DNA from: a bacterium | GTDB taxonomy: Bacteria; Myxococcota_A; Bradymonadia; UBA7976; UBA1532 | Direction of reading: 5' to 3' | Assembly: GCA_030426085.1 (NCBI GenBank) | Contig: JAUHYW010000024.1 | Span: 1-64,000 of the forward strand | Length of the DNA: 64,000 bases | Shown here: piece after piece, positions 1 through 64,000 of the stretch | Position numbering within the stretch: position 1 is the first letter of the stretch | Layout: each line of letters begins with the position of its first letter | Position numbers and translations under genes: made by a program | The notes under the pieces: model-generated | What the model was told of the DNA's origin: nothing | What the model saw: only the letters and a program-made list of their open reading frames with translations | Databases searched by the model: none

Positions 1-294
1 CCTCAGCTCTCCGGGTCCCAACGGTCCATCCCAACCGGAGCGCCCTCAGCTCTCCGGGCCCCAGCGGCCCAGCCCGACCGGAGGCCCTCAGCTCTCCGGG
101 CCCCAGCGGCCCATCCCGACCGGAGGCCCTCAGCTCTCCGGGCCCCAGCGGCCCAGCCCGACCGGAGGCCCTCAGCTCTCCGGGCCCCAGCGGCCCATCC
201 CGACCGGAGGCCCTCAGCTCTCCGGGCCCCAGCGGCCCATCCCGACCGGAGGCCCTCAGCTCTCCGGGCCCCAACGGCCCATCCCGACCGGAGC
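1..294. repeat. 42-bp tandem repeat, seven copies
   Basis: Seven head-to-tail units with period 42 start at about 1 (first base outside the window), 43, 85, 127, 169, 211 and 253. The core is ccctcagctctccgggcccc followed by agcggcccatcccgaccgga and gg. Copies differ at one to four bases; the first is most diverged, as array edges often are. The unit is a multiple of three, so several frames stay open and encode 14-residue repeats, but no start, ribosome site or composition argues that it is translated. It may continue to the left of the window. Confidence 0.9.
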
Positions 295-710
295 GGCCTC
301 GGCTCCGCGAGCCCCCGCCGTCCACCCGACCAGCGCGAACCCGACTCTACGGACCCTCGGCGCCCAATCAGCCGGAGGAGCCCGACCCCGCGGACCCCTG
401 CCGTCCACCCCGACCAGCGCGGGCCCGGCTCTGCGGACCCTCGGCGCCCACCCGGCGAGGGCGGGGTCAGCCTGCCGCACCCCGGGCGTCGGCCTCGATC
501 AAAACGACCCCGCCCACTCGCACACCCGCCCCCTCCCGGCCGGCGAGCCCCGCGCGCCGCGCACCCCGGGCGTCGCCCTCGATCAAAGCGGCCCCGGTCC
601 CACTCGCCGCCGGCGCCCAGACCCAGCGACGCCCGACGGCGCCCGGCGGCGCCAGTCGATTGAGCCGAGCCCTCCGCTGCGGTATGCAGCCCGCCCCACC
701 GGAGGAACCG
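295..710. other. Non-coding GC-rich region with imperfect long repeats
   Basis: No convincing gene. Positions 318-366 and 401-450 are near-identical copies of a block of about 50 bp, 83 bp apart. Positions 477-518 and 559-600 are copies of another block containing ctcgatcaaa, 82 bp apart. This looks like an older, decayed tandem array with a unit of about 82 bp beside the 42-bp array. Its right end carries the ribosome site of the next gene (ggagg at 701). Confidence 0.55.
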
Positions 711-2321
711 ATGCGACCCGACCCCCTGACCCGACCTACGCCGGATCCCGCCCCGGCCCCGACGGCGCGGGCCCTGACCGCGCTGGCCCTGACCGCGCTG
801 ACCCTGACCGCGCTGGCCGGCTGCGACGACGGCTCGAACACGCCGCCCGCGGACGGCGCGCCGCCGCCCGACGCGGCCGGCGACATGGCGCCCGACGTCG
901 ACCAGGGCGCCCCCGACACGGGCCCCGCCGCCGATATGACCCCCGACGCCGCCCCCGACGCCGCCCCCGACATGGCCCCGCCCGCCTGCGACTGGCCCTC
1001 GCCGCGCTTCGGCGACGCGCCGCCGGCCCTGGCCCTGGCCGACGACCCGGCGAGCTGCGGGCAGCCGGCCTACCGCTGGATCGCCGACGATACGCTGGGG
1101 TCCATCGTCGAGCGGGTCGAGCTGCAGCGGCTGCCGGCGGCGGCCCTGGGCGCGCTGACCGCGGCCGCCGACATCGACATCCCCCGGCCGTTCACCTACG
1201 ACGTCGTCGTCGAGCAGATCGTGTACGTCACCCAGGATCGGGGGGCGCTGGTCGAGGCCACGGCGCTGGTCGGCCGGCCCGACCCCACCCGGGGGGCCAT
1301 CGCGCCCGACGTGGGGCTGTTCGCGCTGCTGCACGGCACCTCGGGCTTCAGCGACGACTGCGCGCCGTCGAATACGCTCGAGATCCAGGCGCTGACCGCG
1401 GCCATCGCCAGCACCGGCTACGTGGTGGTGGCCCCCGACTTCCTCGGGCTCAAGGGGCGGGGCGCGCCGACCGGCTTCCTGCACCCGTACCTCGTCGGCG
1501 AGCCGACGGCGATCTCGATCCTGGACGGCGTCCGGGCCGGCGGGCGGCTGATGGCGGCCGACGGCGACGCCTGCCTGCCGCCCGAGGTCGTGACCCTGGG
1601 CATCAGCCAGGGGGGGCACGCCGCGCTGTGGACCGAGCTGCTCGCGCCGTATTACGCCGCCGAGCTCGAGCTGGTGGGCACGGTCGCCGCGGTGCCGCCG
1701 AGCGATCTGGTCCGCCAGATGGAGGCCGCCCTCGCCCAGCGCATCGACGCCACGTTCAACGCGCTGGGGCTGCTGGTCACCGGCGCCGACTGGTACGGGC
1801 TCAGCGACCGGCTGGGCGAGGTGTTCCAGGCCCCGCTGGACACCGAGCTGCCCCGCATCGCGCAGATGAGCTGCGCCGACGACGCGGGCGACGCGCTCGA
1901 CCTGGACGACTTCCCGGACAACGACAGCGCCTTCACCGCGCCGATCCTGGAGGCGGCCCGGGGCGGGACGCTGGTCGACTTCGAGCCGTGGGGCTGCCTC
2001 GCCCGGGAGAACAGCCTGCTGCACACCCGGGTGGCCCGGCTGGCGCCCGATCCGCGGCCGGGGCACGGGATCCTGTTCCTGCTCGGCGAGCGGGACGAGC
2101 TGGTGAACCCCGAGATCGAGCGGGCGGCGTTCAGCGAGCTGTGCGAGGGGGGCTGGCCGCTGGCCTACCTGGAGTGCGCCCGCGCCGAGCATGTGCCGGC
2201 GGTGATCTGGGCCCTGCCCGAGATCTTCGACTTCATCGACGCCCGCCGGGCCGGCGCGCCCCTCGGCGAGGCCCGCTGCGCCCCGGCCCCGCCGAGCGAC
2301 TGCGCGGGCGAGCCGGAGTGA
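711..2321 (+). CDS. Lipoprotein alpha/beta hydrolase (lipase-like)
   Basis: A probable secreted esterase or lipase of 536 residues. The start at 711 has ggagg ten bases upstream; an in-frame ATG at 684 lacks one. The N-terminus is a lipoprotein signal ending in the lipobox LAGC, followed by an Asp/Ala/Pro-rich stalk of about 50 residues that probably spaces the enzyme from the membrane. The catalytic domain has an oxyanion-region HGTSG, the nucleophile elbow GISQGG, an Asp in GERDELVNP and a late His in AEHVP, so the triad is complete. The layout resembles PF03583-type secretory lipases; the substrate cannot be read from sequence. It converges on the minus-strand gene that ends at 2332. Confidence 0.85.
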   Translation: MRPDPLTRPTPDPAPAPTARALTALALTALTLTALAGCDDGSNTPPADGAPPPDAAGDMAPDVDQGAPDTGPAADMTPDAAPDAAPDMAPPACDWPSPRFGDAPPALALADDPASCGQPAYRWIADDTLGSIVERVELQRLPAAALGALTAAADIDIPRPFTYDVVVEQIVYVTQDRGALVEATALVGRPDPTRGAIAPDVGLFALLHGTSGFSDDCAPSNTLEIQALTAAIASTGYVVVAPDFLGLKGRGAPTGFLHPYLVGEPTAISILDGVRAGGRLMAADGDACLPPEVVTLGISQGGHAALWTELLAPYYAAELELVGTVAAVPPSDLVRQMEAALAQRIDATFNALGLLVTGADWYGLSDRLGEVFQAPLDTELPRIAQMSCADDAGDALDLDDFPDNDSAFTAPILEAARGGTLVDFEPWGCLARENSLLHTRVARLAPDPRPGHGILFLLGERDELVNPEIERAAFSELCEGGWPLAYLECARAEHVPAVIWALPEIFDFIDARRAGAPLGEARCAPAPPSDCAGEPE

Positions 2322-2331
2322 TCGGGGCGGG

Positions 2332-3243
2332 TCAGACCCGGGGCAGCGGCTCGCGGCGCTCGAGCCAGGGCGACGGGATGGGGGCGGTGAGCGCGACGAT
2401 GCCGCCGACGATGGCGCAGGTGGTGTCGCGGTCGCCGAGGCCGGCGACGGTGCGCCACATGGCCTCGGCGAAGTCGTCGAGGTGGCCCGCGGCGGACCAG
2501 ATGGCGAAGGGCACGGTGTCGTGGGCCGCCACCAGGGCGCCGGTGCCCAGGGCCCGGGTCGCGGCGCCGAAGCGGTCGGAGGCGATCTCTTGGGCCAGCT
2601 CGAGCCGGCGGCGGACCTCGCCCGGCGGCACGTAGGGCACCACCGCGGCGACGAAGGCCGGGCCGACGGGGCGCTCGGCCTCGGGCCCGGCGGCGATGGC
2701 GGCGGCGGCGGCGACGGCCATCGCGCCGGCCTGCCCGTCGGGGTGGGCGTGGGTCACCTCGGCCTGGCGGCGGGCCTCGGCGGCGGCGAAGGCCGGCATG
2801 CCGGGGAAGGCGGCGCCGATGGGCGCGGCCCGCATGGCGGCACCGTTGCCATAGCTGCCGCCGTCGAACAGCGCCGGGGCTTCGAGCCGCCAATCGGCGC
2901 CGGTCGCGACCCGGGTGAGCAGGTGCATCGCCCCGCCGCCGTAGCCCCGCCAGGGCTCCTCGGCGTAGCGGGCGGCGAAGGCGCGGGCCAGGGCGTCGGG
3001 GTCGATGCGGCCGTGGCTCAGCAGGGTGCCGGCGACCGAGAGGGCCATGGCGGTGTCGTCGGTCCACCGCCAGCGGCCGGGGGGCAGGGTGCGGGTGCGG
3101 ATGCCTTCGTAGGGCTGCTTGAAGAAGCATTCGCCGAAGGCATCGCCCAGTGACAATCCGTCGAGGCAGCGGGCGACGAGGTCGGCGCGCACCGTGGGCA
3201 GCGCGCGCGCGCCCCGAGCGGGGGGGGATGCTTTTGCGTACAT
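2332..3243 (-). CDS. ADP-ribosylglycohydrolase (DraG family)
   Basis: A 303-residue DraG/ARH-type hydrolase that removes ADP-ribose from proteins or small molecules using a dinuclear Mg centre. The signature motifs are intact: GDAFGE (about 33-38), WTDDT (about 60-64), SYGNGAAMR (about 130-138) and the C-terminal GDRDT. The ATG at 3243 has gagg 8 bases before it; a GTG at 3270 is possible but less supported. No ADP-ribosyltransferase is visible nearby, so the partner is unknown. It lies downstream of the helicase on the same strand but is separated from it by a 329-bp gap holding an inverted-repeat element. Confidence 0.9.
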   Translation of the reverse strand: MYAKASPPARGARALPTVRADLVARCLDGLSLGDAFGECFFKQPYEGIRTRTLPPGRWRWTDDTAMALSVAGTLLSHGRIDPDALARAFAARYAEEPWRGYGGGAMHLLTRVATGADWRLEAPALFDGGSYGNGAAMRAAPIGAAFPGMPAFAAAEARRQAEVTHAHPDGQAGAMAVAAAAAIAAGPEAERPVGPAFVAAVVPYVPPGEVRRRLELAQEIASDRFGAATRALGTGALVAAHDTVPFAIWSAAGHLDDFAEAMWRTVAGLGDRDTTCAIVGGIVALTAPIPSPWLERREPLPRV

Positions 3244-3572
3244 GGTCGTGTCCTCGGGCAACCGAACCACTCTCGGTCAGGCGCGCACTCGGGGGCAACA
3301 ACTTTTGTCACTCTTTCAGGGCCTGGAAGGGAATTACTCGGACAAGCGAGGGCGCGAGATCGGCCCCCAGTCGCCAGCGCCCCCGCAGCCGGCGACGCAG
3401 TCGCACCCGAGGTGCGGCGAGGGGGCCAAGCCCACGACCCGACGGGGCGTAGGCCCGGGTCGAGGCGCGCAGCGCGGAGAGCCGGCGAGGAGGAAAGCGG
3501 CGAATGGGGGTCGAGGTCGCGGCCGCAGCCCGAGTAATTCGCTGACAGGCCCTTACCGTCGAAGGCACGATA
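3244..3572. other. Gene-free gap containing an inverted-repeat element
   Basis: No gene is supported here. The centre, 3318-3553, is the inverted-repeat element described separately. The short flanks contain the leader of the ADP-ribosylglycohydrolase gene (3244-3317) and about 19 bases after the helicase stop codon. Confidence 0.6.
3318..3553. repeat. 236-bp element with 24-bp inverted termini
   Basis: The left arm (3318-3341) and the reverse complement of the right arm (3530-3553) match at 21 of 24 bases: both begin agggcctg and end gaattactcgg, with three mismatches in the centre. The interior has further perfect complementary segments: ggccccc at 3362 with gggggcc at 3421, gtcgcc at 3370 with ggcgac at 3391, and cgcacc/ggtgcg around 3403-3416. 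It is either a small transposon-derived element (MITE) or a structured RNA closed by the terminal helix. No target-site duplication, U-run or clear promoter is visible. Confidence 0.6.
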
Positions 3573-5522
3573 TCACCCGGGTGACGGGTCCCCGACCGTC
3601 ATCGGTGGCTCGAATGGCGCAGCCTCGTCACTCCAGGCGCTCATCCAGCCACCCTGCGCCTCGGCCTCTTCGGCGAAGGCGGCGAAGTCCGGGTGGGCCC
3701 CGAGGGTCGCGGTGTCGGCGATGACGAGCAGCAGCCGCCGGGCCCGGGTGAGGGCGACGTTGAGCCGGCGGCGGTCGGCGACGAAGCCGACGATGCCATC
3801 GGGGTTGCTGCGCACGAGGTCGAGCACGATGGCTTCTTTCTCCCGCCCCTGGAAGCCATCGACGGTGCCGATCTCGAGCCCGGCGGCGACCTCGGGGGCG
3901 AGCAGGTCCCGCAGCAGGCGGCGCTGGGCCCGATACGGCGTCAGCAGACCGATGTCGCCCGCCGGCAGCCCCCGGCCGATCAGGCGGCGGATCTCGGCGG
4001 CGGCCCGCTCGGCCTGCCCCGGGTTGCGCGCGCTGCCGGTCTCGGGGTCGACCGCCTCGTCCCAGCCCTTGCCGGCGGTGTCGACGAGCACGAGCGGCCC
4101 CGGGCGCAGCGGGTCGTCGGCCACGCCGAGGTCGGAGAGGCGCCGCCCGGCGACGGTGGGGTGGGCGGTGAGCCAGTCGCCGTAGCGGGTGCGCGAGGGG
4201 AAGCGCATCAGCGCGGTGGGCATGCGGTATTGGATCGTCAGGCGCTGCGCCGGGCTGCGGGCGGCGAGCCGTTCGAAGAGGGTCCGCCCCAGGCCGGCCC
4301 GCTCGGCGTCGGGGTCGATGATGGTCGGCGGGAGCTGCTCGGGGTCGCCGGCGAGCACGGCGGTCGGGGCCCGCAGCAGCGCCACCAACGCGATGGGATC
4401 GGGGGCCTGGGTCGCCTCGTCGAGCACCACCCGGTCGAAGCCCCGGTCGCGCAGCAGGTCGACGTCGGCCCCGGCGGCGGTGGCGCAGACGACGGGGGCC
4501 CGGTCGAGGATGGCGTCTTTGTGGCGGTCGAGCTGGATCCGGGCGTCGCGCCGCAGGCGGTCGGCCTCGCGCAGCGCCTCGCGGAACGCCCGGTGGTCCC
4601 CGCCCCGGTCGCGGCGCTTGAAGGCCCGGTCGCGCGCCTGGCGGGCCTCCTGCTGCCAGCGGCGGGCGAGGGTCCAGGCCTCGGTGGCTTCGAGCAGGGC
4701 GTCGAGCGTCCGGTCTTCGACGGCCGGGTCGACCCGCGCCGGGTGGCCGAGGCGCACGATGTCGAGGCCGGCGTCGACGAGCCGGGCGGCGAGGTGGTCG
4801 GTGGCGGTGTTGCTCATCGCGCAGGCCAGCACCTTCTCGCCCCGGGCCACCGCCCGCCGCACGATCTCGACCAGCGTCCGGGTCTTGCCGGTGCCCGGCG
4901 GGCCGTGGATCAGCGCCAGCGGGCGGGCGGCGAGCGCGTGGCGCACCGCGGCGCGCTGGGCCGGGTTCAGCGTCGGGTCGGGCTCGATCTCGATCGGGTC
5001 GAGCGCGATCGACGCCTCGCCGGTGAGCACCCGCCGCAGCCGCCCGGCGTCGCTGGCCGGCCTCGCGGCGGCGAGGGCCTTCAGCGCCCGGTGGCCCCGG
5101 GCGAAGGTGGCCTGGGGGTCGTCCCGGTCGATGTTGAAGTGGCCGGCGAGCAGCCGGTGGGGCACGTCGCCGTCGACCATGACCCCCACCCGGGGCGCGG
5201 CCCCGCCCCGGCGGCGGGCGAGCACGGCCCGGACGGCGTCCCGGTCGTCGGGGTCGGTCCACCACAGCCGCAGCGGGTCGCCGGGCTTGCCCCGGAAGTG
5301 CTCGAGGTCGCCGGTGAGCCACAGCAGCGTGCGGTCGCCGGGGGCCGGGGCGAGGTCGTCGACGGTCACGCCCGCGAGCGCGTCCCCCGTGGCGACCCGG
5401 GCGGCGAGCGTGCTCTGGCGGCGGCGCTCGACGACCCGGGCGGCGCCGGCGACCTGCTCCCGGCGCCAGAGGTCGGCGATGTGGTCGAGGTCGAAGTCGG
5501 GCGTGGCGGCAGCGTCGGGCAT
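3573..5522 (-). CDS. SF1 superfamily DNA/RNA helicase (IGHMBP2/Upf1-like)
   Basis: A 649-residue ATP-dependent helicase of superfamily 1B. Motifs in order: Walker A GPPGTGKT at about 207-214, Walker B DEATQ, GDPEQLPP (motif III), QYRMP (motif IV region), VDGFQGREKE (motif V) and NVALTRAR (motif VI). The first 180 residues form the accessory beta-barrel-like region usual in IGHMBP2/Dna2-type proteins. No nuclease domain is present. The DNA or RNA substrate and the cellular role cannot be told from sequence. Confidence 0.92.
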   Translation of the reverse strand: MPDAAATPDFDLDHIADLWRREQVAGAARVVERRRQSTLAARVATGDALAGVTVDDLAPAPGDRTLLWLTGDLEHFRGKPGDPLRLWWTDPDDRDAVRAVLARRRGGAAPRVGVMVDGDVPHRLLAGHFNIDRDDPQATFARGHRALKALAAARPASDAGRLRRVLTGEASIALDPIEIEPDPTLNPAQRAAVRHALAARPLALIHGPPGTGKTRTLVEIVRRAVARGEKVLACAMSNTATDHLAARLVDAGLDIVRLGHPARVDPAVEDRTLDALLEATEAWTLARRWQQEARQARDRAFKRRDRGGDHRAFREALREADRLRRDARIQLDRHKDAILDRAPVVCATAAGADVDLLRDRGFDRVVLDEATQAPDPIALVALLRAPTAVLAGDPEQLPPTIIDPDAERAGLGRTLFERLAARSPAQRLTIQYRMPTALMRFPSRTRYGDWLTAHPTVAGRRLSDLGVADDPLRPGPLVLVDTAGKGWDEAVDPETGSARNPGQAERAAAEIRRLIGRGLPAGDIGLLTPYRAQRRLLRDLLAPEVAAGLEIGTVDGFQGREKEAIVLDLVRSNPDGIVGFVADRRRLNVALTRARRLLLVIADTATLGAHPDFAAFAEEAEAQGGWMSAWSDEAAPFEPPMTVGDPSPG

Positions 5523-5712
5523 GGCGGCAGTGTGGGGGCTCGCTCGGCGGGGCGCAACGCGGGGCGGGCCCCGGTGACGATCCCCGCGCCGGCCGGTTTT
5601 TGATCACGGAGCGAATATTCCACCGGCGCTGGCCGACCGCGGGGCGATGGAACCGAGCCCCGCGGCTTGCTATCGTCGGCGGGTCTGCTCACCCACGCTC
5701 ACCGGAGGGCTC

Positions 5713-6258
5713 ATGCCTCGCCTCGCGCGCCACCTGCCGCTCTTGCTCCTGCCCCTCGCCCTGGCCCTCGGCCCGCCGGCTTCAGCGAAGTCGGACACCC
5801 GCGCCGGCCTCGAGGCCGAGGGGCTGCTGGTTCAGGACAAGGTCATCGCCGGGATCAGCGGCTACTTCTTCTTCAACGAGTTCATCGGTGTCGATCTGGG
5901 CTTCTCGCTGATGTTCCTCGACGAGGATCGCCCCCGCGATCCGGTCGACGGGGTCTTCCTCGGCGGGCTGGTGACGGCCCACCTCGTCTTCGGGCTGCCC
6001 ATCGGCGATCAGTTCATGCTGCGGGCCGGCACCGGGCTGGACTACTTCGCGCTGTGGGGCATCGACGACGAGGAGGGCAAGGCGGCGATGCCGCTGCTGG
6101 CCGAGGTCCGGTTCTATGTGACCGACAGCCTGTCGGTCTTCGCCCAGCCCCGCTACTACCTGTTCAGCAGCGACGGCCTCGAGCCGGGGGTCTCGGTCGA
6201 CGGCGAGGAGTCGCTGCCCTTCGTGATCGCCGTCGGCGTCGGGGGGGAGTGGCGATGA
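5713..6258 (+). CDS. Outer-membrane beta-barrel-like exported protein
   Basis: A 181-residue protein with a clear Sec signal peptide (RLARHLPLLLLPLALALG, cleavage near ASA). The mature part alternates hydrophobic and polar residues in short strands rich in Gly and aromatics (GYFFFNEFIGVDLGF, LRAGTGLDYFALWG, ISQP-like strands such as SVFAQPRYYLF), typical of a small outer-membrane barrel. The ATG at 5713 has ggagg five bases upstream. The stop overlaps the next ATG (ATGA at 6255), so the two are probably co-translated. The specific function is unknown. Confidence 0.75.
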   Translation: MPRLARHLPLLLLPLALALGPPASAKSDTRAGLEAEGLLVQDKVIAGISGYFFFNEFIGVDLGFSLMFLDEDRPRDPVDGVFLGGLVTAHLVFGLPIGDQFMLRAGTGLDYFALWGIDDEEGKAAMPLLAEVRFYVTDSLSVFAQPRYYLFSSDGLEPGVSVDGEESLPFVIAVGVGGEWR

Positions 6259-6719
6259 GCGCGCGCTGCCTCTTGTTCGCCGGCCTGCTGCTGACGGTGG
6301 CCGGCTGCGCCCCGCTGACCTTCAGCCACGAGGGCGCCATCGACTTCGACCGCTATCGGGTGGTCTACATCCAGCCGGTGGCGACCAGCGGCGATCGGCT
6401 CAACACCGGCTACAGCGTCGGTTTGCAGGATTATCTCGCCCGGGAGCTGGCCCAGAACAGCGGCTTCACGGTGATCACGCTCGACCCGACCGATCCGGTC
6501 GACGTGGTGCTGGTGGTCGATCTGTATATCGACCGGGACTACGACTACGACGATGACGATGACGAGTGGGACGTGGACGCGTCGTGGATCCTGCGCACGC
6601 CGGGCGGCGGGGTCGTCGACCAGGGGCGGGTGACCGAGAGCGCCGTCACCGAGGGCGAGGCGGCCGAGGAGGCGATGGACGCGATCGCCTACCGCTATCT
6701 GGCCCCCTACCGCTTGTGA
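6255..6719 (+). CDS. Small lipoprotein with an Asp-rich stretch
   Basis: A 154-residue lipoprotein: signal ending in the lipobox VAGC, then a domain beginning with a strand-like YRVVYIQPV and a later VDVVLVVDLYI. A run of Asp and Tyr (DYDYDDDDDEWD) could bind calcium or be a surface loop. The ATG overlaps the upstream stop by four bases, pairing it with the barrel protein, so a joint role in the cell envelope is plausible. Its 3' end overlaps the convergent kinase gene by 13 bp. I do not recognise a named family. Confidence 0.75.
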   Translation: MSARCLLFAGLLLTVAGCAPLTFSHEGAIDFDRYRVVYIQPVATSGDRLNTGYSVGLQDYLARELAQNSGFTVITLDPTDPVDVVLVVDLYIDRDYDYDDDDDEWDVDASWILRTPGGGVVDQGRVTESAVTEGEAAEEAMDAIAYRYLAPYRL

Positions 6720-8683
6720 GCCTCGCCCGCGTCGGCCGGTGAGCCGCCGATCAGCTTGCCCTCTTCGGGCGCCCGCCACATCCAGATGCCGCCGATGATG
6801 GACAGCGCGATGAACACGTTCCACGCGCTGATCCGGTAGGCCTGCCCCGGGTCGTCGAGCCCCAGCGCGGCGCAGATGGCCATCGGCACCACCGCCGCCA
6901 GCAGCCGCCGGTCGACGAGCAGCGCGAGGTACATCACCCCCCCGGCGTCGATGACCATCTCCAGCGCGGCGACCTGGTTCGAGGGCAGCCCGAGCCGCCA
7001 GCCGGCGAGGCGGATGGCCATGTCCATGGTCACGATGCCCATCAGCGCGAGGCTCACCCGGCGGTTGACGGCGGTGCTCCACAGCCAGCGGCGCAGCGCG
7101 AAGACGACCCCGAAGACGATGGCCATCATCCAGATCTGGTCGGTGATGAGCTGGTGCGTCGGCGGCGGGGTGGCCACCCGGCGGAAGCCGTTGAGGGTCC
7201 ACAGGAGCCCCAGCCCGAAGGCGATGGCCCCCCGGTGGCGGCTGAAGACCGAGAGGTCGGCGTTGCGCGCCAGCCGCGCCCGGCGGCGGATCTCGTCCCG
7301 GGCGGCCCGCACCCGGGCGGCGAGCGCGGTCTTGCGGGCGGCCTCGCCGCTGACGGTGCCCTCCCGGCCCGCGGCCCGCACCGCCCCGACGAGCTGCTCG
7401 GCGTAGTCCACCTGCCCCGCCTCGAGCACCCGCTCGGCCCGGTCGAGCAGCAGCCGGTCGAGCGCGCCCCGGGCGTCGGGGTTGTCGGGCCAGATGCGCA
7501 GGGCGTGCTCGAGCGCGAAGCGGGCGACCCCGAAGTGGCGGTCGACGGCGTCGCCGGTGTCGTCGTCGGCGGCGGCCCGCATCGCGGCCTCGGCCTGGGC
7601 CGCTTCGTCGACGAGCCGGGCCGAGTCGCGGTGCTCGAGGTAGTCGACGATCGCCCGGCGCAGGTCGGCGACGTCGGCGTAGCGGGCGTCGGGGTCGGCG
7701 GCGGTGGCCCGGTTGCAGATGCGGCCGAGCTCGCGGGGCACGGCGCCCGGGTCGTAGTCGTAGGGGGCCGAGACGAAGGCCGCGGCGAGCACCTCGCCGA
7801 AGCTGCCCCCGACATGGCGGGTGCGGCCGACGAGCAGGCGGTGCAGCAGCGCGCCGAGGCAGTAGACGTCGCTGTGCGGGCCGAGCCGGGGGCCCTCGCC
7901 GGCGGCCATCTCGGGGGCCATGTAGCCCGGGGTGCCCGCCGGTCGGCAGACGTCGCGGGCCAGCGGCAGGTGCCCGGTGCCGTCCTCGCCGAGCGCGACG
8001 GCGATGCCCCAGTCGACGACGTAGACCTCGCCGAAGCCGCCGACGAGCACGTTGTCCAGCTTGAGGTCGCGGTGCAGCACCCCCCGGCTGTGGGCGAAGT
8101 GCACCGCGTCGCAGACCTCGAGCAGGATGCGCAGGTGGCAGCCGAGCGGGTCGAGGCCGGCGAAGCGCTCGGGCAGCAGGCCGGGGTCGTCGGCCATCGC
8201 CCGCCACGAGACCCCCTCGACCCGCTTCATGACCATGACCGTCGCCCCGTCGGGGGTGCGGCCGAGGCCGTGCATCGGCACGATGTTGGGGTGTTCGAGG
8301 CGGCCGGTGACCCGGGCCTCGCGCAGCAGGGCGTTGATCCGGCTGCCCCGCCGGGGGCCGTCGACCGGGATCTTGACCGCGACCTCGCGGCCGACCGAGC
8401 GCTGCCAGGCGAGGTGCACCCGGCCCATGGCGCCCTGGCCGATGAGGTCGCGCATCTCGAAGTCGCTGTCGGCGGTGGCGCCGTCGAGTTGCACGAGCGG
8501 GACCGCGCTCGGCGGGGGCGGGGCCAGCGAGGCCTCGGGGGCGGTGGCCCCGGTCGCGGGCGGCGCGGCGGTGGCCCCGAGGGTGATCCCCTCGTCGGGG
8601 GCGGCGGTGAGGTCGACCCCCACGTCGGCGGTGCCGATGGTCTCGCGCCACGCGTCGATGTCGGTGGGGCCGGTTGTGGCCAT
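6707..8683 (-). CDS. Membrane Ser/Thr protein kinase
   Basis: A Hanks-type kinase of about 658 residues. After a low-complexity Ala/Pro/Thr N-terminus of about 75 residues come the Gly loop GQGAMGRV, the lysine in VAVKI, the catalytic HRDLKLDN, and PGYMAPEM at the end of the activation segment. The metal-binding DFG motif reads DWG, a conservative change that some bacterial kinases carry. A helical region follows, then about six hydrophobic segments at the C-terminus, unlike the single transmembrane helix of PknB-type kinases. ATG 8683 is preferred; 8719 or GTG 8734 are possible. No substrate is evident. Confidence 0.85.
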   Translation of the reverse strand: MATTGPTDIDAWRETIGTADVGVDLTAAPDEGITLGATAAPPATGATAPEASLAPPPPSAVPLVQLDGATADSDFEMRDLIGQGAMGRVHLAWQRSVGREVAVKIPVDGPRRGSRINALLREARVTGRLEHPNIVPMHGLGRTPDGATVMVMKRVEGVSWRAMADDPGLLPERFAGLDPLGCHLRILLEVCDAVHFAHSRGVLHRDLKLDNVLVGGFGEVYVVDWGIAVALGEDGTGHLPLARDVCRPAGTPGYMAPEMAAGEGPRLGPHSDVYCLGALLHRLLVGRTRHVGGSFGEVLAAAFVSAPYDYDPGAVPRELGRICNRATAADPDARYADVADLRRAIVDYLEHRDSARLVDEAAQAEAAMRAAADDDTGDAVDRHFGVARFALEHALRIWPDNPDARGALDRLLLDRAERVLEAGQVDYAEQLVGAVRAAGREGTVSGEAARKTALAARVRAARDEIRRRARLARNADLSVFSRHRGAIAFGLGLLWTLNGFRRVATPPPTHQLITDQIWMMAIVFGVVFALRRWLWSTAVNRRVSLALMGIVTMDMAIRLAGWRLGLPSNQVAALEMVIDAGGVMYLALLVDRRLLAAVVPMAICAALGLDDPGQAYRISAWNVFIALSIIGGIWMWRAPEEGKLIGGSPADAGEAHKR

Positions 8684-8762
8684 CACGCCTGCTCCCGGCT
8701 CGGGTGACGCGGGGATCATGCCGTCGCCCCCCACAGAAGTCGAGCCGGGGGCCGCGAGGCGG

Positions 8763-8768
8763 TATCAT
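8763..8768 (+). promoter_or_regulatory. Candidate -10 box (TATCAT)
   Basis: TATCAT lies 58 bp before the start of the secreted-protein gene. Similar TATCNT hexamers precede the genes at 5713 (5671), 32128 (32115) and 39544 (39514), and the well-formed rpsU promoter uses TATCTT. The -35 side is weak here (tcgagc around 8740). Confidence 0.3.
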
Positions 8769-8825
8769 CCGCCGGTCATCATCCGGCCGCCGGGCGCGCA
8801 CCCGGCCCGAGCCACCGAGGACCCC

Positions 8826-10100
8826 ATGACCCGGCTGCCCCGCCCGCGCCTCGCACCCGTATGCCCCGCCCTGTGCGCCGCCCTGTGCGCCGCCGCGCTG
8901 CTGGCCACCGCCGCCGCCGCCCCGCCGAAGCCGGCCCCGGCGAAGCCCGATCGGGCGAGCCCGCTGCCCGCCGCCGACCCCGAGGTGACCGCCGGCGCGC
9001 TGCTCGTCGCCGGCAAGCCGCTGCCCGACGGCTCGCGCCTGCGCCGCTACGCCCGCACCGCCGAGTACCGGGCCTACGCCCGCAAGATGAACTGGACCTG
9101 GGGCTGGTTCGAGAGGCGCACCCTGACCCCGCTGCGGGCCTGGATCGCCGAGCACCTGCCCGGCCCCCACCCCAAGACGGTGTTCTATCCGTTCTCGGGG
9201 CCCGACATCCTCAACGCGGTGACCTTCTTCCCCGACGCGGACACCTACCTGCTCTTCGGCCTGGAGAAGGTGGGCCGCATCCCGGGTGATCTGGCGGGCA
9301 CCGACGCCGAGGGCTTCGCCGCGGGCATGGTCGCCCTGCGGGCGTCGCTGGATCACATCATCGGGCTGAACTTCTTCCGCACGGCGAGCATGCGGGTCGA
9401 GGTCGGCGCCGAGCCGCACAACGGGGTCGCGGCGCTGATGGCGTTCTTCCTGACCCACACCGGGCACACGGTGCTCGGCGCGCGCTACATCACCCTCGAC
9501 GACGAGGGGCGGCCGGTCGACGCCCGGCGCAGCAAGTGGGCCAAGGCGGTGCAGCTCACCTTCCGCGGGCCGCAGGATCCGCCCACGCGCACCCGCACGG
9601 TGTATTACTTCCGGGGCGACATCTCGGACCACGCCTGGGCCGAGGCGGCCGGCTTCCAGGCGCTCGTCGCCCGGCAGGGGCCGATGGCGACCTTCCTCAA
9701 GGCGGCGTCGTACCTGATGTACGAGCCGGCGTTCGACGACATCCGGGCGACCATCCTCGCCCGCAGCGCGATCATCGTCGAGGAGTCATCGGGTGTGCCT
9801 TATCATCACCTGGTGTCCGATGGGTGGGACGTCACGCTGTATGGCGTCTACGACGGGCCGATCGATGTCTTCGAAGGCAAGTGCCAGCCGGACCTCGAGG
9901 CGGCCATCGAGAAGGCGAGCAGAGGCACGCTGCCGTTCTCTTTCGGCTACAGTCACCTGCCGGGGCGCTCGCACATGATCATCGCCCGCCGGCCGGCCGA
10001 TCGGGCGCTGACGACGCCGACGTTCGACGGCTCGCCCCGGGCCGGGCTGCGCACCCACTGTGACGAGGCGGGCGAGCAGAGCGTGCAGCGCAAGGAGTGA
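8826..10100 (+). CDS. Exported protein of unknown function
   Basis: A 424-residue protein with a long Ala-rich Sec signal peptide (cleavage near ATAAAAP). The mature part has aromatic-rich conserved-looking blocks (NWTWGWFERR, TVFYPFSGPDILNAV, YLLFGLEKVG) and ends in a region with PFSFGYSHLPGRSHM. The FYPFSGPD block suggests a folded, conserved envelope domain, but I do not recognise a named family or catalytic motif. The ATG at 8826 follows gagg at 8817. It converges on the minus-strand run ending at 10107, only six bases away. Confidence 0.75.
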   Translation: MTRLPRPRLAPVCPALCAALCAAALLATAAAAPPKPAPAKPDRASPLPAADPEVTAGALLVAGKPLPDGSRLRRYARTAEYRAYARKMNWTWGWFERRTLTPLRAWIAEHLPGPHPKTVFYPFSGPDILNAVTFFPDADTYLLFGLEKVGRIPGDLAGTDAEGFAAGMVALRASLDHIIGLNFFRTASMRVEVGAEPHNGVAALMAFFLTHTGHTVLGARYITLDDEGRPVDARRSKWAKAVQLTFRGPQDPPTRTRTVYYFRGDISDHAWAEAAGFQALVARQGPMATFLKAASYLMYEPAFDDIRATILARSAIIVEESSGVPYHHLVSDGWDVTLYGVYDGPIDVFEGKCQPDLEAAIEKASRGTLPFSFGYSHLPGRSHMIIARRPADRALTTPTFDGSPRAGLRTHCDEAGEQSVQRKE

Positions 10101-10106
10101 CGGGGC

Positions 10107-10886
10107 TCAGAGCCGGCGCAGGGGCGTCAGGCGCAGCATCAGCGGCAATATGTCGCCCCCCACCACCAGCTCGGAGTGGCCCGCCTTGGCCCGGATGTGC
10201 ATCAGCCGCGCCCGGAGCTGGGCCCGGGTGAAGTCTTCGTAGCGGGTGGGCAGCCCCCGCCGCCGCACGCCCTTGTGCTTGCGCACGAAGGCCTCCCCCC
10301 GGGCCGCGGTCTCGACGCCGACGAGCACCAGCTTGTGATGGCGGGCCTTCTTGCCGGTGACGATGAACGCCTCCCACTGCTCGTCGGAGCCATAGAAGCC
10401 ATCGAGCAGCGTGACCTGACTGATGAGCGCGTGGTCGACCCACTCCCGCACGGTGCGATAGGCCCCGGAGTGTCCGATGACACAGATGTGACCGTCGGGC
10501 AGCCGGATGCCTTTGCGGCGGATGGTGGCCCGCAGCCCGCCGAGGGTCTCGAACTTGACGGTGTCGGCCTTGTCCCGGGGCGCGGCGGGCACCACGAACA
10601 GCGCGTTCTGGCGGCTCTTCTTGAACTGCTCGGGCAGCCGATGCTCGCGCCACGCCCGATCGGCGGTGGTCCAGTAGCCGTGCACGTAGACCACCATGCC
10701 CGCCGAGGGGCGGTGGTAGCGGGGCGGCACCCAGACGTAGACCGGGCCCTTCTTCGTCTTCAGCCGCCAGTAGTCGCCGCCCGCGGCCCGCTTGCGGGTC
10801 GAGCCGGCGAGGGCGTCGCCTCCGTCGAGGGCGAGCAGCCCCAGGCCGGCGAGCTGCGCGGCGAGCTGGCGCCGGGTGATGCTCAT
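10107..10886 (-). CDS. Tat-exported alpha/beta-hydrolase-like protein
   Basis: A 259-residue protein with a twin-arginine-type signal (TRRQLAAQLAGLGLLALDGG). The body has the VVYVHGY strand-loop before the oxyanion region and the nucleophile elbow GHSGAYRT, with a His in KAGHSEL near the C-terminus; a candidate acid is less clear. It is probably a periplasmic esterase or amidase-like enzyme with unknown substrate. Its ATG overlaps the stop of the permease gene (ATGA), making it the last gene of a coupled run. Confidence 0.75.
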   Translation of the reverse strand: MSITRRQLAAQLAGLGLLALDGGDALAGSTRKRAAGGDYWRLKTKKGPVYVWVPPRYHRPSAGMVVYVHGYWTTADRAWREHRLPEQFKKSRQNALFVVPAAPRDKADTVKFETLGGLRATIRRKGIRLPDGHICVIGHSGAYRTVREWVDHALISQVTLLDGFYGSDEQWEAFIVTGKKARHHKLVLVGVETAARGEAFVRKHKGVRRRGLPTRYEDFTRAQLRARLMHIRAKAGHSELVVGGDILPLMLRLTPLRRL

Positions 10887-12256
10887 CGGACGCGCCGCCA
10901 GATGCGGTGGCCGACGAAGGCCGCGATCAACACCGCCAGCCCCACCAGCGGGGCCCCGTCGTCGGAGCGGATGGTCTTGGCGATCTCGATGTAGAGCACC
11001 CACAGGCTGACCCCGAGGTACAGGCCGGGCAGCCACGGGTGGGCCCAGGCCCGCCAGCCGGGGGCGTCGGGCGCCCGTCGGCGCAGGACGAAGTAGGCCA
11101 CCACCGACAGCCCGCCGGTGATGACCATGGTGAGGCTGACCGCCTGCAAGAGCCCGTCGACGGTGTTGGTCAGGATGAGCGCGACCGACCACCCGCCCTG
11201 CATCCACAAGGCGGCGGCCGGGCTGCCCCGGCGGTCGAGGCGGCCGGCGGCGCGCAGGAAGGCGCCGTCCCGGGCCATGGCGTAGCCGACTCGGGCCCCG
11301 CCCAGGATGCTGCTGTTGATCGTGGCGATCAGGCACAGCGCGATGAGCGCGTTCATCGTCAGGAAGAGCGGCCGCCCGCCGAGCGCCTCGCCCAGCGCCG
11401 AGCCGGCCTCGCCCGCGGCGGCCAGCCCGCCCATGCCGAGCACGGCGACGAAGGCGGCGCAGAGCACGAGGTAGAGCGCGGTCACCGCGGCGGTGCCCCC
11501 GAGCAGCGATCGGGGGATCGTGCGGTCGGGGTCGGCCACCTCGCCGGCGACGTAGATCACCTGGTTCCAGCCGGAGAACGCGAAGTTGGTGGCGAGGTAG
11601 GCGGTGGCCAGCGCGCCGGCGGTCAGCGGGACTGCGTCGGCGGGGGTCGCCGGGGGCAGCGCGTCGCCCCCGGCGCGGGCGAGAGCGTAGACCGCCAGCC
11701 CGAAGAGCACCGCCAGCGGGATCAGGGTCACCGCCTGCTGGGCCCGGGTCGAGGGGCGCACCCCGGCGACGTTGAGCGCGGTGAAGGCGAGCACCAGCCC
11801 CGAGGCGGCGAGCTGGGCCCAGGTGACGTCGCCGATCAGGGGCAGGGCGAAGCAGACGTCGCGCAGGGGCAGCCCGGTCAGCGTCGGGAGCTGCCACCAG
11901 CACAGGGCCAGGGCCACGGTGGCGATCGAGCCGCTGAAGATGCCGGCGAACAGGGCCCAGCCCGACGCGAAGGCGACCGAGGGGCCGAGGGCCTCCCGCT
12001 GGAAGACGTAGTCCCCGCCGGCCCGGGGCAGGCGGGTGCCCAGCTCGGCGTAGGCCAGGGCGCCGCCGAGCACGATGACCGCGGCGGCGATCCAGGTGGC
12101 GAAGAAGGCGACCGGGTCGGTGACCGCGCCGGCCATCTGCGAGGGCGCGAGGAAGATGCCGATGCCCAGCATCGAGCCGGCGACGATCGCCAGCCCGCTG
12201 CGCAGGTCGATCGCCCGCTCGGGGCCGGGCTGCTCCGGCTCGGGGTCGGGCGTCAC
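10883..12256 (-). CDS. APC-superfamily amino acid permease
   Basis: A 457-residue inner-membrane transporter with about twelve hydrophobic segments. The first carries the APC signature GSMLGIGIF, and the loop RLPRAGGDYVF after helix 2 is typical of amino acid/polyamine antiporters and permeases. The GTG start at 12256 is fixed by a four-base GTGA overlap with the upstream stop, and its own stop overlaps the following ATG. The substrate cannot be determined. Confidence 0.88.
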   Translation of the reverse strand: MTPDPEPEQPGPERAIDLRSGLAIVAGSMLGIGIFLAPSQMAGAVTDPVAFFATWIAAAVIVLGGALAYAELGTRLPRAGGDYVFQREALGPSVAFASGWALFAGIFSGSIATVALALCWWQLPTLTGLPLRDVCFALPLIGDVTWAQLAASGLVLAFTALNVAGVRPSTRAQQAVTLIPLAVLFGLAVYALARAGGDALPPATPADAVPLTAGALATAYLATNFAFSGWNQVIYVAGEVADPDRTIPRSLLGGTAAVTALYLVLCAAFVAVLGMGGLAAAGEAGSALGEALGGRPLFLTMNALIALCLIATINSSILGGARVGYAMARDGAFLRAAGRLDRRGSPAAALWMQGGWSVALILTNTVDGLLQAVSLTMVITGGLSVVAYFVLRRRAPDAPGWRAWAHPWLPGLYLGVSLWVLYIEIAKTIRSDDGAPLVGLAVLIAAFVGHRIWRRVR

Positions 12257-13170
12257 GGGAAGCGGCCTTCGCGGGGGGTCAGCGGGGACTCGACCCGGAA
12301 GATCGAGCCCTGCTCGTTGGTGAAGACGACCGCGTCGCCGTGCCAGACCACCGCCTCGGCCTGCACCGTCACGTCCTGGTCGAAGTCGATGCGGTTGCGC
12401 AGCTCGGCGAGCCAGTCGTCGCCGGTGGCCGGGCGCTCGAAGACGAACAGCGCGTGGTAGGTCAGCACCGCGAGGTAGCGGCCGTCGGGGCTGAGGTCGG
12501 CCCCGGTGACCATGCCCCCGAAGCGGTCGGGGTCGCCGCCCACCTCGACGCTGCCCCGGGCCGAGAGCGCGATCGACTCGGCGCCTTCGAGGGCGTCGAA
12601 GCGGTACAGCACGGTGCGCATGTCGCCCCGGTGCTTGCTGAGCAGGTACAGCGCGCCCTCGCCGGCCCGGGGGTCCCAGAAGAGCGCCTCGGCGTCGTAG
12701 TTGCGGGCCTTGGGGGGGAACTCGGTCTGGTCGGGGTAGTGGAACCGGATGGCCCGCTCGACGGTGAGCGTGCCCTCGGCGACCTCGCCGTCGAGCGGCA
12801 CGGCGGGCTCGGCGACCCGGTAGACGACCAGGTCGCGGCGGTCGTTGGCGTTGTTGCCGATGTCGCCGACGTAGAGCCGCCCCTGGCCGTCGGCGGTGAC
12901 CGCCTCCCAGTCCTCGGCCCCGGCGCCGTCCACCCGATAGCGCCCCAGCAGCCGCCCGTCGATGGTCACCGCGTAGAGCACCGGCCCGTCGCCCGAGTCG
13001 TTGTGGGTCCAGAAGACGCCCGGCTGCTGCCCGGCGGTCAGGCCCGAGGGCTCGGTGAGCCGCCCGTCGCCGTAGCTCGAGCCACCAGGGCGCAGCAGCG
13101 CGGTGCAGGCGACCCCGGCCAGGGCCAGGGCGACCAGGATCCAGCGGGTCCGGCGGCTGGGCAGGGTCAC
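12253..13170 (-). CDS. Propeller-like lipoprotein
   Basis: A 305-residue lipoprotein: signal ending in GVAC, then repeated strand-turn blocks (FWTHNDSGDGPVLYAV, GRLYVGDIGNNANDR, NYDAEALFWD, GADLSPDGRYLAVLTY) that look like blades of a beta-propeller. Such domains bind ligands or partners; no enzymatic motif is evident. Both ends overlap neighbours by GTGA, so it is translationally coupled to the Cys-motif protein upstream and the permease downstream. Confidence 0.75.
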   Translation of the reverse strand: MTLPSRRTRWILVALALAGVACTALLRPGGSSYGDGRLTEPSGLTAGQQPGVFWTHNDSGDGPVLYAVTIDGRLLGRYRVDGAGAEDWEAVTADGQGRLYVGDIGNNANDRRDLVVYRVAEPAVPLDGEVAEGTLTVERAIRFHYPDQTEFPPKARNYDAEALFWDPRAGEGALYLLSKHRGDMRTVLYRFDALEGAESIALSARGSVEVGGDPDRFGGMVTGADLSPDGRYLAVLTYHALFVFERPATGDDWLAELRNRIDFDQDVTVQAEAVVWHGDAVVFTNEQGSIFRVESPLTPREGRFP

Positions 13171-14396
13171 GGCGTCTCCCCTTCGCTCTCGGGTGCGTCG
13201 GCCAGGGCCTCGCGGAACGGGGCGACGCGCGCCGGGTCGAGCGGGATCCAGCGCTTGCGGGCGGTCTTGCGGGCCAGTTCGCCGTCTTCGAGGCGCAGGC
13301 TGGTGACGTGCCGCCCGCCCTCGGTGAAGACGTGGGCCCGGTTGCGGGGGCCGAGCGCGATGATCGTGCCCCGGCGGGTGTCGGCCAGCAGTCGGTCGTC
13401 CCCCGCGTCGCGGGCGTCGTCCCAGGCGGTGCTGGTCGGGCGGCGGGCGCCCCGGTGGCGGCTCTCGGCGTGCCGGGTCCGGCGCAGGTCGGGGTTGAAG
13501 ATGCGGCTGACGTCGCTGCGCAGTCGGCTGATGATCGGGGCCACCAACCCCGCCACGTCGGGCGATCGGCCCCGGGCCTCTTCATTGGACAGCCGCCGGA
13601 CGACCGCCTCGAGCGTCTGCCGGGTGCGGTGCAGCGTGCGCCGGAGCTGCTCGGCCGGGTTGCGCGGAGCCCCGTCGGCCGCGGCGCGCACGATGGCGTC
13701 CTGGTCGAGCCCGATGAGGTTCAGCCGCAGCCGGGCGGTGGCCCCCGAGAACCGGGTCTCGACGATCTGGACCGTCAGGACGGTGCGCTCGCCGCTCTGG
13801 GGGTCGAGCCGGGCCGGCAGCAGCCCCACGGCGACCTGCCCCAGCACGGTGTAGCCCCCCCGGCCCTCTTCGCCGCCGAAGCCGGGCAGCAGGCCCTCGG
13901 TGAGATCGGCGGCCGACTCGGCGAAGGCCACGACCCCCGGGCGCTCGGCGAAGAGGCGGTCGAAGCCCGGCGGGCGGCGCTGGAGGCACAGCTCGAGGAA
14001 CTCGATCCAGGTGGGCTTGCCGGTGGGCACGTAGCCGGCGAACGTGTGGCGGGCGTCGGGCGGATGGGCGTGGGTGCAGTCGACGGCGGCGCACTGGAAG
14101 CAGTACAGCGCCCCGTCCCGCCACGCGACGGCCTCGGGGCGGGCGGTGAGCCGGGCGCCGAGCTGCTCGACGAAGCGGGCTGCCCGGTCGCTCCATCCAG
14201 GGCCATCCGTCGGCGAGAGGGGCGCGGGCAGGCTCAGCTCGGCGGGCAGGGCCCCGTGGCGGGCCTCGGCGAGCTCGGCGGCGGCCCGGCTCAGCTCGCG
14301 CAGCGCGCGTCGGATCCGGGCCTCGGGGGTGAGCCGACGGCGCCGGCCGCGGCGACGGCGCTCGCTGGGTCGGTCGCTCGGGTCGGGGTCGGCCAC
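13167..14396 (-). CDS. Unknown protein with Cys/His metal-site-like motif
   Basis: A 409-residue protein I do not recognise. It starts with an Arg-rich stretch and a helical region, then a compact Cys/His cluster at about 99-111 (Cys99, Cys102, Cys107, His109, His111) that could bind zinc or another metal. The middle is strand-rich, and the C-terminal third has an Arg-rich linker followed by a small domain with GTIIALGPRNRAHVF. There is no signal peptide, so it is probably cytoplasmic. GTG 14396 has gagg upstream; its stop overlaps the next gene by GTGA. Confidence 0.6.
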   Translation of the reverse strand: MADPDPSDRPSERRRRGRRRRLTPEARIRRALRELSRAAAELAEARHGALPAELSLPAPLSPTDGPGWSDRAARFVEQLGARLTARPEAVAWRDGALYCFQCAAVDCTHAHPPDARHTFAGYVPTGKPTWIEFLELCLQRRPPGFDRLFAERPGVVAFAESAADLTEGLLPGFGGEEGRGGYTVLGQVAVGLLPARLDPQSGERTVLTVQIVETRFSGATARLRLNLIGLDQDAIVRAAADGAPRNPAEQLRRTLHRTRQTLEAVVRRLSNEEARGRSPDVAGLVAPIISRLRSDVSRIFNPDLRRTRHAESRHRGARRPTSTAWDDARDAGDDRLLADTRRGTIIALGPRNRAHVFTEGGRHVTSLRLEDGELARKTARKRWIPLDPARVAPFREALADAPESEGETP

Positions 14397-14433
14397 GGGG
14401 CATCCTCGGCGGCGTCGCGGGGCTGCGGCGGGC

Positions 14434-14955
14434 TCAGGCTCGGGCCGAGGCCCCCCGCCGGGCGAGCGCGTCTCGCAGTTGCATCAGATCCCACACCGGA
14501 CCGGCCACGAAACTCAAGGGGTCGTCGGCGAAGGCCGGCGCGTTGCGCTCGAAGGCGGCGTGGCCGACGAGGTTGAGGGCCCAGCCCACCGTCCACGCGC
14601 CGGCCGAGGCGATCCACGGCGGGCTGTACCGGGGCCAGACGAGCAGGCCGGTGAAGCCGCCGACGATGATGGGGATGCCCACCATGTGCAGCGCCCGGTT
14701 GGTGGGGTCGGTGTGGGTCTCGGCGTAGAAGTCGATGGCCCGCTGCCAGCGCTCGGCGAGGCCGCCCTCGAAGTCGGGGTGGGCCGCGCGCCACTCGGCC
14801 TCGATGTCCCGGATGCCCCGGACGGTGAGGCCGAGCGCGGCGAGCTTGCTGCCGGTGGTGAGGCCGATCATGCCCACGGCGGTGAACGCGACGCCGCGGG
14901 TGCGGCGGGCGTTGCGGTACAGGGCGTCGGCGGCGTGGGTGATACGCCCGAGCAC
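14434..14955 (-). CDS. Mpo1-like (DUF962) membrane protein
   Basis: A 173-residue protein of the DUF962/Mpo1 family. Yeast Mpo1 is an Fe-dependent dioxygenase acting in alpha-oxidation of 2-hydroxy fatty acids. Family marks are HTDPTNRALHMVGIP, GHAAFERNAPAF and DDPLSFVAGPVWDL, with the expected His residues present. Two or three hydrophobic segments place it in the membrane. The N-terminus is about 70 residues longer than minimal bacterial members. GTG 14955 has gaggag six bases upstream. Confidence 0.85.
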   Translation of the reverse strand: MLGRITHAADALYRNARRTRGVAFTAVGMIGLTTGSKLAALGLTVRGIRDIEAEWRAAHPDFEGGLAERWQRAIDFYAETHTDPTNRALHMVGIPIIVGGFTGLLVWPRYSPPWIASAGAWTVGWALNLVGHAAFERNAPAFADDPLSFVAGPVWDLMQLRDALARRGASARA

Positions 14956-14997
14956 GGCGGGCTCCTCGGGAGGAGGTGGAGGCGGGGTCGGGTCGGC

Positions 14998-15474
14998 TCA
15001 GCCGCCCTTCTTCATGCCCCGCACGATCTTGACGAGGTTGTCGAGCACCTCGGTCTTGCCTTCGAGGTCGGGGTTGGGGGCCATCAGCGGGCTCTTGCCC
15101 ACGGCGGTGCCGCCCTTCACGATCACGGTCTTGATGTGATCGTCGGTGATGGTCCCCTGCCACGCGGCGTCCTCGAAGCTGCGCGGCTTGGGGTTGAGCG
15201 CCTGGGCCGCGGCCCCGTCGCCCTTGCCGGTCAGGCCGTGGCAGGTGGCGCAGCGCTGCTTGAAGACGGTCGCCGCCTCGCCGCCGACCTTGTCGATGAT
15301 CGGGTGGGCCGCGGCGGCGGCGGGCGCGGCGGCGGGCGCGGCGGCGGCGCCACCGGCCTTGGCCGGCTCGGCCTTGGCCGGCGCCTCGGCCTCACCCTTC
15401 GCGGCGGGCTTGTCCTTCGAGCAGCCGACGACCGCGAGCAGGGCCGCGGCAGCGAGCAGGGTACGGATCTTCAT
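14998..15474 (-). CDS. Lipoprotein c-type cytochrome
   Basis: A 158-residue periplasm-facing electron carrier: lipobox VVGC, then an Ala/Pro/Lys-rich tether of about 50 residues, then one cytochrome c domain with heme motif CATCH and a candidate distal Met ligand in SPLMAPNPDL. The ATG at 15474 follows agagg. It is first in a six-gene minus-strand run (gaps of 42 and 37 bp, then overlaps), and could supply or remove electrons for the Mpo1-like oxygenase; that link is only inferred from proximity. Confidence 0.85.
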   Translation of the reverse strand: MKIRTLLAAAALLAVVGCSKDKPAAKGEAEAPAKAEPAKAGGAAAAPAAAPAAAAAHPIIDKVGGEAATVFKQRCATCHGLTGKGDGAAAQALNPKPRSFEDAAWQGTITDDHIKTVIVKGGTAVGKSPLMAPNPDLEGKTEVLDNLVKIVRGMKKGG

Positions 15475-15820
15475 GGTGATGACCTCTGTCGTCAGGGTTC
15501 CCCGCGCGTATGGTGGCGAACCGGCGCCAAAGATCAAGTCAATTCAGCGATTCGGGCCATCGACCCCGGCGGTCGCCGGGGGCGGATCCCCGTCGGACTC
15601 CAGCCTTGGCGCGACGTGCGCCGACCTCGGACCCCGCCCGGACGGCCGGCGCGAATTTCCGTCTCCGGTATAGTTTTTCGGTCGTTCCGCAACTGGCCCC
15701 GCAGGGCTCGGCGAACCCGAGGGTAGGCGGCCCGGCCGGGACATGGTAATATTTTCTCATCGACAGGCTGAGAGGTGCTATGGTAGTGCCACAGGGTCGA
15801 CACAGGCAGGTCACTCACCG
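15475..15820. other. Intergenic region between divergent genes
   Basis: This 346-bp gap separates cytochrome c (minus) from the acidic/basic protein (plus). It contains two AT-rich hexamers that could be -10 boxes on the plus strand, TATAGT at 15669 and TAATAT at 15747, neither with a good -35. It also contains most of a 16-codon upstream ORF starting at 15780. Confidence 0.4.
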
Positions 15821-15830
15821 ATGCCCATAA
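15780..15830 (+). CDS. Candidate 16-residue upstream ORF
   Basis: ATG at 15780 is preceded by agagg with four bases between, a better ribosome site than the main gene has. The frame runs 16 codons and stops with TAA at 15828-15830, just past the ATG (15821) of the following large gene, which it overlaps. This geometry would allow translational coupling or attenuation. The peptide itself has no recognisable feature. Confidence 0.35.
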   Translation: MVVPQGRHRQVTHRCP

Positions 15831-17704
15831 AGGTCTCATCGACCGCACCCGGAGCGGAGGGTGACTCCGCTCAGCAGGGGTCAGACGCGTCCGAGGCGCT
15901 CTTGAGCGACTTCACCTCGGGCCTCCCGCCAGAAACCCGCGCCGCGTTGCGCGCCGCCCTGCTCGCCCAGCAGAAGGCGGGCGCGTCGGTGGAGCTCGAC
16001 CCCGCCCTCGACGGGCGGATCGAACTCGACCCGGCGCTCGCCGGGCCGATCGAGCCCGATCCCGTCCTCGGGGACGACTTCGACCTCGACCCGAGCCTCG
16101 ACGCCGCCGAGCGCGCCGCGCGGGCGGCGGGACGGGGCGATACCGGGGCGCCGAGGGGTGTCGCGCCGGCGGCGCCGGGCCCATCGAAATCAGAAAAAAA
16201 TGGCGCCGACCCGACACTTCGGGCTCCCCGTCCCCTAGTCGTCTCGGGGGCCTCTCCCGAAGAGGTCGATAATCGACCCCCCCAGCGAGTCGACGAGGCC
16301 GTGCAGACGGCCGCACCCGAGGCGAGCGCCGCAGCGCGGTCGCCCATCGAGGAGCCCATGATCGAAGAGCGCGACGCACACGAGGACGCCCGGCCGGTCA
16401 CCGTCGCAGAGGAGGCCGAGATGCCGCAGACGACGACCGAGCCCCCGACCGGTGAAGCGCCGGCCGAGGCGGGTCCCGACCCAACGGCCGCCCCGGCGGG
16501 CGATATCGAGCCACCCGAGACGGCATCGGCCGGGCCGCCGAGCGACGCCGAGGCCGAGGCCGCCCCTCCCGAGCCCGATGAGCCGGAGGTGGCTGCCGAC
16601 GCATCCGCGGCCGCAGACGCCCCGCAGGAGCCCGCTGCACCGGTGGAGGGCGACGCCCCGGGAGCGGATCCCGACGCGCCGCCGGCCGAGCAGGACGAGG
16701 TCGCCGCAGAGGCTGCGCCCGAGCCCGAGGTGTCCGCCGCGGAGGTCGCGCCCGACCCCGAGGTGCCCGCCGCGGACGCCGCGCCCGACCCCGAGGGGCT
16801 GACCGGCGCCGACGACCTCTTCGAGGCGGTGCCCGACAGCGCCCGGCACTTCATGGCCCTGCTGGAGCGGGAAGGCACGCTCCTGATGCCGCAGGTGATG
16901 GCCCACCTCGGGCTGGTCCGGCCCAAGGGCGTGGGCGGCGCCATCGAGCCGATTCAGCGCATCGCCCGCCTGATCGGGGTCGAGCTGCCGTTCGTGGCCG
17001 ACTTCGCCCCGTCGGGCTACAAGCGGTGGACCTGGAAGGCCCGCCCGCTGGCCGAGGTGCCGCCGGAGACGCTCGAGCCCATCCCCGAGCCGCCGCCGCA
17101 GCCCAAGAAGGTCAAGAGGTCGAAGAGGAAGGCCGACCGCAGCCAGTACAAGCGGGCCTGGAAGCGCAGCCTGGCCAAGAAGAAGGGCCGGCGCGGCAAG
17201 GGGGGCAAGGGCCCGGCCAAGGGTCGCCGGGCCGGGCCGCCGCGGGCCGCCCCGGCGGCGGCGAGGCTGCCGGCCGGGCACCGCGACGAGTCGGGCAACG
17301 CCGGCCGCGAGCCGCGCCGGGGGCCCACCCCGGAGGGCCGTCGGCGGCGCTACGATCGGCCGATGCCGGAGGTCTTCCGGCGGGCCAACCGGCCACCCGT
17401 GGGGCGCCCGGCCCCCGCCCGGCGCGAGGAGCATCGCGGCCCGCGAGAGGATGTGGAGCCGCGTCGCCCGCGGCTGGAGGAGCGCCCGGCGGCGGCCCGA
17501 TCCGGCGTGCCCCGCCTGGAGCGCTCGTCCGATCCGGCCGGCCCGGCCAAGCGGTCGGCCAGCGAGTCCGAGGCGCTGCCGCAGCGGCGTGGGGTGCAGA
17601 CGCCCGAAGAGCGGCTGCCCCTGCCCCGATCGGGTGTATTCCGCCGGCGCACGGTCGGCGACAGCGACGTCCCGGTGGTGGTGATCCGCCGCCGCAAGCG
17701 CTGA
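15821..17704 (+). CDS. Acidic/basic low-complexity protein with central domain
   Basis: About 627 residues. The first 330 are acidic and Pro/Ala-rich, with repeats such as DPALDG, DPALAG, DPVLGD and DPSLD. The only ordered-looking part (about 335-410) reads like a small winged-helix-type domain (SARHFMALLEREGTLLMPQV ... RIARLIGVELPFV). The rest is strongly basic, starting with KKVKRSKRKADRSQYKRAWK and ending in an Arg-rich tail, reminiscent of histone-H1-like nucleoid or RNA-binding proteins. The start at 15821 has a weak ribosome site; 15743 is an alternative. Function unknown. Confidence 0.65.
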   Translation: MPIKVSSTAPGAEGDSAQQGSDASEALLSDFTSGLPPETRAALRAALLAQQKAGASVELDPALDGRIELDPALAGPIEPDPVLGDDFDLDPSLDAAERAARAAGRGDTGAPRGVAPAAPGPSKSEKNGADPTLRAPRPLVVSGASPEEVDNRPPQRVDEAVQTAAPEASAAARSPIEEPMIEERDAHEDARPVTVAEEAEMPQTTTEPPTGEAPAEAGPDPTAAPAGDIEPPETASAGPPSDAEAEAAPPEPDEPEVAADASAAADAPQEPAAPVEGDAPGADPDAPPAEQDEVAAEAAPEPEVSAAEVAPDPEVPAADAAPDPEGLTGADDLFEAVPDSARHFMALLEREGTLLMPQVMAHLGLVRPKGVGGAIEPIQRIARLIGVELPFVADFAPSGYKRWTWKARPLAEVPPETLEPIPEPPPQPKKVKRSKRKADRSQYKRAWKRSLAKKKGRRGKGGKGPAKGRRAGPPRAAPAAARLPAGHRDESGNAGREPRRGPTPEGRRRRYDRPMPEVFRRANRPPVGRPAPARREEHRGPREDVEPRRPRLEERPAAARSGVPRLERSSDPAGPAKRSASESEALPQRRGVQTPEERLPLPRSGVFRRRTVGDSDVPVVVIRRRKR

Positions 17705-17775
17705 GCGCCATCCGCCCCGCCTGAGCACGATCCGGCTCGCGCGGCGCCGATGGCGCCCCGCCTCCTCTAGCGGCA

Positions 17776-17818
17776 CCCGGGGAAAGTCCCCCTGCTGCGC
17801 CGGTGTACTTTCCCCGGG
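17776..17818. terminator. Perfect 12-bp inverted repeat, possible terminator
   Basis: cccggggaaagt at 17776-17787 pairs perfectly with actttccccggg at 17807-17818 across a 19-base loop, 72 bp after the stop of the acidic/basic gene. There is no U-run, so it would be a non-canonical or bidirectional terminator, or an operator. Confidence 0.45.
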
Positions 17819-18125
17819 CACTGCTAGTATTCCGATCGCTGGTCTTCGTGTGGGCGGGGCTCGAACGCGGTCGCCGAACGATCAGCGATGCATCCACCGT
17901 CGACTGAGCGAGGCGTGCGTCGCCGCCTGTCGGCTGAGCGACGCGTGCGTCGGGACATGCGCCTCGCCCGGAGCGATCACACGACCCGGTCGCTCGACGT
18001 CGGTCGTCAGGTCCGCTCGAGATCGGGGCGCAGGCGTGCAGCCCGCGAGACCGAGCAGACCCACACTCGGGTATGCACCGAGGTCACCGGAGGCACTTGC
18101 ACGCAATGGAAGGGGAAAAATGGGA

Positions 18126-18176
18126 CCCTCCGACTCATATCCTCGATGTGCGAGGGAGAGAATACGAGTCGGAGGG
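18126..18176. other. Two-step hairpin
   Basis: ccctccgactc (18126-18136) pairs perfectly with gagtcggaggg (18166-18176). Inside, cctcg (18141) pairs with cgagg (18151) around a five-base loop. An outer and an inner stem separated by unpaired purine-rich bases suggest a structured RNA or strong hairpin; no T-run follows on either strand. Confidence 0.4.
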
Positions 18177-18416
18177 GGTGGCCGAGCGCGCCGGAATCTG
18201 TTTTGAGGCGGTTCGACCGGCCACCGGGGCCCCGTTCGCGAGGGCAGAGAGCGAAGAGGGTCAGGGCCGCGGCTGACCATCAGGCTTTTCAAGAGGCGTG
18301 CCAGCCCTCAGCAGCGGGGTATCGGCCGCTCTGCGTCGGGAAGTCGGCCGGGCCGCGTCTCACCGAGACGCGATGAGACGTCTCCCGGCGTCTTACTGAG
18401 ACAGACCGCCTCCTAT

Positions 18417-20225
18417 CTACCGCGCTTCGATCGTGAGCTGGGTGATCACCCGGACCGGGACCGGCTCTCCGAAGCGCTCCCAGGCGACCTCGCGGAGCTG
18501 CTGCACGAAGACCGGATCGGGCAGGTCGGGCCCCTGGAGGTGGACCTCGAGCGCCTGATTGCGCCGCTCGAGGTAGAGGAAGCGGTAGCCGTTGTGCTGA
18601 GCGACCTGGCGCACCTCTTCGGTGACGTTGCTCGGCCGGGTGCCGGAGAGGTCGAGCAGGTAGGCCCCCAGGGGCACGGTGAGGCCGAAGAGCGCCAGTA
18701 TCAGGGCCGCCAGCGTGCGCCGGGCCCACAGGCGCGCCCCGCGGCCCCGCACGCCTGCGGCCCACAGCGCCAGCGCCGCGCCCAGCACGATCGCGACGAC
18801 GTTGGTGCCGAAGAGGAGCGCGGCGCCGCGGGCGACCTCCAGCTCGCCGAAGGCCAGCGAGAGCCCCACGGTCGCGATGGGCGGCACCAGCGCGGCGGCG
18901 ATGGCGACCCCCGGCAGCGCGGCGAGCAGGTGCGGCCGGGCGCTCGCGTACGCCGCCGCGACGCCCGAGAGCAGGGCGATGCCGAGGTCGAGCAGGGTCG
19001 GGCCGCCCCGGGCGGCCATCTCGGCGGTGAGCACCTTGATCGGGCTGAGGAAGCCCACGAGCGCGCCGATGCCGAGCGCGAGCAGGAAGCCGAACACCAC
19101 CGCCCGGGTGGCGTGCTTGAGCAGCACCTGGTTGCCCTGCACCAGCGCGAGGCCAGCCCCGAGCAGCGGGGTCATCAAGGGGGCGACGAGCATCGCGCCG
19201 ATGACGACGGCCGTGGAGCTCTGCACCAGCCCCAGCGCGGCGATGGAGGTCGACAGGCCGATGAGGGCCATGAAGTCGAAGCCCCACCGGGAGCCGGTCT
19301 GGAGCCGCTCGTAGAGCGAGATCCGGTCCTCCCGGCTCATCTGGGGGATCCAGACCGACAGCACCCGCTCGATGGCGAACCGCACCCGGGTCGACCAGGG
19401 CATCGCGGCCCGGACGACCGCGATCAGCGGCCCCTCGGCCTCGGCGGCGATGGTCTCGGGCACCGAGCCGAACAGCAGCCGGTAGATGACGCCCTGGTTC
19501 GAGGCCCCGAGCATGACCGCGTCGTAGTCGCCGGAGACCTGCTGGATGCCCCCCCGGGTGGTGCGATCGAAGACCACCCGGGTGTCGAGGTGGGCCCCGG
19601 TCGTGACCCCGGCGTCCTTGATGGCCCGGTCGAGGATGCTGCGGCCCACGGCCTCGCCGTGCTCCATGTCCGGCGCCTCGACATACAGCGCGCAGACGGC
19701 GCCCGAGTGATGCCGGGCGGTGGTGTCGACGAGGCGCAGCGCCGCGGTGGCGTGAGGGCCACCGGCCGTCGGCACCAGGTACCGCCGGGGGGGCGCCTCG
19801 GCGTGACCGATCACCGCCATGACGGTGCACGACAGCCGATCGAGCGCCCGGCGGACCAGCGGCCGCCCCCGGCCTCCGGCGGACCAGCGGCCGCCGATCA
19901 TCAGCAGCGATGGCTCGAGCCGGTCGACCTCGGCGGCGATGGCGGTGAGCAGGTCCGAGGCGGTCACCGCGCGCACGACGACCGACGAGGTCTCGGGGCC
20001 CGCGGCCAGCGTGCGGGCGTCGACGGTGGCCCGGGCGATGGCCGCGAGGACCGGCTCCCGCGCGTCGGCGAGCGCGGCGTCGTCCAGCTCGACCGGCTCG
20101 GCGTCGGCGCCGGGCGAGGCGTGCAGCACACACAGACCCTCCCGCCGGGCGAGCGCGATCTGCCACGCCCACCCCACGAGCGCCGGGACTTCTTCGGCGG
20201 ATTGCACGACGACGATGAGAGCCAT
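18417..20225 (-). CDS. Usp-Usp-DUF389 membrane protein
   Basis: A 602-residue fusion. Residues 1 to about 300 form two universal-stress-protein-like units (first with LIVVVQSAEEVPALVGWAW, second with GDYDAVMLGASNQGVIYRLL and GSVPETIAAEAEGPLIAVVR). Then comes a DUF389 membrane domain of about six to seven helices with the hallmark VVIGAMLVAPLMTPLLG. A C-terminal soluble domain of about 80 residues follows. DUF389 proteins are uncharacterised membrane proteins, possibly transporters, so the Usp part may sense nucleotide or stress state and gate it. ATG 20225 is chosen as the first before the Usp strand; its ribosome site is weak. Confidence 0.82.
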   Translation of the reverse strand: MALIVVVQSAEEVPALVGWAWQIALARREGLCVLHASPGADAEPVELDDAALADAREPVLAAIARATVDARTLAAGPETSSVVVRAVTASDLLTAIAAEVDRLEPSLLMIGGRWSAGGRGRPLVRRALDRLSCTVMAVIGHAEAPPRRYLVPTAGGPHATAALRLVDTTARHHSGAVCALYVEAPDMEHGEAVGRSILDRAIKDAGVTTGAHLDTRVVFDRTTRGGIQQVSGDYDAVMLGASNQGVIYRLLFGSVPETIAAEAEGPLIAVVRAAMPWSTRVRFAIERVLSVWIPQMSREDRISLYERLQTGSRWGFDFMALIGLSTSIAALGLVQSSTAVVIGAMLVAPLMTPLLGAGLALVQGNQVLLKHATRAVVFGFLLALGIGALVGFLSPIKVLTAEMAARGGPTLLDLGIALLSGVAAAYASARPHLLAALPGVAIAAALVPPIATVGLSLAFGELEVARGAALLFGTNVVAIVLGAALALWAAGVRGRGARLWARRTLAALILALFGLTVPLGAYLLDLSGTRPSNVTEEVRQVAQHNGYRFLYLERRNQALEVHLQGPDLPDPVFVQQLREVAWERFGEPVPVRVITQLTIEAR

Positions 20226-20271
20226 GCTGCGGGCTCTACCGCGCATGGGCATCGGGCGCAAGCGCGATCCG

Positions 20272-20303
20272 GTCGCCGACCGCAGCCGGCTGCGGTCGGC
20301 GAC
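20272..20303. promoter_or_regulatory. Perfect 32-bp palindrome between divergent genes
   Basis: gtcgccgaccgcagcc is followed directly by its exact reverse complement, giving a 32-bp palindrome without a spacer. It lies between the divergent Usp-DUF389 and pseudokinase genes, upstream of both, which fits a shared operator for a dimeric regulator better than a terminator. Confidence 0.6.
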
Positions 20304-20321
20304 ATCCGGGCCAGATTCCGG

Positions 20322-20351
20322 TTGATATCCGTAAGGGCCTAAACGTAGAGT
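20322..20351 (+). promoter_or_regulatory. Candidate sigma-70-type promoter
   Basis: TTGATA (20322-20327), an 18-bp spacer and TAGAGT (20346-20351), 29 bp before the start of the pseudokinase gene and 18 bp downstream of the 32-bp palindrome. Confidence 0.4.
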
Positions 20352-20379
20352 GCAAGCACGTAGAGGGGAGGTCGACGAC

Positions 20380-21465
20380 ATGAGCAACAGGGTGCTCATC
20401 TGCCGACGATGCGGATTCGCGACATCGTGTCGGGACTTGGGTGATCGGTGTCCGACGGACGGGGCGCTGCTGCTGCCCCGCCAGTCACTGGTCGAGGGGC
20501 GGCGCGATCCGGCGGTGGGGCGGCTGCTGGCCGGGCGGTTCCTGACATTGGGCGGCCTGGTCCGGCACGATGCGGTGACAGTCTACCGGGGGCGGGATCT
20601 GGTGACCGATGAGCTGGTCTGTATCAAGACGGTCCCACCGTACGCGGTGGGCGCGACGGAGCGGGTGACCCGGCTGACGGCCGAGAGCCGGCTGTTGAGG
20701 CAGCTCCAGCACGCGACGCTGCCCCGGTTCGTGGCCGGCGGGCGGGAGGACGACGGGCTCGTGTGGACGATCCAGGGCGGCCTGCGGGGGGTCTCGCTGC
20801 GGGCGCTGCTGACCGAGCGGGGGCCGCTGCCCCCCAACCGGGCGATCAACATCACGCTGCGGGTGCTCGCCGCGCTCGACCGCCTGCACGGCTGCGGTCG
20901 GGTGCACGGTGATCTGCAGCCGGAGAACATCCTGATCACGCCCCGGGGCCTGCGGGGCAACGACGAGATCCGGCTGATCGACGTGGGCTCGACCGCCCTG
21001 GCCGGCGTCGAACGGGCCTCGCGCTCGACCGACGAGGGGCTACGCTATCAGGCGCCGGAGCTGCTCGCCGAGCAGCCGGTCGAGGTGACGGCCGATGTGT
21101 ACACCGCCGGCGCGCTGCTGTTCGAGATGCTCACCGGTCGCCCGCCGTTCGGCCGTCGCTCGGCCTTCGAGCCGGTGGAGGCGCAGCGACGGGGTCCGGT
21201 GCCGTCGATCGGGCTGCCGCCGGAGTACCGGACGCTCGAGGGGGTCGTGCATCGCGCGCTGGAGGAGGCTCCCGAGCGGCGCTGGCATCAGGCGCGAGCG
21301 ATGGCCATCGCGCTGAAGGCGGCCTTCGTCACCCGGGGTGACGAGCGGCCGGTCAAGTCGAGCAGCCCGCCGCCCATCCCGCCGCCCGAGGCCAGGGCCG
21401 ATCTGCCCACCCGGCCCGGGGGCCGGGCGATGCACCTGCTCATGGGCATGGCCGCCTTCGGCTGA
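20380..21465 (+). CDS. Zinc-ribbon protein-kinase-like protein, probably inactive
   Basis: A 361-residue protein with an N-terminal four-Cys zinc-ribbon (Cys8, Cys11, Cys17, Cys24), then a Hanks-kinase fold. The ATP-binding Gly loop is lost, the lysine is kept (VCIKTV), the catalytic loop reads VHGDLQPEN (HGD instead of HRD, Gln for the catalytic-loop Lys) and DFG is replaced by DVG. APELLAEQPVE, followed by a normal C-lobe, keeps the fold. It is therefore probably a pseudokinase or a weak kinase acting as a scaffold. Start set by ggggagg at 20364. It is divergent from Usp-DUF389, with which it may share control. Confidence 0.8.
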   Translation: MSNRVLICRRCGFATSCRDLGDRCPTDGALLLPRQSLVEGRRDPAVGRLLAGRFLTLGGLVRHDAVTVYRGRDLVTDELVCIKTVPPYAVGATERVTRLTAESRLLRQLQHATLPRFVAGGREDDGLVWTIQGGLRGVSLRALLTERGPLPPNRAINITLRVLAALDRLHGCGRVHGDLQPENILITPRGLRGNDEIRLIDVGSTALAGVERASRSTDEGLRYQAPELLAEQPVEVTADVYTAGALLFEMLTGRPPFGRRSAFEPVEAQRRGPVPSIGLPPEYRTLEGVVHRALEEAPERRWHQARAMAIALKAAFVTRGDERPVKSSSPPPIPPPEARADLPTRPGGRAMHLLMGMAAFG

Positions 21466-21492
21466 GGCGCCGAGCCCGGTCCGCAGCCCGCC

Positions 21493-21906
21493 TCAGCCGA
21501 GGCGGTTGATGATGCGGGCGTAGAGCAGATCCTGGAGTTGCTTCTCGGTCAGCGGCAGGTAGCCCTGACCGCTGCCGCGCTGGGCGTAGAGGCGCCGCGA
21601 GGCGTCACCGGCCGCGCCCGGCTCGACCCGCACCACGGTCCAGGTCCCCTTCAGCTCGGGCCGGTTGCCCTTGATCTCGAAGCGCTGCCCCTCGCGGAAT
21701 CCGGCCAGCTCGGGCGCCTGCGATCGCGCCCGGGTCCGGGCCTCGGCGGCTTTCAGCTCTTCCCGGCGGCGCTCGACGGTGCTGGCCCGGCGGGCCTCGT
21801 CGAGCGAGCGGGCCATCGCGCCGGCCGCGGCCCGCTTGCGCGGGGCTTCGCGCTCGCGCGTGGCGTGGTCTTCGAGCAACTGGTCGAGCAGCGAGTCGTC
21901 GGCCAT
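21493..21906 (-). CDS. Small hypothetical protein with charged helical N-terminus
   Basis: 137 residues. The first half is a charged, probably coiled helix (LLDQLLEDHATREREAPRKR ... EELKAAEARTRAR). The second half is a small strand-rich domain (GQRFEIKGNRPELKGTWTVV ... SGQGYLPLTEKQLQDLLYAR). No signal peptide or membrane segment. ATG 21906 follows a G-rich stretch. I do not recognise a family; it stands alone between SurE (divergent) and the pseudokinase (convergent). Confidence 0.6.
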   Translation of the reverse strand: MADDSLLDQLLEDHATREREAPRKRAAAGAMARSLDEARRASTVERRREELKAAEARTRARSQAPELAGFREGQRFEIKGNRPELKGTWTVVRVEPGAAGDASRRLYAQRGSGQGYLPLTEKQLQDLLYARIINRLG

Positions 21907-22024
21907 CGATCCCCCCCGGGCGTGTCTGTCCTCGGGGTCAGCATGGCCCGCACACCGACCCCGGCGCAACCCGGGCGGGCCCCCGGTCGTCCCTGTCCTG
22001 CGCTCGGCGACCGTGGAGGTGTAC

Positions 22025-22813
22025 ATGACCCGGCCGGTGGTGCTCGTCACCAATGATGACGGCATCCGATCCTTCTTCCTCGAGGTGCTGGTCGAGGCGC
22101 TCGAGCGCCGCTTCACCTTGCGGGTCGTCGCGCCCCTGCGCGAGCAGAGCTGGACCGGGCGCAGCTTCACCCGCCGGGGGCCGGTCACCGTCGCGCGCCA
22201 CCCCGGCCTCGGCGGGCGGGCGTGGGCGGTCGACGGGACCCCCAGCGACTGCGCCAACATCGGCCTCGACCCGGCGTTCGACCCCGGCAGCCCGCCGCCG
22301 GTGGCCGTCGTCTCGGGCATCAACCTCGGCTTCAACGTGACCCTGCCGCTGGTGCTCAGCTCGGGCACCGTGGCCGCCGCGACCGAGGGCGCGCTGGCCG
22401 GGCTGCCCGCGCTGGCCTTGTCGCAGCTCATCCCCCGAGATCGGTTCGAGGCGCTGCGGGAGACCGGCGGCCGGGGGGACGCCGCGCTGGCTCGGGATGT
22501 GCGAGCGTCGGCCGATCGAGCGGTGGCGTTCACCGAGGCCCTCATCGCCCGGGGCCGACCGGAGCGCCCGATCGTGCACAACCTCAACTTCCCGAGCGGG
22601 GTGACCGCCGAGACGCCCATCGAGCGTACCCGGCTGGGCCGCGCCTCCCTCGGCCCGTGCTTCGTGCAGGAGAAGGACGGCGTGCGCCGCTTCGGGCTCG
22701 CCCGGCGGGCGAAGACCCCACCGATGGCCGACGACACCGACTGGATGTGCCTGAAGCGAGGGCACATCAGTCACACGGTGCTGGACTACTCCACCTTGGG
22801 CGCGACGGTCTGA
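22025..22813 (+). CDS. surE: 5'/3'-nucleotidase SurE
   Basis: A 262-residue SurE-family phosphatase acting on nucleoside monophosphates, a metal enzyme of the stationary-phase survival family. Key marks are the N-terminal LVTNDDGI, which binds the metal, and SGINLGFN followed by SSGTVAAATEGAL. The start at 22025 has ggagg upstream. The 3' end overlaps the convergent histidine-kinase gene by 28 bp. In many bacteria surE lies beside pcm or nlpD; neither is present here. Confidence 0.9.
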   Translation: MTRPVVLVTNDDGIRSFFLEVLVEALERRFTLRVVAPLREQSWTGRSFTRRGPVTVARHPGLGGRAWAVDGTPSDCANIGLDPAFDPGSPPPVAVVSGINLGFNVTLPLVLSSGTVAAATEGALAGLPALALSQLIPRDRFEALRETGGRGDAALARDVRASADRAVAFTEALIARGRPERPIVHNLNFPSGVTAETPIERTRLGRASLGPCFVQEKDGVRRFGLARRAKTPPMADDTDWMCLKRGHISHTVLDYSTLGATV

Positions 22814-24357
22814 CCCTCGCCGCCGGACCGGCGGGGCAGCTCGATACACGCCTCGATCCAGCCGTCCGGCGCGGATGTCAGCCGCGCCTCGCCTCCGTGA
22901 GCCCGGGCGATGGCCCGCACGATGTACAGACCCAGGCCCAGGCCACGGCTGTTGTTGCCCCCGTCGTGCGCCCGGCGGAACGGCTCGAAGATATGGGCCA
23001 GGCGCTCGGGCGGGATGGGCTCGGCCCGATTGCGCACCGTCAGGCGCACCCGGCGCCCGTCCCCGTCGGCGTCGAGGATGAGCGGCGCGTCGGGCCGGCC
23101 GTAGCTGAGCGCGTTGGCCAGCAGGTTGCCCAGCGCCTGCACGAGCCGGTCGGCGTCGACCTCGACCGAGAGCGACTGCGGGCCCTGGACCACCACCTCC
23201 CGCTCGGGGTGGGTCACCCGGCTCTGAGCGGCGAGCTCTTCGAGGATACCCCGGGCGTCGACCGGCTCCCGCTCCCCGATCAGCTCGGCGCCGAGCTGGG
23301 TGCGGGTGTAGTCGAGCAGCGCGTCGATCATGCGCCGGCTGCGGTCGACGTTCTCCACGATCTGGGTCAGATAGCGCGCCCGGCGCTCGGCGTCGTCCCC
23401 GTGGTCGAGCAGCATGCGGGCGGCGGTGCCGATGAACCACAGCGGCGAGCGCAGGTCGTGGCCGACCACGCCCACCATCCGATCGCGGAACTCGATGAGC
23501 CGGGCCTGCTCGATCTCGCGCAGCTTGGTGTCGTGGATGTCGGTGATCGCCCCGATCCACTCCCGGCGCTCGCCGCCCTGCTGGTGCGGCCGACCGTGCA
23601 TCAGCACCCAGCGCTCCCGGCCCCGGGCGCCGATGAGGCGGCATTCGACGCGGATGGGCGAGCCGGCCTCGACCGCCGCCCGCCACTCTTCGCGGACCCG
23701 CGGTCGATCGAGCTCGATGATCGCGTCGAACAGCATGCCCGGACGCGCCGCCGAGCGCCCGGTCATCGACGTCCAGCGGGGGTTGACGAAGCGCAGTCGC
23801 CCGTTGTCGTCGCTGCGCCACACCACGTCGGGCAGCACCGCGAGCACCGTGCGGTGCACCGACAGCAGCCGCTCGCGGCCCGCCTTGGCCACCTCGAGGG
23901 CCGCCATCGCCGTCTGCAGCCGGCGGTTCTCGGAGTAGAGGGCGGTCACGTCGTCGCCGACCTGCGCGCTCGCCAGCTCGGAGCGCAGGCGCCCGATGAC
24001 CTCGGGCAGAATACGGCCGGCGGGCGGCACGAGGCGCAGGCGGACCTCGGTGCCCGACAGGTCGGACGTCAACCGGCAGTCGGCCACCAGCCGCCGGGCG
24101 CCGTCGGCCAGACCGGGATCGATCAGGCCCGAGGTGACCAGATCCAGGATCAGCGTCTCGCCCGAGCCGAGGCCGATCACCGCCTCGCCGCCCCCGGCGT
24201 CGAGCACCGCCCGGGCCACGTCCGACGCGGCCGTGGCCCAGCGGGTGCGGGTCAGCGCCCCGGCACCCACGATCTCGCTGGCCTGCTCGATGCGCTTGCG
24301 CAAGACCACCAGATCCCGCGAGGTGCGCAGCGACCAGCGCAGCATCGTCTCGATCAT
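22786..24357 (-). CDS. PAS histidine kinase with RsbT-like pseudo-domain
   Basis: A 523-residue soluble sensor kinase. Residues 1 to about 150 resemble the RsbT ATPase next door (WATAASDVARAVLDAGG against LATAASELGRNAVIHGK), but the N-box Glu and Asn are Asp and Ala and the G1 box is missing, so this part is probably inactive. A PAS domain (WRSDDNGRLRFVNPRW ... WIGAITDIHDTKLREIEQAR) follows, then HisKA with VGHDLRSP and HATPase_c with NLLANALSYG and GLGLGLYIV. Its ATG overlaps the upstream gene (ATGA), so it is last in the stressosome operon. Confidence 0.85.
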   Translation of the reverse strand: MIETMLRWSLRTSRDLVVLRKRIEQASEIVGAGALTRTRWATAASDVARAVLDAGGGEAVIGLGSGETLILDLVTSGLIDPGLADGARRLVADCRLTSDLSGTEVRLRLVPPAGRILPEVIGRLRSELASAQVGDDVTALYSENRRLQTAMAALEVAKAGRERLLSVHRTVLAVLPDVVWRSDDNGRLRFVNPRWTSMTGRSAARPGMLFDAIIELDRPRVREEWRAAVEAGSPIRVECRLIGARGRERWVLMHGRPHQQGGERREWIGAITDIHDTKLREIEQARLIEFRDRMVGVVGHDLRSPLWFIGTAARMLLDHGDDAERRARYLTQIVENVDRSRRMIDALLDYTRTQLGAELIGEREPVDARGILEELAAQSRVTHPEREVVVQGPQSLSVEVDADRLVQALGNLLANALSYGRPDAPLILDADGDGRRVRLTVRNRAEPIPPERLAHIFEPFRRAHDGGNNSRGLGLGLYIVRAIARAHGGEARLTSAPDGWIEACIELPRRSGGEGQTVAPKVE

Positions 24358-25397
24358 CGCTCGGCCTCCTCGGCCGCCAGGACGACGCACGCCGCGTCGT
24401 CGGTGCGCCGGAGATGATCCCGCAGGATGCGCCCGGCGAGCAGCGGCGGGTCGGTGCGTCGCCGGCTGCGGCGCACGCCGGCCCGCCAGCGCTCGGAGAT
24501 CCCGTCGGTGTGCACGATGAGCCGCGCGCCCGGGCCCCAGGGGTGGCTCGCCGCCCGGACCGTGCCCACCGGGGCGCCCGATCCGAGCACGCCGAACCGG
24601 GGCACCAGGGACGCCGACTCCTCGCCCCGCTCGTAGAGCGCGGCCACGTTGCCGACCCCGGCGAAGGTCAGCTCGCCCCGGCGCAGATCGATCGTCGCGA
24701 CGGTCGCCGCCGCCCCCCGGGTCCCGATCAGGCCCCGCTCGAGGTCGTCGATCATCGCCACCGGCGCCTCGGACCCGCTCTCGGCCGCGCAGCGCAGGGC
24801 CCGCTCGGCGGCCGTCGCCGCGCCGGGGCCGTGACCCAGCCCGTCGACCACGATCAGCCGGATCAGGCCCCCCAGGCAGTCGATGCGCCAGCCGTCTCCG
24901 CTCACCGACTGCCCGGGGAACGGCCGAGCCGCCACGCCCAGGCGCAGCCCGAGGGGCGGCGGCGGCCCGAGGCGGGCGAAGAGGGCGGTGCCCTCCCCGG
25001 GGCGGGTGTGCAGCGAGTGGGCGTCGGACAGCCGGCGGATTGCGCCCAGCCCGATGCCGGCGGTGCCGGTCGTCGAGAAGCCGTCGGCGAAGCACCGGGC
25101 GGGATCCTCCATACCCGGGCCCTGATCGAGCGCGAGCAGCTCGATGGCCGGGCCGATGCGCCGGGTGAGCTGCCAGCCGGTGCCCCCGTGGCGCACGACG
25201 TTGGAGGCCATCTCGGAGGCGACGATGGCCGCCTCCTCGGCGCGATGCCCCGGCCAGCCCAGGCCCTCGGCGAGCGCGCGGGTGGCCCGGCGCACCTCGC
25301 CGATGCGGCTCGGGTGGTCCAGCCAGCGCGCGGACTCGTCCAAGCTGTGCGCCCACCAGCGATCGGCCTTCACGCGTAACTCCTCGTCAACACTCAC
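24354..25397 (-). CDS. RsbT-like kinase fused to RsbX-like phosphatase
   Basis: A 347-residue fusion. The N-terminal GHKL ATPase keeps the N-box (ASEMASNVVRHGG), G1 (DQGPGMED) and G2 (TGTAGIGLGA), as in the Ser/Thr kinases RsbT and RsbW. The C-terminal half is a small PP2C-type phosphatase with metal-binding Asp in VVDGLGHG and HTDGISE, as in RsbX. One chain could thus both add and remove phosphates on STAS-domain proteins. The GTG at 25397 overlaps the stop of rsbT (GTGA). RsbX and RsbT are normally separate proteins. Confidence 0.85.
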   Translation of the reverse strand: MSVDEELRVKADRWWAHSLDESARWLDHPSRIGEVRRATRALAEGLGWPGHRAEEAAIVASEMASNVVRHGGTGWQLTRRIGPAIELLALDQGPGMEDPARCFADGFSTTGTAGIGLGAIRRLSDAHSLHTRPGEGTALFARLGPPPPLGLRLGVAARPFPGQSVSGDGWRIDCLGGLIRLIVVDGLGHGPGAATAAERALRCAAESGSEAPVAMIDDLERGLIGTRGAAATVATIDLRRGELTFAGVGNVAALYERGEESASLVPRFGVLGSGAPVGTVRAASHPWGPGARLIVHTDGISERWRAGVRRSRRRTDPPLLAGRILRDHLRRTDDAACVVLAAEEAER

Positions 25398-25792
25398 CGA
25401 CGCCAGCGGACCACGGTGATCCGGGTCCCTTCTCCGGCGCCGCTCTCGATCTGAAAGCTGTGGACCAGCCGTCGGGCACCGCCGAGGCCGAACCCCATGC
25501 TGCCGGTGGACGAGAAGCCGTCCACCAGCGCCTGCTCGATGTCGGGGATCCCCGGGCCCTCGTCCCGGAACTCCAGCCGGATGCCGGCCCCCTCGTCGAG
25601 CCGCTCGAGCGTCATGCGGCCGCCCTTCCCGTGGATCACCGCGTTGCGCCCCAGCTCGCTGGCGGCGGTGGCCAGCCGCACCGCGTCGGCGCTGCGGAAG
25701 CCGGCGGAGCGGGCGGCGGCGTGCACCGCGCGGCGGGCGTCACCGACGTCCCGCGTGGCCTTCAGCGGCCAGAACTCGCGCTCGGAGGGCAT
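25394..25792 (-). CDS. rsbT: Stressosome switch kinase RsbT
   Basis: A 132-residue GHKL-type Ser/Thr kinase. N-box (ASELGRNAVIHGKGG), G1 (DEGPGIPD) and G2 (STGSMGFGLGGARRLV) are complete and the length is normal for RsbT. In the stressosome paradigm RsbT is held by RsbR/RsbS, phosphorylates their STAS domains on stress, is released and activates a downstream partner. In Bacillus that partner is RsbU; here no RsbU is present. The start follows gagg by seven bases and lies 22 bp after rsbS. Confidence 0.9.
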   Translation of the reverse strand: MPSEREFWPLKATRDVGDARRAVHAAARSAGFRSADAVRLATAASELGRNAVIHGKGGRMTLERLDEGAGIRLEFRDEGPGIPDIEQALVDGFSSTGSMGFGLGGARRLVHSFQIESGAGEGTRITVVRWRR

Positions 25793-25814
25793 GACGGGGC
25801 CTCGTCCTCGGCGG

Positions 25815-26183
25815 TCACGGGCTCTCGGCCAGCAGCGCGTGCAGGCGGGCGATCCCCCGATCGATGTCCAGCGCCGTCGAGACGCCGTCGAGCGTCATGC
25901 CCAGCTCGACGAGGGTCACCGCGACCGCCGGCCGCATGCCCACCAGCACCGCCTCGGCGCCCAGCACCCGGCTCATGGACGCGATCTGCGCCAGGATGCG
26001 GCTGAGGAACGTGTCGACCAGCTCCAGGCCGGAGATGTCGATGATGATGCCCCGGGCGCTCGACCGAGCCAGGGCCGCGCCCAGGTCTTCTTCGAGCTGC
26101 ACCGCGAGCTGGTCGTCGAGGTCGACCTGCACCGTCACGAGCAGCGCCCCCTCCAGCTCGAGGATCGGGATCCGCGGGGTCAA
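25815..26183 (-). CDS. rsbS: Stressosome STAS scaffold RsbS
   Basis: A 122-residue single STAS-domain protein. IDISGLELVDTF contains the Ser phosphorylated in RsbS (Bacillus Ser59 region), and GMRPAVAVTLVELG is the second hallmark. The start is taken as TTG at 26183, because it overlaps the rsbR stop as TTGA with ggagg upstream and no ATG or GTG gives a full-length N-terminus. It forms the core of the stressosome shell together with RsbR. Confidence 0.88.
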   Translation of the reverse strand: MTPRIPILELEGALLVTVQVDLDDQLAVQLEEDLGAALARSSARGIIIDISGLELVDTFLSRILAQIASMSRVLGAEAVLVGMRPAVAVTLVELGMTLDGVSTALDIDRGIARLHALLAESP

Positions 26184-27019
26184 TTCGCGGCGCCTCCCGA
26201 GACCAGGAGGCCGCCCCGGCGAAAGGCGAGCTTGAGCGCGTCGGACAGCCGGGCCTTGGTCACCACCTGCCCCAGGTCCACGCCGAGGTGCACCATGGTC
26301 TGGGCGATCTGGGGCCGGATGCCGCTGACGATGGCCTCGGCCCCCATCAGGCGCAGCGCGGCGACCGTCTTGAGCAGGTGATGGGCCACCTGGGTGTCGA
26401 CCGTCGGCACGCCGGTGATGTCGAGGATGACCTGCTCCGAGCGGGTCTCGACGACCGCCTCGAGGATGGTCTCGGTCACCTGCTGGGTGCGGTAGCTGTC
26501 GAGGGTGCCGATGAGCGGCACCGCCAGCACACCGTCCCACACCTGCACCACCGGCGACGACAGCTCGAGGATCTCCTCCTGCTGGCGGGCGATGACCTGC
26601 TCTTTGCGTCGGATCTGGATCTCGGCGGTGTACAGCCCCAGCCGATCGACGATCAGATCGACCCGCCAGATCACCCGGAGCATGTCGTCGGGCTCACCGC
26701 CCCGCATCACGAGCAGCCGATGCAGGGGGCGCTTGATCGACATCACGAAGAAGGCGATGTCGGCCGGGGCCTTGCCCTCGTCGAGGTGGGTGTCGACGAT
26801 GGCGTCGAGCGTCTCGCGCACCCCGGACCACGGGGCGCTGCGCACATCCTCCGGGCGGGTGTCGTCGTCGATGGACTGCCCGAGCTGCTCGATGAACGAC
26901 CGGGCCTGCAAGCGACGCTCGTGGGCCAGCTCGGGGCGGGCCCGGCTGACCCGGTCGGCGGCCTCGAGCCAGTCGTCGAGCAGCGCCTCGGCGTTCTCAC
27001 CGATGAGGTCGGAGATCAT
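26180..27019 (-). CDS. rsbR: Stressosome sensor RsbR
   Basis: A 279-residue protein (293 if the start is ATG 27061). The N-terminal half is a helical RsbR-type sensory domain (NAEALLDDWLEAADRVSRAR ...) without heme or flavin motifs that I can see. The C-terminal STAS domain is nearly textbook RsbR: DITGVPTVDT and SGIRPQIAQT contain the two Thr sites phosphorylated by RsbT. ATG 27019 has aaaggg six bases upstream; 27061 lies four bases after the receiver gene. Only one RsbR is encoded here, whereas Bacillus has several. Confidence 0.88.
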   Translation of the reverse strand: MISDLIGENAEALLDDWLEAADRVSRARPELAHERRLQARSFIEQLGQSIDDDTRPEDVRSAPWSGVRETLDAIVDTHLDEGKAPADIAFFVMSIKRPLHRLLVMRGGEPDDMLRVIWRVDLIVDRLGLYTAEIQIRRKEQVIARQQEEILELSSPVVQVWDGVLAVPLIGTLDSYRTQQVTETILEAVVETRSEQVILDITGVPTVDTQVAHHLLKTVAALRLMGAEAIVSGIRPQIAQTMVHLGVDLGQVVTKARLSDALKLAFRRGGLLVSGGAAN

Positions 27020-27065
27020 GTAGAGCCCTTTCGGAAAGTCGGTGTCGGCGGGACGTCGCATGGGA

Positions 27066-27437
27066 TCAACCGTTCGCTGCGGCCCGCCGGGCGGGCAGGT
27101 GACGCCTCAACCAGTCGGCGAGCAGCTCGACGCCGACCGGCTTGATCGCCGCGTCGAACCCGTCGGCGCGCAGATCCTCGATCGCCTCGGCGTCACCCGA
27201 GACGATGAGCACCGGCAACGACAGCTCGCGGGCGAGGCCGGCGAGGGCCCGGCCGTCGGTGCACCCCCCCAACACGAGATCGGTCACCAGCGCGCCGTAG
27301 CGCCCTTCGGCGAGGCGGGCGGCCGCGTCGGCGCCGGAGCCGCACCAGTCGACCGCGAAGCCTTCGCACTGGAGGATGTCGACGATGAGCGCGCCCATGT
27401 CGGGCATGTCGTCGACGAAGAGAACGGTATTGGACAC
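27066..27437 (-). CDS. Single-domain response regulator
   Basis: A receiver domain of 123 residues with no output domain. Acidic pocket VDD near the N-terminus, phospho-acceptor Asp in VTDLVLGG, Ser in IVSGDAE and Lys in AIKPVG are all present. The GTG at 27437 with ggggag upstream gives a normal receiver length; ATG 27476 would add 13 residues. It is the first gene of the stressosome operon, and the histidine kinase is the last, suggesting that they form one phosphotransfer pair. Confidence 0.85.
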   Translation of the reverse strand: MSNTVLFVDDMPDMGALIVDILQCEGFAVDWCGSGADAAARLAEGRYGALVTDLVLGGCTDGRALAGLARELSLPVLIVSGDAEAIEDLRADGFDAAIKPVGVELLADWLRRHLPARRAAANG

Positions 27438-27501
27438 AGTCACTCCCCGGGGGTGCGGTGTATGCGTCTGATTCATGGTCGAGCGCCGCCGTCGCGTCTC
27501 C

Positions 27502-27522
27502 GTGTGTTTCAATCGTAACACG
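27502..27522. promoter_or_regulatory. Operator-like inverted repeat upstream of the stressosome operon
   Basis: gtgtttcaatcgtaacac contains imperfect inverted halves in the region between the divergent receiver gene (27437) and serS (27640). It is the only AT-rich patch there and a plausible regulator or sigma-factor site for the stressosome operon. Confidence 0.3.
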
Positions 27523-27581
27523 ACCGGCCGGCGGCCGACCGCCCGTCGTGAAGGCGGCCCGCCCCACGGCCCAGACGCGGC

Positions 27582-27609
27582 TTGCATCCCCCACCGAGAT
27601 GGGTAACCT
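27582..27609 (+). promoter_or_regulatory. Candidate promoter of serS
   Basis: TTGCAT (27582-27587), a 16-bp spacer and TAACCT (27604-27609), 30 bp before the serS start. Confidence 0.35.
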
Positions 27610-27639
27610 CACGCGGTCGACGCCACGGAGGTCCGCCCG

Positions 27640-28917
27640 ATGCTGTCCATCCACTTCATTCGCCAGAATCCGGAGATCGTGAAACAGACGATCGCCGACA
27701 AGCGGGTCGATCTCGACCTCGACGCGCTGCTCGCCCTCGATCGGGAGGTGGTCGCGCTCAAGCAGCAGATCGAGGAGATGGCCGCCGAGGTCAACCGGCT
27801 GTCGAAGTCCTTCGGCAAGGTGAGCAAGGAGGACCGGCCGGCCCTGATCCAGCGCTCCAAGGCCCTCGGCGCCGAGAAGAAGGCGCTCCAGGAGAGTCTG
27901 CGGGTCGAGGAAGAGGCGTTGCAGGCGATGCTGTGGCGCACGCCCGGCATCCCGGCCGAGGACGTGCCGGTGGGCGCGACCGACGACGACAATGTCGAGA
28001 TCCGACGGGTCGGCGAGCTGCCCTCGTTCGACTTCGACATCCGGGACCACGTCGACCTGATCGAGCTGAACGACTGGGGCGAGCTGAGCCGGGTGACCGA
28101 GGTCTCGGGCAGCCGGACCTACGCCCTCAAGGGCGAGCTGGCCCGGCTCGAGGTCGCCATCCACCTGATGGTGCTCGACATGCTCGCCGAGCGGGGCTTC
28201 GGCATGATCACGGTCCCGGCCCTGGCCCGGGAGGACGCGTTCTACGGCACCGGGCACTTCCCCGGCGGCCGGGAGGACGCCTATCACCTGCCCAATGACG
28301 ACCTCTTCCTGTCGGGCACCGCCGAGATCGTGCTGACCAGCCTGCACCGGGGCGAGATCCTCGACGAGGCCGATCTGCCCATCCTCTACGCCGGCTACAG
28401 CCCGTGCTTCCGCCGGGAGGCGGGCAGCGCCGGGCGCGACGTGCGGGGGCTGATGCGGGTGCACCAGTTCACCAAGGTCGAGCAGTACGTGCTGTGCCGC
28501 GACGATCCCGAGGAGTCGGCCCGGTGGCACGGCGAGCTCCTCGCCGGCGCGGAGAAGGTCGTCGAGCTGCTCGAGCTGCCCTACCGGGTCGTCGAGTGCT
28601 GCACCGGCGAGATGGGGCTGGGCAAGCACCGGATGCACGACATCGAGGTGTGGGTGCCCTCGGCGCAGACCTGGCGCGAGACGCACAGCTGCTCGAGCCT
28701 GCACGACTGGCAGGCCCGGCGGGCCGACCTGCGCTATCGCCGGGAGGACGACCGCAAGGTGACCCACGTGCACACGCTCAACAACACCGGGGTGGCCACC
28801 CCCCGCATCCTGGTGCCGCTGCTCGAGAACCATCAGACCGAGGACGGCCGGGTGCGGCTGCCGGAGGCGCTGGTGCCCTACATGGGCGGCAAGACCCACA
28901 TCGGCGGCGCGCGCTGA
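27640..28917 (+). CDS. serS: Seryl-tRNA synthetase
   Basis: A 425-residue class II aminoacyl-tRNA synthetase that charges tRNA-Ser. It has the N-terminal long helical hairpin (about 30-105, LKQQIEEMAAEVNRLSKSF) that binds the tRNA long arm, the TAEIVLTSLHRGEIL active-site region, motif 2 CFRREAGSAGRDVRG and the C-terminal NNTGVATPRILVPLLENHQ motif 3. Length is normal. Start at 27640 with ggagg upstream. It ends inside a hairpin shared with the convergent metallophosphoesterase gene. Confidence 0.95.
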   Translation: MLSIHFIRQNPEIVKQTIADKRVDLDLDALLALDREVVALKQQIEEMAAEVNRLSKSFGKVSKEDRPALIQRSKALGAEKKALQESLRVEEEALQAMLWRTPGIPAEDVPVGATDDDNVEIRRVGELPSFDFDIRDHVDLIELNDWGELSRVTEVSGSRTYALKGELARLEVAIHLMVLDMLAERGFGMITVPALAREDAFYGTGHFPGGREDAYHLPNDDLFLSGTAEIVLTSLHRGEILDEADLPILYAGYSPCFRREAGSAGRDVRGLMRVHQFTKVEQYVLCRDDPEESARWHGELLAGAEKVVELLELPYRVVECCTGEMGLGKHRMHDIEVWVPSAQTWRETHSCSSLHDWQARRADLRYRREDDRKVTHVHTLNNTGVATPRILVPLLENHQTEDGRVRLPEALVPYMGGKTHIGGAR

Positions 28918-28937
28918 GCCGCGCTCGCGCTCAGCGC
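28911..28937. terminator. Bidirectional terminator-like hairpin
   Basis: gcgctgag (28911-28918) and ctcagcgc (28930-28937) form a perfect 8-bp stem that contains both stop codons of the convergent serS and metallophosphoesterase genes. No U-run. Confidence 0.4.
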
Positions 28938-30454
28938 AGGTCGAACGGCTCCGGACGTCCGGTGACGGTGCACCAGCGCTTCAGCCGGGGCACGGGCCGG
29001 GTGTAGTCGTCGGGCCTGGTCATCACCACGAAGGTCGTCGGGCAGCGGCAGACCTCGCCCCGCTGATGCGCCGCGTGCTCGTGGGCCAGGAAGCTGCCGG
29101 TGTTGACGAACCACGCCCGGTGGTCGTGGGCCATGCGCCGGCGCACCGGGCGGTGGCTGTGCCCCATGGCCACCACCGGCACGTCGAGCAGCGCGCCGAT
29201 GGCGCTCGCCGCGTGGTCCAGCTTGGCCTTGATGTCCCGGGGGTAGCGCGCCCGCAGCCGCTTGACCGCGAAGACTCCCAGACCCCCCACCGCGGCCAGC
29301 AGCGCCAGGTCGATCGGCCAGCCCCAGTCGGTCGCCAGAGCCACGATCAGGGCCGCGAGCCAGGTGAGCATCGCGCTCCACTCGACCATGCCCATCATCG
29401 TCCACAGGCCCAGCGGTCGGCCCATGATCGAGCGGGCGCCCAGCGATTCGAGGCGGGCCAGCGTGGCGTCGTCGAGCCCCACCCGGCGGCCGAGCTCGGC
29501 CCGCCGCTTGTCGTGGGCCTCGGCGGCCACCGGGCTCTCGAAGCGGCCGTGCTCGAGGTGATAGCGAGCCACCCGCGCCAACAACTGGCCGTAGAACTTC
29601 AGGCTGTCCAGCGCCCGCCGCAGCCCCAGCGTGCGGAAGTAGGCGTAGTACTCGCGCAGGCCCCAGTGCTCCTTGTCGTGGGTCCGAAAGCCGACCTGCC
29701 GGTTGGCGAAGTAGCGGATCGCGAGGTAGCTCAGCGGCTGGGTCAGCTCGTCCTCGGCCTGCGGCTTGAGCGGGCAGAGCTGGGGCGGCGTCGCGCAGAA
29801 GTCGTCGAACCGGTGGCCGTGCTCGATGTAGATGAGCCCCGGCTGATAGTAGAACCAGGGGTTGAAGCGGATGCGCTCGGCGAACGACTCGGGCGTCTCG
29901 TCGGGGTGGCCCTCGTCGCCGAAGAAGAGGTCGATCAGCCCCTCGACCAGCGCCGCCCGCACCGCCGGCCAGAACAGCTCTTCGTCGTGGTTGCCCTGGA
30001 TGATCTCGAGCCGATGCCCGGCGCCCACGAAGGCGGCGAGGAAGACGAAGAAGTCCCGGTGGCGCTCCATGAGCCGGCGCAGTTTCCACACCGACTCGTC
30101 CTCGCGGTTGCCCAGACCGTACAGCGCCGCCTCGCCCCCGGTGCCCGGCGGGACCATCGTCACCACCAGGAAGTCGAGCAGATCGCCGCCGAGCACCAGC
30201 CGCCATGGCAAGCCGCCCGGGCGGTGACGGGTGTGATATTCGAGGAAGTCGCAGACGTGCCCGTCCAGCTCGGCGGCCCGCTTGAGGTACTCGATTCGGG
30301 AGTGTTCCTTGCACGCCTCGCCGAGGTGCAGATCGCTGATCAGCAGCAGGTTCTCGCCTTCGATCGGCCGGGGTGCCTCGTCCTCGGGCAGCTCGACCGG
30401 ATCGCGACGGCGGGCGCGGCCGAGCAGGCGGCGCAGGCGGGCGAAGCGGCTCAC
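28931..30454 (-). CDS. Membrane-inserted metallophosphoesterase
   Basis: About 507 residues with all calcineurin-type motifs: ISDLHLGE, GGDLLDF, QGNHDE, EHGHRFDD and a late GHSHRP. Between the last two lies an insert with two hydrophobic helices (LTWLAALIVALATDWGWPID and LALLAAVGGLGVFAV), so the active site would sit next to a membrane hairpin. The substrate is unknown; UDP-diacylglucosamine hydrolase (LpxH) is much smaller and lacks the insert. GTG 30454 follows the upstream stop by five bases; GTG 30487 would overlap that gene by 28 bp. Confidence 0.82.
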   Translation of the reverse strand: MSRFARLRRLLGRARRRDPVELPEDEAPRPIEGENLLLISDLHLGEACKEHSRIEYLKRAAELDGHVCDFLEYHTRHRPGGLPWRLVLGGDLLDFLVVTMVPPGTGGEAALYGLGNREDESVWKLRRLMERHRDFFVFLAAFVGAGHRLEIIQGNHDEELFWPAVRAALVEGLIDLFFGDEGHPDETPESFAERIRFNPWFYYQPGLIYIEHGHRFDDFCATPPQLCPLKPQAEDELTQPLSYLAIRYFANRQVGFRTHDKEHWGLREYYAYFRTLGLRRALDSLKFYGQLLARVARYHLEHGRFESPVAAEAHDKRRAELGRRVGLDDATLARLESLGARSIMGRPLGLWTMMGMVEWSAMLTWLAALIVALATDWGWPIDLALLAAVGGLGVFAVKRLRARYPRDIKAKLDHAASAIGALLDVPVVAMGHSHRPVRRRMAHDHRAWFVNTGSFLAHEHAAHQRGEVCRCPTTFVVMTRPDDYTRPVPRLKRWCTVTGRPEPFDLR

Positions 30455-30459
30455 CTCGG

Positions 30460-31986
30460 TCAACCGGGGTCGGTCCGCTCGCGGCACGGCAGGTCACACT
30501 GACGGCGGCGGGGGCAGGCGTAGGCGCAGCCGGCGCGGGCGGCGAAGGCCCGCAGGACCACATCCGCCCGGGGTTCGGCCGGCGCCGCTCGCCGGGCGGC
30601 CGCGGCGGCCGCGGCCCGGTCGGCGGCGTCGGCCGCGTAGGGGCGGTCGAGGTGGCCCAGGCGATAGAGCGTATCCCGCACACCGCGATCGGGCCGGGCG
30701 ATGAAGTCGTCGATGCCCACGTGGGGCACCCCGCCGGCGTCGGCGAGCAGCGCCATGAGCTGGAAGAGCTCGACCCCCAACAGCCCCCGCCCCAGGGCGA
30801 CATCCAGCCGCTCGTAGGCTTCGGCGGCCGTCTTGCACTTCTCCAGATCGGTCGACAGATCGGGGTGCTCCGCGCAGCGTCGGGCGATGACCGAGGCCAG
30901 CATCAGCGCGCCGGCGTCGGTGATGGCCGGCGCGGCGTCGGGCGCCGTGCCGTCGTGCAGCGCGTCGAGCACCCCCGCCCGCTCCAGCTCGGTGAAGGCC
31001 CGCCCCGCCGACTCGGCCGTCCGTCGGCCGTTGCCCTCCAGCGCCGCCCGGACCGCCGCCCGATACAGCGCCCGGGGGGGATCCTCCATCCAGTCCTCGG
31101 GGGTCGGCGCGCCCACGGCCTGCGGCTCCGGCGGCACCAGGCCCGCCGCCTGGCGATCGGCCCACCACCCGTCGAGGCGGGTCCGGGTGATGGCCAGCAC
31201 GTCGTCGTCGAAGACCCCGTGGGTGGTGAAGCGGCTGACCGGCACCGGGCGCCCCCGCCCCAGGGGCGAGGGGCCCTCGCTCGCCGAGGGCGGGGTCAGC
31301 GTCGGCCCGGGCAGCGGCGCAGGGGCCGGCGCTGCTGCCGGCGGCGCAGCGGGCGCGGCCGGAGCCGCCGAGGCGGCCGGAGTCGATGCCGACGGCGCCG
31401 GCTTCTCGGGCGCGGTCGGGGCCTCCTCGGGCTGGTCCTCGTCGAGGAAGTCGTCGATGTCCAGCTCGTGGGCCCGGGTGAGCCACGCGGTGCCCGCCTT
31501 GGTCAGCCCCAGGCGGATGCCGACCGGCTTGAACAGCCCCAGGCCCTGAGCCAGCGAGACCCACTGCCGCACCGCCGGCCCCCCCAGGCGGTTGCCGGGG
31601 TAGGCGAAGGAGTCGACGTACTTCAGGATCTCGTTGGCCGAGTGCACCCGCTCTTCGAGCCGCTCGAGCACCACCTTGAACAGCAGCGGGTTGACCTCCC
31701 ACAGCCGCTCGGTCAGCACCGTGCGCGCCTCGTCGAGCCCCGGCGCGTCGGCGAGGGCCCGCATCAGCGGCGAGGGCACGATCGGATCGCTGTGGGCCAC
31801 CCGCAGGAAGCGCAGCAGGTGGGGCAGGCTCTCGCGGCTCCACATGTCGGCGCGCTTGAGCCGCGCCCGGAAGTCCCGGAACCGCTCGCCGTCGGGGGGC
31901 ACGTCGCGCAGCGCGCGCAGCAGGCCGTCGACCGCGGCCCGGTACTCGCCGCTGGGCAACCGGGGGAAGTGGGTGAACTGGGGCAT
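30460..31986 (-). CDS. Unknown protein with C-terminal four-Cys cluster
   Basis: A 508-residue protein I cannot assign. Residues 1-170 are helical and end in a winged-helix-like segment (VRQWVSLAQGLGLFKPVGIR). An Ala/Pro-rich linker (about 185-255) follows, then a second helical region, and the last 30 residues hold CAYACPRRRQCDLPC (C-x3-C-x5-C-x3-C), which might bind zinc or an iron-sulfur cluster. No signal peptide. It is immediately upstream of the metallophosphoesterase on the same strand, so the two may act together. Confidence 0.65.
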   Translation of the reverse strand: MPQFTHFPRLPSGEYRAAVDGLLRALRDVPPDGERFRDFRARLKRADMWSRESLPHLLRFLRVAHSDPIVPSPLMRALADAPGLDEARTVLTERLWEVNPLLFKVVLERLEERVHSANEILKYVDSFAYPGNRLGGPAVRQWVSLAQGLGLFKPVGIRLGLTKAGTAWLTRAHELDIDDFLDEDQPEEAPTAPEKPAPSASTPAASAAPAAPAAPPAAAPAPAPLPGPTLTPPSASEGPSPLGRGRPVPVSRFTTHGVFDDDVLAITRTRLDGWWADRQAAGLVPPEPQAVGAPTPEDWMEDPPRALYRAAVRAALEGNGRRTAESAGRAFTELERAGVLDALHDGTAPDAAPAITDAGALMLASVIARRCAEHPDLSTDLEKCKTAAEAYERLDVALGRGLLGVELFQLMALLADAGGVPHVGIDDFIARPDRGVRDTLYRLGHLDRPYAADAADRAAAAAAARRAAPAEPRADVVLRAFAARAGCAYACPRRRQCDLPCRERTDPG

Positions 31987-32127
31987 CGGACCTGCTCTCG
32001 TCGGCTGGCGTGGGCATCGCGGGCGGCAGGCGGTGCAGCCCGTGCCCGACGGCGGACTCTACCCCGAACGGCCGGCGGGGCCAACCATCAGGGGCCGCCG
32101 GGGCGCCCGTCTGCTATCCTCCGGCCC

Positions 32128-32805
32128 ATGTCCGGCCCCCATCGACCACCCGCCACGACCGCGCTGCCGCTCCTGGTGACCGCCCTGCTGTTCGGGTGCG
32201 ACGGCGGCGGAGATCCACCCTCGGGCCTCGACACCCCCGACATGCAGCTCGCCGAGCGCTATGCCGTGACGGTCGAGGTGCTCGAAGCGGGGGCCGGCTG
32301 CGTCATCGGCGGGCTGACCCCCTCCACCGGCGAGGCCACGGCCCGGGTCTCGCAGCAGGGGGCCACGGTGCGCTGGTTTCAGGCGGGGGAGAACGGGGTC
32401 GGGGCCGAGTGGCGGCTGTCGGGCCACGTCTGCCCCGGCGAGGCCGGCGACCGGGTGGTGCGCCTGCGCGGAGGCCGGGCGTGGCTGGTGGAGGACGGCG
32501 ACGACGTCTGCCGGGCCAACTTCTCGTTGCCCACCCGGCACACCGGCAGCGAGCCGACGATCAACCGCTGCGAGGACGACCGCTGCGTCGCGCTGGAGTT
32601 GGTGCCGGACGGCTGCGGTGGCTTCGTGGCCGACTTCGAGGCGAAGCTGCACTTCTTCGAGCGGTGCGAGCAGCAGCCCGACTGCCTGATGCGGCTGCGA
32701 TGGCGAGCGACCCCCGAGGACGGGGTCGACGAGACGGACGGCGGGTGTGTCCCGAGCGATGTCGGTGACGGCGGCCGCTGGATGGAGGCGTGCCGCACCC
32801 GATGA
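32128..32805 (+). CDS. Cys-rich lipoprotein
   Basis: A 225-residue lipoprotein: signal ending in LFGC, a short Gly/Asp/Pro tether, then a domain with about eleven further Cys residues, many in pairs (RCEDDRC, RCEQQPDC), suggesting a disulfide-stabilised extracytoplasmic domain. No enzyme motif. The start has no clear ribosome site; TATCCT 13 bp upstream of the ATG looks like a -10 box, so the transcript leader may be very short. Confidence 0.72.
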   Translation: MSGPHRPPATTALPLLVTALLFGCDGGGDPPSGLDTPDMQLAERYAVTVEVLEAGAGCVIGGLTPSTGEATARVSQQGATVRWFQAGENGVGAEWRLSGHVCPGEAGDRVVRLRGGRAWLVEDGDDVCRANFSLPTRHTGSEPTINRCEDDRCVALELVPDGCGGFVADFEAKLHFFERCEQQPDCLMRLRWRATPEDGVDETDGGCVPSDVGDGGRWMEACRTR

Positions 32806-32825
32806 GGATCGGGCGGGCCCGATAC

Positions 32826-33026
32826 TCAGCCGCGGCGGTAGAACACCGTGATCGACAGACAGTGGAACTGGTTGTCGCTGGACTGGCGGATGATCGTGTC
32901 GACGATCTCGTAGTCCCGGTGGCGGTCGAGCCACGCGGTGACCTTCTCGCCGAGGGCCTCGCGCTCGAGGGCCTTCGTCGCGCTGAAGACCTTCAAGCCG
33001 TCGTAGTCCTTGACCGCCCCGCTCAA
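32826..33026 (-). CDS. Small conserved-looking protein coupled to rpsU
   Basis: 66 residues (KVFSATKALEREALGEKV ... DNQFHCLSITVFYRR). It reads like a compact alpha/beta domain with no signal or membrane segment. Its ATG overlaps the rpsU stop (ATGA), so it is almost certainly translated with ribosomal protein bS21. The tight coupling hints at a role in translation or RNA binding, but that is inference only. Confidence 0.75.
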   Translation of the reverse strand: MSGAVKDYDGLKVFSATKALEREALGEKVTAWLDRHRDYEIVDTIIRQSSDNQFHCLSITVFYRRG

Positions 33027-33274
33027 CGCTTGCGCCGGTTCCGGGCCCGCATGGCCCGCCGCCGCTCCTTGCGCCGCCGCCGCTCGGCCTCGCGCTGCTT
33101 GCGCTTGCGCTTGACCGACGGCTTCTCGTAGAAGCGCCGCCGCTTCAGCTCTTTGTACACGCCCTCGTGGGCCACCTGCCGCTTGAGGATCTTGATCGCC
33201 CGCTCGACATTGTCACCGTCCACGATGACTTCGAGCGGCCGCAGGTTGAGTTCGTTCTGACTCAAGGGGATCAC
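33023..33274 (-). CDS. rpsU: 30S ribosomal protein bS21
   Basis: An 83-residue bS21: LEVIVDGDNVERAIKILKRQ, then KELKRRRFYEKPSVKRKRKQ and a long Arg/Lys tail. It sits near the anti-Shine-Dalgarno of 16S rRNA and influences initiation. It is slightly longer than the usual 65-71 residues because of the basic tail. GTG 33274 is the only plausible start in range. Expressed from the promoter at 33340-33368. Confidence 0.92.
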   Translation of the reverse strand: MIPLSQNELNLRPLEVIVDGDNVERAIKILKRQVAHEGVYKELKRRRFYEKPSVKRKRKQREAERRRRKERRRAMRARNRRKR

Positions 33275-33339
33275 CGCCTTGGTGCTTGGAGTTCCCGTCG
33301 AGCGAAGACGATATACGCCCCGCTTCGAAAAGCCGCCGG

Positions 33340-33368
33340 AAGATACGGAGGCCCTTCGGCCTTGTCAA
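33340..33368 (-). promoter_or_regulatory. Sigma-70-type promoter of rpsU
   Basis: On the minus strand: a perfect TTGACA (33368-33363), a 17-bp spacer and TATCTT (33345-33340), 66 bp before the rpsU start. This is the best promoter in the window and supports TATCNT as a usable -10 form in this genome. Confidence 0.65.
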
Positions 33369-33469
33369 GCGCACGCTTGTCTGCGATCGACCTTTCGAAC
33401 TACAGATGCGGCGTCGGGGCGGCCCATCACGGCCGCGGCCGCCGGCCCGCCCCCCTCGCAGGAGGTCAG

Positions 33470-34447
33470 ATGCCCTCGGAGAGCCTGCCCCCGAAGAGCG
33501 CGCCCCCCCGCGCCCGGGACGCCCTGCCGGTGCTGCCGGCCCACCCCTCCGACGACCGCTTCGGACGCGATCGACGGGCCCTGCGCCTGCCGCCCTTCCT
33601 GCGGCGACCCGTCGGCCGGGGCGAGGCGGTGCGGGCGGTCAAGAAGCTGATGCGCCGCCAGAAGCTGAACACCGTCTGCGAGGAGGCCCGCTGCCCGAAC
33701 CTCGCCGAGTGCTTCGCCCACGGCACGGCCACCTTCATGATCATGGGCCACAACTGCACCCGGGCCTGCGGCTTCTGCGCCGTCGGCACCGCGGTGCCGG
33801 CCCCGCTCGACCCCGACGAGCCGCGCCACGTCGCCGAGGCCGCCGCCGAGCTGGGGCTGGCGCATATCGTCATCACCAGCGTCAACCGCGACGAGCTGCC
33901 CGACGGCGGATCGGCCCACTTCCGGGCCACCGTCGAGGCCGTGCGCGGGGCCCTGCCCGACGCGGCCATCGAGGTGCTGACCCCCGACTTCTGCGGCGAC
34001 GCCGAGGCGGTGCGCCGGGTCGCCTCGGCCCCGCTCGACGTCTACAACCACAACGTCGAGACCGTGCCCCGGCTGTACGCCCGGGTGCGCCCCCGGGCCC
34101 GCTATCACTGGTCGCTGGGCGTGCTGAAGCAGGTGGCTGCCGAGCACCCCGACGTGGTGGTCAAGAGCGGCCTGATGGTCGGCCTCGGCGAGACGGTGGA
34201 CGAGGTCTTCGCGCTGATGGACGACCTGCGCGAAGCGGGGGTGTCGATCGTCACCATGGGCCAGTACCTGCGGCCCAGCCTGCGCCATGTGCCGGTGGTC
34301 GAGTACCTGCGCGAAGAGGCCTACGCCGTCTACCGCGAGCACGGGGCCTCGCTGGGCTTCGACCACGTCTTCGCCGGCCCCTTCGTGCGCTCCTCGTACA
34401 ACGCCGCCGAGGCCCTGCGCCACGCCCGCGCCGGAGCCGCCCGTTGA
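33470..34447 (+). CDS. lipA: Lipoyl synthase
   Basis: A 325-residue radical SAM enzyme that inserts two sulfurs into octanoyl groups on E2 and H proteins. The auxiliary cluster motif CEEARCPNLAEC and the SAM-cluster motif CTRACGFC are intact, and the C-terminal R-S-S-Y motif that ligates the auxiliary cluster is present as VRSSYNA. ggagg at 33461 sets the start. lipB is not in the window. Its stop overlaps the TTG start of the following glycosyltransferase. Confidence 0.95.
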   Translation: MPSESLPPKSAPPRARDALPVLPAHPSDDRFGRDRRALRLPPFLRRPVGRGEAVRAVKKLMRRQKLNTVCEEARCPNLAECFAHGTATFMIMGHNCTRACGFCAVGTAVPAPLDPDEPRHVAEAAAELGLAHIVITSVNRDELPDGGSAHFRATVEAVRGALPDAAIEVLTPDFCGDAEAVRRVASAPLDVYNHNVETVPRLYARVRPRARYHWSLGVLKQVAAEHPDVVVKSGLMVGLGETVDEVFALMDDLREAGVSIVTMGQYLRPSLRHVPVVEYLREEAYAVYREHGASLGFDHVFAGPFVRSSYNAAEALRHARAGAAR

Positions 34448-35556
34448 GCGTGCTCCTGCTGGCCGACGAGCCGATCCCCGCCTGGAGCGCCGACGCCATC
34501 CGCGTCCGCCACCGGGCCGAGCTGCTCGGTCGCCGGGGCGGCGGCGCGCTGCTCGCCCCGGCCTCCGCCGACGGCCCGCTGCTCGTGCCCGGGGTGCGCC
34601 ACCACCCCGCCCCCGTGCCGCCGGGGGCCGACGTCGATCACCGCGAGGCGCTCGTCGCCGAGCAGGCCGCCGCCGCGATCGACCAGCACCGGCCCGCCGT
34701 CGTGCACGCGTTCGGCGTCCGGGCCGCGGTGCCGGCGCTGATGCGGGCCCGCCACGGGGTGCGGGTCGTCGTCGAGCCCGGCCGCACCCCCTCCCAGCGC
34801 ATGCGGGCCATCGAGCCGCCCCTGCCCCCGAGCCGCCTCGAAGAGCTGGTCGCCCTCGAGGACAAGACCCTCGCCCGCGCCGACGCGGTGATCGCCCGCT
34901 CGCCGACCGAAGCGGCCCACCTCGCGAAGCGGGGCGTGCGCCCCGACCGCCTGTGGACCGTCACCGACGGCCTGCCGCTGCCCGACGCCGGCGAGCACCC
35001 CCTGCCCGACCTGCCGATGCTCACCGCCGTCGTCGCCTACGCCCCCGACGAGGCCGCCGAGCTGGTCCTGCGGGCGCTGGCCCGGCTCGAAGCCCCCTGG
35101 CGGCTGACCCTGCTCGGCCCCGGCGACTGGTCGACGGGCAACACCGAGCACATCGCCCGCGCGCTCGAGATCGCGCACCGGGTGACCTATGCCCGCCTCG
35201 ACGCCGACGCCCCGCTGCGGGTGGCCGGCGCGCAGGCCGTCATCTGCGGGCTGCCGTGGGATCGCTCGGTCCAGGCCGGGGCGATCGTGCCCGAGGCCGT
35301 GCTGTGGGCCCTGGCCTGCCGCCGCCCGGTCGTCGCCCCCGACGTCCCGGTGGTCCGGGCCTACGCCGGCGCCGCGGCCCGGTACTACGCCCACGACGAC
35401 ATCGACGCCCTGCGGGGCACGCTGCGCGCGGTGCTCGGCGAGCGGGGCGTGCGCGCGGTGCTGCTCGACGCGGTCGACGAGCGGCGCGCCGCCCTCGACT
35501 GGCACGGAGCCGACGCCGCCATCGGTGACGTGTGGTCGGTGCTGCGCGAGGGGTGA
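34444..35556 (+). CDS. Glycosyltransferase-like protein (GT4 type)
   Basis: A 370-residue GT-B-fold-like protein. The N-half has the Rossmann strand SVLLLADEPIP and VVHAFGVRAAVPAL; the C-half has RADAVIARSPTEAAHL before the linker and the conserved late region VPEAVLWALACRRPVVAPDV, as in GT4 donors-site E-x7-E regions, though the motif is imperfect. The start is TTG 34444, overlapping the lipA stop by four bases. Acceptor and donor are unknown. Confidence 0.7.
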   Translation: MSVLLLADEPIPAWSADAIRVRHRAELLGRRGGGALLAPASADGPLLVPGVRHHPAPVPPGADVDHREALVAEQAAAAIDQHRPAVVHAFGVRAAVPALMRARHGVRVVVEPGRTPSQRMRAIEPPLPPSRLEELVALEDKTLARADAVIARSPTEAAHLAKRGVRPDRLWTVTDGLPLPDAGEHPLPDLPMLTAVVAYAPDEAAELVLRALARLEAPWRLTLLGPGDWSTGNTEHIARALEIAHRVTYARLDADAPLRVAGAQAVICGLPWDRSVQAGAIVPEAVLWALACRRPVVAPDVPVVRAYAGAAARYYAHDDIDALRGTLRAVLGERGVRAVLLDAVDERRAALDWHGADAAIGDVWSVLREG

Positions 35557-35638
35557 GCCCGACGCAGCACCCCGACGCCGCACCCGTCACCCCGTTGTCG
35601 GTTGCGCCCGCCCCCGCTGATCTCTAGGATGCCGCGCC

Positions 35639-38884
<3,246 letters not shown>

Positions 38885-38943
38885 CCCATACGGGCGGAGG
38901 GGACGGCGGTCCTCGCCGCCCCCGCGATGTCAGGATCCCACCG

Positions 38944-39423
38944 ATGAGCGATCGCAGCATGCCCATCACCCGCGCCGGCTACGAGCGATTCAACGCCGAA
39001 CTGAAGCGCCTCAAGACCACCGAGCGCACGCGCATCGCCCGCGACATCGAGGTCGCCCGCAGCCACGGCGACCTGCGGGAGAACGCCGACTACGACGACG
39101 CCAAGGAGCGCCAGGGCATGCTCGAGGCCAAGATCGCCAAGCTCGAGAGCGATCTGGCCCGGGCCGAGATCATCGACACCGGGCGCCTCTCGGGCGAGCG
39201 GGTCGTCTTCGGCGCCACGGTGACCCTGCTCGACCTCGACGACGACAGCGAGATGACGGTGACCCTCGTCGGCGAGCTCGAGGCCGACGCCAAGGAGGAC
39301 CGCATCTCGATCACCTCCCCCATCGCCCGAGCCCTCGTCGGCAAGTCGCTCGACGACGCGGTCGAGGTCCGCACCCCCGGCGGCGTGCGCAACTACGAGA
39401 TCACCGACGTGCAGTTCGGCTGA
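38944..39423 (+). CDS. greA: Transcript cleavage factor GreA
   Basis: A 159-residue RNA-polymerase secondary-channel factor that rescues backtracked complexes. The coiled-coil tip carries the acidic pair in GDLRENADYDDAKERQG, and the C-terminal FKBP-like domain ends with ITSPIARALVGK and NYEI. Length is standard. It lies 59 bp after carB on the same strand, probably one transcript; agga precedes the ATG. Confidence 0.95.
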   Translation: MSDRSMPITRAGYERFNAELKRLKTTERTRIARDIEVARSHGDLRENADYDDAKERQGMLEAKIAKLESDLARAEIIDTGRLSGERVVFGATVTLLDLDDDSEMTVTLVGELEADAKEDRISITSPIARALVGKSLDDAVEVRTPGGVRNYEITDVQFG

Positions 39424-39543
39424 CCGCCCGCGTTCCCCACCCGCCCGACACCGCTCTCCGATAACCCTGAGTCAGTAGTCCCCAGTCGGGATTCCGTGCC
39501 CGAACAGGCTTGGTATCGTACGCTCTTCGACGAACGGGAGCAC

Positions 39544-41130
39544 ATGGTGGACACCGGGACGCTCATCGGGCGCACGCTCGCCGGCCGTTACCGGCTCGAC
39601 GCGCCCATCGGGCAGGGCGCGTTCGGGGCGGTGTTCCGGGCGACGCACCTCGAACTCGAGCAGCCGGTGGCGGTCAAGGTCCTCATGTCGGCCGGCGCCG
39701 ACGGCGAGACGGTGATCGCCCGGTTCCGTCGCGAGGCGCAGATGCAATCCCGCCTGCGCCACCCGGCCATCGTGCGCCTGCTCGACTTCGGGCGGGAGGA
39801 CGACCTCATCTACATGGTGCAGGAGTTCGTCGACGGGCGGACGCTGACCGAGGTCGTCGACGCGGAGGGTCCGATGACGCCCCACCGGGCGCGGCGGGTG
39901 GTCGAAGAGGTGCTCGACGGCCTCACCGCGGCCCACGTCCAGGACATCGTGCACCGGGATCTCAAGCCCTCCAACCTGATGCTCACCCGCACCACGCAAC
40001 GCGAAGAGGTGCGCATCCTCGACTTCGGGCTGGCCAAGATCCGCGACGGCCTCGAAGAGAGCCACGTCCTGACCCGCTCGGGGCAGATCCTGGGCACCCC
40101 GGCCTTCATGGCGCCCGAGCAGATCGAGCAGCGGGCGCTGGAGCCGGCGACCGATCTGTACGCCATCGGGGCGATCTTCTACTACCTGCTCACCGGGCAG
40201 CGACCCTACACCGGCTCGCTGCGGGCGGTCCTCACCGCGCACCTGCTCAAGCCGCCGCCGGTGCTGCCCGCGCACCTGCCGTCCGAGCTGAACACGGTCA
40301 TCGCCCGGGCGATGAGCAAAGCCCCCGAAGACCGCTATCCCACCGCCGACGCCATGCGCGCCGCGCTGCGCTGGGTCGGTACGCTGCCCGAGATCGACGC
40401 CTTCGCGCTCGCCCGGGGGGTCGCCGACTCGACCCTGGCCGAGCCGCCCGAGGACGACCGGGCGACGAGCAGTCAGTCGACGCTCAGCCAGACGTCGGGC
40501 GAGCTGCTCGACGGGCCGCTGCCCGATGACACTCTGGCGTCCAACCCGGCCCTCGACAGCCTGCGCCCGCCCGCCGATCGGGGCTCGCTGGACGTGCTGC
40601 TGCCATTCGAGGACCGGCGCCCGCGGTGGATCGCGCTGGGCATCATCGCCCTGCTCATCGGCGGGGGCGTGTGGTGGTGGCTGAAAGAGCCCGCGCCCGG
40701 TGGACCCCGGGCGGTGGTCGCTCCCACGGTCGAGCCACCCCCGCCCCCGATCGACGCCGGCGCGTTCGCAGAGGACGCGGGCGACGCGCTCGACAGCGAC
40801 TCTCCGAGGCCCGACGCCGCGCCGCCCGACGCGACGGCCCCGAGTCGGGCCCCGGCGCCGCACCGCCCGAGCAGACGGCGAACTCCGCACCCCACGCCGA
40901 CCCCCGACGAGGACACGGCGCAGACGACCCGGGCCGAGCTGGAGCGACGACGGCCGGCCTTCGACGCCGCCGTCGACGGCTGCCGATGTGACGTGGCGTT
41001 CCAGATGATGGCCGAGGCCCAGGCCCTCGCGGCCCCCCTGCCCGACGGGGCGGCGATCGGCGCCGACTGGTCGAGCCACCACGACAAGTGGTGCCGCGTG
41101 CTGCGCGCGCGATGCGAGGGGCCGAGATGA
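39544..41130 (+). CDS. Ser/Thr protein kinase with single transmembrane helix
   Basis: A 528-residue Hanks-type kinase with all motifs: [29 protein letters not shown] and [10 protein letters not shown]. After the kinase domain (about 10-270) come a Ser/Thr/Asp-rich linker, one transmembrane helix ([18 protein letters not shown]) and a Pro/Ala-rich extracytoplasmic part with a final domain bearing [10 protein letters not shown] and two more Cys. ATG 39544 has gggag upstream; GTG 39496 is unlikely, since a TATCGT box lies within it. It overlaps the next gene by ATGA. Confidence 0.9.
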
Positions 41131-41984
41131 GAGCTGCGCGTCGCACTGGCTGGCTGATCGTCATCGGGCTCTGCGCGGCGCCCGAGCTGTACGCGGCGGA
41201 CTACGACTGCCTCGCGGCCGCGTCGGCGGCCCTCGACGCCCGGGCGCCCGCGCGAGCGATCGCGGCCGTCGATCGGGCGCTGGCCGACACCTACTGCACC
41301 AGCCGGGCGCTCGATCTGGAGATGCTCCGGGCGCTGGCGCTGCACGATCTGGCCCGGGCCGAGGACGGTCAGGCGTGGTGTCGGGCGCGCGACGCCTACG
41401 CCGGGCTGCGCGCGAGCGCGGACAGCGATTACGCCGTCGTCGCCCGCCGGGGCTACGCCGAGACCGACGAAGCCTGCCGTCAGGTGCGCCACCTCGAGGC
41501 GTCCCTCATGAGCCCCGACGCGCAGCCCCCCACCCTCGCCCCCACCGGCGGCGAAGCCCCGGGGCTGGCCTCGACCGCCGACGCCGAGTCACCGACGCGG
41601 CCCCTGGTCGACGCACCCCCATCCGGCCATCGGAGCCGCCCGGCGGGCCCGGTCGCGCACGACGCCCCACCACCCGAGGCCCGGCAGACCGATCACGGCC
41701 CCATGACGCTGCTCATCAGCGGGCTGGGCGTCGCCGCGGTCGGGGGCGGCCTGCTCGTCGCCGGGGCGATCGCCCACAGCGATCTCCGGTTCGAGACGCC
41801 CGACTCCACCCAGCACGCGGCCCGGGAGGGGGTCGCGGAGGCGCGGGTGGTGCACGGCGCCACCGTCGCCGGGGTCGGCGTCGCCATGGCGCTGGGCGGC
41901 GCGGTGTGGTTGCTGGTCGTCGACGAGACCGATCTGGCGCCGGCCGCCGGGCCCGGCTCGATCGGCGTGCAGGGACGCTTCTGA
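41127..41984 (+). CDS. Exported membrane protein coupled to the kinase
   Basis: A 285-residue protein with a signal peptide (cleavage near LYA-AD), an Ala-rich helical region of TPR-like character (about 25-125), a Pro/Ser/Thr linker, and two hydrophobic helices in the last 90 residues ([20 protein letters not shown] and [14 protein letters not shown]). Its ATG overlaps the kinase stop, so the two are translated together; it may bind the kinase's outer domain or be its substrate. No family recognised. Confidence 0.72.
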
Positions 41985-42107
41985 TCCCGGGTCGGCCGCC
42001 GGGGCACCCCGGCGTCCCCTCCCCTGCGCCGGGCCGCGCGACGGTGGACAAACCCGCGCCGTCCCTGCAAAACTCGACCGTTCGCGCCATCACCGACAGT
42101 GAAAGCA

Positions 42108-42140
42108 CATCCGCCGCGCGCCGGGGCGTATCGGCGGATG
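42108..42140. promoter_or_regulatory. Inverted repeat in the protease leader region
   Basis: catccgccg (42108-42116) is the exact reverse complement of cggcggatg (42132-42140), with a 15-base spacer, ending 38 bp before the first protease ATG. It could be an operator or a leader hairpin. Confidence 0.35.
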
Positions 42141-42178
42141 GAATACGACCGCACAGGTCGCCGGCACGGGGGAACGAC

Positions 42179-45100
42179 ATGCAGCGTCGACGGAGCGCAC
42201 GGCTGGTGGGGTTGCTCCTGCTCGGCGCCGTGTGGGCCACGGGGTGCACCGAGCAGGCTGAAGACATCGATCGGGTCCAGCCACACTACCTGACCAAGAC
42301 CGATCTCGACGGGGCGTGGTACTTCCGCCAGACCGTCGTCGACATGCCACCCACCACCGGCTACTACGTCGGGGCCTTCACCGGCATCGAGGGCGGCGTC
42401 GAGAAGATCCGATGGGAGATCCGGGAGGATCAGCTCATCGCCCGCCGGATCCACCCGGTGGTGCCCGGCCTCGAAGACGAGGAGACCCTCGACGGCGCCG
42501 AGTACGACGGCGAGCCGGTGGCGGTCTACGCGATCACCTCCCACTTCGACATCATCCGCAAGTTCGATACTTCGACCGGCGAGCAGTCCAACGTGCTGGT
42601 CGAGAATCAGACGCTGCGGCCGTGGTACGAGCGGGATCACATCCGGGTGGACTGGTCGAGCAACCAGCTCCCGGGGCCGGTCGACCTCGGCGGCTTCTTC
42701 GCCATCGACCCCGACAGCGTCAGCACCAACAGCGACTGGGTCCGCGAGACCGAGAGCGACGATCCGGACCACGCCCAGGTCGACCCGGACTTCATCTTCC
42801 TGACGACCGAGTACCTCAACGACGACGGCGGCTTCACCTGCTACCTCAACTATGGCATGGCGACCGCCGGGTCGAACGACGCCTGCGGCATGACCGAGGT
42901 CGAGGTGCGCAGCGCCTTCGTGAAGATCGATCCCGAAGAGGCGGCGCAGTTCGAGCCCCGGCCCTACCTCGACCGGGCCCGGATGTACGACGAGGACGGC
43001 GACCCGCTGCGCTACGTGACGGTCTCGGTGGGCACCGACGCGGTCACCCAGATCGACGTGGCCTGCACCCCCGAGGTGCTCGAGCGGCTGGCCCCCGAGG
43101 TGAGCGCCGAGGACTGCCGCGACCTCCAGTGGGATCAGGCGGGGCGCTTCGGCTTCTTCCGCACGATGCGCCACGGCTACGACCGGCGGGTCGGCGGGGG
43201 GCACGACCTGACCCGCGAGTACTACGCCAACCACCACCAGATCTGGAAGGCGACCCGGACGGAGACCGGGGCCACCATCCCCAAGGCCGAGCGCGCGCTG
43301 CGGCCGGTCGTCTACCACCTCAACCCGAACTTCCCCGACGACCTGAAGGCGGTGGCCGTGCGCATCGGCCACAACTGGAACACAGCCTTCATGGGCGCCG
43401 CCACCGCGGCCACCGGCAAGAGCGCCGCGGAGATCGGCGATCAGCTCGCCGCCGACTTCGACCACCAGGGCGTCTTCATCGAGGGCGACGCGCTGGCCGA
43501 GCGCGCGCTGTTCCAGATTCGGGAGAACACCTGCTCCGAGCGGGGCATCACCGCCTACCTCAACCGCCCGGGCAACGAGCCGATGCGCGCGGTGGCCGCC
43601 GACGCCACCGGAGGCGAGGGCCTGCTGCCGGGCAACCTCGAGACGGTGTGCAGCGCGCTGACCTGGCACAGCAAGCGGGCCGACGGGGTCGAGCGGTTCG
43701 TCTGGCAGCAGATGGGCGACCCCCGGTTCAGCTTCGTGTGGTGGGTGCACGACGACCAGCCCTACGGCCCGCTGGGCTACGGGCCCTCGTCGGCCGACGC
43801 CGAGACCGGGCAGCTCATCTCGGGCAACGCCTACGTCTACGGGGCGGCCATCGACCGCTACGCCCGCGACGCGGCCGACATGGTGCGCTTCGTCAACGGC
43901 GACGCCGAGCTGCTCGACATCCGCGACGGGCATCAGCTCCGGGAGTGGCTGCTGGCCGGGGGCACCACCCCGGCGGGCGACGCGGCGGCGATCACCCCCG
44001 AGTTCCAGCAGGCGATCAGCCAGCGCATCGGCACCCCGTTCATGAGCGGCTACCGGGGCTTCATGGGCCCCGACGGCATGGACGAGGCGGCGATGATGCG
44101 CCACATGCGCGACCGCATGCGGCACACCTCGCCCGATGATCCGATGGCCCTCGCCTTCGACGCGCCGCTCGACCCCGGCCGCAGCCGGCTGGCGGCGCTG
44201 GCCGACGACCCCGACTTCCGGGCCCGCATGCTCTCGCCCGAGATGCTGCGCCTCGTGGGGCCGATGTTCGGCTGGCAGCCGGGCGAGACCCCGCCGGCCG
44301 AGATGGAGGCCCTCGCGCTCGAGCTGCTGCTCGACCCGGCGGCGCTGCAGCGGCGGGCGGACGAGCGGCGGCAGAAGTTCGCCGAGCGCAACGTCTTCCT
44401 CGCCGAAGGCATGGACGACTCCATCATCGGGCAGGCCCTCGAGCTGGCCGGGCTGCCGCCGGAGGAGGTCTATCGCGTGCTGCGCGAAGAGATCTTCGAG
44501 GCGGTGATGCTGCACGAGATCGGGCACACGGTGGGGCTGACCCACAACTTCGAGGCCTCGATGGACGCCCTGAACTATCAGGACGACTTCTGGCACATCC
44601 GCGAGCAGTACGACGAGAGCGAGTGGGACCGGCAGCGGCTGCCCGAGTACCGCTACGCCTCGATCATGGACTACGGCAGCCGGTTCAACAGCGACACCAA
44701 GGGCCTCGGCAAGTACGACCTGGCGGCGATCAAGTTCGTCTACGGGGGCCACGTCGAGACCTTCGCCGACGAGGTCCCGGTGCCCGGCCGGCTGGACCTG
44801 AAGCTGGCCCTCGGCGACTACACCGCGATCCCCGAGCTGCTCGGGGGCGACGTGGGCAACCTGTGGAACCGGGTCGACCGCCCCATCGACGAGATGGCCG
44901 ACGCCCGCAAGAACGGCGTCCGGCGCAACGGGGTGCTCTTCGCCGAAGACCCCGCCCGCCCGGCGAGCGACTACTGGATCGACGCGGCGGTGCCCTATCA
45001 CTACTGCGCCGACTTCCTGCGGGGCGACCTGAACTGCCGCACCTGGGACGAGGGCGCCAACCACACCGAGGCGGTCGAGGCGGCCATCCAGCGGTACTGG

Positions 45101-46225
45101 AACTACTACGCGTTCAACAGCTACCGGCGGAAGCGCAACGAGAACAGCTTCATCAACGGGTTCTTCGGCCGCCAGGATCGGCTGCGGGAGTACCTGAGCT
45201 ACCCCTGGAAGTACTACTACTTCTACGACGCCTACCCGGTCGCGCTGCGCGACGACCTGCTGCGGGCCTCGGTGCTGGGGCTCAACTTCATCAACCAGGT
45301 GCTCGGCACCCCCGAGCCGGGGCAGTACTGCCAGTACAGCGCGGGGCTGTACCTGCCGGCGTGGTACTTCAACCGCAGCACCCAGCTCCAGTGCAACATC
45401 GTCGAGGTGCCCATCGGCGAGGCCCGCGACCCCTACCTCGGGTTCAGCGACGAGCACGTCTACCGCATCGACTACATCGGGGTCTTCTACGACAAGGTCA
45501 ACCTGCTCATCGAGCTGTTCGACAACCGCACCCGCTTCTTCCGGCTGGTGGACGACACCGACGACCGGCAGTACAGCATCGGCTACTACCGGGCCTTCCA
45601 GGACGAGCTGATCAAGCTCACCCGGGACCTCGTCTTCGGGGCGGTGATCAACTTCACCCTGGCCGACGGGGACTACGTCTTCCTCGAAGACACCGTCTTC
45701 AACCGGCTGGTGACCGACGACGGCTTCGCCGCCCAGCCGCTCGTCGACCCGGCGCGCGTCGCCGCCGGCGAGCCGCTCGCCGCCCGGCCCGAGCCCAAGC
45801 TGTTCACCCAGATCCCGTTCAACGTGGCCACCCAGGCGCTGACGGCGGGCACCATCCTCAACACCAGCACCTGGGACCAGCAGCTCGACCTCGTCGAGTA
45901 CCTGACCGTGGTCGAGGTCGGCTCGGGCGACGACCGGGTCTTCGGGCCCGACGTCGACGTGGTGACCTTCACCCACCCGATGACCGGCCAGCAGTACCGG
46001 GCGGCGCAGACCGCCGACGGGCGCTCGATCGCCTACGAGCTGCTCGCCTTCGCCAGCGCCTACGTCGAGAGCGACTGGGATCCGGCGCGGCGGGCCCACG
46101 AGGCCGACCCGGACATCCCCGAGTACCGCGAGGATTACGACATCAAGAACCGGCAGCTACAGGACATCTTCGAGATGATCGACTTCCTGCGCCAGCTCCG
46201 GTCCTGGGCCGATTGGGGGCAGTGA
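42179..46225 (+). CDS. Met-zincin metalloprotease lipoprotein 1
   Basis: A 1348-residue lipoprotein (lipobox ATGC). The protease core contains HEIGHTVGLTH with His779, Glu780, His783 and His789, and a Met-turn SIMDYGS at about Met830. This spacing (H-E-x2-H-x5-H and a Met about 40 residues later) is that of the large EcxA/DUF4953-type Met-zincins. The N-terminal 500 residues form a non-catalytic region (ITSHFDIIRKF, RVDWSSNQ) and the C-terminal 500 residues are rich in Tyr and Trp. Start set by ggggga upstream. It probably works at the cell surface; substrate unknown. Confidence 0.85.
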   Translation: MQRRRSARLVGLLLLGAVWATGCTEQAEDIDRVQPHYLTKTDLDGAWYFRQTVVDMPPTTGYYVGAFTGIEGGVEKIRWEIREDQLIARRIHPVVPGLEDEETLDGAEYDGEPVAVYAITSHFDIIRKFDTSTGEQSNVLVENQTLRPWYERDHIRVDWSSNQLPGPVDLGGFFAIDPDSVSTNSDWVRETESDDPDHAQVDPDFIFLTTEYLNDDGGFTCYLNYGMATAGSNDACGMTEVEVRSAFVKIDPEEAAQFEPRPYLDRARMYDEDGDPLRYVTVSVGTDAVTQIDVACTPEVLERLAPEVSAEDCRDLQWDQAGRFGFFRTMRHGYDRRVGGGHDLTREYYANHHQIWKATRTETGATIPKAERALRPVVYHLNPNFPDDLKAVAVRIGHNWNTAFMGAATAATGKSAAEIGDQLAADFDHQGVFIEGDALAERALFQIRENTCSERGITAYLNRPGNEPMRAVAADATGGEGLLPGNLETVCSALTWHSKRADGVERFVWQQMGDPRFSFVWWVHDDQPYGPLGYGPSSADAETGQLISGNAYVYGAAIDRYARDAADMVRFVNGDAELLDIRDGHQLREWLLAGGTTPAGDAAAITPEFQQAISQRIGTPFMSGYRGFMGPDGMDEAAMMRHMRDRMRHTSPDDPMALAFDAPLDPGRSRLAALADDPDFRARMLSPEMLRLVGPMFGWQPGETPPAEMEALALELLLDPAALQRRADERRQKFAERNVFLAEGMDDSIIGQALELAGLPPEEVYRVLREEIFEAVMLHEIGHTVGLTHNFEASMDALNYQDDFWHIREQYDESEWDRQRLPEYRYASIMDYGSRFNSDTKGLGKYDLAAIKFVYGGHVETFADEVPVPGRLDLKLALGDYTAIPELLGGDVGNLWNRVDRPIDEMADARKNGVRRNGVLFAEDPARPASDYWIDAAVPYHYCADFLRGDLNCRTWDEGANHTEAVEAAIQRYWNYYAFNSYRRKRNENSFINGFFGRQDRLREYLSYPWKYYYFYDAYPVALRDDLLRASVLGLNFINQVLGTPEPGQYCQYSAGLYLPAWYFNRSTQLQCNIVEVPIGEARDPYLGFSDEHVYRIDYIGVFYDKVNLLIELFDNRTRFFRLVDDTDDRQYSIGYYRAFQDELIKLTRDLVFGAVINFTLADGDYVFLEDTVFNRLVTDDGFAAQPLVDPARVAAGEPLAARPEPKLFTQIPFNVATQALTAGTILNTSTWDQQLDLVEYLTVVEVGSGDDRVFGPDVDVVTFTHPMTGQQYRAAQTADGRSIAYELLAFASAYVESDWDPARRAHEADPDIPEYREDYDIKNRQLQDIFEMIDFLRQLRSWADWGQ

Positions 46226-49200
46226 TGGAGGCCACGAGCAACATGAGTCGACCCGTGCATCGTTTCCTCGCCCTCGCCGCCTGCCTGACGCTGCCGGCCC
46301 TCATCGGCGGCTGCGCCGAGCCGGTGGAGGACATCAACACCGTCCAGCCGTACTTCATCGACAAGGCGTCGCTGGACGGCGAGTGGTACTACAAGCAGAC
46401 CATCGTCGACGCCTCCCCCGAGGTGGCGGTGGGCTTCGTCGGGCTCGAAGGCTCGCTGGAGAAGATCCGGTGGAAGGTCACCGAGAAGTGGCTCTACGCC
46501 TACCGGACCCACGAGGCGGTGCCCGGCCTCGAGCCCGAGGCGAACCGCGAGGGCGGCGAGTATCAGGGCGAGCCGGTGGCGGTGTTCACCATCAGCAGCC
46601 ACTTCGACATCAAGCGGGGCTACAACGCCGCCACCGGTGAGCAGACCAACGTCATCGAAGAGAACGCCGTCGATCGGCCGTGGTACGAGCGGCAGTACAT
46701 GCGGGTGGACTGGTCGACCGATCCCTTCGGGGGGCCGGTCGCGATCGGCTTCGTCAACGCGCTCACCGAGAGCGAGGACTACATCCGGGAGACCGAGGCC
46801 TGGGATCCGGACCAGTTCCAGCTCGGTGAGGATCACATCCAGATCACCTATCGCTCGACGCTGACCGACAACGGCACCACCTGCTACTACAGCTACGGCA
46901 GCTACGACTGCGGCAGCGCCGACGCCCGGGTGCGGCTGTCGTTCGCTCGCATCGACCCCGACGACCACTTCGAGCCGCGGCCCTACTTCGACTACCAGGA
47001 GCTGCGCCACGACGACGGGCGGCGCTTCCGCACCATCGGGCTGAGCGTGCCGCTCGGGTCGGGCCAGGAGGTCACCCGCTTCCTGTGCACCCCCGAGGTG
47101 CTCGACATCCTCAACGCGAGCACCGGCGTCAGCCGCAACTACACCCTCGATGACTGCGGCACCGAGGAGTACCAGCAGTCGAGCCGCTTCGGCTTCTTCC
47201 GCACCGAGCGCTATCGCTACGACGACCAGCTCGGCGGGGGGCACGACGACCTGCGCGAGTTCTACGCCAACGTGCATGACATCTGGGAGAACCCCTATCG
47301 CATCGGGGAGGACGGCGAGATGACGCCCCGGCCATACGCCGAGCGGGTGCCCAAGCCGGTGGTCTACTACCTGAACGTGGGCTTCCCCGCGGACCTGCAT
47401 CGGGTCGCGGCGCAGATGGCGGCCGACTGGGACGCGGCGTTCATCGACGCGACCGCCGGCAGCACCGGGCGCAGCGTGGCGCAGCTCCGCGAGATCCTGC
47501 GCGAGCGGTCGGACGCCGCGGACTGGCAGTTCCTGCCGGGCGACGCCGAGGGCGCGGGGCGCATGTTCCAGATCCGGCGCAACACCTGCTCGTCGGAGGG
47601 CATCGCAGCCTACGTGGCGGCCAACCCCCAGATGCAGGCGGTCGTCGACGAGGGCACCGAGGGCATGGGGACCCGGCCGGGCAACCTGGAGAAGGTCTGC
47701 GCCGGGCTGACGCACTTCGCCCGGGAGAAGGGCGCCGCGCCGTTCGTCTGGCAGCAGGTCGGCGACGTGCGCTTCAGCTTCGTCAACTGGATCAACGAGC
47801 CGCAGCCCTCGGGGCCGCTGGGCTACGGGCCGTCGTCGATCGACAAGGAGACCGGGCGCATCGTCTCGGGCAACGCCCACATGTACGGCGCGGCGGTCGA
47901 CACCTACGCCCGCTCGGCGGCGGACATCGTGCGCTCGATCAACGAAGACCTCGAGATCGCGCAGCTCGTCAGCGGGCAGAGCTACGCCGACTGGCTGGCG
48001 ACGCCGACGAGCGTGGCCGACATGCAGATGGCGCTGACCGCGGCCGACAGCGCCGCGCTCGACGCCCGCTTCGGCGACTTCCGGGTCGAGGAGGCCTACG
48101 GCGAGTACCGGCTGCCCGATGGGCGACTGGACTACCCCGAGCTGATGCGCCAGATGCAGCGGCGGCTGACCGATCCGGCGCCCGGTGATCCGATGGCCGC
48201 GGCGATGGCCACGCCGGTGGACGAGGGCGCCCGCCGGCTGGACGCGCTCAAGCAGGACCCCTACTTCCGCAGCAAGCTGCTCACCGACGAGCACCTCGCG
48301 CTCGTCCGGCCGCTGTTCGGGGCCCGGGCGGGTGATCCGATCACCGACGAGATCGCCGACGCGGCGATCGATCTGGCGGTCGACCCGGCGGCGCTGCGGG
48401 CCCGACAGGAGGAGCGGCTGCGCTTCTTCGCCGACCAGAACATGTTCCTCGCCGAGTTCATCGACGACAGCATCGTGGGGCAGGCCCTGGCCATGAAGGG
48501 GCTGCCGGCCGACGAGGTGTATCGCACGCTGCGGGAGGAGATCTTCCGGGCGGTGGCGCTGCACGAGATCGGCCACACGGTGGGCATGACCCACAACTTC
48601 GAGGGCAGCCGCGACGCGCTGAACTACCCCGACGAGTTCTGGCACATCCGGGAGACGATGCCCGAGTCGGAGTGGAACGCCGCCCGGCTGCCCGAGTATC
48701 GCTACTCGACGATCATGGAGTACGGCCGCAGCTTCAACAGCGACACCAAGGGCCTCGGCAAGTACGACCACGCGGCGATCAAGTTCGCCTACGGCGGCCT
48801 GACCGAGCACTTCCACCCCGAGGTGCCGCTGTCGTCGACCCTGGACTACGAGGTCTTCGTCAACGGCTACGACCGCATCCCCTCGCAGCTCGGCGGGGCG
48901 TGGGAGAACATCGAGCGGCGGGTCGACGTGCCCATCGCCGACCACGTCGACGCCATGCGGGCGGGCATCCTGGAGAATACCCGCCGCTTCATCGAGAACC
49001 CGACTCGCCCGGTGGGCGACTACTGGTTCGACCGTCAGGTGCCCTACGGCTACTGCTTCGATGTCTTCCGGGGCAACATCAACTGCCAGACCTGGGACGA
49101 GGGCGCGACCTACACCGAGACGGTGCGCTCGGCCATCCAGCAGTATTGGAACTACTACGTCTTCAACAACTATCGCCGCGGGCGCAACGAAGGCGGCTTC

Positions 49201-50247
49201 GTCAACGGCTACTTCAGCCGCCAGAGTCGGGTGGAGTGGTACCTCACGACGTTCTTCCGCTACTTCTACTACTATCAGCAGTGGGACATCGGCCTGCGGC
49301 GCGATCTGGAGCAGGCGGCGCTCATCGGGCTCAACTTCATCAATCAGGTGCTCGGCACCCCCGAGCCGGGCACCCACTGCTACGACGAGAAGCAGAACCT
49401 GTACGTGCCCTATCGGCAGGCCAACCCCGAGGTCCGGGCGGCGTGCGCGCCGGTCGAGATCGGCGAGGGCACCGGGCGGGGCCAGCACCTGCGCTACAAC
49501 GACGACTACTACTACCAGATCGACTACATCGGCTCGTACTACGACAAGATCAACCTGATGTACTCGCTCGCCGACACCTCGACCTCGTTCTTCCGGGTGT
49601 CGAACATCGGCGACAGCCGGGCCTTCAGCATCGGCTACTACCGGGTCTTCCAGCCCGAGCTCGTCGAGCTGCTGCACTCGATGATCCTCGCCTGGCTCGG
49701 CGACGCGGCGGGCGAGGCCTACGCCAGCTACGTGATGGACGACTCGGTGATGCCCAAGGTGCTCTTCGCCGAAGAGACCTTCGGCCAGGATCCGGACGCG
49801 ATGGAGGGGGTGCCCCAGGTCCACGCGCCGGTCAGCTACAACATGATCTGGCAGGGGCTGGCGCTGTATGCGGCGTTCAACACGTCGATCTACGACGCGC
49901 AGCTCGACTTCAGCGAGTACATCGCGGTCAGCGAGCGGGGCAGCGGGGACGCCCGGACCTACCCCGAGGGCTGGCGCATCGCGAGCTTCACCGACCCCCA
50001 CACCGGAGTGATCTACGACGCGGCCCAGACCCGGGACCAGCGCTCGATCGCCTTCGATCTGGTCACCCGGGCCGGGCTCTTCGTCGCCGAGGTGTGGCGG
50101 CCGGCGAAAGACGCGCTCGACGCCCGGCCCGGCGACCCGCAGCTCCGAGCGGAGTACGAAGCGGCCGACCGCAAGCTGGGCAGATACACCGACCTGATCA
50201 GCGACCTGCGCTTCATGCGGGCGGTGGTCGACATCGCCGACGACTGA
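46225..50247 (+). CDS. Met-zincin metalloprotease lipoprotein 2
   Basis: A 1340-residue paralogue of the preceding gene, similar over its whole length. Lipobox IGGC, zinc site HEIGHTVGMTH (His780, Glu781, His784, His790) and Met-turn TIMEYGR (about Met831). Shared blocks include YGPSS, GLGKYD, LGLNFINQVLGTPEPG in copy 1 and LIGLNFINQVLGTPEPG here. The stop of copy 1 overlaps the ATG at 46225 (TGATG); ATG 46243 is also possible. A perfect 10-bp hairpin follows the stop. The pair is a tandem duplication, diverged enough to have different substrates. Confidence 0.85.
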   Translation: MEATSNMSRPVHRFLALAACLTLPALIGGCAEPVEDINTVQPYFIDKASLDGEWYYKQTIVDASPEVAVGFVGLEGSLEKIRWKVTEKWLYAYRTHEAVPGLEPEANREGGEYQGEPVAVFTISSHFDIKRGYNAATGEQTNVIEENAVDRPWYERQYMRVDWSTDPFGGPVAIGFVNALTESEDYIRETEAWDPDQFQLGEDHIQITYRSTLTDNGTTCYYSYGSYDCGSADARVRLSFARIDPDDHFEPRPYFDYQELRHDDGRRFRTIGLSVPLGSGQEVTRFLCTPEVLDILNASTGVSRNYTLDDCGTEEYQQSSRFGFFRTERYRYDDQLGGGHDDLREFYANVHDIWENPYRIGEDGEMTPRPYAERVPKPVVYYLNVGFPADLHRVAAQMAADWDAAFIDATAGSTGRSVAQLREILRERSDAADWQFLPGDAEGAGRMFQIRRNTCSSEGIAAYVAANPQMQAVVDEGTEGMGTRPGNLEKVCAGLTHFAREKGAAPFVWQQVGDVRFSFVNWINEPQPSGPLGYGPSSIDKETGRIVSGNAHMYGAAVDTYARSAADIVRSINEDLEIAQLVSGQSYADWLATPTSVADMQMALTAADSAALDARFGDFRVEEAYGEYRLPDGRLDYPELMRQMQRRLTDPAPGDPMAAAMATPVDEGARRLDALKQDPYFRSKLLTDEHLALVRPLFGARAGDPITDEIADAAIDLAVDPAALRARQEERLRFFADQNMFLAEFIDDSIVGQALAMKGLPADEVYRTLREEIFRAVALHEIGHTVGMTHNFEGSRDALNYPDEFWHIRETMPESEWNAARLPEYRYSTIMEYGRSFNSDTKGLGKYDHAAIKFAYGGLTEHFHPEVPLSSTLDYEVFVNGYDRIPSQLGGAWENIERRVDVPIADHVDAMRAGILENTRRFIENPTRPVGDYWFDRQVPYGYCFDVFRGNINCQTWDEGATYTETVRSAIQQYWNYYVFNNYRRGRNEGGFVNGYFSRQSRVEWYLTTFFRYFYYYQQWDIGLRRDLEQAALIGLNFINQVLGTPEPGTHCYDEKQNLYVPYRQANPEVRAACAPVEIGEGTGRGQHLRYNDDYYYQIDYIGSYYDKINLMYSLADTSTSFFRVSNIGDSRAFSIGYYRVFQPELVELLHSMILAWLGDAAGEAYASYVMDDSVMPKVLFAEETFGQDPDAMEGVPQVHAPVSYNMIWQGLALYAAFNTSIYDAQLDFSEYIAVSERGSGDARTYPEGWRIASFTDPHTGVIYDAAQTRDQRSIAFDLVTRAGLFVAEVWRPAKDALDARPGDPQLRAEYEAADRKLGRYTDLISDLRFMRAVVDIADD

Positions 50248-50261
50248 TCCGGGCCACCCCC

Positions 50262-50289
50262 GCCGGCGGCGCAGGCTGACGCCGCCGGC
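50262..50289 (+). terminator. Terminator-like hairpin after the protease pair
   Basis: gccggcggcg and cgccgccggc form a perfect 10-bp stem with an 8-base loop, 15 bp after the stop codon of protease 2. A C-run rather than a U-run follows. Confidence 0.5.
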
Positions 50290-50537
50290 TCCCCCGAACA
50301 CCTGCCGATGTCGTCGAAGCCCGCGCTGCGCGTGGATCGCTGCCCGATCTGCGCGCGGGTGTTACGGCCCGCGGTGTCGCCGCATCTCACAGCAGCCAGA
50401 CATTGAATCGGACCGTGCTCGCTGGCCCGATTCTTGGATTGTGGCGTTGCTCGACTTGCCGTTGCCCCCGTACGGGACGGAGCGAGGGCGGATGATCGCC
50501 GTTGGCTCCGAAAAACACGAGGGAAATCAGTTGCACT

Positions 50538-50565
50538 TTGCCGCTTTCGGAAGTGCCGCTAGACT
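50538..50565 (+). promoter_or_regulatory. Candidate promoter
   Basis: TTGCCG (50538-50543), a 16-bp spacer and TAGACT (50560-50565), 70 bp before the hypothetical gene at 50635, inside an AT-richer patch. Confidence 0.4.
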
Positions 50566-50634
50566 GATTCAGTCGAAGGAACGCAAAACAGAACGGTCAC
50601 TCGTCACACAGGTGACCTTGCAGAGGACGACGCC

Positions 50635-51252
50635 ATGGGTGCACACCTTCTGTCCTTGTCGGAGCTCTCCCCGGCGCTCCTCCACCTCACGTCGAGCCGC
50701 TGCATCGGTTACCTGGGGCGCACCCACTTCGGCCGGTCGATCCTGCCCCGCCTGCGCGCGCTGAGCGACGAGATCGAGCGCGCCCTCTACGAGAAGTCAG
50801 GGGGCACCCCGAGCCTCGAGGACGAGCTCGGCGATCTCTCGCGCTACCCGGGCTACGCCGAGATGGCGGTGCAGCTCCGTCAGCGGGCTCAGCGACAGGC
50901 CGGGGTGCTGCTCTGGTCACGGATCGACCCCCTGCCCATGGGGCCCGCCCCCTGCGCGCAGCCGGCGGATCGGGACGGTGAGTCACCCGAGCGCCGCGCG
51001 CTGCGGGTCCGAGCGGTGTCGCTGCTGACCGATCTGCGTCAGGGCCTGCGCCTCGAGTCGACCTACCGTCAGGGGCTGCCGGTCGATCTCGACACCACCC
51101 TGTTCGCGCCGCTCGATGGCGCCATCCGCCGACGGCAGGATCGCACCCGCCGCGCCGAGCGCCGCTCCACCGGCGCGCCGGGCGCCCGGCCGGTCCGTGG
51201 GCGGTTCCGACGCGACGAGCCGAGCGTCGGCGCGGGCCCCCTGGGGTATTGA
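50635..51252 (+). CDS. Hypothetical protein, helical with basic tail
   Basis: 205 residues: a mostly helical N-terminal region (LSELSPALLHLTSSRCIGYL ... ERALYEKSGG) and an Arg-rich, probably disordered C-terminal 50 residues. No signal peptide, membrane segment or known motif. ATG 50635 follows gagg by eight bases, and the gene has its own promoter candidate, which supports it being real. Confidence 0.6.
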   Translation: MGAHLLSLSELSPALLHLTSSRCIGYLGRTHFGRSILPRLRALSDEIERALYEKSGGTPSLEDELGDLSRYPGYAEMAVQLRQRAQRQAGVLLWSRIDPLPMGPAPCAQPADRDGESPERRALRVRAVSLLTDLRQGLRLESTYRQGLPVDLDTTLFAPLDGAIRRRQDRTRRAERRSTGAPGARPVRGRFRRDEPSVGAGPLGY

Positions 51253-51267
51253 TCCGCTCGGCGGCGT

Positions 51268-52278
51268 TCAGCCGCGCCCGTCAGACGCCGCGTCCCGGGC
51301 CAGCCAGCGAGCGATCGGCTCGAAGACCTGCGCCTCGGCCAGATCGCTGATGAACAGATCGGCATGAGCCATCGGCCGCTGCTCGTCGCCCGCGTAGAGC
51401 AGGGTCCGCCGGTCGTGGGCCATGGCGTCGTGGGCCGACGCGGCGGTCGCCTCGGGCACGATGCCGTCGCCGGTCGCCACGACGGTCATCAGCGGCAGCT
51501 CGAGCCGGGCGACGTCTTCGGTGAGGTTGCGCCCGTCGATCACCAGATCGCCCCGCCGGATCCACCGCGCGATCTGGCGGTTGATGGCGGGCACCGGATC
51601 GTCGACGGTCTGCACCAGCGCGTCGGGCCGGCTCAGGTCGCAGATGGCCGGGGTCATGTAGACCGACAGCAGCCGCGGCACCCGGGCGACGACCGGCAGC
51701 ACGCCCCGGGCGATGCGGCGGGTGCCTCGGATGCGCACCGCGCTCCACAGCGGCGGGGCGGCGGCGAGGCCCTTGAGCACCGGGTGCACCGCCGTCCACC
51801 GCAGCGGGCCGCCGAGGTTGATCATCCGGGCGATGCGATGGGTCGGCCACCACGCGGCCTGGATGAACATGTAGGTCGCGCCCAGGCTACACCCGATGAC
51901 GTCCACCCGCTCGGCCTGCACCGCGCTGTGCCGCCGCACCCCCTCGATGGCCGCGGCGAGATCGACGGTGCCCAGGTCCTCGAGCCCGAACCGCCGTCTG
52001 GCCCGGCTGCTGCGCACGCTCTGTCCCTGCGCCCGCAGCTCGACGCACCACACCTCGAAGCCGGCGAGCGCCAGGTACTCGGCGATGCCCGGGCCCCGGG
52101 GGTGGAAGCCGAGGATGAACGCGTTCATCGCGAAGCCGGGCACCATCACCACCGGCCGCCGCCGGGGATCGAGCCGATCCGGCGCGTGGCGGCGGTGCAG
52201 GGCGAGGCGCCAGCCGTCCCCGTTGTCGACGAAGTGCGTCCGCAGCTCGACCTCGCCGCGCGTCGCCTCACTCCCCAT
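51268..52278 (-). CDS. Alpha/beta hydrolase
   Basis: 336 residues of the alpha/beta-hydrolase fold: VVMVPGFAMNAF before the oxyanion hole, nucleophile elbow GCSLGA, acid in VATGDGIVP and a late His in PMAHADLF. The arrangement and the PGFAMN/LRAQGQS segments resemble the group containing PHA-synthase-like and lysophospholipase-like hydrolases. No signal peptide. Its ATG overlaps the MscS stop by 11 bp, so it follows the channel gene in one operon. Confidence 0.82.
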   Translation of the reverse strand: MGSEATRGEVELRTHFVDNGDGWRLALHRRHAPDRLDPRRRPVVMVPGFAMNAFILGFHPRGPGIAEYLALAGFEVWCVELRAQGQSVRSSRARRRFGLEDLGTVDLAAAIEGVRRHSAVQAERVDVIGCSLGATYMFIQAAWWPTHRIARMINLGGPLRWTAVHPVLKGLAAAPPLWSAVRIRGTRRIARGVLPVVARVPRLLSVYMTPAICDLSRPDALVQTVDDPVPAINRQIARWIRRGDLVIDGRNLTEDVARLELPLMTVVATGDGIVPEATAASAHDAMAHDRRTLLYAGDEQRPMAHADLFISDLAEAQVFEPIARWLARDAASDGRG

Positions 52279-53977
52279 CGGCGCTGCCCCGCTGGCCGAT
52301 GGTGTCCGGGAAGAACCCGTGGGTCAGCCGGCGCCCGGTCACGTCGATCTCGCCGTCGGGGCCGAAGGCCCGCACGCTGGCGATCAGGGCGTCGTCCTCG
52401 GGGGCCGGCGGCACCCGGCGATCGGTGGCCTCGGCCTGGGTCTCGATGTGCAGCGTGCGGGTCGGGAAGGCGAACTCCACCCCGATCTGCTCGGCCAGCC
52501 GCTTGAAGGCGATGAGGAGTTGGTGCTTGCCGGCCAGCTCGTCGCTCCAGGTGTCGCTGGTAAAGAAGGTGTAGACCATGATCTCCAGCGCCGAGTCGGC
52601 GAAGTTGACCAGGTGCACCTCGTAGTAGTCCTTCCGGGTCTCGGGGTGGGCCGCGATGATGGCCCGGATGCCCTCGACGAACGCCTCGAGCTGCTCGGTG
52701 GTGGTGTGATAGCCCACCCCCAGCCGGATGCTGAACCGGCGGTACTCCCGGCGGCTGAAGTTCTCGATGGTCGCGGTGGCCAGCACCGAGTTGGGCACCG
52801 AGACCACGCTGCTCGCGAAGGTGCGCACCCGGGTCGAGCGCAGCCCGATCTCCATCACGGTGCCCTCGACCCCGGCGGCCTTGATCCAGTCGCCGATGTA
52901 GAACGGGGCGTCGATGAAGATGGTGAACGAGCCGAAGAGGTTGGCCGCGGTGTCCTTGGCGGCGAGGGCCAGCGCCAGCCCGCCGATGCCCAGCCCGGCG
53001 AGCAGGCTGGTCACGTCGATGCTGAGGTTCTGCAGCACGAACACCAGCCCGATGCCAACCACGATGACCCGCAGCGTCTTGCGGACGAGCACCACGAGCT
53101 GATCGTCCATCTTGGTGTCGGTCTGGGCCGCCCGGTTGGCGAGGAAGACCGCCACCAGATCGACCAGCCGATAGCCGAGCAGGGCCGCCGAGACCGCGGC
53201 GAGCACCCGCCCGCCGGTGGCCAGGATGCGGGCCAGCCCGATGGTCAGCCGCAGCTCGGGCAGCAGGATGATGAACAGCCCGGCCCCGGCCAGCCAGCCG
53301 AGGGGCCGGCCGAGGGATGACAGCAGCTTCTCCGGCGGCACGATACCCATGCGCTGCAGCAGCCGGGCGAGGCGCTGCTCGAAGATGGAGCGCACCAGCC
53401 GCGAGATCACGAAGGCGAGCAGCAGGAAGAGCAGGATGCCGGCGAGCTGCCAGATGGTGAAGCCCATGACCTGGATCCGGAACATCGGCGGCAGCCACGC
53501 GACGAGGGCCTCGGTGAAGGTGGAGAAGGTCTGGCCATACAGCGTCGGGATGCGCTCGACGACCGCGAGCGGGAACATCCACTGGTCGCCGATCTTGTGC
53601 AGCACGATCTCGTCGAAGGTGGGCGTCAGCGGGATGCGGGCCTCACCCTCGGGGTTGGTGTAGTCGGCCTTGGCCGGCAGCAGGTCGAGGTCGATGAAGT
53701 AGCCCCGGGCGTCGAGCACCGCCTTGAGGTTCTTCGCCCGCCGGACGAGCACGTCCCGCTGCACCTTGGGGCCGCCCTGAAAGCAGCGGATGGCCTTCTC
53801 GGGGCGGTGGTTGTCCGGTTGCAGGTTCTCGAGGAACGTCAGCGCCGCCGCCCGGGGCGTAGCGCAGGGGCCCTCGACCGGGGCGGCCTTCTCTGCGGGC
53901 GCATCCTGGGCCGTGGCGAGCGGGGCGAGCCCGCCGACGACGGACAGCAGGGTGGCGAGGGTGACGGCGTGACGCAT
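52268..53977 (-). CDS. MscS-family mechanosensitive channel
   Basis: 569 residues. A signal peptide (cleavage near TAQDA) and a periplasmic domain of about 160 residues precede four or five transmembrane helices. The pore helix and the following segment are typical of MscS (SLLAGLGIGGLALALAAKDT, then FGSFTIFIDAPFYIGDWI), with the beta-domain VEGTVMEIGLRSTRVRTF. It releases solutes on membrane tension. Extended N-termini occur in MscK/MscM-type and plant-like members. ggagg precedes the ATG at 53977. Confidence 0.9.
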   Translation of the reverse strand: MRHAVTLATLLSVVGGLAPLATAQDAPAEKAAPVEGPCATPRAAALTFLENLQPDNHRPEKAIRCFQGGPKVQRDVLVRRAKNLKAVLDARGYFIDLDLLPAKADYTNPEGEARIPLTPTFDEIVLHKIGDQWMFPLAVVERIPTLYGQTFSTFTEALVAWLPPMFRIQVMGFTIWQLAGILLFLLLAFVISRLVRSIFEQRLARLLQRMGIVPPEKLLSSLGRPLGWLAGAGLFIILLPELRLTIGLARILATGGRVLAAVSAALLGYRLVDLVAVFLANRAAQTDTKMDDQLVVLVRKTLRVIVVGIGLVFVLQNLSIDVTSLLAGLGIGGLALALAAKDTAANLFGSFTIFIDAPFYIGDWIKAAGVEGTVMEIGLRSTRVRTFASSVVSVPNSVLATATIENFSRREYRRFSIRLGVGYHTTTEQLEAFVEGIRAIIAAHPETRKDYYEVHLVNFADSALEIMVYTFFTSDTWSDELAGKHQLLIAFKRLAEQIGVEFAFPTRTLHIETQAEATDRRVPPAPEDDALIASVRAFGPDGEIDVTGRRLTHGFFPDTIGQRGSADGE

Positions 53978-54002
53978 GGGGGGACCTCCGGCAAGCGGCA
54001 TG

Positions 54003-54031
54003 CGTTTAGCAATCACCGCCCCGCTTGTCGA
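54003..54031 (-). promoter_or_regulatory. Candidate promoter of the MscS gene
   Basis: On the minus strand: TCGACA (54031-54026), a 17-bp spacer and TAAACG (54008-54003), 25 bp before the MscS start, in the region divergent from the sigma-factor gene. Confidence 0.4.
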
Positions 54032-54149
54032 GTGTCCGGCGCCGAATCGGGCGGCCCGCCGGGGCTTCCCTCGCCTTCGAAGAAATTCGAAACCGATCGG
54101 CGCCCCTCGGGATAGGACCGGGTGTGACGACGCGGAGAGCGGCCACCGG

Positions 54150-54731
54150 ATGACATCGACGAGCGACGCCGAACTCGCCCGGAGATGCCGCCGGGGCGAC
54201 CCCGACGCCTGGCGAGTGCTGGTGCGGCGGGTCTCGCCGCTGGTCCACCGGATCGCGGTGCGGGTGCTCGGCCGGGGGGCCGACGCCGACGACGCCGGAC
54301 AGGAAGCGCTGATGACCGTGCACCGCCGCTTCGGGTCGTTCGATCCGACCCGACCCCTGGAGCCATGGGTGGCCAAGGTGACCTACAACGTGTGCCTCAA
54401 GCAGCTCGCCCGCCGCCGACGACCGGGCGGGCCCTCGGACGACCCGGCGCAGCTCGGGCGGGTGCCGGCGCCGGCGGGGTACTCGCCCGAGGCGCGGGCC
54501 GCCCGGGCCGAGGCCGGGGCGCTGGTGGGCGAGGCGCTCGAGCGGCTCACCCCCGAGGATCGGGTGCTGGTGACGCTGACCTATCAGGATGGCATGAGCA
54601 ACAGCGAGGTGGCCGAAGCGATGGACATGCCGGTGGGCACGGTGAAGACCCGCCTGTATCGGGCCCGGGCGCGGCTGCGGCGGGCCCTGGCCCCGGTGCT
54701 GCGCCGGGGCGATGCGGAGAGTCGACGATGA
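54150..54731 (+). CDS. ECF-type RNA polymerase sigma factor
   Basis: 193 residues with region 2 (about 10-75, DAELARRCRRGDPDAWRVLV ... DADDAGQEALMTVHRRFGSF) and region 4 (about 130-180, LTPEDRVLVTLTYQDGMSNS ... GTVKTRLYRARARLRRAL), joined by a short linker; region 3 is absent, as in ECF sigmas. The stop overlaps the next ATG (ATGA), the usual arrangement with an anti-sigma factor. ECF target promoters were not located with confidence. Confidence 0.92.
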   Translation: MTSTSDAELARRCRRGDPDAWRVLVRRVSPLVHRIAVRVLGRGADADDAGQEALMTVHRRFGSFDPTRPLEPWVAKVTYNVCLKQLARRRRPGGPSDDPAQLGRVPAPAGYSPEARAARAEAGALVGEALERLTPEDRVLVTLTYQDGMSNSEVAEAMDMPVGTVKTRLYRARARLRRALAPVLRRGDAESRR

Positions 54732-55201
54732 GCGAGACGACCCACGACGCCACCCACGACGCGCTGCGGGCGCAGATCGTGCGCTACCTGGACGGCGTCG
54801 CCTCGGCCGACGAGCGGGCGACGGTGGAGCGGGCCCTGCTCGGCCCGGAGGCGGCGACGATCATCGCCGAAGAGCTGGCCCTGCGCGATCTGCTGCGTCA
54901 GGCGCCGCCGCTCGATCCGCCTCCGGCGCTGGTCGCCCGCTGGGAGGCCGCCGTCCTGGACGTGGTCGAACAGTCCGCCGCGCCGGCTGACGCCGAGGGT
55001 CGGGGCTGGCTCGACCGGGCGCTGGACGCGGTCGGCTGGTCGGTGCGTGGCCCGGCGCTGTCGGTGACGGCGGCCGGCACCGCGCCGGCCCGCTCGGGGC
55101 TGTCGACGCTGCGCTACGGCGTGCCGGTGCGCCGGGCCGAGCCCAAGCCGCCGCTGTGGCGCCGGCTGCTGGCCCGCGGCCTCGAGAGGAGGGACCGATG
55201 A
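54728..55201 (+). CDS. Putative anti-sigma factor
   Basis: 157 residues. Residues 1-70 are helical (LRAQIVRYLDGVASADERAT ... EELALRDLLRQAPPLDPPP), like the sigma-binding helices of anti-sigma factors. It lacks the zinc-binding HxxxCxxC motif and any transmembrane helix, so it would be a soluble, non-ZAS type. The role is inferred mainly from coupling to the ECF gene by ATGA. The C-terminal half is Arg/Pro-rich. It overlaps the next gene by ATGA too. Confidence 0.65.
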   Translation: MSETTHDATHDALRAQIVRYLDGVASADERATVERALLGPEAATIIAEELALRDLLRQAPPLDPPPALVARWEAAVLDVVEQSAAPADAEGRGWLDRALDAVGWSVRGPALSVTAAGTAPARSGLSTLRYGVPVRRAEPKPPLWRRLLARGLERRDR

Positions 55202-55860
55202 GCCTGCCGGGGGTCGTGCTGGTGGGGCTGCTCGTCGCGCTGTCGGCGGTGCTGGCCCTGGCGCTGGTGCTGCTGGTGGTGCCGCTGCACCTCGAGGTGG
55301 CCGGCGCCGCCGACGACGAGCGCCTCGAAGGCCGGGCGCTGGCCCGCTGGGGGTGGTGGCTGGTGGTCCTGCGGGCCGACGCCGATCGGGGCGTCGATCT
55401 GCGGCTGCTGGGCCTGCGCGTCTGGCGGCTGCGGCGGGGGGCCGGGCGGCGACCGCGGGATCAGAAGCGAGGGCGTGAGCCGAAGCCCGAGGCGACGCCC
55501 GAGAAGCCGAAGACTGCCGGCGGCGGGCTGCGCGGGGCGTGGCGCAACCGGCACACCGCCCTGCGCCTGATCCGCGCGGTGCTGCGGGCCCTGCCGGTGC
55601 GGGGCTGGGTCGCCGGCCGCCTGGGTCTGAGCGACCCGGCCGATACGGCGGTCCTGTTCACGCTGCTCGACGCCGCCGCCGAGCGGTCGCGGGCCATCGA
55701 GATCGACGTCGAGCCGGACTGGCTGGACGAGGCGCTGGAGATCGAGGGCCGGATCCGGGTGCGGGTCTGGCCGGCGCAGGTGCTCGGCGCGGTGCTGTGG
55801 CTGCTGGTGCGCGACGGTCGGACCCGTCGCGGCGCCTGGGCCATGCTGCGCGCGAGCTGA
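55198..55860 (+). CDS. DUF2953-like membrane protein
   Basis: 220 residues: an N-terminal hydrophobic helix (VVLVGLLVALSAVLALALVL) then strands (VPLHLEVAGAADDERLEGRA), a Lys/Arg/Pro linker and a helical C-terminal half ending in WPAQVLGAVLWLLV. The shape and its position before two GerW-like genes match the ytfI-ytfJ arrangement of Bacillus, where YtfI is DUF2953. Function unknown even there; the assignment rests on architecture and context. Confidence 0.65.
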   Translation: MSLPGVVLVGLLVALSAVLALALVLLVVPLHLEVAGAADDERLEGRALARWGWWLVVLRADADRGVDLRLLGLRVWRLRRGAGRRPRDQKRGREPKPEATPEKPKTAGGGLRGAWRNRHTALRLIRAVLRALPVRGWVAGRLGLSDPADTAVLFTLLDAAAERSRAIEIDVEPDWLDEALEIEGRIRVRVWPAQVLGAVLWLLVRDGRTRRGAWAMLRAS

Positions 55861-55909
55861 ACGACGGACGAAACAACAGATGGCCTGCGGGCCGAGAGCG
55901 AGGAGTGAC

Positions 55910-56206
55910 ATGCAAGACATCAAGACGCTGCTCACCGCGGTGAGCGAGAAGCTGACCGGGCTGGCCCGGAGCAACGCGGTCGTGGCCCGCAAGATCTCGG
56001 TGGGCGACCGGCACGTCGTGCCTCTGTGCGAGCTGGCGATGGGTTTCGCCGGCGGCGGGGGTCAGGGCGAGGCGACGGACACCGGCGGCGACATGGGATC
56101 GGGCAAGGGCACCGGCGGCGGCGCCGGTGGCATGGCCAAGGCGGCCCCGGTGGCGGTCATCATCGTCGACGGCGGTCGGGTGCGCATCGAAGGCATCGGC
56201 CGCTGA
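55910..56206 (+). CDS. GerW/YtfJ-like protein 1
   Basis: 98 residues in the GerW/YtfJ family pattern: KISVGDRHVVPLCELAMGFA, a Gly-rich middle and PVAVIIVDGGRVRI at the end. Bacillus YtfJ is made in spores and affects germination, but the family is widespread in non-spore-formers with no known function. ggag precedes ATG 55910, 49 bp after the DUF2953-like gene. Confidence 0.75.
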   Translation: MQDIKTLLTAVSEKLTGLARSNAVVARKISVGDRHVVPLCELAMGFAGGGGQGEATDTGGDMGSGKGTGGGAGGMAKAAPVAVIIVDGGRVRIEGIGR

Positions 56207-56278
56207 GCCGGGCGAGCATCGACGACATCGCGCTGTAGGCACACAGTCGAACACACAGCCAATCACAGGAGTCATCTC

Positions 56279-56704
56279 ATGGAAGCGGTACACGATCTGA
56301 TCTCGATGGTCTCGGACAAGGTGGGTGACATCGCGCGCAGCGACGTGGTGATCGGAGATCCCATCGAGCTGGGCGAGGTCACCCTGGTGCCCCTCTCGCG
56401 GGTCTCGGTCGGCTTCGGCGGGGGCGGGGGCACCGGCGAGGGCGAGCCGCCGCGCAAGAAGCGCGGTCGGCACGGCGGCCGGGGCCGAGGTACGGGCAGC
56501 GGCGGCGGCGGCGGCGGCAAAGTCCGCCCGGTGGGGGTAATCGTCTTCGGGCCCGAGGGGGTCGAGGTGCAGCCGATCCCCGACAAGCAGGGGCTGATCG
56601 ATCGGTTCTTCGACAAGGTGCCCGGCCTGATCGAGAAGGTGCAGGCGCTCTTCGAGGACGATCCGCCGCCCGACGAGAGCGCCCTGGCCGACTCGATGGC
56701 CTGA
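56279..56704 (+). CDS. GerW/YtfJ-like protein 2
   Basis: 141 residues, same family as the preceding gene: VVIGDPIELGEVTLVPLSRV and GFGGGGG, then a basic Gly-rich insert (KKRGRHGGRGRGTGSGGGGG), the strand PVGVIVFGPEGVEVQPI and a helical extra tail of about 45 residues. aggag precedes the ATG. Two paralogues in a row suggest a hetero-oligomer or functional split. Confidence 0.78.
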   Translation: MEAVHDLISMVSDKVGDIARSDVVIGDPIELGEVTLVPLSRVSVGFGGGGGTGEGEPPRKKRGRHGGRGRGTGSGGGGGGKVRPVGVIVFGPEGVEVQPIPDKQGLIDRFFDKVPGLIEKVQALFEDDPPPDESALADSMA

Positions 56705-56718
56705 CCGGGCCGCGCCGG

Positions 56719-58314
56719 CTACTCGGTCTCCTCCCCCTCCTCTTCCTCTTCGCCCTCGTCCTCCCCTTCGCCCTCCTCCTTCTCGGCGCCATCTTCGGAC
56801 GGCTCGGCCTCGGTGTCGTCGTCCTCCTCCTCGCCGACCTCTTCCTCGGCCTCCGGCTCCGGCGCATCCTCCGGCGCCTCGACCGGATCGGGCGTCTTGC
56901 GGTTGACCGGCGTCGGCTTGCGGGTCGGCAGTCGGGTGCGGCTCCGCCGGGTCGGGGTGCGGGTGTTGCGCTCGCGCAGGGCGCCGCGCCCGGGGCGCAC
57001 CGAGGGCCGGGTCGGCTTGGCGTCGCGCACGCTGGTGCGCGGGCCGTAGGGGTTGCGCGGCGTCGGGCGCCACGCGAGCCTCTTCTTGCGGGTCTTGGGG
57101 TCGTTGCGCATGCTCACCGCGAACCCGGTGTAGCCGTCGCCGCCGGTGCCCCGCTTGATCTGGGGCACGGTGCGCATCAGCACCCCGATGCCCTTCTCCC
57201 GCTCGAGGAAGTCCTCGGCGAACTTGAACCGCAGGTAGGCCCGGGGGTTGAACCGCTCGAGCTTGTTGGCGAGCTGCACGTAGCCGGTCAGATCACCCTC
57301 GAGGTCCTTGCCCCGAAAGGCGAAGTCCTCGAAGACGGCCCGCCGCCGCTCGAAGTTGATCTTGCCCCCGAACTGGGCCAGCGTCAGCCGAGGCACGTCG
57401 AAGAAGCCGCCGAAGTTACGCAGGTCGTCGCTCTCGATGCGGCCGGGGCCGAGCACCGCGTTCGACAGCGAGAGGCTCAGGTGACCCCCGGCGCTGGCGA
57501 GGCGCAGCTTGCCGTCGTCGTCGAGCGGCACCTCGAGGTCGATCTCGCCGTCGAACGCGCCGACGACGGGCAGCGGCAGCAGCGCCCGCAGCACGGTGAG
57601 CTGGGCGAGGTCGAGGCCGGCGAAGTTCGCCACGAGGTGGGTGTTCTCGCTGTTCTTCTCGACCCGGGCCTCGATGCTGCCCCCGAGCAGCCGGGCCTCG
57701 AGCACGGCCTCGGCGTCCTCGTTGAGCAGCTTGCCGTCCATCAGGTCGCCGATGAGCTTGCCGAGAGCGACCCGGGCCCGCAGGCTCTCGACATACAGCG
57801 GCTGGGGCCCGGCGGGCACCGGGGGCGGCTTGTCGTCCTCGGCGGCCTTCTCGGCGGCGGCCTTGTCCATCTGGGCCTTGGTGGTCGTCTTGGGGCCGGG
57901 GGCGCCCTTCGTCGGCCCGTCGTCGGCCCCGGGCTTACCGGCCGCCGGGGCCCCAGCCGGATCCGCCTTCTCTCCCGCCTTCTCCTCGGGTTCGTCGGCC
58001 TCGGCTTCGGCGGCCTTGGCCTGCTGGCGGGCCTGCCACGCCGCCCGGGCCTCGCGGGCTTCGCGGATCTCGGTGATCTCCTCGGGCGTCGGCCGGGGGG
58101 TGAGGGTCACCCCCTCCATCTCGAGGCCCGACAGGCCCCACATCGACAGCTCGGTGATCTCGAGATCGGCCCCGTACTCGTCGGAGGCTTTGCGCACCAT
58201 GTACGACTCGAGCGCGTCGAGCGGCAGGGTGACGTAGACGAAGAAGAGCAGCGCGGCGATGAAGAACACCACGTAGCCCAGGGCCTTGAGCGCGGCTTTG
58301 AGCTTGGGCGGCAT
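56719..58314 (-). CDS. gspN: Type II secretion protein GspN (delta type)
   Basis: 531 residues: one N-terminal membrane helix (ALGYVVFFIAALLFFVYVTL), a charged linker (about 80-170), and a strand-rich AsmA-like domain (about 175-400), as in the long GspN of deltaproteobacteria. The last 130 residues are low-complexity: basic TRTPTRRSRTR, then a very acidic Glu/Asp tail, which most homologues lack as far as I know. It is last in the secretion run; its ATG overlaps the gspM stop by one base. Confidence 0.82.
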   Translation of the reverse strand: MPPKLKAALKALGYVVFFIAALLFFVYVTLPLDALESYMVRKASDEYGADLEITELSMWGLSGLEMEGVTLTPRPTPEEITEIREAREARAAWQARQQAKAAEAEADEPEEKAGEKADPAGAPAAGKPGADDGPTKGAPGPKTTTKAQMDKAAAEKAAEDDKPPPVPAGPQPLYVESLRARVALGKLIGDLMDGKLLNEDAEAVLEARLLGGSIEARVEKNSENTHLVANFAGLDLAQLTVLRALLPLPVVGAFDGEIDLEVPLDDDGKLRLASAGGHLSLSLSNAVLGPGRIESDDLRNFGGFFDVPRLTLAQFGGKINFERRRAVFEDFAFRGKDLEGDLTGYVQLANKLERFNPRAYLRFKFAEDFLEREKGIGVLMRTVPQIKRGTGGDGYTGFAVSMRNDPKTRKKRLAWRPTPRNPYGPRTSVRDAKPTRPSVRPGRGALRERNTRTPTRRSRTRLPTRKPTPVNRKTPDPVEAPEDAPEPEAEEEVGEEEDDDTEAEPSEDGAEKEEGEGEDEGEEEEEGEETE

Positions 58315-58934
58315 CAGAGCTTCACCTCTTCGTTGCGATAGGTCGACACCTTCACCTTGACCACCCGGAGCTGCTGCCGGTCGCTGGTCAGGGTGCTGAT
58401 GTTGAGATCGGTCACCCGGATGGGCTCCGGCCGCTTCTGGACCGCGGCGAGCAGGTTCGAGAGCTGCTCCAGCGAGACGCGGCGCAGCGTCACCGTGGTG
58501 CTCACCTCGACCAGATCCCGGATCTTGGGCGGCGGGGTGTCACCGTCGTTCTGGGGCCGGGCCCGGCGGTGGTTCTCGGTGATGTAGCGCTTGTCTTCCT
58601 TGAAGTCGTCGATCTCGACCCCCAGCCGCTTGGCCTCGGTCTCGATCAGCGGCGCCAGCCGCACGTCGTTGCGATCGAGCAGCGACTTCTTGGCGTCGAG
58701 CTTGGCCTTCTGCGCCAGGTAGGCGTCCTTGAGGGTCATCACCTCGGCCATGGTCGACCGGGCGTTCTCGTTGCGCTCTTCGAGCGCGCTGATCTGGCTC
58801 GAGAAGACCATCCACACGATGGTCAGCACCGTCAGCAGGAACGCGCCCACCAGCCCGCCGACCATGATCTTCTCCCGCCCCGAGAGGCGGTCGAAGGCGT
58901 CGAAGACGCTCTGCATGCGACCTTTTTCGGCCAT
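58314..58934 (-). CDS. gspM: Type II secretion protein GspM
   Basis: 206 residues: cytoplasmic start with RLSGREKIMVGG, one transmembrane helix (LVGAFLLTVLTIVWMVFSS), a coiled coil (about 50-90) and a ferredoxin-like periplasmic domain. The layout is that of GspM, which binds GspL in the inner-membrane platform. Sequence is weakly conserved, so the call leans on position between gspL and gspN. Confidence 0.82.
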   Translation of the reverse strand: MAEKGRMQSVFDAFDRLSGREKIMVGGLVGAFLLTVLTIVWMVFSSQISALEERNENARSTMAEVMTLKDAYLAQKAKLDAKKSLLDRNDVRLAPLIETEAKRLGVEIDDFKEDKRYITENHRRARPQNDGDTPPPKIRDLVEVSTTVTLRRVSLEQLSNLLAAVQKRPEPIRVTDLNISTLTSDRQQLRVVKVKVSTYRNEEVKL

Positions 58935-58946
58935 GTCGGCTGCTCC

Positions 58947-60554
58947 TCAGATACAGGTGGCGGTGGCGGAGAGGCGGAACTTGGTGCGGTCGTCGACCGA
59001 CTTCTCCACCCGCTCCTTGTTGATCTCGCCCTTGAAGCACGAGGTGGCCCGCAGCGACTCGACGATGCGCTCCACGTCGCTGGCCGAGCCGGTCTTGCCC
59101 CCCATCTGCAAGCGCTTGTTCTCCACGTCGAGGTCGAGCGTGTCGACGTCGACCACCAGCTCGAACGGGATCCTCTCCGAGATCTGGGCCAGCATCTGCA
59201 GCGCGTCGTACTCGGGGATGGTCTTCTGGTTCTTGCGGTCGGTGACCACCACCGTGTCGTAGAGCATCTGGATGTCGTCGCTCTCGTAGCCCAGGATCGG
59301 CACGCTCAGCGCGGCGGCCCGAGCCCGGATGGCGGCGTACTCCGCCTCGAGCTGCTGCTTCTTGGTCAGCGCCACCAGCGAGCCGAGCATGATCATCAGC
59401 AGGGCGGCGACGGCCAGGGTGATGATGCGCCCCTGCAGGAAGCCGAAGTCCCCGGTGAACGCGAAGTCGCCCTTGCGGAAGTTGACCTGACTCTGGTGGG
59501 TCCGGGTGAACGCCCGCAGCGACAGCGCCAGCGACTTCGCCACGAACGGGCGCACCTTCTCCCCGCCGGCCGGCAGCTTGTTGAAGGCCGCCTTGAGCGG
59601 GTCGAGGTCGATGACCGGCACCTTCAGCTCGTGCTCGAGGTACTCCGGCATGCCCCGCAGCAGGCTGCCCCCGCCGGTGAGGTAGATCCGCTCGACCGGC
59701 CGGCCGGCGGCCATCTCGTGGGCCACCAGCGAGCGGCGCACCTCGCGCACGAGGCCCTTGAGCGCGCCCCGGCAGGCCTCGGCGACGAGCCGCTGCCGGG
59801 AGGCCCCGGTGGCCGGATCGACGTCCTGGGGCACGAAGTCGGGCGGGGCGACGAAGCCCTCCTGCAGCTTGCCCCGCTCGGCCTGCTCCGGCTCGACGTG
59901 GAACGCCCGGGCCAGCGCCAGGGTGACGTCCCGCCCGCCGGCGGCGATGTCGCGCACCACCCGAGGCTCGCCGCCGTCGTAGACGCTCAGCTCGCTGTGC
60001 CCGTGCCCCAGGTCGAGCATCGCGATGGGGGTGTTGGCCTCGGCCCCCACCGCGTGGTCGTAGAGGTTGAACACCGACAGCGGCCCGATGCCGACCACCT
60101 TGGGGTCGATGCCCGCCTCTTCCAGCGCGCCGAGCAGCTCGGCGAACCGGTCGCGGCGCACGTAGGCCACCAGCACCTTGGCCCCGCCGTCCTCCCGGCG
60201 CTCGGTGATCTGGTAGTCGTAGACCACGTCGTCCACCGGGACGGGCAGCAGATCGTCGAGCTGCATCGGCAGCACCGCTTCGATCTTCTTCGGCTGGTCG
60301 AACGGCAGGTCGAGGCTGGTGGTCGCCGCCATGCCCGGAGGCAGGGCGCACATCAACGTCTCGCCCAGCAGCCCCCGGCGCTCGAGCAGCCGATGGGCAG
60401 CCGCCGCGAGGGCTTCGAAGTCGGGCTTGTCCTCGACCGGCCCCACCGGCTCGTGTCCGAAGCCGACCAGTTCGAAGTTGCGGAACGTCGTCACCAGTTC
60501 GCACACCTTGACGGTGTGGGTGCCGAGATCGAGGCCGACGATCTTGGTCGCCAT
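58947..60554 (-). CDS. gspL: Type II secretion protein GspL (PilM-like)
   Basis: 535 residues: an N-terminal actin-like ATPase-fold domain (GLDLGTHTVKVCEL, MLDLGHGHSELSV, IYLTGGGSLLRGMPEYLE) like PilM and cytoplasmic GspL, then a transmembrane helix (LAVAALLMIMLGSLVALT) and a periplasmic domain. It links the secretion ATPase GspE to the platform. ATG 60554 overlaps the gspK stop (TGATG); GTG 60557 would give a GTGA overlap. Confidence 0.88.
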   Translation of the reverse strand: MATKIVGLDLGTHTVKVCELVTTFRNFELVGFGHEPVGPVEDKPDFEALAAAAHRLLERRGLLGETLMCALPPGMAATTSLDLPFDQPKKIEAVLPMQLDDLLPVPVDDVVYDYQITERREDGGAKVLVAYVRRDRFAELLGALEEAGIDPKVVGIGPLSVFNLYDHAVGAEANTPIAMLDLGHGHSELSVYDGGEPRVVRDIAAGGRDVTLALARAFHVEPEQAERGKLQEGFVAPPDFVPQDVDPATGASRQRLVAEACRGALKGLVREVRRSLVAHEMAAGRPVERIYLTGGGSLLRGMPEYLEHELKVPVIDLDPLKAAFNKLPAGGEKVRPFVAKSLALSLRAFTRTHQSQVNFRKGDFAFTGDFGFLQGRIITLAVAALLMIMLGSLVALTKKQQLEAEYAAIRARAAALSVPILGYESDDIQMLYDTVVVTDRKNQKTIPEYDALQMLAQISERIPFELVVDVDTLDLDVENKRLQMGGKTGSASDVERIVESLRATSCFKGEINKERVEKSVDDRTKFRLSATATCI

Positions 60555-61909
60555 CACTCCTCCCGGTAGTACAGCGTGCGGATGATCTTGCCATCACGCT
60601 TGAGCACCGCGAAGACGGTGCGGGTAATGTTGCCCACCCGGGCCCGGGCACGCAGTCGATAGAGGTTGCTCTCGGTCTTGATCAGGGTGGGCATCGCCTG
60701 AGCGATCGGCGCCATCTCGGCGGTCAGCGCGATATAGACGTTGGGATCCCAGCCCTTGCGCTGCAAGTAGTCGACCTGGACTTGCATCGGATCGGCCCCC
60801 AGGCTCTGCATCGCGAGGAACGGCAGCATGACCTGCACCGGATCGGCCACCAGCGCCGTCGCGTCCTGGGTCCGCTTCACGGCGTTGCCCAGCATCGCCA
60901 GCATGCCCTTGAGCTCCCGCGCCTCGACGATCAGCGCGGCGTAGCGCTGGATCTGGGCCTCGATGAGCATCCGGTTCTCGTCGAGGGCGGCGCACTCGTC
61001 CCCCGAGTTCCGGTCGAAGGTGGTCAGGGTGTTGCTCATCGACTTGAGCGCGGTGGCGATGGTCGAGGCCGGGGCGGTGTTGAAGTCGAGCTTGCCCGAG
61101 GCGTAGACGCTGACCTGATTCTGCAAGTAGAAGAACAGCTCGTCGTTGATGCCCCGGATGAGCCGCAGCTCTTCGATGCTGTCGAGCGGCGCGTCCTTGC
61201 TGCGGTAGCGATCGCCGGTCACGTCCCGGTAGTAGCTGTCCTCGCCCTCGCCGACGTCGTCAGTGACCTGCCCGGTGAAGATATCCACCTGCACCCGGGT
61301 GTCGTCGGCGTCCATCCAGTCGATGATGTTGCCGATGATCTCGGCTCGGGTGTACGACCGGCCGTCGGCCTGCTCCCGCTCGAAGATGTAGTTGATCCGG
61401 GGGTGGCAGAGCACGGTGCGCAGCATGCGGATGGTCGAGCGCCGCACCGGGCAGATGGGGGTCTCGTTGGGGCACAGCAGCCCGGCGAGGCCGATGAACG
61501 ACGCCTCGGGGCGCAGTTCGAAGTGCTCGATCTCGCCCTTGTCGAGCCCGGTGCCCTCCAGCCCTTCGAGCGGCATCGACAAGCCGCCGATGGGCAGATC
61601 CAGCCGGCCTTCGGTGAAGATCTTCAGCATCATGTGGCAGAGCTTCTCCAGGTCGAGCTTGCTCTGCATGCTGGCCATCGGGCCCCAGGCGGTGGGATCG
61701 AGGCAGGCCCGGGTGAGCACCATCGCGGTGTCGGCCGCGGTCTGAGCCCGGATGTCGTCCCGGATGTTGGTGCCCGCGCTCAGGTGGGTCCGAGTCGAGC
61801 CGCTGAACTCCATGAGCACCAGCGCCAGGATGGTGATCGCCGAGATCACCATCAGCAGCGCCATGCCGGCGCTGCGCTGGCGGCCGGGGTGGGCGGATCG
61901 GCGGCTCAT
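60554..61909 (-). CDS. gspK: Type II secretion minor pseudopilin GspK
   Basis: 451 residues: a prepilin-type N-terminus with a hydrophobic helix (GMALLMVISAITILALVLME), and the GspK-specific large helical domain with FEREQADGRSYTRAEIIGNI and NTAPASTIATAL. GspK caps the pseudopilus tip with GspI and GspJ. Longer than Escherichia GspK (about 325). ATG 61909 overlaps gspJ's stop by ATGA. Confidence 0.9.
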   Translation of the reverse strand: MSRRSAHPGRQRSAGMALLMVISAITILALVLMEFSGSTRTHLSAGTNIRDDIRAQTAADTAMVLTRACLDPTAWGPMASMQSKLDLEKLCHMMLKIFTEGRLDLPIGGLSMPLEGLEGTGLDKGEIEHFELRPEASFIGLAGLLCPNETPICPVRRSTIRMLRTVLCHPRINYIFEREQADGRSYTRAEIIGNIIDWMDADDTRVQVDIFTGQVTDDVGEGEDSYYRDVTGDRYRSKDAPLDSIEELRLIRGINDELFFYLQNQVSVYASGKLDFNTAPASTIATALKSMSNTLTTFDRNSGDECAALDENRMLIEAQIQRYAALIVEARELKGMLAMLGNAVKRTQDATALVADPVQVMLPFLAMQSLGADPMQVQVDYLQRKGWDPNVYIALTAEMAPIAQAMPTLIKTESNLYRLRARARVGNITRTVFAVLKRDGKIIRTLYYREE

Positions 61910-62781
61910 TGCCCGTCTCCCGCGCCAGAACCGACGCCGCCCGCGCCAGAACCGACACCGCCCGCGCCAGAGCCCGCGCCGGTCACCCCGCTCGACAGGT
62001 CGCCGAGCTTGTTCTGCAACTCCTCCCGGGCGCGATCATTGCCCAGTGGGTTGCTGGGGTCGAGCGGCTGGAACTCCGCGATCGCGGTGATCGGCCGCCG
62101 GATGCGGGGGGCGGCCTGGGTCACGAAGCGGATCGGGGGGCCGTCCTCCAGCGGACTCTCCAGCTCGAGCGTGATGCGCAGCCGGGCCGGCAGCAGCGGC
62201 TCCTTGGGATCGTCGTGGCTGTCCCAGCTCTTGCGCCAGGAGTCATCCCCGCTGTGGTCCTCCCAATACTCGATGCGGAACTCCTTGACCCCGTCGATGA
62301 CCGGCCAGATGTGACCGCCCCGCTCGGGGCGGTCGTCGATCCGCTTGGACTCCCGCCGGAAGAGCGTGCGCCCCTTGTAGGTGCTCTCGTCGCTGCGGCC
62401 GAGGAAGTAGGCCACCTCGCTCTGGTCGGACTCCTTGGAGCCGGCGTGGATGCGCAGGTGGGCGGTGGTCGCGAAGTGGATCTGATCCTCCCGGCCTTCG
62501 AACCGGGTGATCATCGTCGGGTCTTCCTCGCGCTGCTCCTCGGGCACCTCGGGCCGGATGAAGGCCATGCGCAGCTCGCGGGCCATGCGGGTCATGGTCT
62601 GCCGGCCCTCGTGGTACCGCTCGTTGACCGCCGTCACCCGCCGCTTGGTCTCGAACGAGTAGGTGAACGCGGTCACCAGCGCGGTGCTGACCAGGGCCAG
62701 CAGCGTCAGGGCGATCATCACCTCGACCAGGGTGAACCCCCGATGCGGGCGCGCGCGGCGATGGGCGAGGCGGCGGCTCAT
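61906..62781 (-). CDS. gspJ: Type II secretion minor pseudopilin GspJ
   Basis: 291 residues: prepilin cleavage site and helix (RGFTLVEVMIALTLLALVST) with the key Glu at +5, then the globular pseudopilin domain (FGREDQ-like strands, FRIEYWED). The C-terminus is a Gly/Ser/Ala tail built from a 21-bp direct repeat (GSGAGGV units at about 61912-61980). Start at 62781 overlaps gspI stop (ATGA). Confidence 0.88.
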   Translation of the reverse strand: MSRRLAHRRARPHRGFTLVEVMIALTLLALVSTALVTAFTYSFETKRRVTAVNERYHEGRQTMTRMARELRMAFIRPEVPEEQREEDPTMITRFEGREDQIHFATTAHLRIHAGSKESDQSEVAYFLGRSDESTYKGRTLFRRESKRIDDRPERGGHIWPVIDGVKEFRIEYWEDHSGDDSWRKSWDSHDDPKEPLLPARLRITLELESPLEDGPPIRFVTQAAPRIRRPITAIAEFQPLDPSNPLGNDRAREELQNKLGDLSSGVTGAGSGAGGVGSGAGGVGSGAGDGQ

Positions 62782-63494
62782 GGGATCTGCAACACCGCCT
62801 CGGCCTCGCCGTCGGGCGGCGGCGGCTCGTTGCTGGGGTCGGCGCCGAGCAGGGTCACGAAGCGCTCGACGAGCAGCACCCGATCCTCGATGGCGTCCTT
62901 CCAGGTGATCTCGAGCTTGACCTTGCGCACCTGATCCTCGAGCTGCTGGATGAACATCGGCACCGCGCCGATGGCCATCTGCACCTGCCCCATCACGTTC
63001 TGGGCCTGCCCCGCGGCCTGCACGGCGTTGGCGCCCGACGCGGCGGCGGCGGCCCCGGCGGCGGCGCCGAGCGCGCCCACGTTGCCCTTGGCGATGGCCT
63101 CGGGGTCGAGCCCGGGGATGCCGAGGCCACCGAGCATGCCCATCAGGTCCTCGACGAGCGCCTCGGCGGCCCCGTCGGGGAACTCGACCTTGTAGGCGCA
63201 CGCCTTCCAGCGGTACTCGCGGAAGCCCTCGGTGCGGAAGTCGCCCTGCTCGCAGTCGTCCATGGTGTCCATGCCGTCGACCTTGAGCTGGTGCTCGATG
63301 TCGAGCAGCTTGCCCTGGGCGAGCAGCGCCGCCTGGCTGACCCGGTTGCTGTAGTGGCTCATCTGCACCGCGACCGCCTCGTGGCCGAGCAGCGCGGCGA
63401 GGGCCACGACGAGCAGGGCCATCGCGATCATGACCTCGAGCAGGGTGAAGCCCCGCTGGGCCTCGCGCGCCGGGTGGCGGGGGGCGGGCGTCAT
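62778..63494 (-). CDS. gspI: Type II secretion minor pseudopilin GspI
   Basis: 238 residues: prepilin site and helix (RGFTLLEVMIAMALLVVALA, Glu at +5) and a globular domain interrupted by an Ala/Gly-rich insert (about 140-180, GALGAAAGAAAAASGANAVQ). Normal GspI is about 120-130 residues, so the insert and extra segments nearly double it. Start overlaps the gspH stop (ATGA). Confidence 0.85.
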   Translation of the reverse strand: MTPAPRHPAREAQRGFTLLEVMIAMALLVVALAALLGHEAVAVQMSHYSNRVSQAALLAQGKLLDIEHQLKVDGMDTMDDCEQGDFRTEGFREYRWKACAYKVEFPDGAAEALVEDLMGMLGGLGIPGLDPEAIAKGNVGALGAAAGAAAAASGANAVQAAGQAQNVMGQVQMAIGAVPMFIQQLEDQVRKVKLEITWKDAIEDRVLLVERFVTLLGADPSNEPPPPDGEAEAVLQIP

Positions 63495-64000
63495 TGGCCT
63501 TCCTCCTCCACCTTGTCCGGCTCGCCGAAGTCGCGGGCCGGGTCGACCTTGCCCGGCCGGTGGGTCACCTTGCCGGTCAGCGGGTTGAGGATGAGCGTGC
63601 GGAACTCGCCGTCCCCGTCCGAGACGTAGATCATCGCCGGCTCGACGAAGCCGTTGGGGAAGAAGTGGATCGACGCCTGCCCCCCGCTGACCGGATCGGT
63701 GTCGCCGGCGATGAGCACGCTGTCGATCTGGATCCCCTTCTCCATCGTCACCTTGGGGATGACGTTGTCCGGCTTGAAGTCGGCCCGGGTGTCGACGATG
63801 GCGACGCCGTCCTCGATGTCCTTCTCCCGCTGTCCCTCGAGCGCCGCCCGCCACTTCGCGTCCTCTTCGAGGTAGATGAAGACCGGGATGGCCGAGGCCT
63901 GCACCTCGTAGGCGTCGGCCTCGAAGTCGAGCACCATGCGCATGTACAGCCCGGTGGCGACCGTGCGGCTGTAGGTGTGGCGCAGCGCGGCGGCCATGCG
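63491..64000 (-). CDS. gspH: Type II secretion minor pseudopilin GspH, partial
   Basis: The reading frame stays open to the window edge, and the visible part (AAALRHTYSRTVATGLYMRM ...) corresponds to the end of the N-terminal helix and the globular domain of GspH; the prepilin signal lies beyond the window. Later strands (ASIHFFPNGFVEPAMIYV) fit the GspH fold. The ATG at 63997 is internal, not the start. Confidence 0.8.
   Translation of the reverse strand, partial: RMAAALRHTYSRTVATGLYMRMVLDFEADAYEVQASAIPVFIYLEEDAKWRAALEGQREKDIEDGVAIVDTRADFKPDNVIPKVTMEKGIQIDSVLIAGDTDPVSGGQASIHFFPNGFVEPAMIYVSDGDGEFRTLILNPLTGKVTHRPGKVDPARDFGEPDKVEEEGQ

Follow-up and report, generated by a model that had tools for sequence, protein, structure and literature searches.

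The SigB pathway of Bacillus subtilis (RsbRST-UVW-SigB-X) combines shell proteins with the kinase RsbT and a feedback phosphatase, and the locus described here has the same three elements, but neither RsbU, RsbV, RsbW nor SigB was found. RSTX modules followed by proteins with HisKA and REC domains are already in print (Heinz 2022, PMC9237108). As described there, VvRsbRSTX-VvD1-VvD2 of V. vulnificus resembles the present locus in encoding RsbR, RsbS, RsbT and RsbX beside histidine kinase (HK) and receiver proteins and without SigB. The same account places RsbU_N in only some of the proteins downstream of stressosome genes, and reports that binding of RsbT to the V. vulnificus kinase could not be shown. 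By that account the RsbX of the module has PP2C as its only domain, its RsbR carries a globin sensor, and RsbU_N is the link to the downstream proteins or no link was found, whereas in the window (the whole stretch of 64,000 nucleotides that was analysed) RsbX and the HK each bear an RsbT domain and RsbR has an RsbRD_N domain. A further parallel is provided by RsbU_N-bearing HKs and GGDEF proteins in stressosome operons (eLife 2025, PMC12143880; Moorella MtG), in which, on the account given, an N-terminal module followed by a linker is thought to subject the effector to the stressosome. The HK of the window has a similar layout, but RsbU_N is described as the receptor of RsbT, whereas here the HK bears the RsbT fold itself in a genome in which no RsbU_N was found. 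No description of docking by an RsbT-domain HK was found in the open-access literature searched, although earlier mention of RsbT-HK fusions is possible.

The locus lies on the minus strand at positions 22786-27437 and consists of genes for a receiver (REC), RsbR, RsbS, RsbT, an RsbT-RsbX fusion (RsbT-X) and the HK, all six intact (Table 1). Coordinates and Pfam domains bear out the order and span of six adjacent genes given in an earlier note on this DNA, which had also described four genes joined by 4-bp overlaps; the overlaps in fact number three and fall into two groups (RsbR/RsbS, and RsbT/RsbT-X with RsbT-X/HK), with gaps of 4 bp between REC and RsbR and 22 bp between RsbS and RsbT. A scan for promoters and terminators found nothing in this GC-rich stretch, in which such a scan is uninformative.

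Table 1. Coordinates and supporting matches of the six genes and of the domains of the HK.
Feature	Position	Strand	Domains and support
REC, stand-alone	27066..27437	-	Pfam Response_reg 1.6e-10; ortholog L008 5103-5471, 147 bits
RsbR-like, RsbRD_N sensor domain + STAS	26180..27061	-	RsbRD_N 1.3e-8, STAS 4.9e-16
RsbS-like, single STAS, TTG start	25815..26183	-	STAS 1.1e-10
RsbT, GHKL protein kinase, N/G1/G2 boxes	25394..25792	-	HATPase_c_2 1.2e-13; profile score 145 bits
RsbT-RsbX fusion	24354..25397	-	HATPase_c_2 + SpoIIE (1.1e-11)
HK, whole	22786..24357	-	degenerate RsbT domain, helical linker, PAS, HisKA (His300), HATPase_c
HK aa 1-112, RsbT-fold domain	24022..24357	-	RsbT-HK profile, AF2 model, PDB match
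HK aa 113-165, linker towards PAS	23863..24021	-	helices 118-130 and 135-164 (DSSP of model)
HK PAS domain, aa 171-277	23527..23847	-	PAS_3/PAS_4/PAS matches
HK catalytic core, HisKA + HATPase_c	22831..23487	-	Pfam; His300 invariant in 64/64

RsbR has both of its threonine sites, Thr223 and Thr255, of which the first is conserved in 96 and the second in all of the 98 proteins compared. The N-box asparagine is retained in every one of 102 stand-alone RsbT proteins. RsbT-X joins an RsbT-like ATPase domain (residues 29-139), in which all three boxes (N, G1, G2) are kept, to a PP2C/SpoIIE phosphatase domain, and in a FastTree tree of the three paralogues the RsbX-fused RsbT domains form a clade of their own (support 0.95). 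The claim that the STAS phosphosites and ATPase boxes are intact stands for RsbR, RsbT and RsbT-X, but the phospho-site of RsbS is Thr58 instead of the usual serine (among 101 RsbS proteins, serine in 92, threonine in eight and a gap in one). The receiver has no output domain. Its characteristic residues are Asp22/Asp23, the phospho-acceptor Asp66, Ser93 and Lys112, numbered from an upstream ATG at 27476 that is a possible alternative start; the GTG start is backed by the corresponding locus of a sister species (L008), where the ORF begins at the matching valine. The hallmarks of a two-component pair are present, namely His300 and HATPase_c in the HK and the phospho-accepting aspartate in REC.

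That RsbU, RsbV, RsbW and SigB are missing is true of the locus and also of the genome, within the limits of an assembly that is 95% complete. RsbU_N gave no match in this assembly, the B. subtilis control being positive, nor was a free RsbW or RsbV found in it, and outside the locus the genome's STAS proteins comprise SulP, MlaE and a single protein of 271 aa. No sigma factor of the SigB family scored above the SigBFG cut-off of 234 genome-wide; the four best matches reached 139, 128.5, 105.6 and 81 bits, the first two lying on C169 and C22 and the last two (two of the four were inspected) being stand-alone proteins of the FliA and RpoH types. The idea that a sigma-B switch is encoded at another place in this genome was rejected on the combined evidence of no RsbU_N, no SigBFG match above the cut-off and no free RsbW at this level of completeness. 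The earlier note had named a SigB or RsbU homologue elsewhere, as the sole target of RsbT, as a finding that would tell against it, and neither was found genome-wide; its proposal that two-component proteins take the place of SigB as partners of the stressosome is supported in that no local part is missing and the genome search did not find a SigB branch.

Residues 1-112 of the HK form a third RsbT domain, which the earlier note overlooked. Residues 1-140 reach 41.7 bits with the profile built on the RsbT domains of 64 other, named RsbT-HKs, 30.3 bits with RsbT and 0.8 bits with the RsbT-X domains. As controls for the RsbT-HK profile, the best of 1000 shuffles reached 11.5 bits and 63 of 64 HKs labelled 'other' scored 3.3 bits or less; the remaining one (L009) also sits after an RsbT-X, the X domain of which was missed by the threshold, hence its label. 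The AlphaFold2 model of the domain has a pLDDT of 93.7, and its best PDB match is RsbW in the RsbV/RsbW complex, where the partner is a STAS protein (Z 14.6, 102-107 residues, 1.9-2.0 Å); the matches to RsbW and SpoIIAB clearly exceed those to the catalytic domains of HKs, which reach a Z of at most 7.6. These anti-sigma kinases, which bind STAS partners, are the closest solved folds, but unlike them residues 1-112 are fused to an HK and have neither an N, a G1 nor a G2 box; the ATP lid is missing as well, and Ala50 stands in the position of the ATP-binding N-box asparagine. Because the nucleotide-binding motifs are lost, this copy can, to judge from its sequence, probably only bind and not phosphorylate. 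The possibility that the N-terminus is an RsbU_N domain was ruled out, since Pfam gave none in the HK at E<=1 and the genome had no match.

The wider occurrence of this architecture was assessed in the best 80 of 434 matches to an RsbT-X query, a sample of named loci that speaks for RsbT-X modules and not for those with a plain RsbX. Three of the 80 loci end before the next gene can be read. Among the 77 with enough downstream sequence, the next gene encodes an N-terminal RsbT domain in 73 and usually overlaps RsbT-X by a few bases; an HK core was scored in 64 of the 73, and for the nine others Pfam gives an HK in both of the cases checked (L133 and L152). In the remaining four (L082, L141, L147 and L154) the neighbouring HK has no detectable RsbT domain, and the same is true of the RsbT-X loci L011, L043 and L044 from the window's own phylum. 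In view of these seven loci the domain is not needed everywhere. A receiver is fused to 49 of the 64 RsbT-HK proteins (a set that includes the window's), which supports HK-REC pairing in general.

The RsbT-HK group is defined here by an RsbT-fold domain at the N-terminus of an HK encoded directly after RsbT-X, and the HK of the window belongs to it. The ATP-binding motifs are intact in 55 of 70 RsbT-HK members, and 15 depart from them, including that of the window (Asn50 replaced by Ala, G1 and G2 absent), so that intact motifs do not define the group. The 11 HK domains that lack the N-box have lost Asn50 and kept Ser45 and Arg49 in all cases and Arg20 and Arg39 in ten; Ser45, Arg49 and Arg20 are common to these domains and RsbT. 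For the loss of ATP binding parsimony gives five changes, only one of which is forced by well-supported branches, and a repeated loss is not proven. In the three-paralogue tree the clean HK clade leaves out the degenerate domains from HKs of the window's phylum, together with some of the other HK domains, a placement that is unsafe because the branches are long.

As the front end of the HK is a worn-down copy of the stressosome switch protein RsbT, the arrangement suggests that a sensor shell holds a signalling kinase directly, with no sigma factor between them. In the reading preferred here, the two parts of which are taken together and judged somewhat likelier to be right than wrong, the operon is an RSTX-type stressosome with a two-component pair as its output, and the RsbT fold would dock the HK on the STAS shell, the phosphorylation of which would set HK output. 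RsbR and RsbS would be expected to build the shell, and RsbT is the active kinase directed at them. Two clients, RsbT-X as feedback phosphatase and the HK, each bear an RsbT fold of their own that would serve as a docking module. At rest the pseudo-RsbT domain would keep the HK on the shell in competition with RsbT; under stress RsbT would phosphorylate Thr223 of RsbR and Thr58 of RsbS, and the clients with an RsbT fold would be released. Release would be relayed through the helical linker and the PAS domain to the HisKA core, resetting the flow of phosphate to the receiver, and RsbT-X would return the shell to its starting state. A more general proposal, for and against which the balance seems about even, is that the RsbT fold is a portable docking tag for the stressosome, borne three times in a widespread module, by the free kinase, the feedback phosphatase and the output HK. 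The shell would then accommodate the kinase, the eraser and the output as neighbours, and the output copy would be, here and in several other genomes, an ATP-less pseudokinase in which docking has been split from catalysis.

The same domain might instead pair with RsbT or RsbT-X, such that RsbT released from the shell would bind and switch the HK, which is considered unlikely but deserves some weight. The fold of residues 1-112 matches RsbW and SpoIIAB, and these anti-sigma kinases are GHKL proteins that pair with each other as dimers. There is also an analogy with B. subtilis, where released RsbT is described as working through binding to the N-terminal domain of a downstream protein (PMC12143880), but that domain is RsbU_N, a helical bundle, which was not found in this genome. 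A direct phosphorylation of the HK or the receiver by RsbT, on serine or threonine and in a transient contact, with the RsbT-like N-terminal domain being incidental, is improbable. A direct phosphorylation has been proposed, in the account of V. vulnificus-type modules, for the sensor kinases that follow them and in which RsbU_N was not found (PMC9237108), but it leaves unexplained an RsbT-fold domain at the N-terminus in 73 of 77 loci (from the best 80 of 434).

The window's domain, being degenerate, could also be a remnant; that it is simply decaying, while the HK now answers to a PAS signal of its own in an operon whose genes are only co-expressed, seems very doubtful. The ATP motifs and the lid are gone and the RsbT region of the HK is only 66% identical between the window and the sister species, as decay might have it, but the confidence of the predicted fold is high and the RsbT residues not concerned with nucleotide are kept.

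An RsbT domain on a kinase is a concrete and directly testable link for the signal output of stressosomes outside the SigB lineage, and a natural RsbT-HK without ATP motifs gives a handle for telling docking from phosphorylation. If the docking-tag proposal is true, it explains how stressosomes without SigB reach two-component outputs in the absence of RsbU_N.

The six-gene order, which the earlier note had proposed to look for in Myxococcota genomes, is complete in the sister species L008 but is otherwise narrow, and as a widely conserved unit it was ruled out, L008 being the only complete case. At L065 a receiver comes first but is poorly similar, and the sequence of that locus ends inside RsbT-X; at E <= 1e-10 RsbT-X was found in none of 11 other genomes of the same family. 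What recurs widely is the unit RsbR-RsbS-RsbT-(RsbT-X)-(RsbT-HK), which had escaped attention because the N-terminus of the HK was not recognised.

Residues 1-167 of the histidine kinase (HK) that ends the stressosome operon are assigned no Pfam domain, and an RsbT profile for which the window's RsbT was combined with 27 relatives (28 sequences in all) matches its first 60 residues plus one later strand, as well as the N-termini of HKs that follow RsbX in the sister species (L008) and five further loci (L009, L051, L052, L069 and L070). In the alignment the RsbT motif region is recognisable, with the N-box Asn substituted, G1, lid and G2 absent, and 15 residues in place of the 32 in RsbT. With scoring profiles built from named loci only, window and sister left out, the HK gave 41.7 bits against RsbT domains of HKs (RsbT-HK), 30.3 against RsbT and 0.8 against the domain of the RsbT-RsbX fusion (RsbT-X), the best of 1000 shuffles reaching 11.5, 9.2 and 9.2 respectively. 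The RsbT-HK profile scored no higher than 3.3 for 63 of 64 HKs of the same loci that did not carry the label RsbX-adjacent, and the 64th, in L009, in fact lies directly after an RsbT-X. An AlphaFold2 model of residues 1-165, with an input of 51 sequences (the window's and 50 drawn from the 73 next genes of named loci that start with an RsbT domain), had a pLDDT of 93.7; its top Foldseek matches were SpoIIAB, a SigF/anti-sigma complex and RsbW, and VIA-align ranked RsbW of an RsbV/RsbW complex first (Z 14.6), HK catalytic domains reaching at most 7.6.

The order of the six genes proposed in the earlier note was confirmed, Pfam agreeing with each assignment. Its 4-bp overlaps occur at RsbR/RsbS, RsbT/RsbT-X and RsbT-X/HK, but the receiver (REC) and RsbR are 4 bp apart and RsbS and RsbT 22 bp apart. 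The 3' ends of the HK gene and the convergent ORF overlap by 28 bp.

Coordinates of the operon, its flanks and a second STAS locus
Feature	Position	Strand	Remark
REC-RsbR-RsbS-RsbT-(RsbT-X)-HK operon	22786-27437	minus	six genes
RsbS	25815-26183	minus	phospho-site Thr58
Divergent neighbour	from 27640		flanks REC side; presumably serS-like, from its sequence
Convergent ORF	21665-22813	plus	flanks HK side
STAS protein and HAMP-SpoIIE phosphatase	5740-8652 of L076		contig C67, same genome

Relatives were sampled by RsbT-X similarity, as the best 80 of 434 relatives with five RsbT-X queries. Three of these loci end too early; among the 77 with enough downstream sequence the next gene starts with an RsbT domain in 73 and is an HK lacking one in four. 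An HK core was scored in 64 of the 73, and two of the nine without a scored core are HKs by Pfam. The full set of RsbR, RsbS, RsbT, RsbT-X and an RsbT-initiated next gene was present in 62 of these best 80 loci; they come from 15 named phyla and a single record without assignment, and roughly half are Cyanobacteriota. When 377 genomes of the window's own phylum were drawn, 58 matched an RsbT-X query (E <= 1e-10), many via RsbX or RsbT alone; in its own family 2 of the 13 genomes listed matched, the window's and the sister's. Arrangements within the phylum form a mosaic: the HK bears an RsbT domain in L008, L009, L051 and L052, and also in L069 and L070, there with unfused X; it lacks one in L011, L043 and L044; and in other loci an HK lies ahead of RsbR or no HK was found. 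In several loci where it lies ahead, often on the opposite strand (L049, L053, L056, L057, L061, L063 and L064), no RsbT domain was detected at its N-terminus. Six loci of the same phylum (L066, L067 and L045-L048) have an unfused RsbX in the order RsbR, RsbS, RsbT, RsbX, second RsbT-like protein; this is the several-RsbT arrangement without the fusion, and their RsbT has about 100 additional N-terminal residues.

A FastTree of 273 RsbT, RsbT-X and RsbT-HK domains recovered a pure RsbT clade of 91 rows, 101 of 102 RsbT-X rows and 59 RsbT-HK rows; 11 RsbT and 11 RsbT-HK rows, the window's included, fell outside. The N-box Asn is kept in all 102 stand-alone RsbT and all 101 RsbT-X domains, and in 59 of 70 RsbT-HK domains. 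Six of the 11 losses belong to the window's phylum and two to Desulfomonile, and Anaerolineae, Actinoplanes and Duganella account for one each; four further RsbT-HK domains have the Asn with G1 or G2 altered. Parsimony gave five changes on a tree of RsbR, RsbS, RsbT and RsbT-X from 61 loci, nine of which show the loss, but starred branches force only one, so that repeated loss in RsbT-HK is no more than likely. The Asn-less domains retain Ser45 and Arg49 (11/11 each) and Arg20 and Arg39 (10/11 each); Ser45 and Arg49 are common to RsbT (100/102 each) and mostly absent from RsbT-X. The retained residues are RsbT-like and lie outside the nucleotide-binding Asn.

Direct binding of the STAS shell by the HK's own RsbT fold, a putative docking, would be the simplest link from stressosome to HK. 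The main rival is that the domain pairs instead with RsbT or RsbT-X, likewise putatively. According to PMC12143880, RsbU_N is the target of RsbT in B. subtilis, and HKs bearing RsbU_N are reported from stressosome operons. HK and receiver outputs of RsbR/RsbS/RsbT/RsbX modules are already in print; an RsbT domain on an HK was not found described in listings from an open-access library, a scope outside which the 2005 and 2017 reviews fall, nor in passages of PMC9237108, PMC10014275, PMC4976288, PMC12143880, PMC8115616, PMC2887360, PMC3999984, PMC9430166 and PMC12154155. A receiver is fused in 49 of 64 RsbT-HK proteins (the window's, counted here, has none), and this fusion in relatives of what is separate in the window supports a probable HK-REC pairing. 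The stand-alone window receiver has no output domain and so must act on another protein.

RsbR has an RsbRD_N sensor domain (Pfam). The STAS phosphosites, described previously as intact, are so in RsbR, where Thr223 and Thr255 are both present, but RsbS carries Thr where Ser is usual (Ser 92, Thr 8 and a gap 1 of 101 RsbS); the Thr-type rows are the window, the sister and six other loci of the phylum (L049, L050, L057, L058, L063 and L064).

The absence of RsbU and sigma-B held across the genome assembly (10.1 Mb, 178 contigs, 95% complete), RsbU_N giving no match and SigBFG nothing above cut-off. HATPase_c_2 was above cut-off at eight sites, window RsbT and RsbT-X ranking top and an HK third. 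Elsewhere in the genome STAS occurs in SulP transporters, in an MlaE permease and in a protein of 271 aa that adjoins a HAMP-SpoIIE phosphatase on C67. The C67 pair is separate and partner-switch-like, and no RsbW-type kinase gene was among the matches.

Follow-up and report, generated by a model that had tools for sequence, protein, structure and literature searches.

A stressosome operon ending in a histidine kinase gene

The window, by which we mean the whole 64,000-nucleotide stretch of DNA that was analysed, carries on its minus strand a compact cluster of genes in the order REC, RsbR, RsbS, RsbT, RsbX-like and histidine kinase (HK).

27066..27437, minus strand: REC single-domain response regulator, first gene of the cluster (PF00072, E = 3.3e-10; the start codon is a guess)
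26180..27061, minus strand: RsbR, an RsbRD_N sensor domain with a STAS domain (PF14361, PF01740)
25815..26183, minus strand: RsbS, a single STAS protein (PF01740; 84% identity to its L005 counterpart)
25394..25792, minus strand: RsbT, with catalytic motifs intact (PF13581, E = 1.2e-13; motifs)
24354..25397, minus strand: RsbX-like, a PP2C/SpoIIE phosphatase whose N-terminal RsbT-like ATPase domain is intact (PF13581, PF07228)
22786..24357, minus strand: sensor HK of 523 aa, arranged as dead RsbT domain, coiled linker, PAS, HisKA and HATPase_c

Most neighbouring genes overlap or lie a few bases apart, with a maximum spacing of 22 bases and a 4-base overlap between the HK start and the RsbX-like stop, which suggests the cluster is one operon. 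The genes rsbR, rsbS, rsbT and rsbX are adjacent and accompanied by an output gene, as in an RsbRSTX stressosome operon, and RsbT lies two genes upstream of the HK with the RsbX-like gene in between. The operon contains three RsbT-fold domains: one active, one phosphatase-fused and one dead. The REC gene still adjoins the operon in L005, and we infer that its product is a candidate phosphotransfer partner of the HK. No Rfam family matched the operon.

The open reading frame of the HK was confirmed, together with its coordinates and strand, and the HK itself is composed of the following elements.

24022..24357, minus strand: degenerate RsbT-like domain, residues 1-112 (RsbT HMM, shuffle control, AlphaFold2, RsbW structural match)
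24208..24225, minus strand: N-box remnant SDVARA (SELGRN in RsbT), residues 45-50 (motif alignment)
23848..24021, minus strand: helical linker from the dead RsbT domain to PAS, residues 113-170 (AlphaFold2 helices 118-129 and 132-149, the remainder placed from the PAS start)
23527..23856, minus strand: PAS domain, residues 168-277 (Pfam PAS families)
23296..23487, minus strand: HisKA dimerisation/phosphoacceptor domain, residues 291-354 (PF00512, E = 3e-10)
22831..23157, minus strand: HATPase_c catalytic domain of the HK, residues 401-509 (PF02518, E = 1.3e-19)

A HisKA domain with its phosphoacceptor His (H-box VVGHDLRSP) followed by HATPase_c identifies the protein as a histidine kinase. Its own catalytic G1 box is atypical, reading NRAEPI (Asp to Asn, Gly to Ala; NRGEPI in L005 and NEGEPI in L070), and the kinase activity of the window HK is therefore not certain.

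RsbT ancestry and fold of the kinase N-terminus

Residues 1-152 of the HK align with the window's RsbT at 28% identity over 113 aa (BLASTP, E = 0.002), with an ATAAS block at residues 41-45 (ATAASDVARA in the HK, ATAASELGRN in RsbT); the alignment to the second half of the domain is weak by sequence. An HMM built from 17 RsbT genes only scores the window domain at 28.4 bits (p = 6.6e-11) and five related HK N-termini at 26-32 bits, with a concordant reverse search, while ten control HK N-termini reach at most 3.7 bits. Against 5000 composition-preserving shuffles, the real domain scores 28.7 bits and the best shuffle 7.8. Neither Pfam nor NCBIfam gave a match in residues 1-112, and a sequence profile of the domain found no significant match among PDB chains, though the structure search was clear. 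In the phylogeny the HK domain groups with RsbT-type rather than RsbX-type domains, several of the forks on the RsbT side being weakly supported.

The first-pass annotation had proposed structure prediction and comparison for this region, and these return a GHKL fold of the RsbW/SpoIIAB type. From an input alignment of 16 degenerate HK N-termini containing no RsbT, AlphaFold2 modelled residues 3-109 as strand-helix-helix-strand-strand-helix-strand-strand (mean pLDDT 90.9, pTM 0.82), with two helices of the linker (118-129 and 132-149) after it. The closest solved structure is RsbW (Z 14.6, rmsd 2.0 over 102 residues), with UsfX (Z 13.8), the RsbW domain of Rv1364c (13.5) and SpoIIAB (13.2) close behind; the range for RsbW, SpoIIAB and UsfX is 12.6-14.6. 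HK ATPase domains match the model at only about Z 7, and Foldseek was concordant. The domain is therefore of RsbT/RsbW type and not a second copy of the HK ATPase. Residues 136-295 of PDB 9qih, the Leptospira response regulator LvrC, also match the model, at Z 9.5 more closely than ordinary HK ATPase domains do.

The homologues were found by RsbT models or by operon position, and the fold and sequence evidence are thus partly dependent; taken together, they make residues 1-112 almost certainly a degenerate RsbT domain. Of the earlier proposal that the first 150 residues align to RsbT, the ATAAS block and the RsbT relationship hold, but the domain stops near residue 112 and residues 113-150 belong to linker helices.

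Loss of catalytic motifs and retention of Ser45 and Arg49

RsbT-type proteins have an invariant N-box Glu and Asn and invariant glycines in G1 and G2 (67/67). The first-pass reading that the HK domain has a changed N-box Glu and Asn and no G1 box is correct: Glu46 has become Asp, Asn50 has become Ala and the G1 box is replaced. The domain thus lacks the N-box Glu and Mg-binding Asn, and also the G1 box (DxGxG) and ATP lid of RsbT; what remains of the lid measures about 5 residues against about 17. On these motifs the domain cannot be an RsbT-type kinase. The earlier idea of a non-catalytic RsbT fold is consequently borne out in its fold, its ancestry and its loss of catalysis by the HMM, shuffles, AlphaFold2 model and motifs.

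Two residues have been kept. Among the 16 degenerate HK domains tabulated, all have lost the Asn and all retain Ser45 and Arg49, bearing in mind that HMM-based detection favours sequences retaining this stretch; the four intact HK RsbT domains also keep both (4/4). Arg49 is present in 76% of RsbT-type proteins, compared to only 1/27 RsbX-fused ATPase domains of the same fold. Its near absence from the latter indicates that Arg49 is dispensable for the fold, and by sequence it marks RsbT-type rather than RsbX-fused ATPase domains. Retention of the pair fits a role in partner binding, although the residues could be kept for a partner other than RsbS/RsbR.

Relatives and spread

Profile searches for RsbS gave matches in 26/284 genomes of the window's phylum, 9/274 Gammaproteobacteria, 9/289 Alphaproteobacteria and 11/296 Bacteroidota; the fetched operons were then read, and the HK domain was searched separately. 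RsbR-RsbS-RsbT-RsbX is followed by an HK with an RsbT-like N-terminus in the phylum of the window (L005, L070, L085, L087, L088 and L127, and more weakly L133 and L134), in Alphaproteobacteria (L141, L142, L145 and L184; L143 and L144 run off their contigs), in Bacteroidota (L149-L154) and in Deinococcus radiodurans. Intact versions occur in two named organisms, D. radiodurans R1 (plasmid MP1, DR_RS15590, WP_010883999.1) and Sphingomonas aliaeris (WP_225883606.1), both annotated only as 'ATP-binding protein', and likewise in L141, L144, L145 and L154. Pfam detects the intact form as HATPase_c_2 plus HisKA. A DNA-pattern search of genome contigs returned only the same-genus relative L005 and unrelated HKs, and a profile made from two close rows, which were too similar, matched well only within the genus when run against the class.

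At L071, L086 and L140 the HK in the same operon position has a coiled-coil N-terminus only. As these proteins carry neither an RsbT-like domain nor RsbU_N, a dedicated adaptor is not needed in every case. The N-terminus of the L072 HK (L072:4805-5209) scored at background and was not counted as a further copy; by eye its order of elements seems similar, and it is perhaps a copy that has decayed further. Additional kinase genes were seen at two loci. In the Bacteroidota locus L154, a REC-REC-HK gene precedes the intact RsbT-HK (L154:6269-7576), whose RsbT domain groups with stand-alone RsbTs and perhaps represents an independent fusion. In D. radiodurans, a second REC-HK (L186:6649-7884) lies directly 3' of the RsbT-HK in the stressosome operon.

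The window domain falls in a clade of 15 HK domains (support 100/98), whose first branch is the intact D. radiodurans domain; the remainder comprises intact and dead Alphaproteobacteria together with a group, dead throughout, that unites the window, L070 and Bacteroidota (97/95). The dead or intact state changes at least three times on this tree, which was built from 135 columns and is weak in its deep forks, and we take catalysis to have been lost at least three times. A second group of HKs (L085, L087, L088, L127, L133, L134 and L184) may be a separate fusion.

Linkage to stressosomes and exchange with RsbU_N

Profile searches with the domain covered 296 Bacteroidota and 289 Alphaproteobacteria genomes and were not limited to stressosome loci. 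The domain was found on HK-type open reading frames in six Bacteroidota and six Alphaproteobacteria genomes, in every case (12/12) within a stressosome locus, and in these genomes none was found elsewhere. Eleven of the twelve HKs were at RsbS loci already found; the twelfth, in G656, lies in an RsbR-RsbT-RsbX-STAS-HK operon whose RsbS had fallen below threshold.

In the gammaproteobacterial loci L122 and L123 the HK at the same operon position bears RsbU_N, the established RsbT receptor, instead. RsbU_N (PF08673) is absent from the window HK and from its whole genome, G000, and from 17/17 genomes carrying an RsbT-HK, the control giving a signal in B. subtilis only. It is present, once below cut-off, in four genomes, but these had been selected for the RsbU_N-like HK, and only the 17/17 absence is unselected. 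Given this exclusive gene linkage and the exchange with RsbU_N, coupling of the HK to the stressosome via its dead RsbT domain is strongly supported, and a role as a stressosome adaptor is highly probable.

A putative docking mechanism

The RsbS/RsbR shell retains RsbT and lets it go once the STAS proteins are phosphorylated; most stressosomes outside the Bacillales have no SigB cascade. Release of RsbT is possible without RsbS phosphorylation, less efficiently (PMC3944199), and the freed RsbT binds both RsbU_N and its linker (PMC12143880). HKs with RsbU_N are known from stressosome operons (PMC9237108, PMC12143880), but the route to downstream HKs without RsbU_N was left open, transient phosphorylation of RsbT being suggested (PMC9237108).

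We propose, with a probability of roughly 0.62 for the mechanism in full, that the dead RsbT domain is a non-catalytic adaptor linking the HK to the stressosome. The HK would be the stressosome output, and its N-terminus a pseudo-RsbT that keeps the fold without nucleotide binding. In the unstressed cell the pseudo-RsbT would sit on the unphosphorylated RsbS/RsbR STAS shell alongside active RsbT. Upon stress, phosphorylation of the STAS proteins by RsbT, or a conformational change of the shell, would release or re-seat the adaptor, and RsbX would reset the shell. By way of the linker helices and PAS, the change would reach the HisKA/HATPase core and alter phosphotransfer, the operon's REC protein being the probable recipient. 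As the dead domain is unable to phosphorylate itself off the shell, its docking would report the action of RsbT and RsbX. The first-pass annotation had the domain docking in place of RsbT; because the operon retains an active RsbT, the dead copy would work beside RsbT and not replace it. Docking on the RsbS/RsbR STAS shell specifically is more likely than not, judging from homology and gene order.

The adaptor could instead bind RsbT or the RsbX-fused ATPase in an RsbT-RsbT type of pairing, so that the HK senses released RsbT as RsbU_N does. This we regard as unlikely, even though HKs with RsbU_N at the same operon position are free-RsbT receptors by homology, the two HK types replace each other and RsbT-RsbT cross-talk has been postulated in the stressosome literature (PMC9237128); the conserved Ser and Arg belong to the N-box helix of an RsbT-type fold, and for a copy of RsbT the simpler expectation is that it retains the STAS partners of RsbT. 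Slightly less probable again is that the domain is a relic, now no more than a module for dimerisation or for sensing a small molecule, its linkage reflecting ancestry and not stressosome contact. Such a relic would account for the strong sequence divergence and for sister-operon HKs without the domain (L071, L140) or with an unrecognisable one (L072), but hardly for a fold predicted with high confidence despite catalytic loss, for Ser45 and Arg49 remaining invariant through three independent losses, or for a domain that was not found beyond stressosome loci and alternates with RsbU_N. That an unrelated domain resembles RsbT by chance, for which the blank Pfam and NCBIfam result might speak, is scarcely credible, being rejected by the shuffle test, with an HMM score far above all shuffles and other HK N-termini, best fold matches to RsbW/SpoIIAB and relatives that supply intact-to-dead intermediates.

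More widely, dead RsbT domains could form a general second adaptor class in place of RsbU_N, having arisen from RsbT-HK fusions on at least three occasions, with the STAS shell gating two-component signalling by docking alone; this wider proposal is tentative, and we hold it at a little short of even odds. A pseudo-RsbT adaptor would be a concrete answer to how stressosomes reach HKs without RsbU_N, and one testable in the laboratory, D. radiodurans carrying the intact form. It would also exemplify a switch kinase repeatedly converted to a docking module, with a two-residue signature (Ser45/Arg49).

Comparison with known systems

The first-pass annotation knew of no named architecture like this one. 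Indeed, we found no description in the open-access literature of HKs bearing an RsbT-like or dead RsbT domain (subscription reviews may list RsbT-HK fusions), but the arrangement is not unique to the window and recurs across phyla. What is new here is a dead RsbT domain as the N-terminus of a stressosome-linked HK; stressosome-linked HKs and RsbU_N adaptors were already known.

With the RsbT switch kinase (GHKL, HATPase_c_2) the window domain shares its fold, the helix-2 signature TAxSExxR and its place beside RsbR/RsbS, but it is fused to an HK and has lost the N-box Glu and Asn, the G1 box and the ATP lid. The RsbX-like phosphatase of the same operon is similar in having an RsbT-fold domain fused to an effector; that ATPase domain, however, is motif-intact, belongs to a different clade and is without Arg49. 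DR_RS15590 and WP_225883606.1 have in common with the window HK the RsbT-like domain joined to an HK, the operon order and the clade, while their RsbT domains retain all ATP-binding motifs. The RsbU_N HKs likewise are the last gene of an RsbR-S-T-X operon and place an N-terminal adaptor and helical linker ahead of HisKA/HATPase; their adaptor is the RsbT-binding four-helix RsbU_N, whereas that of the window is a copy of RsbT itself, and the two were never found together in one genome here.
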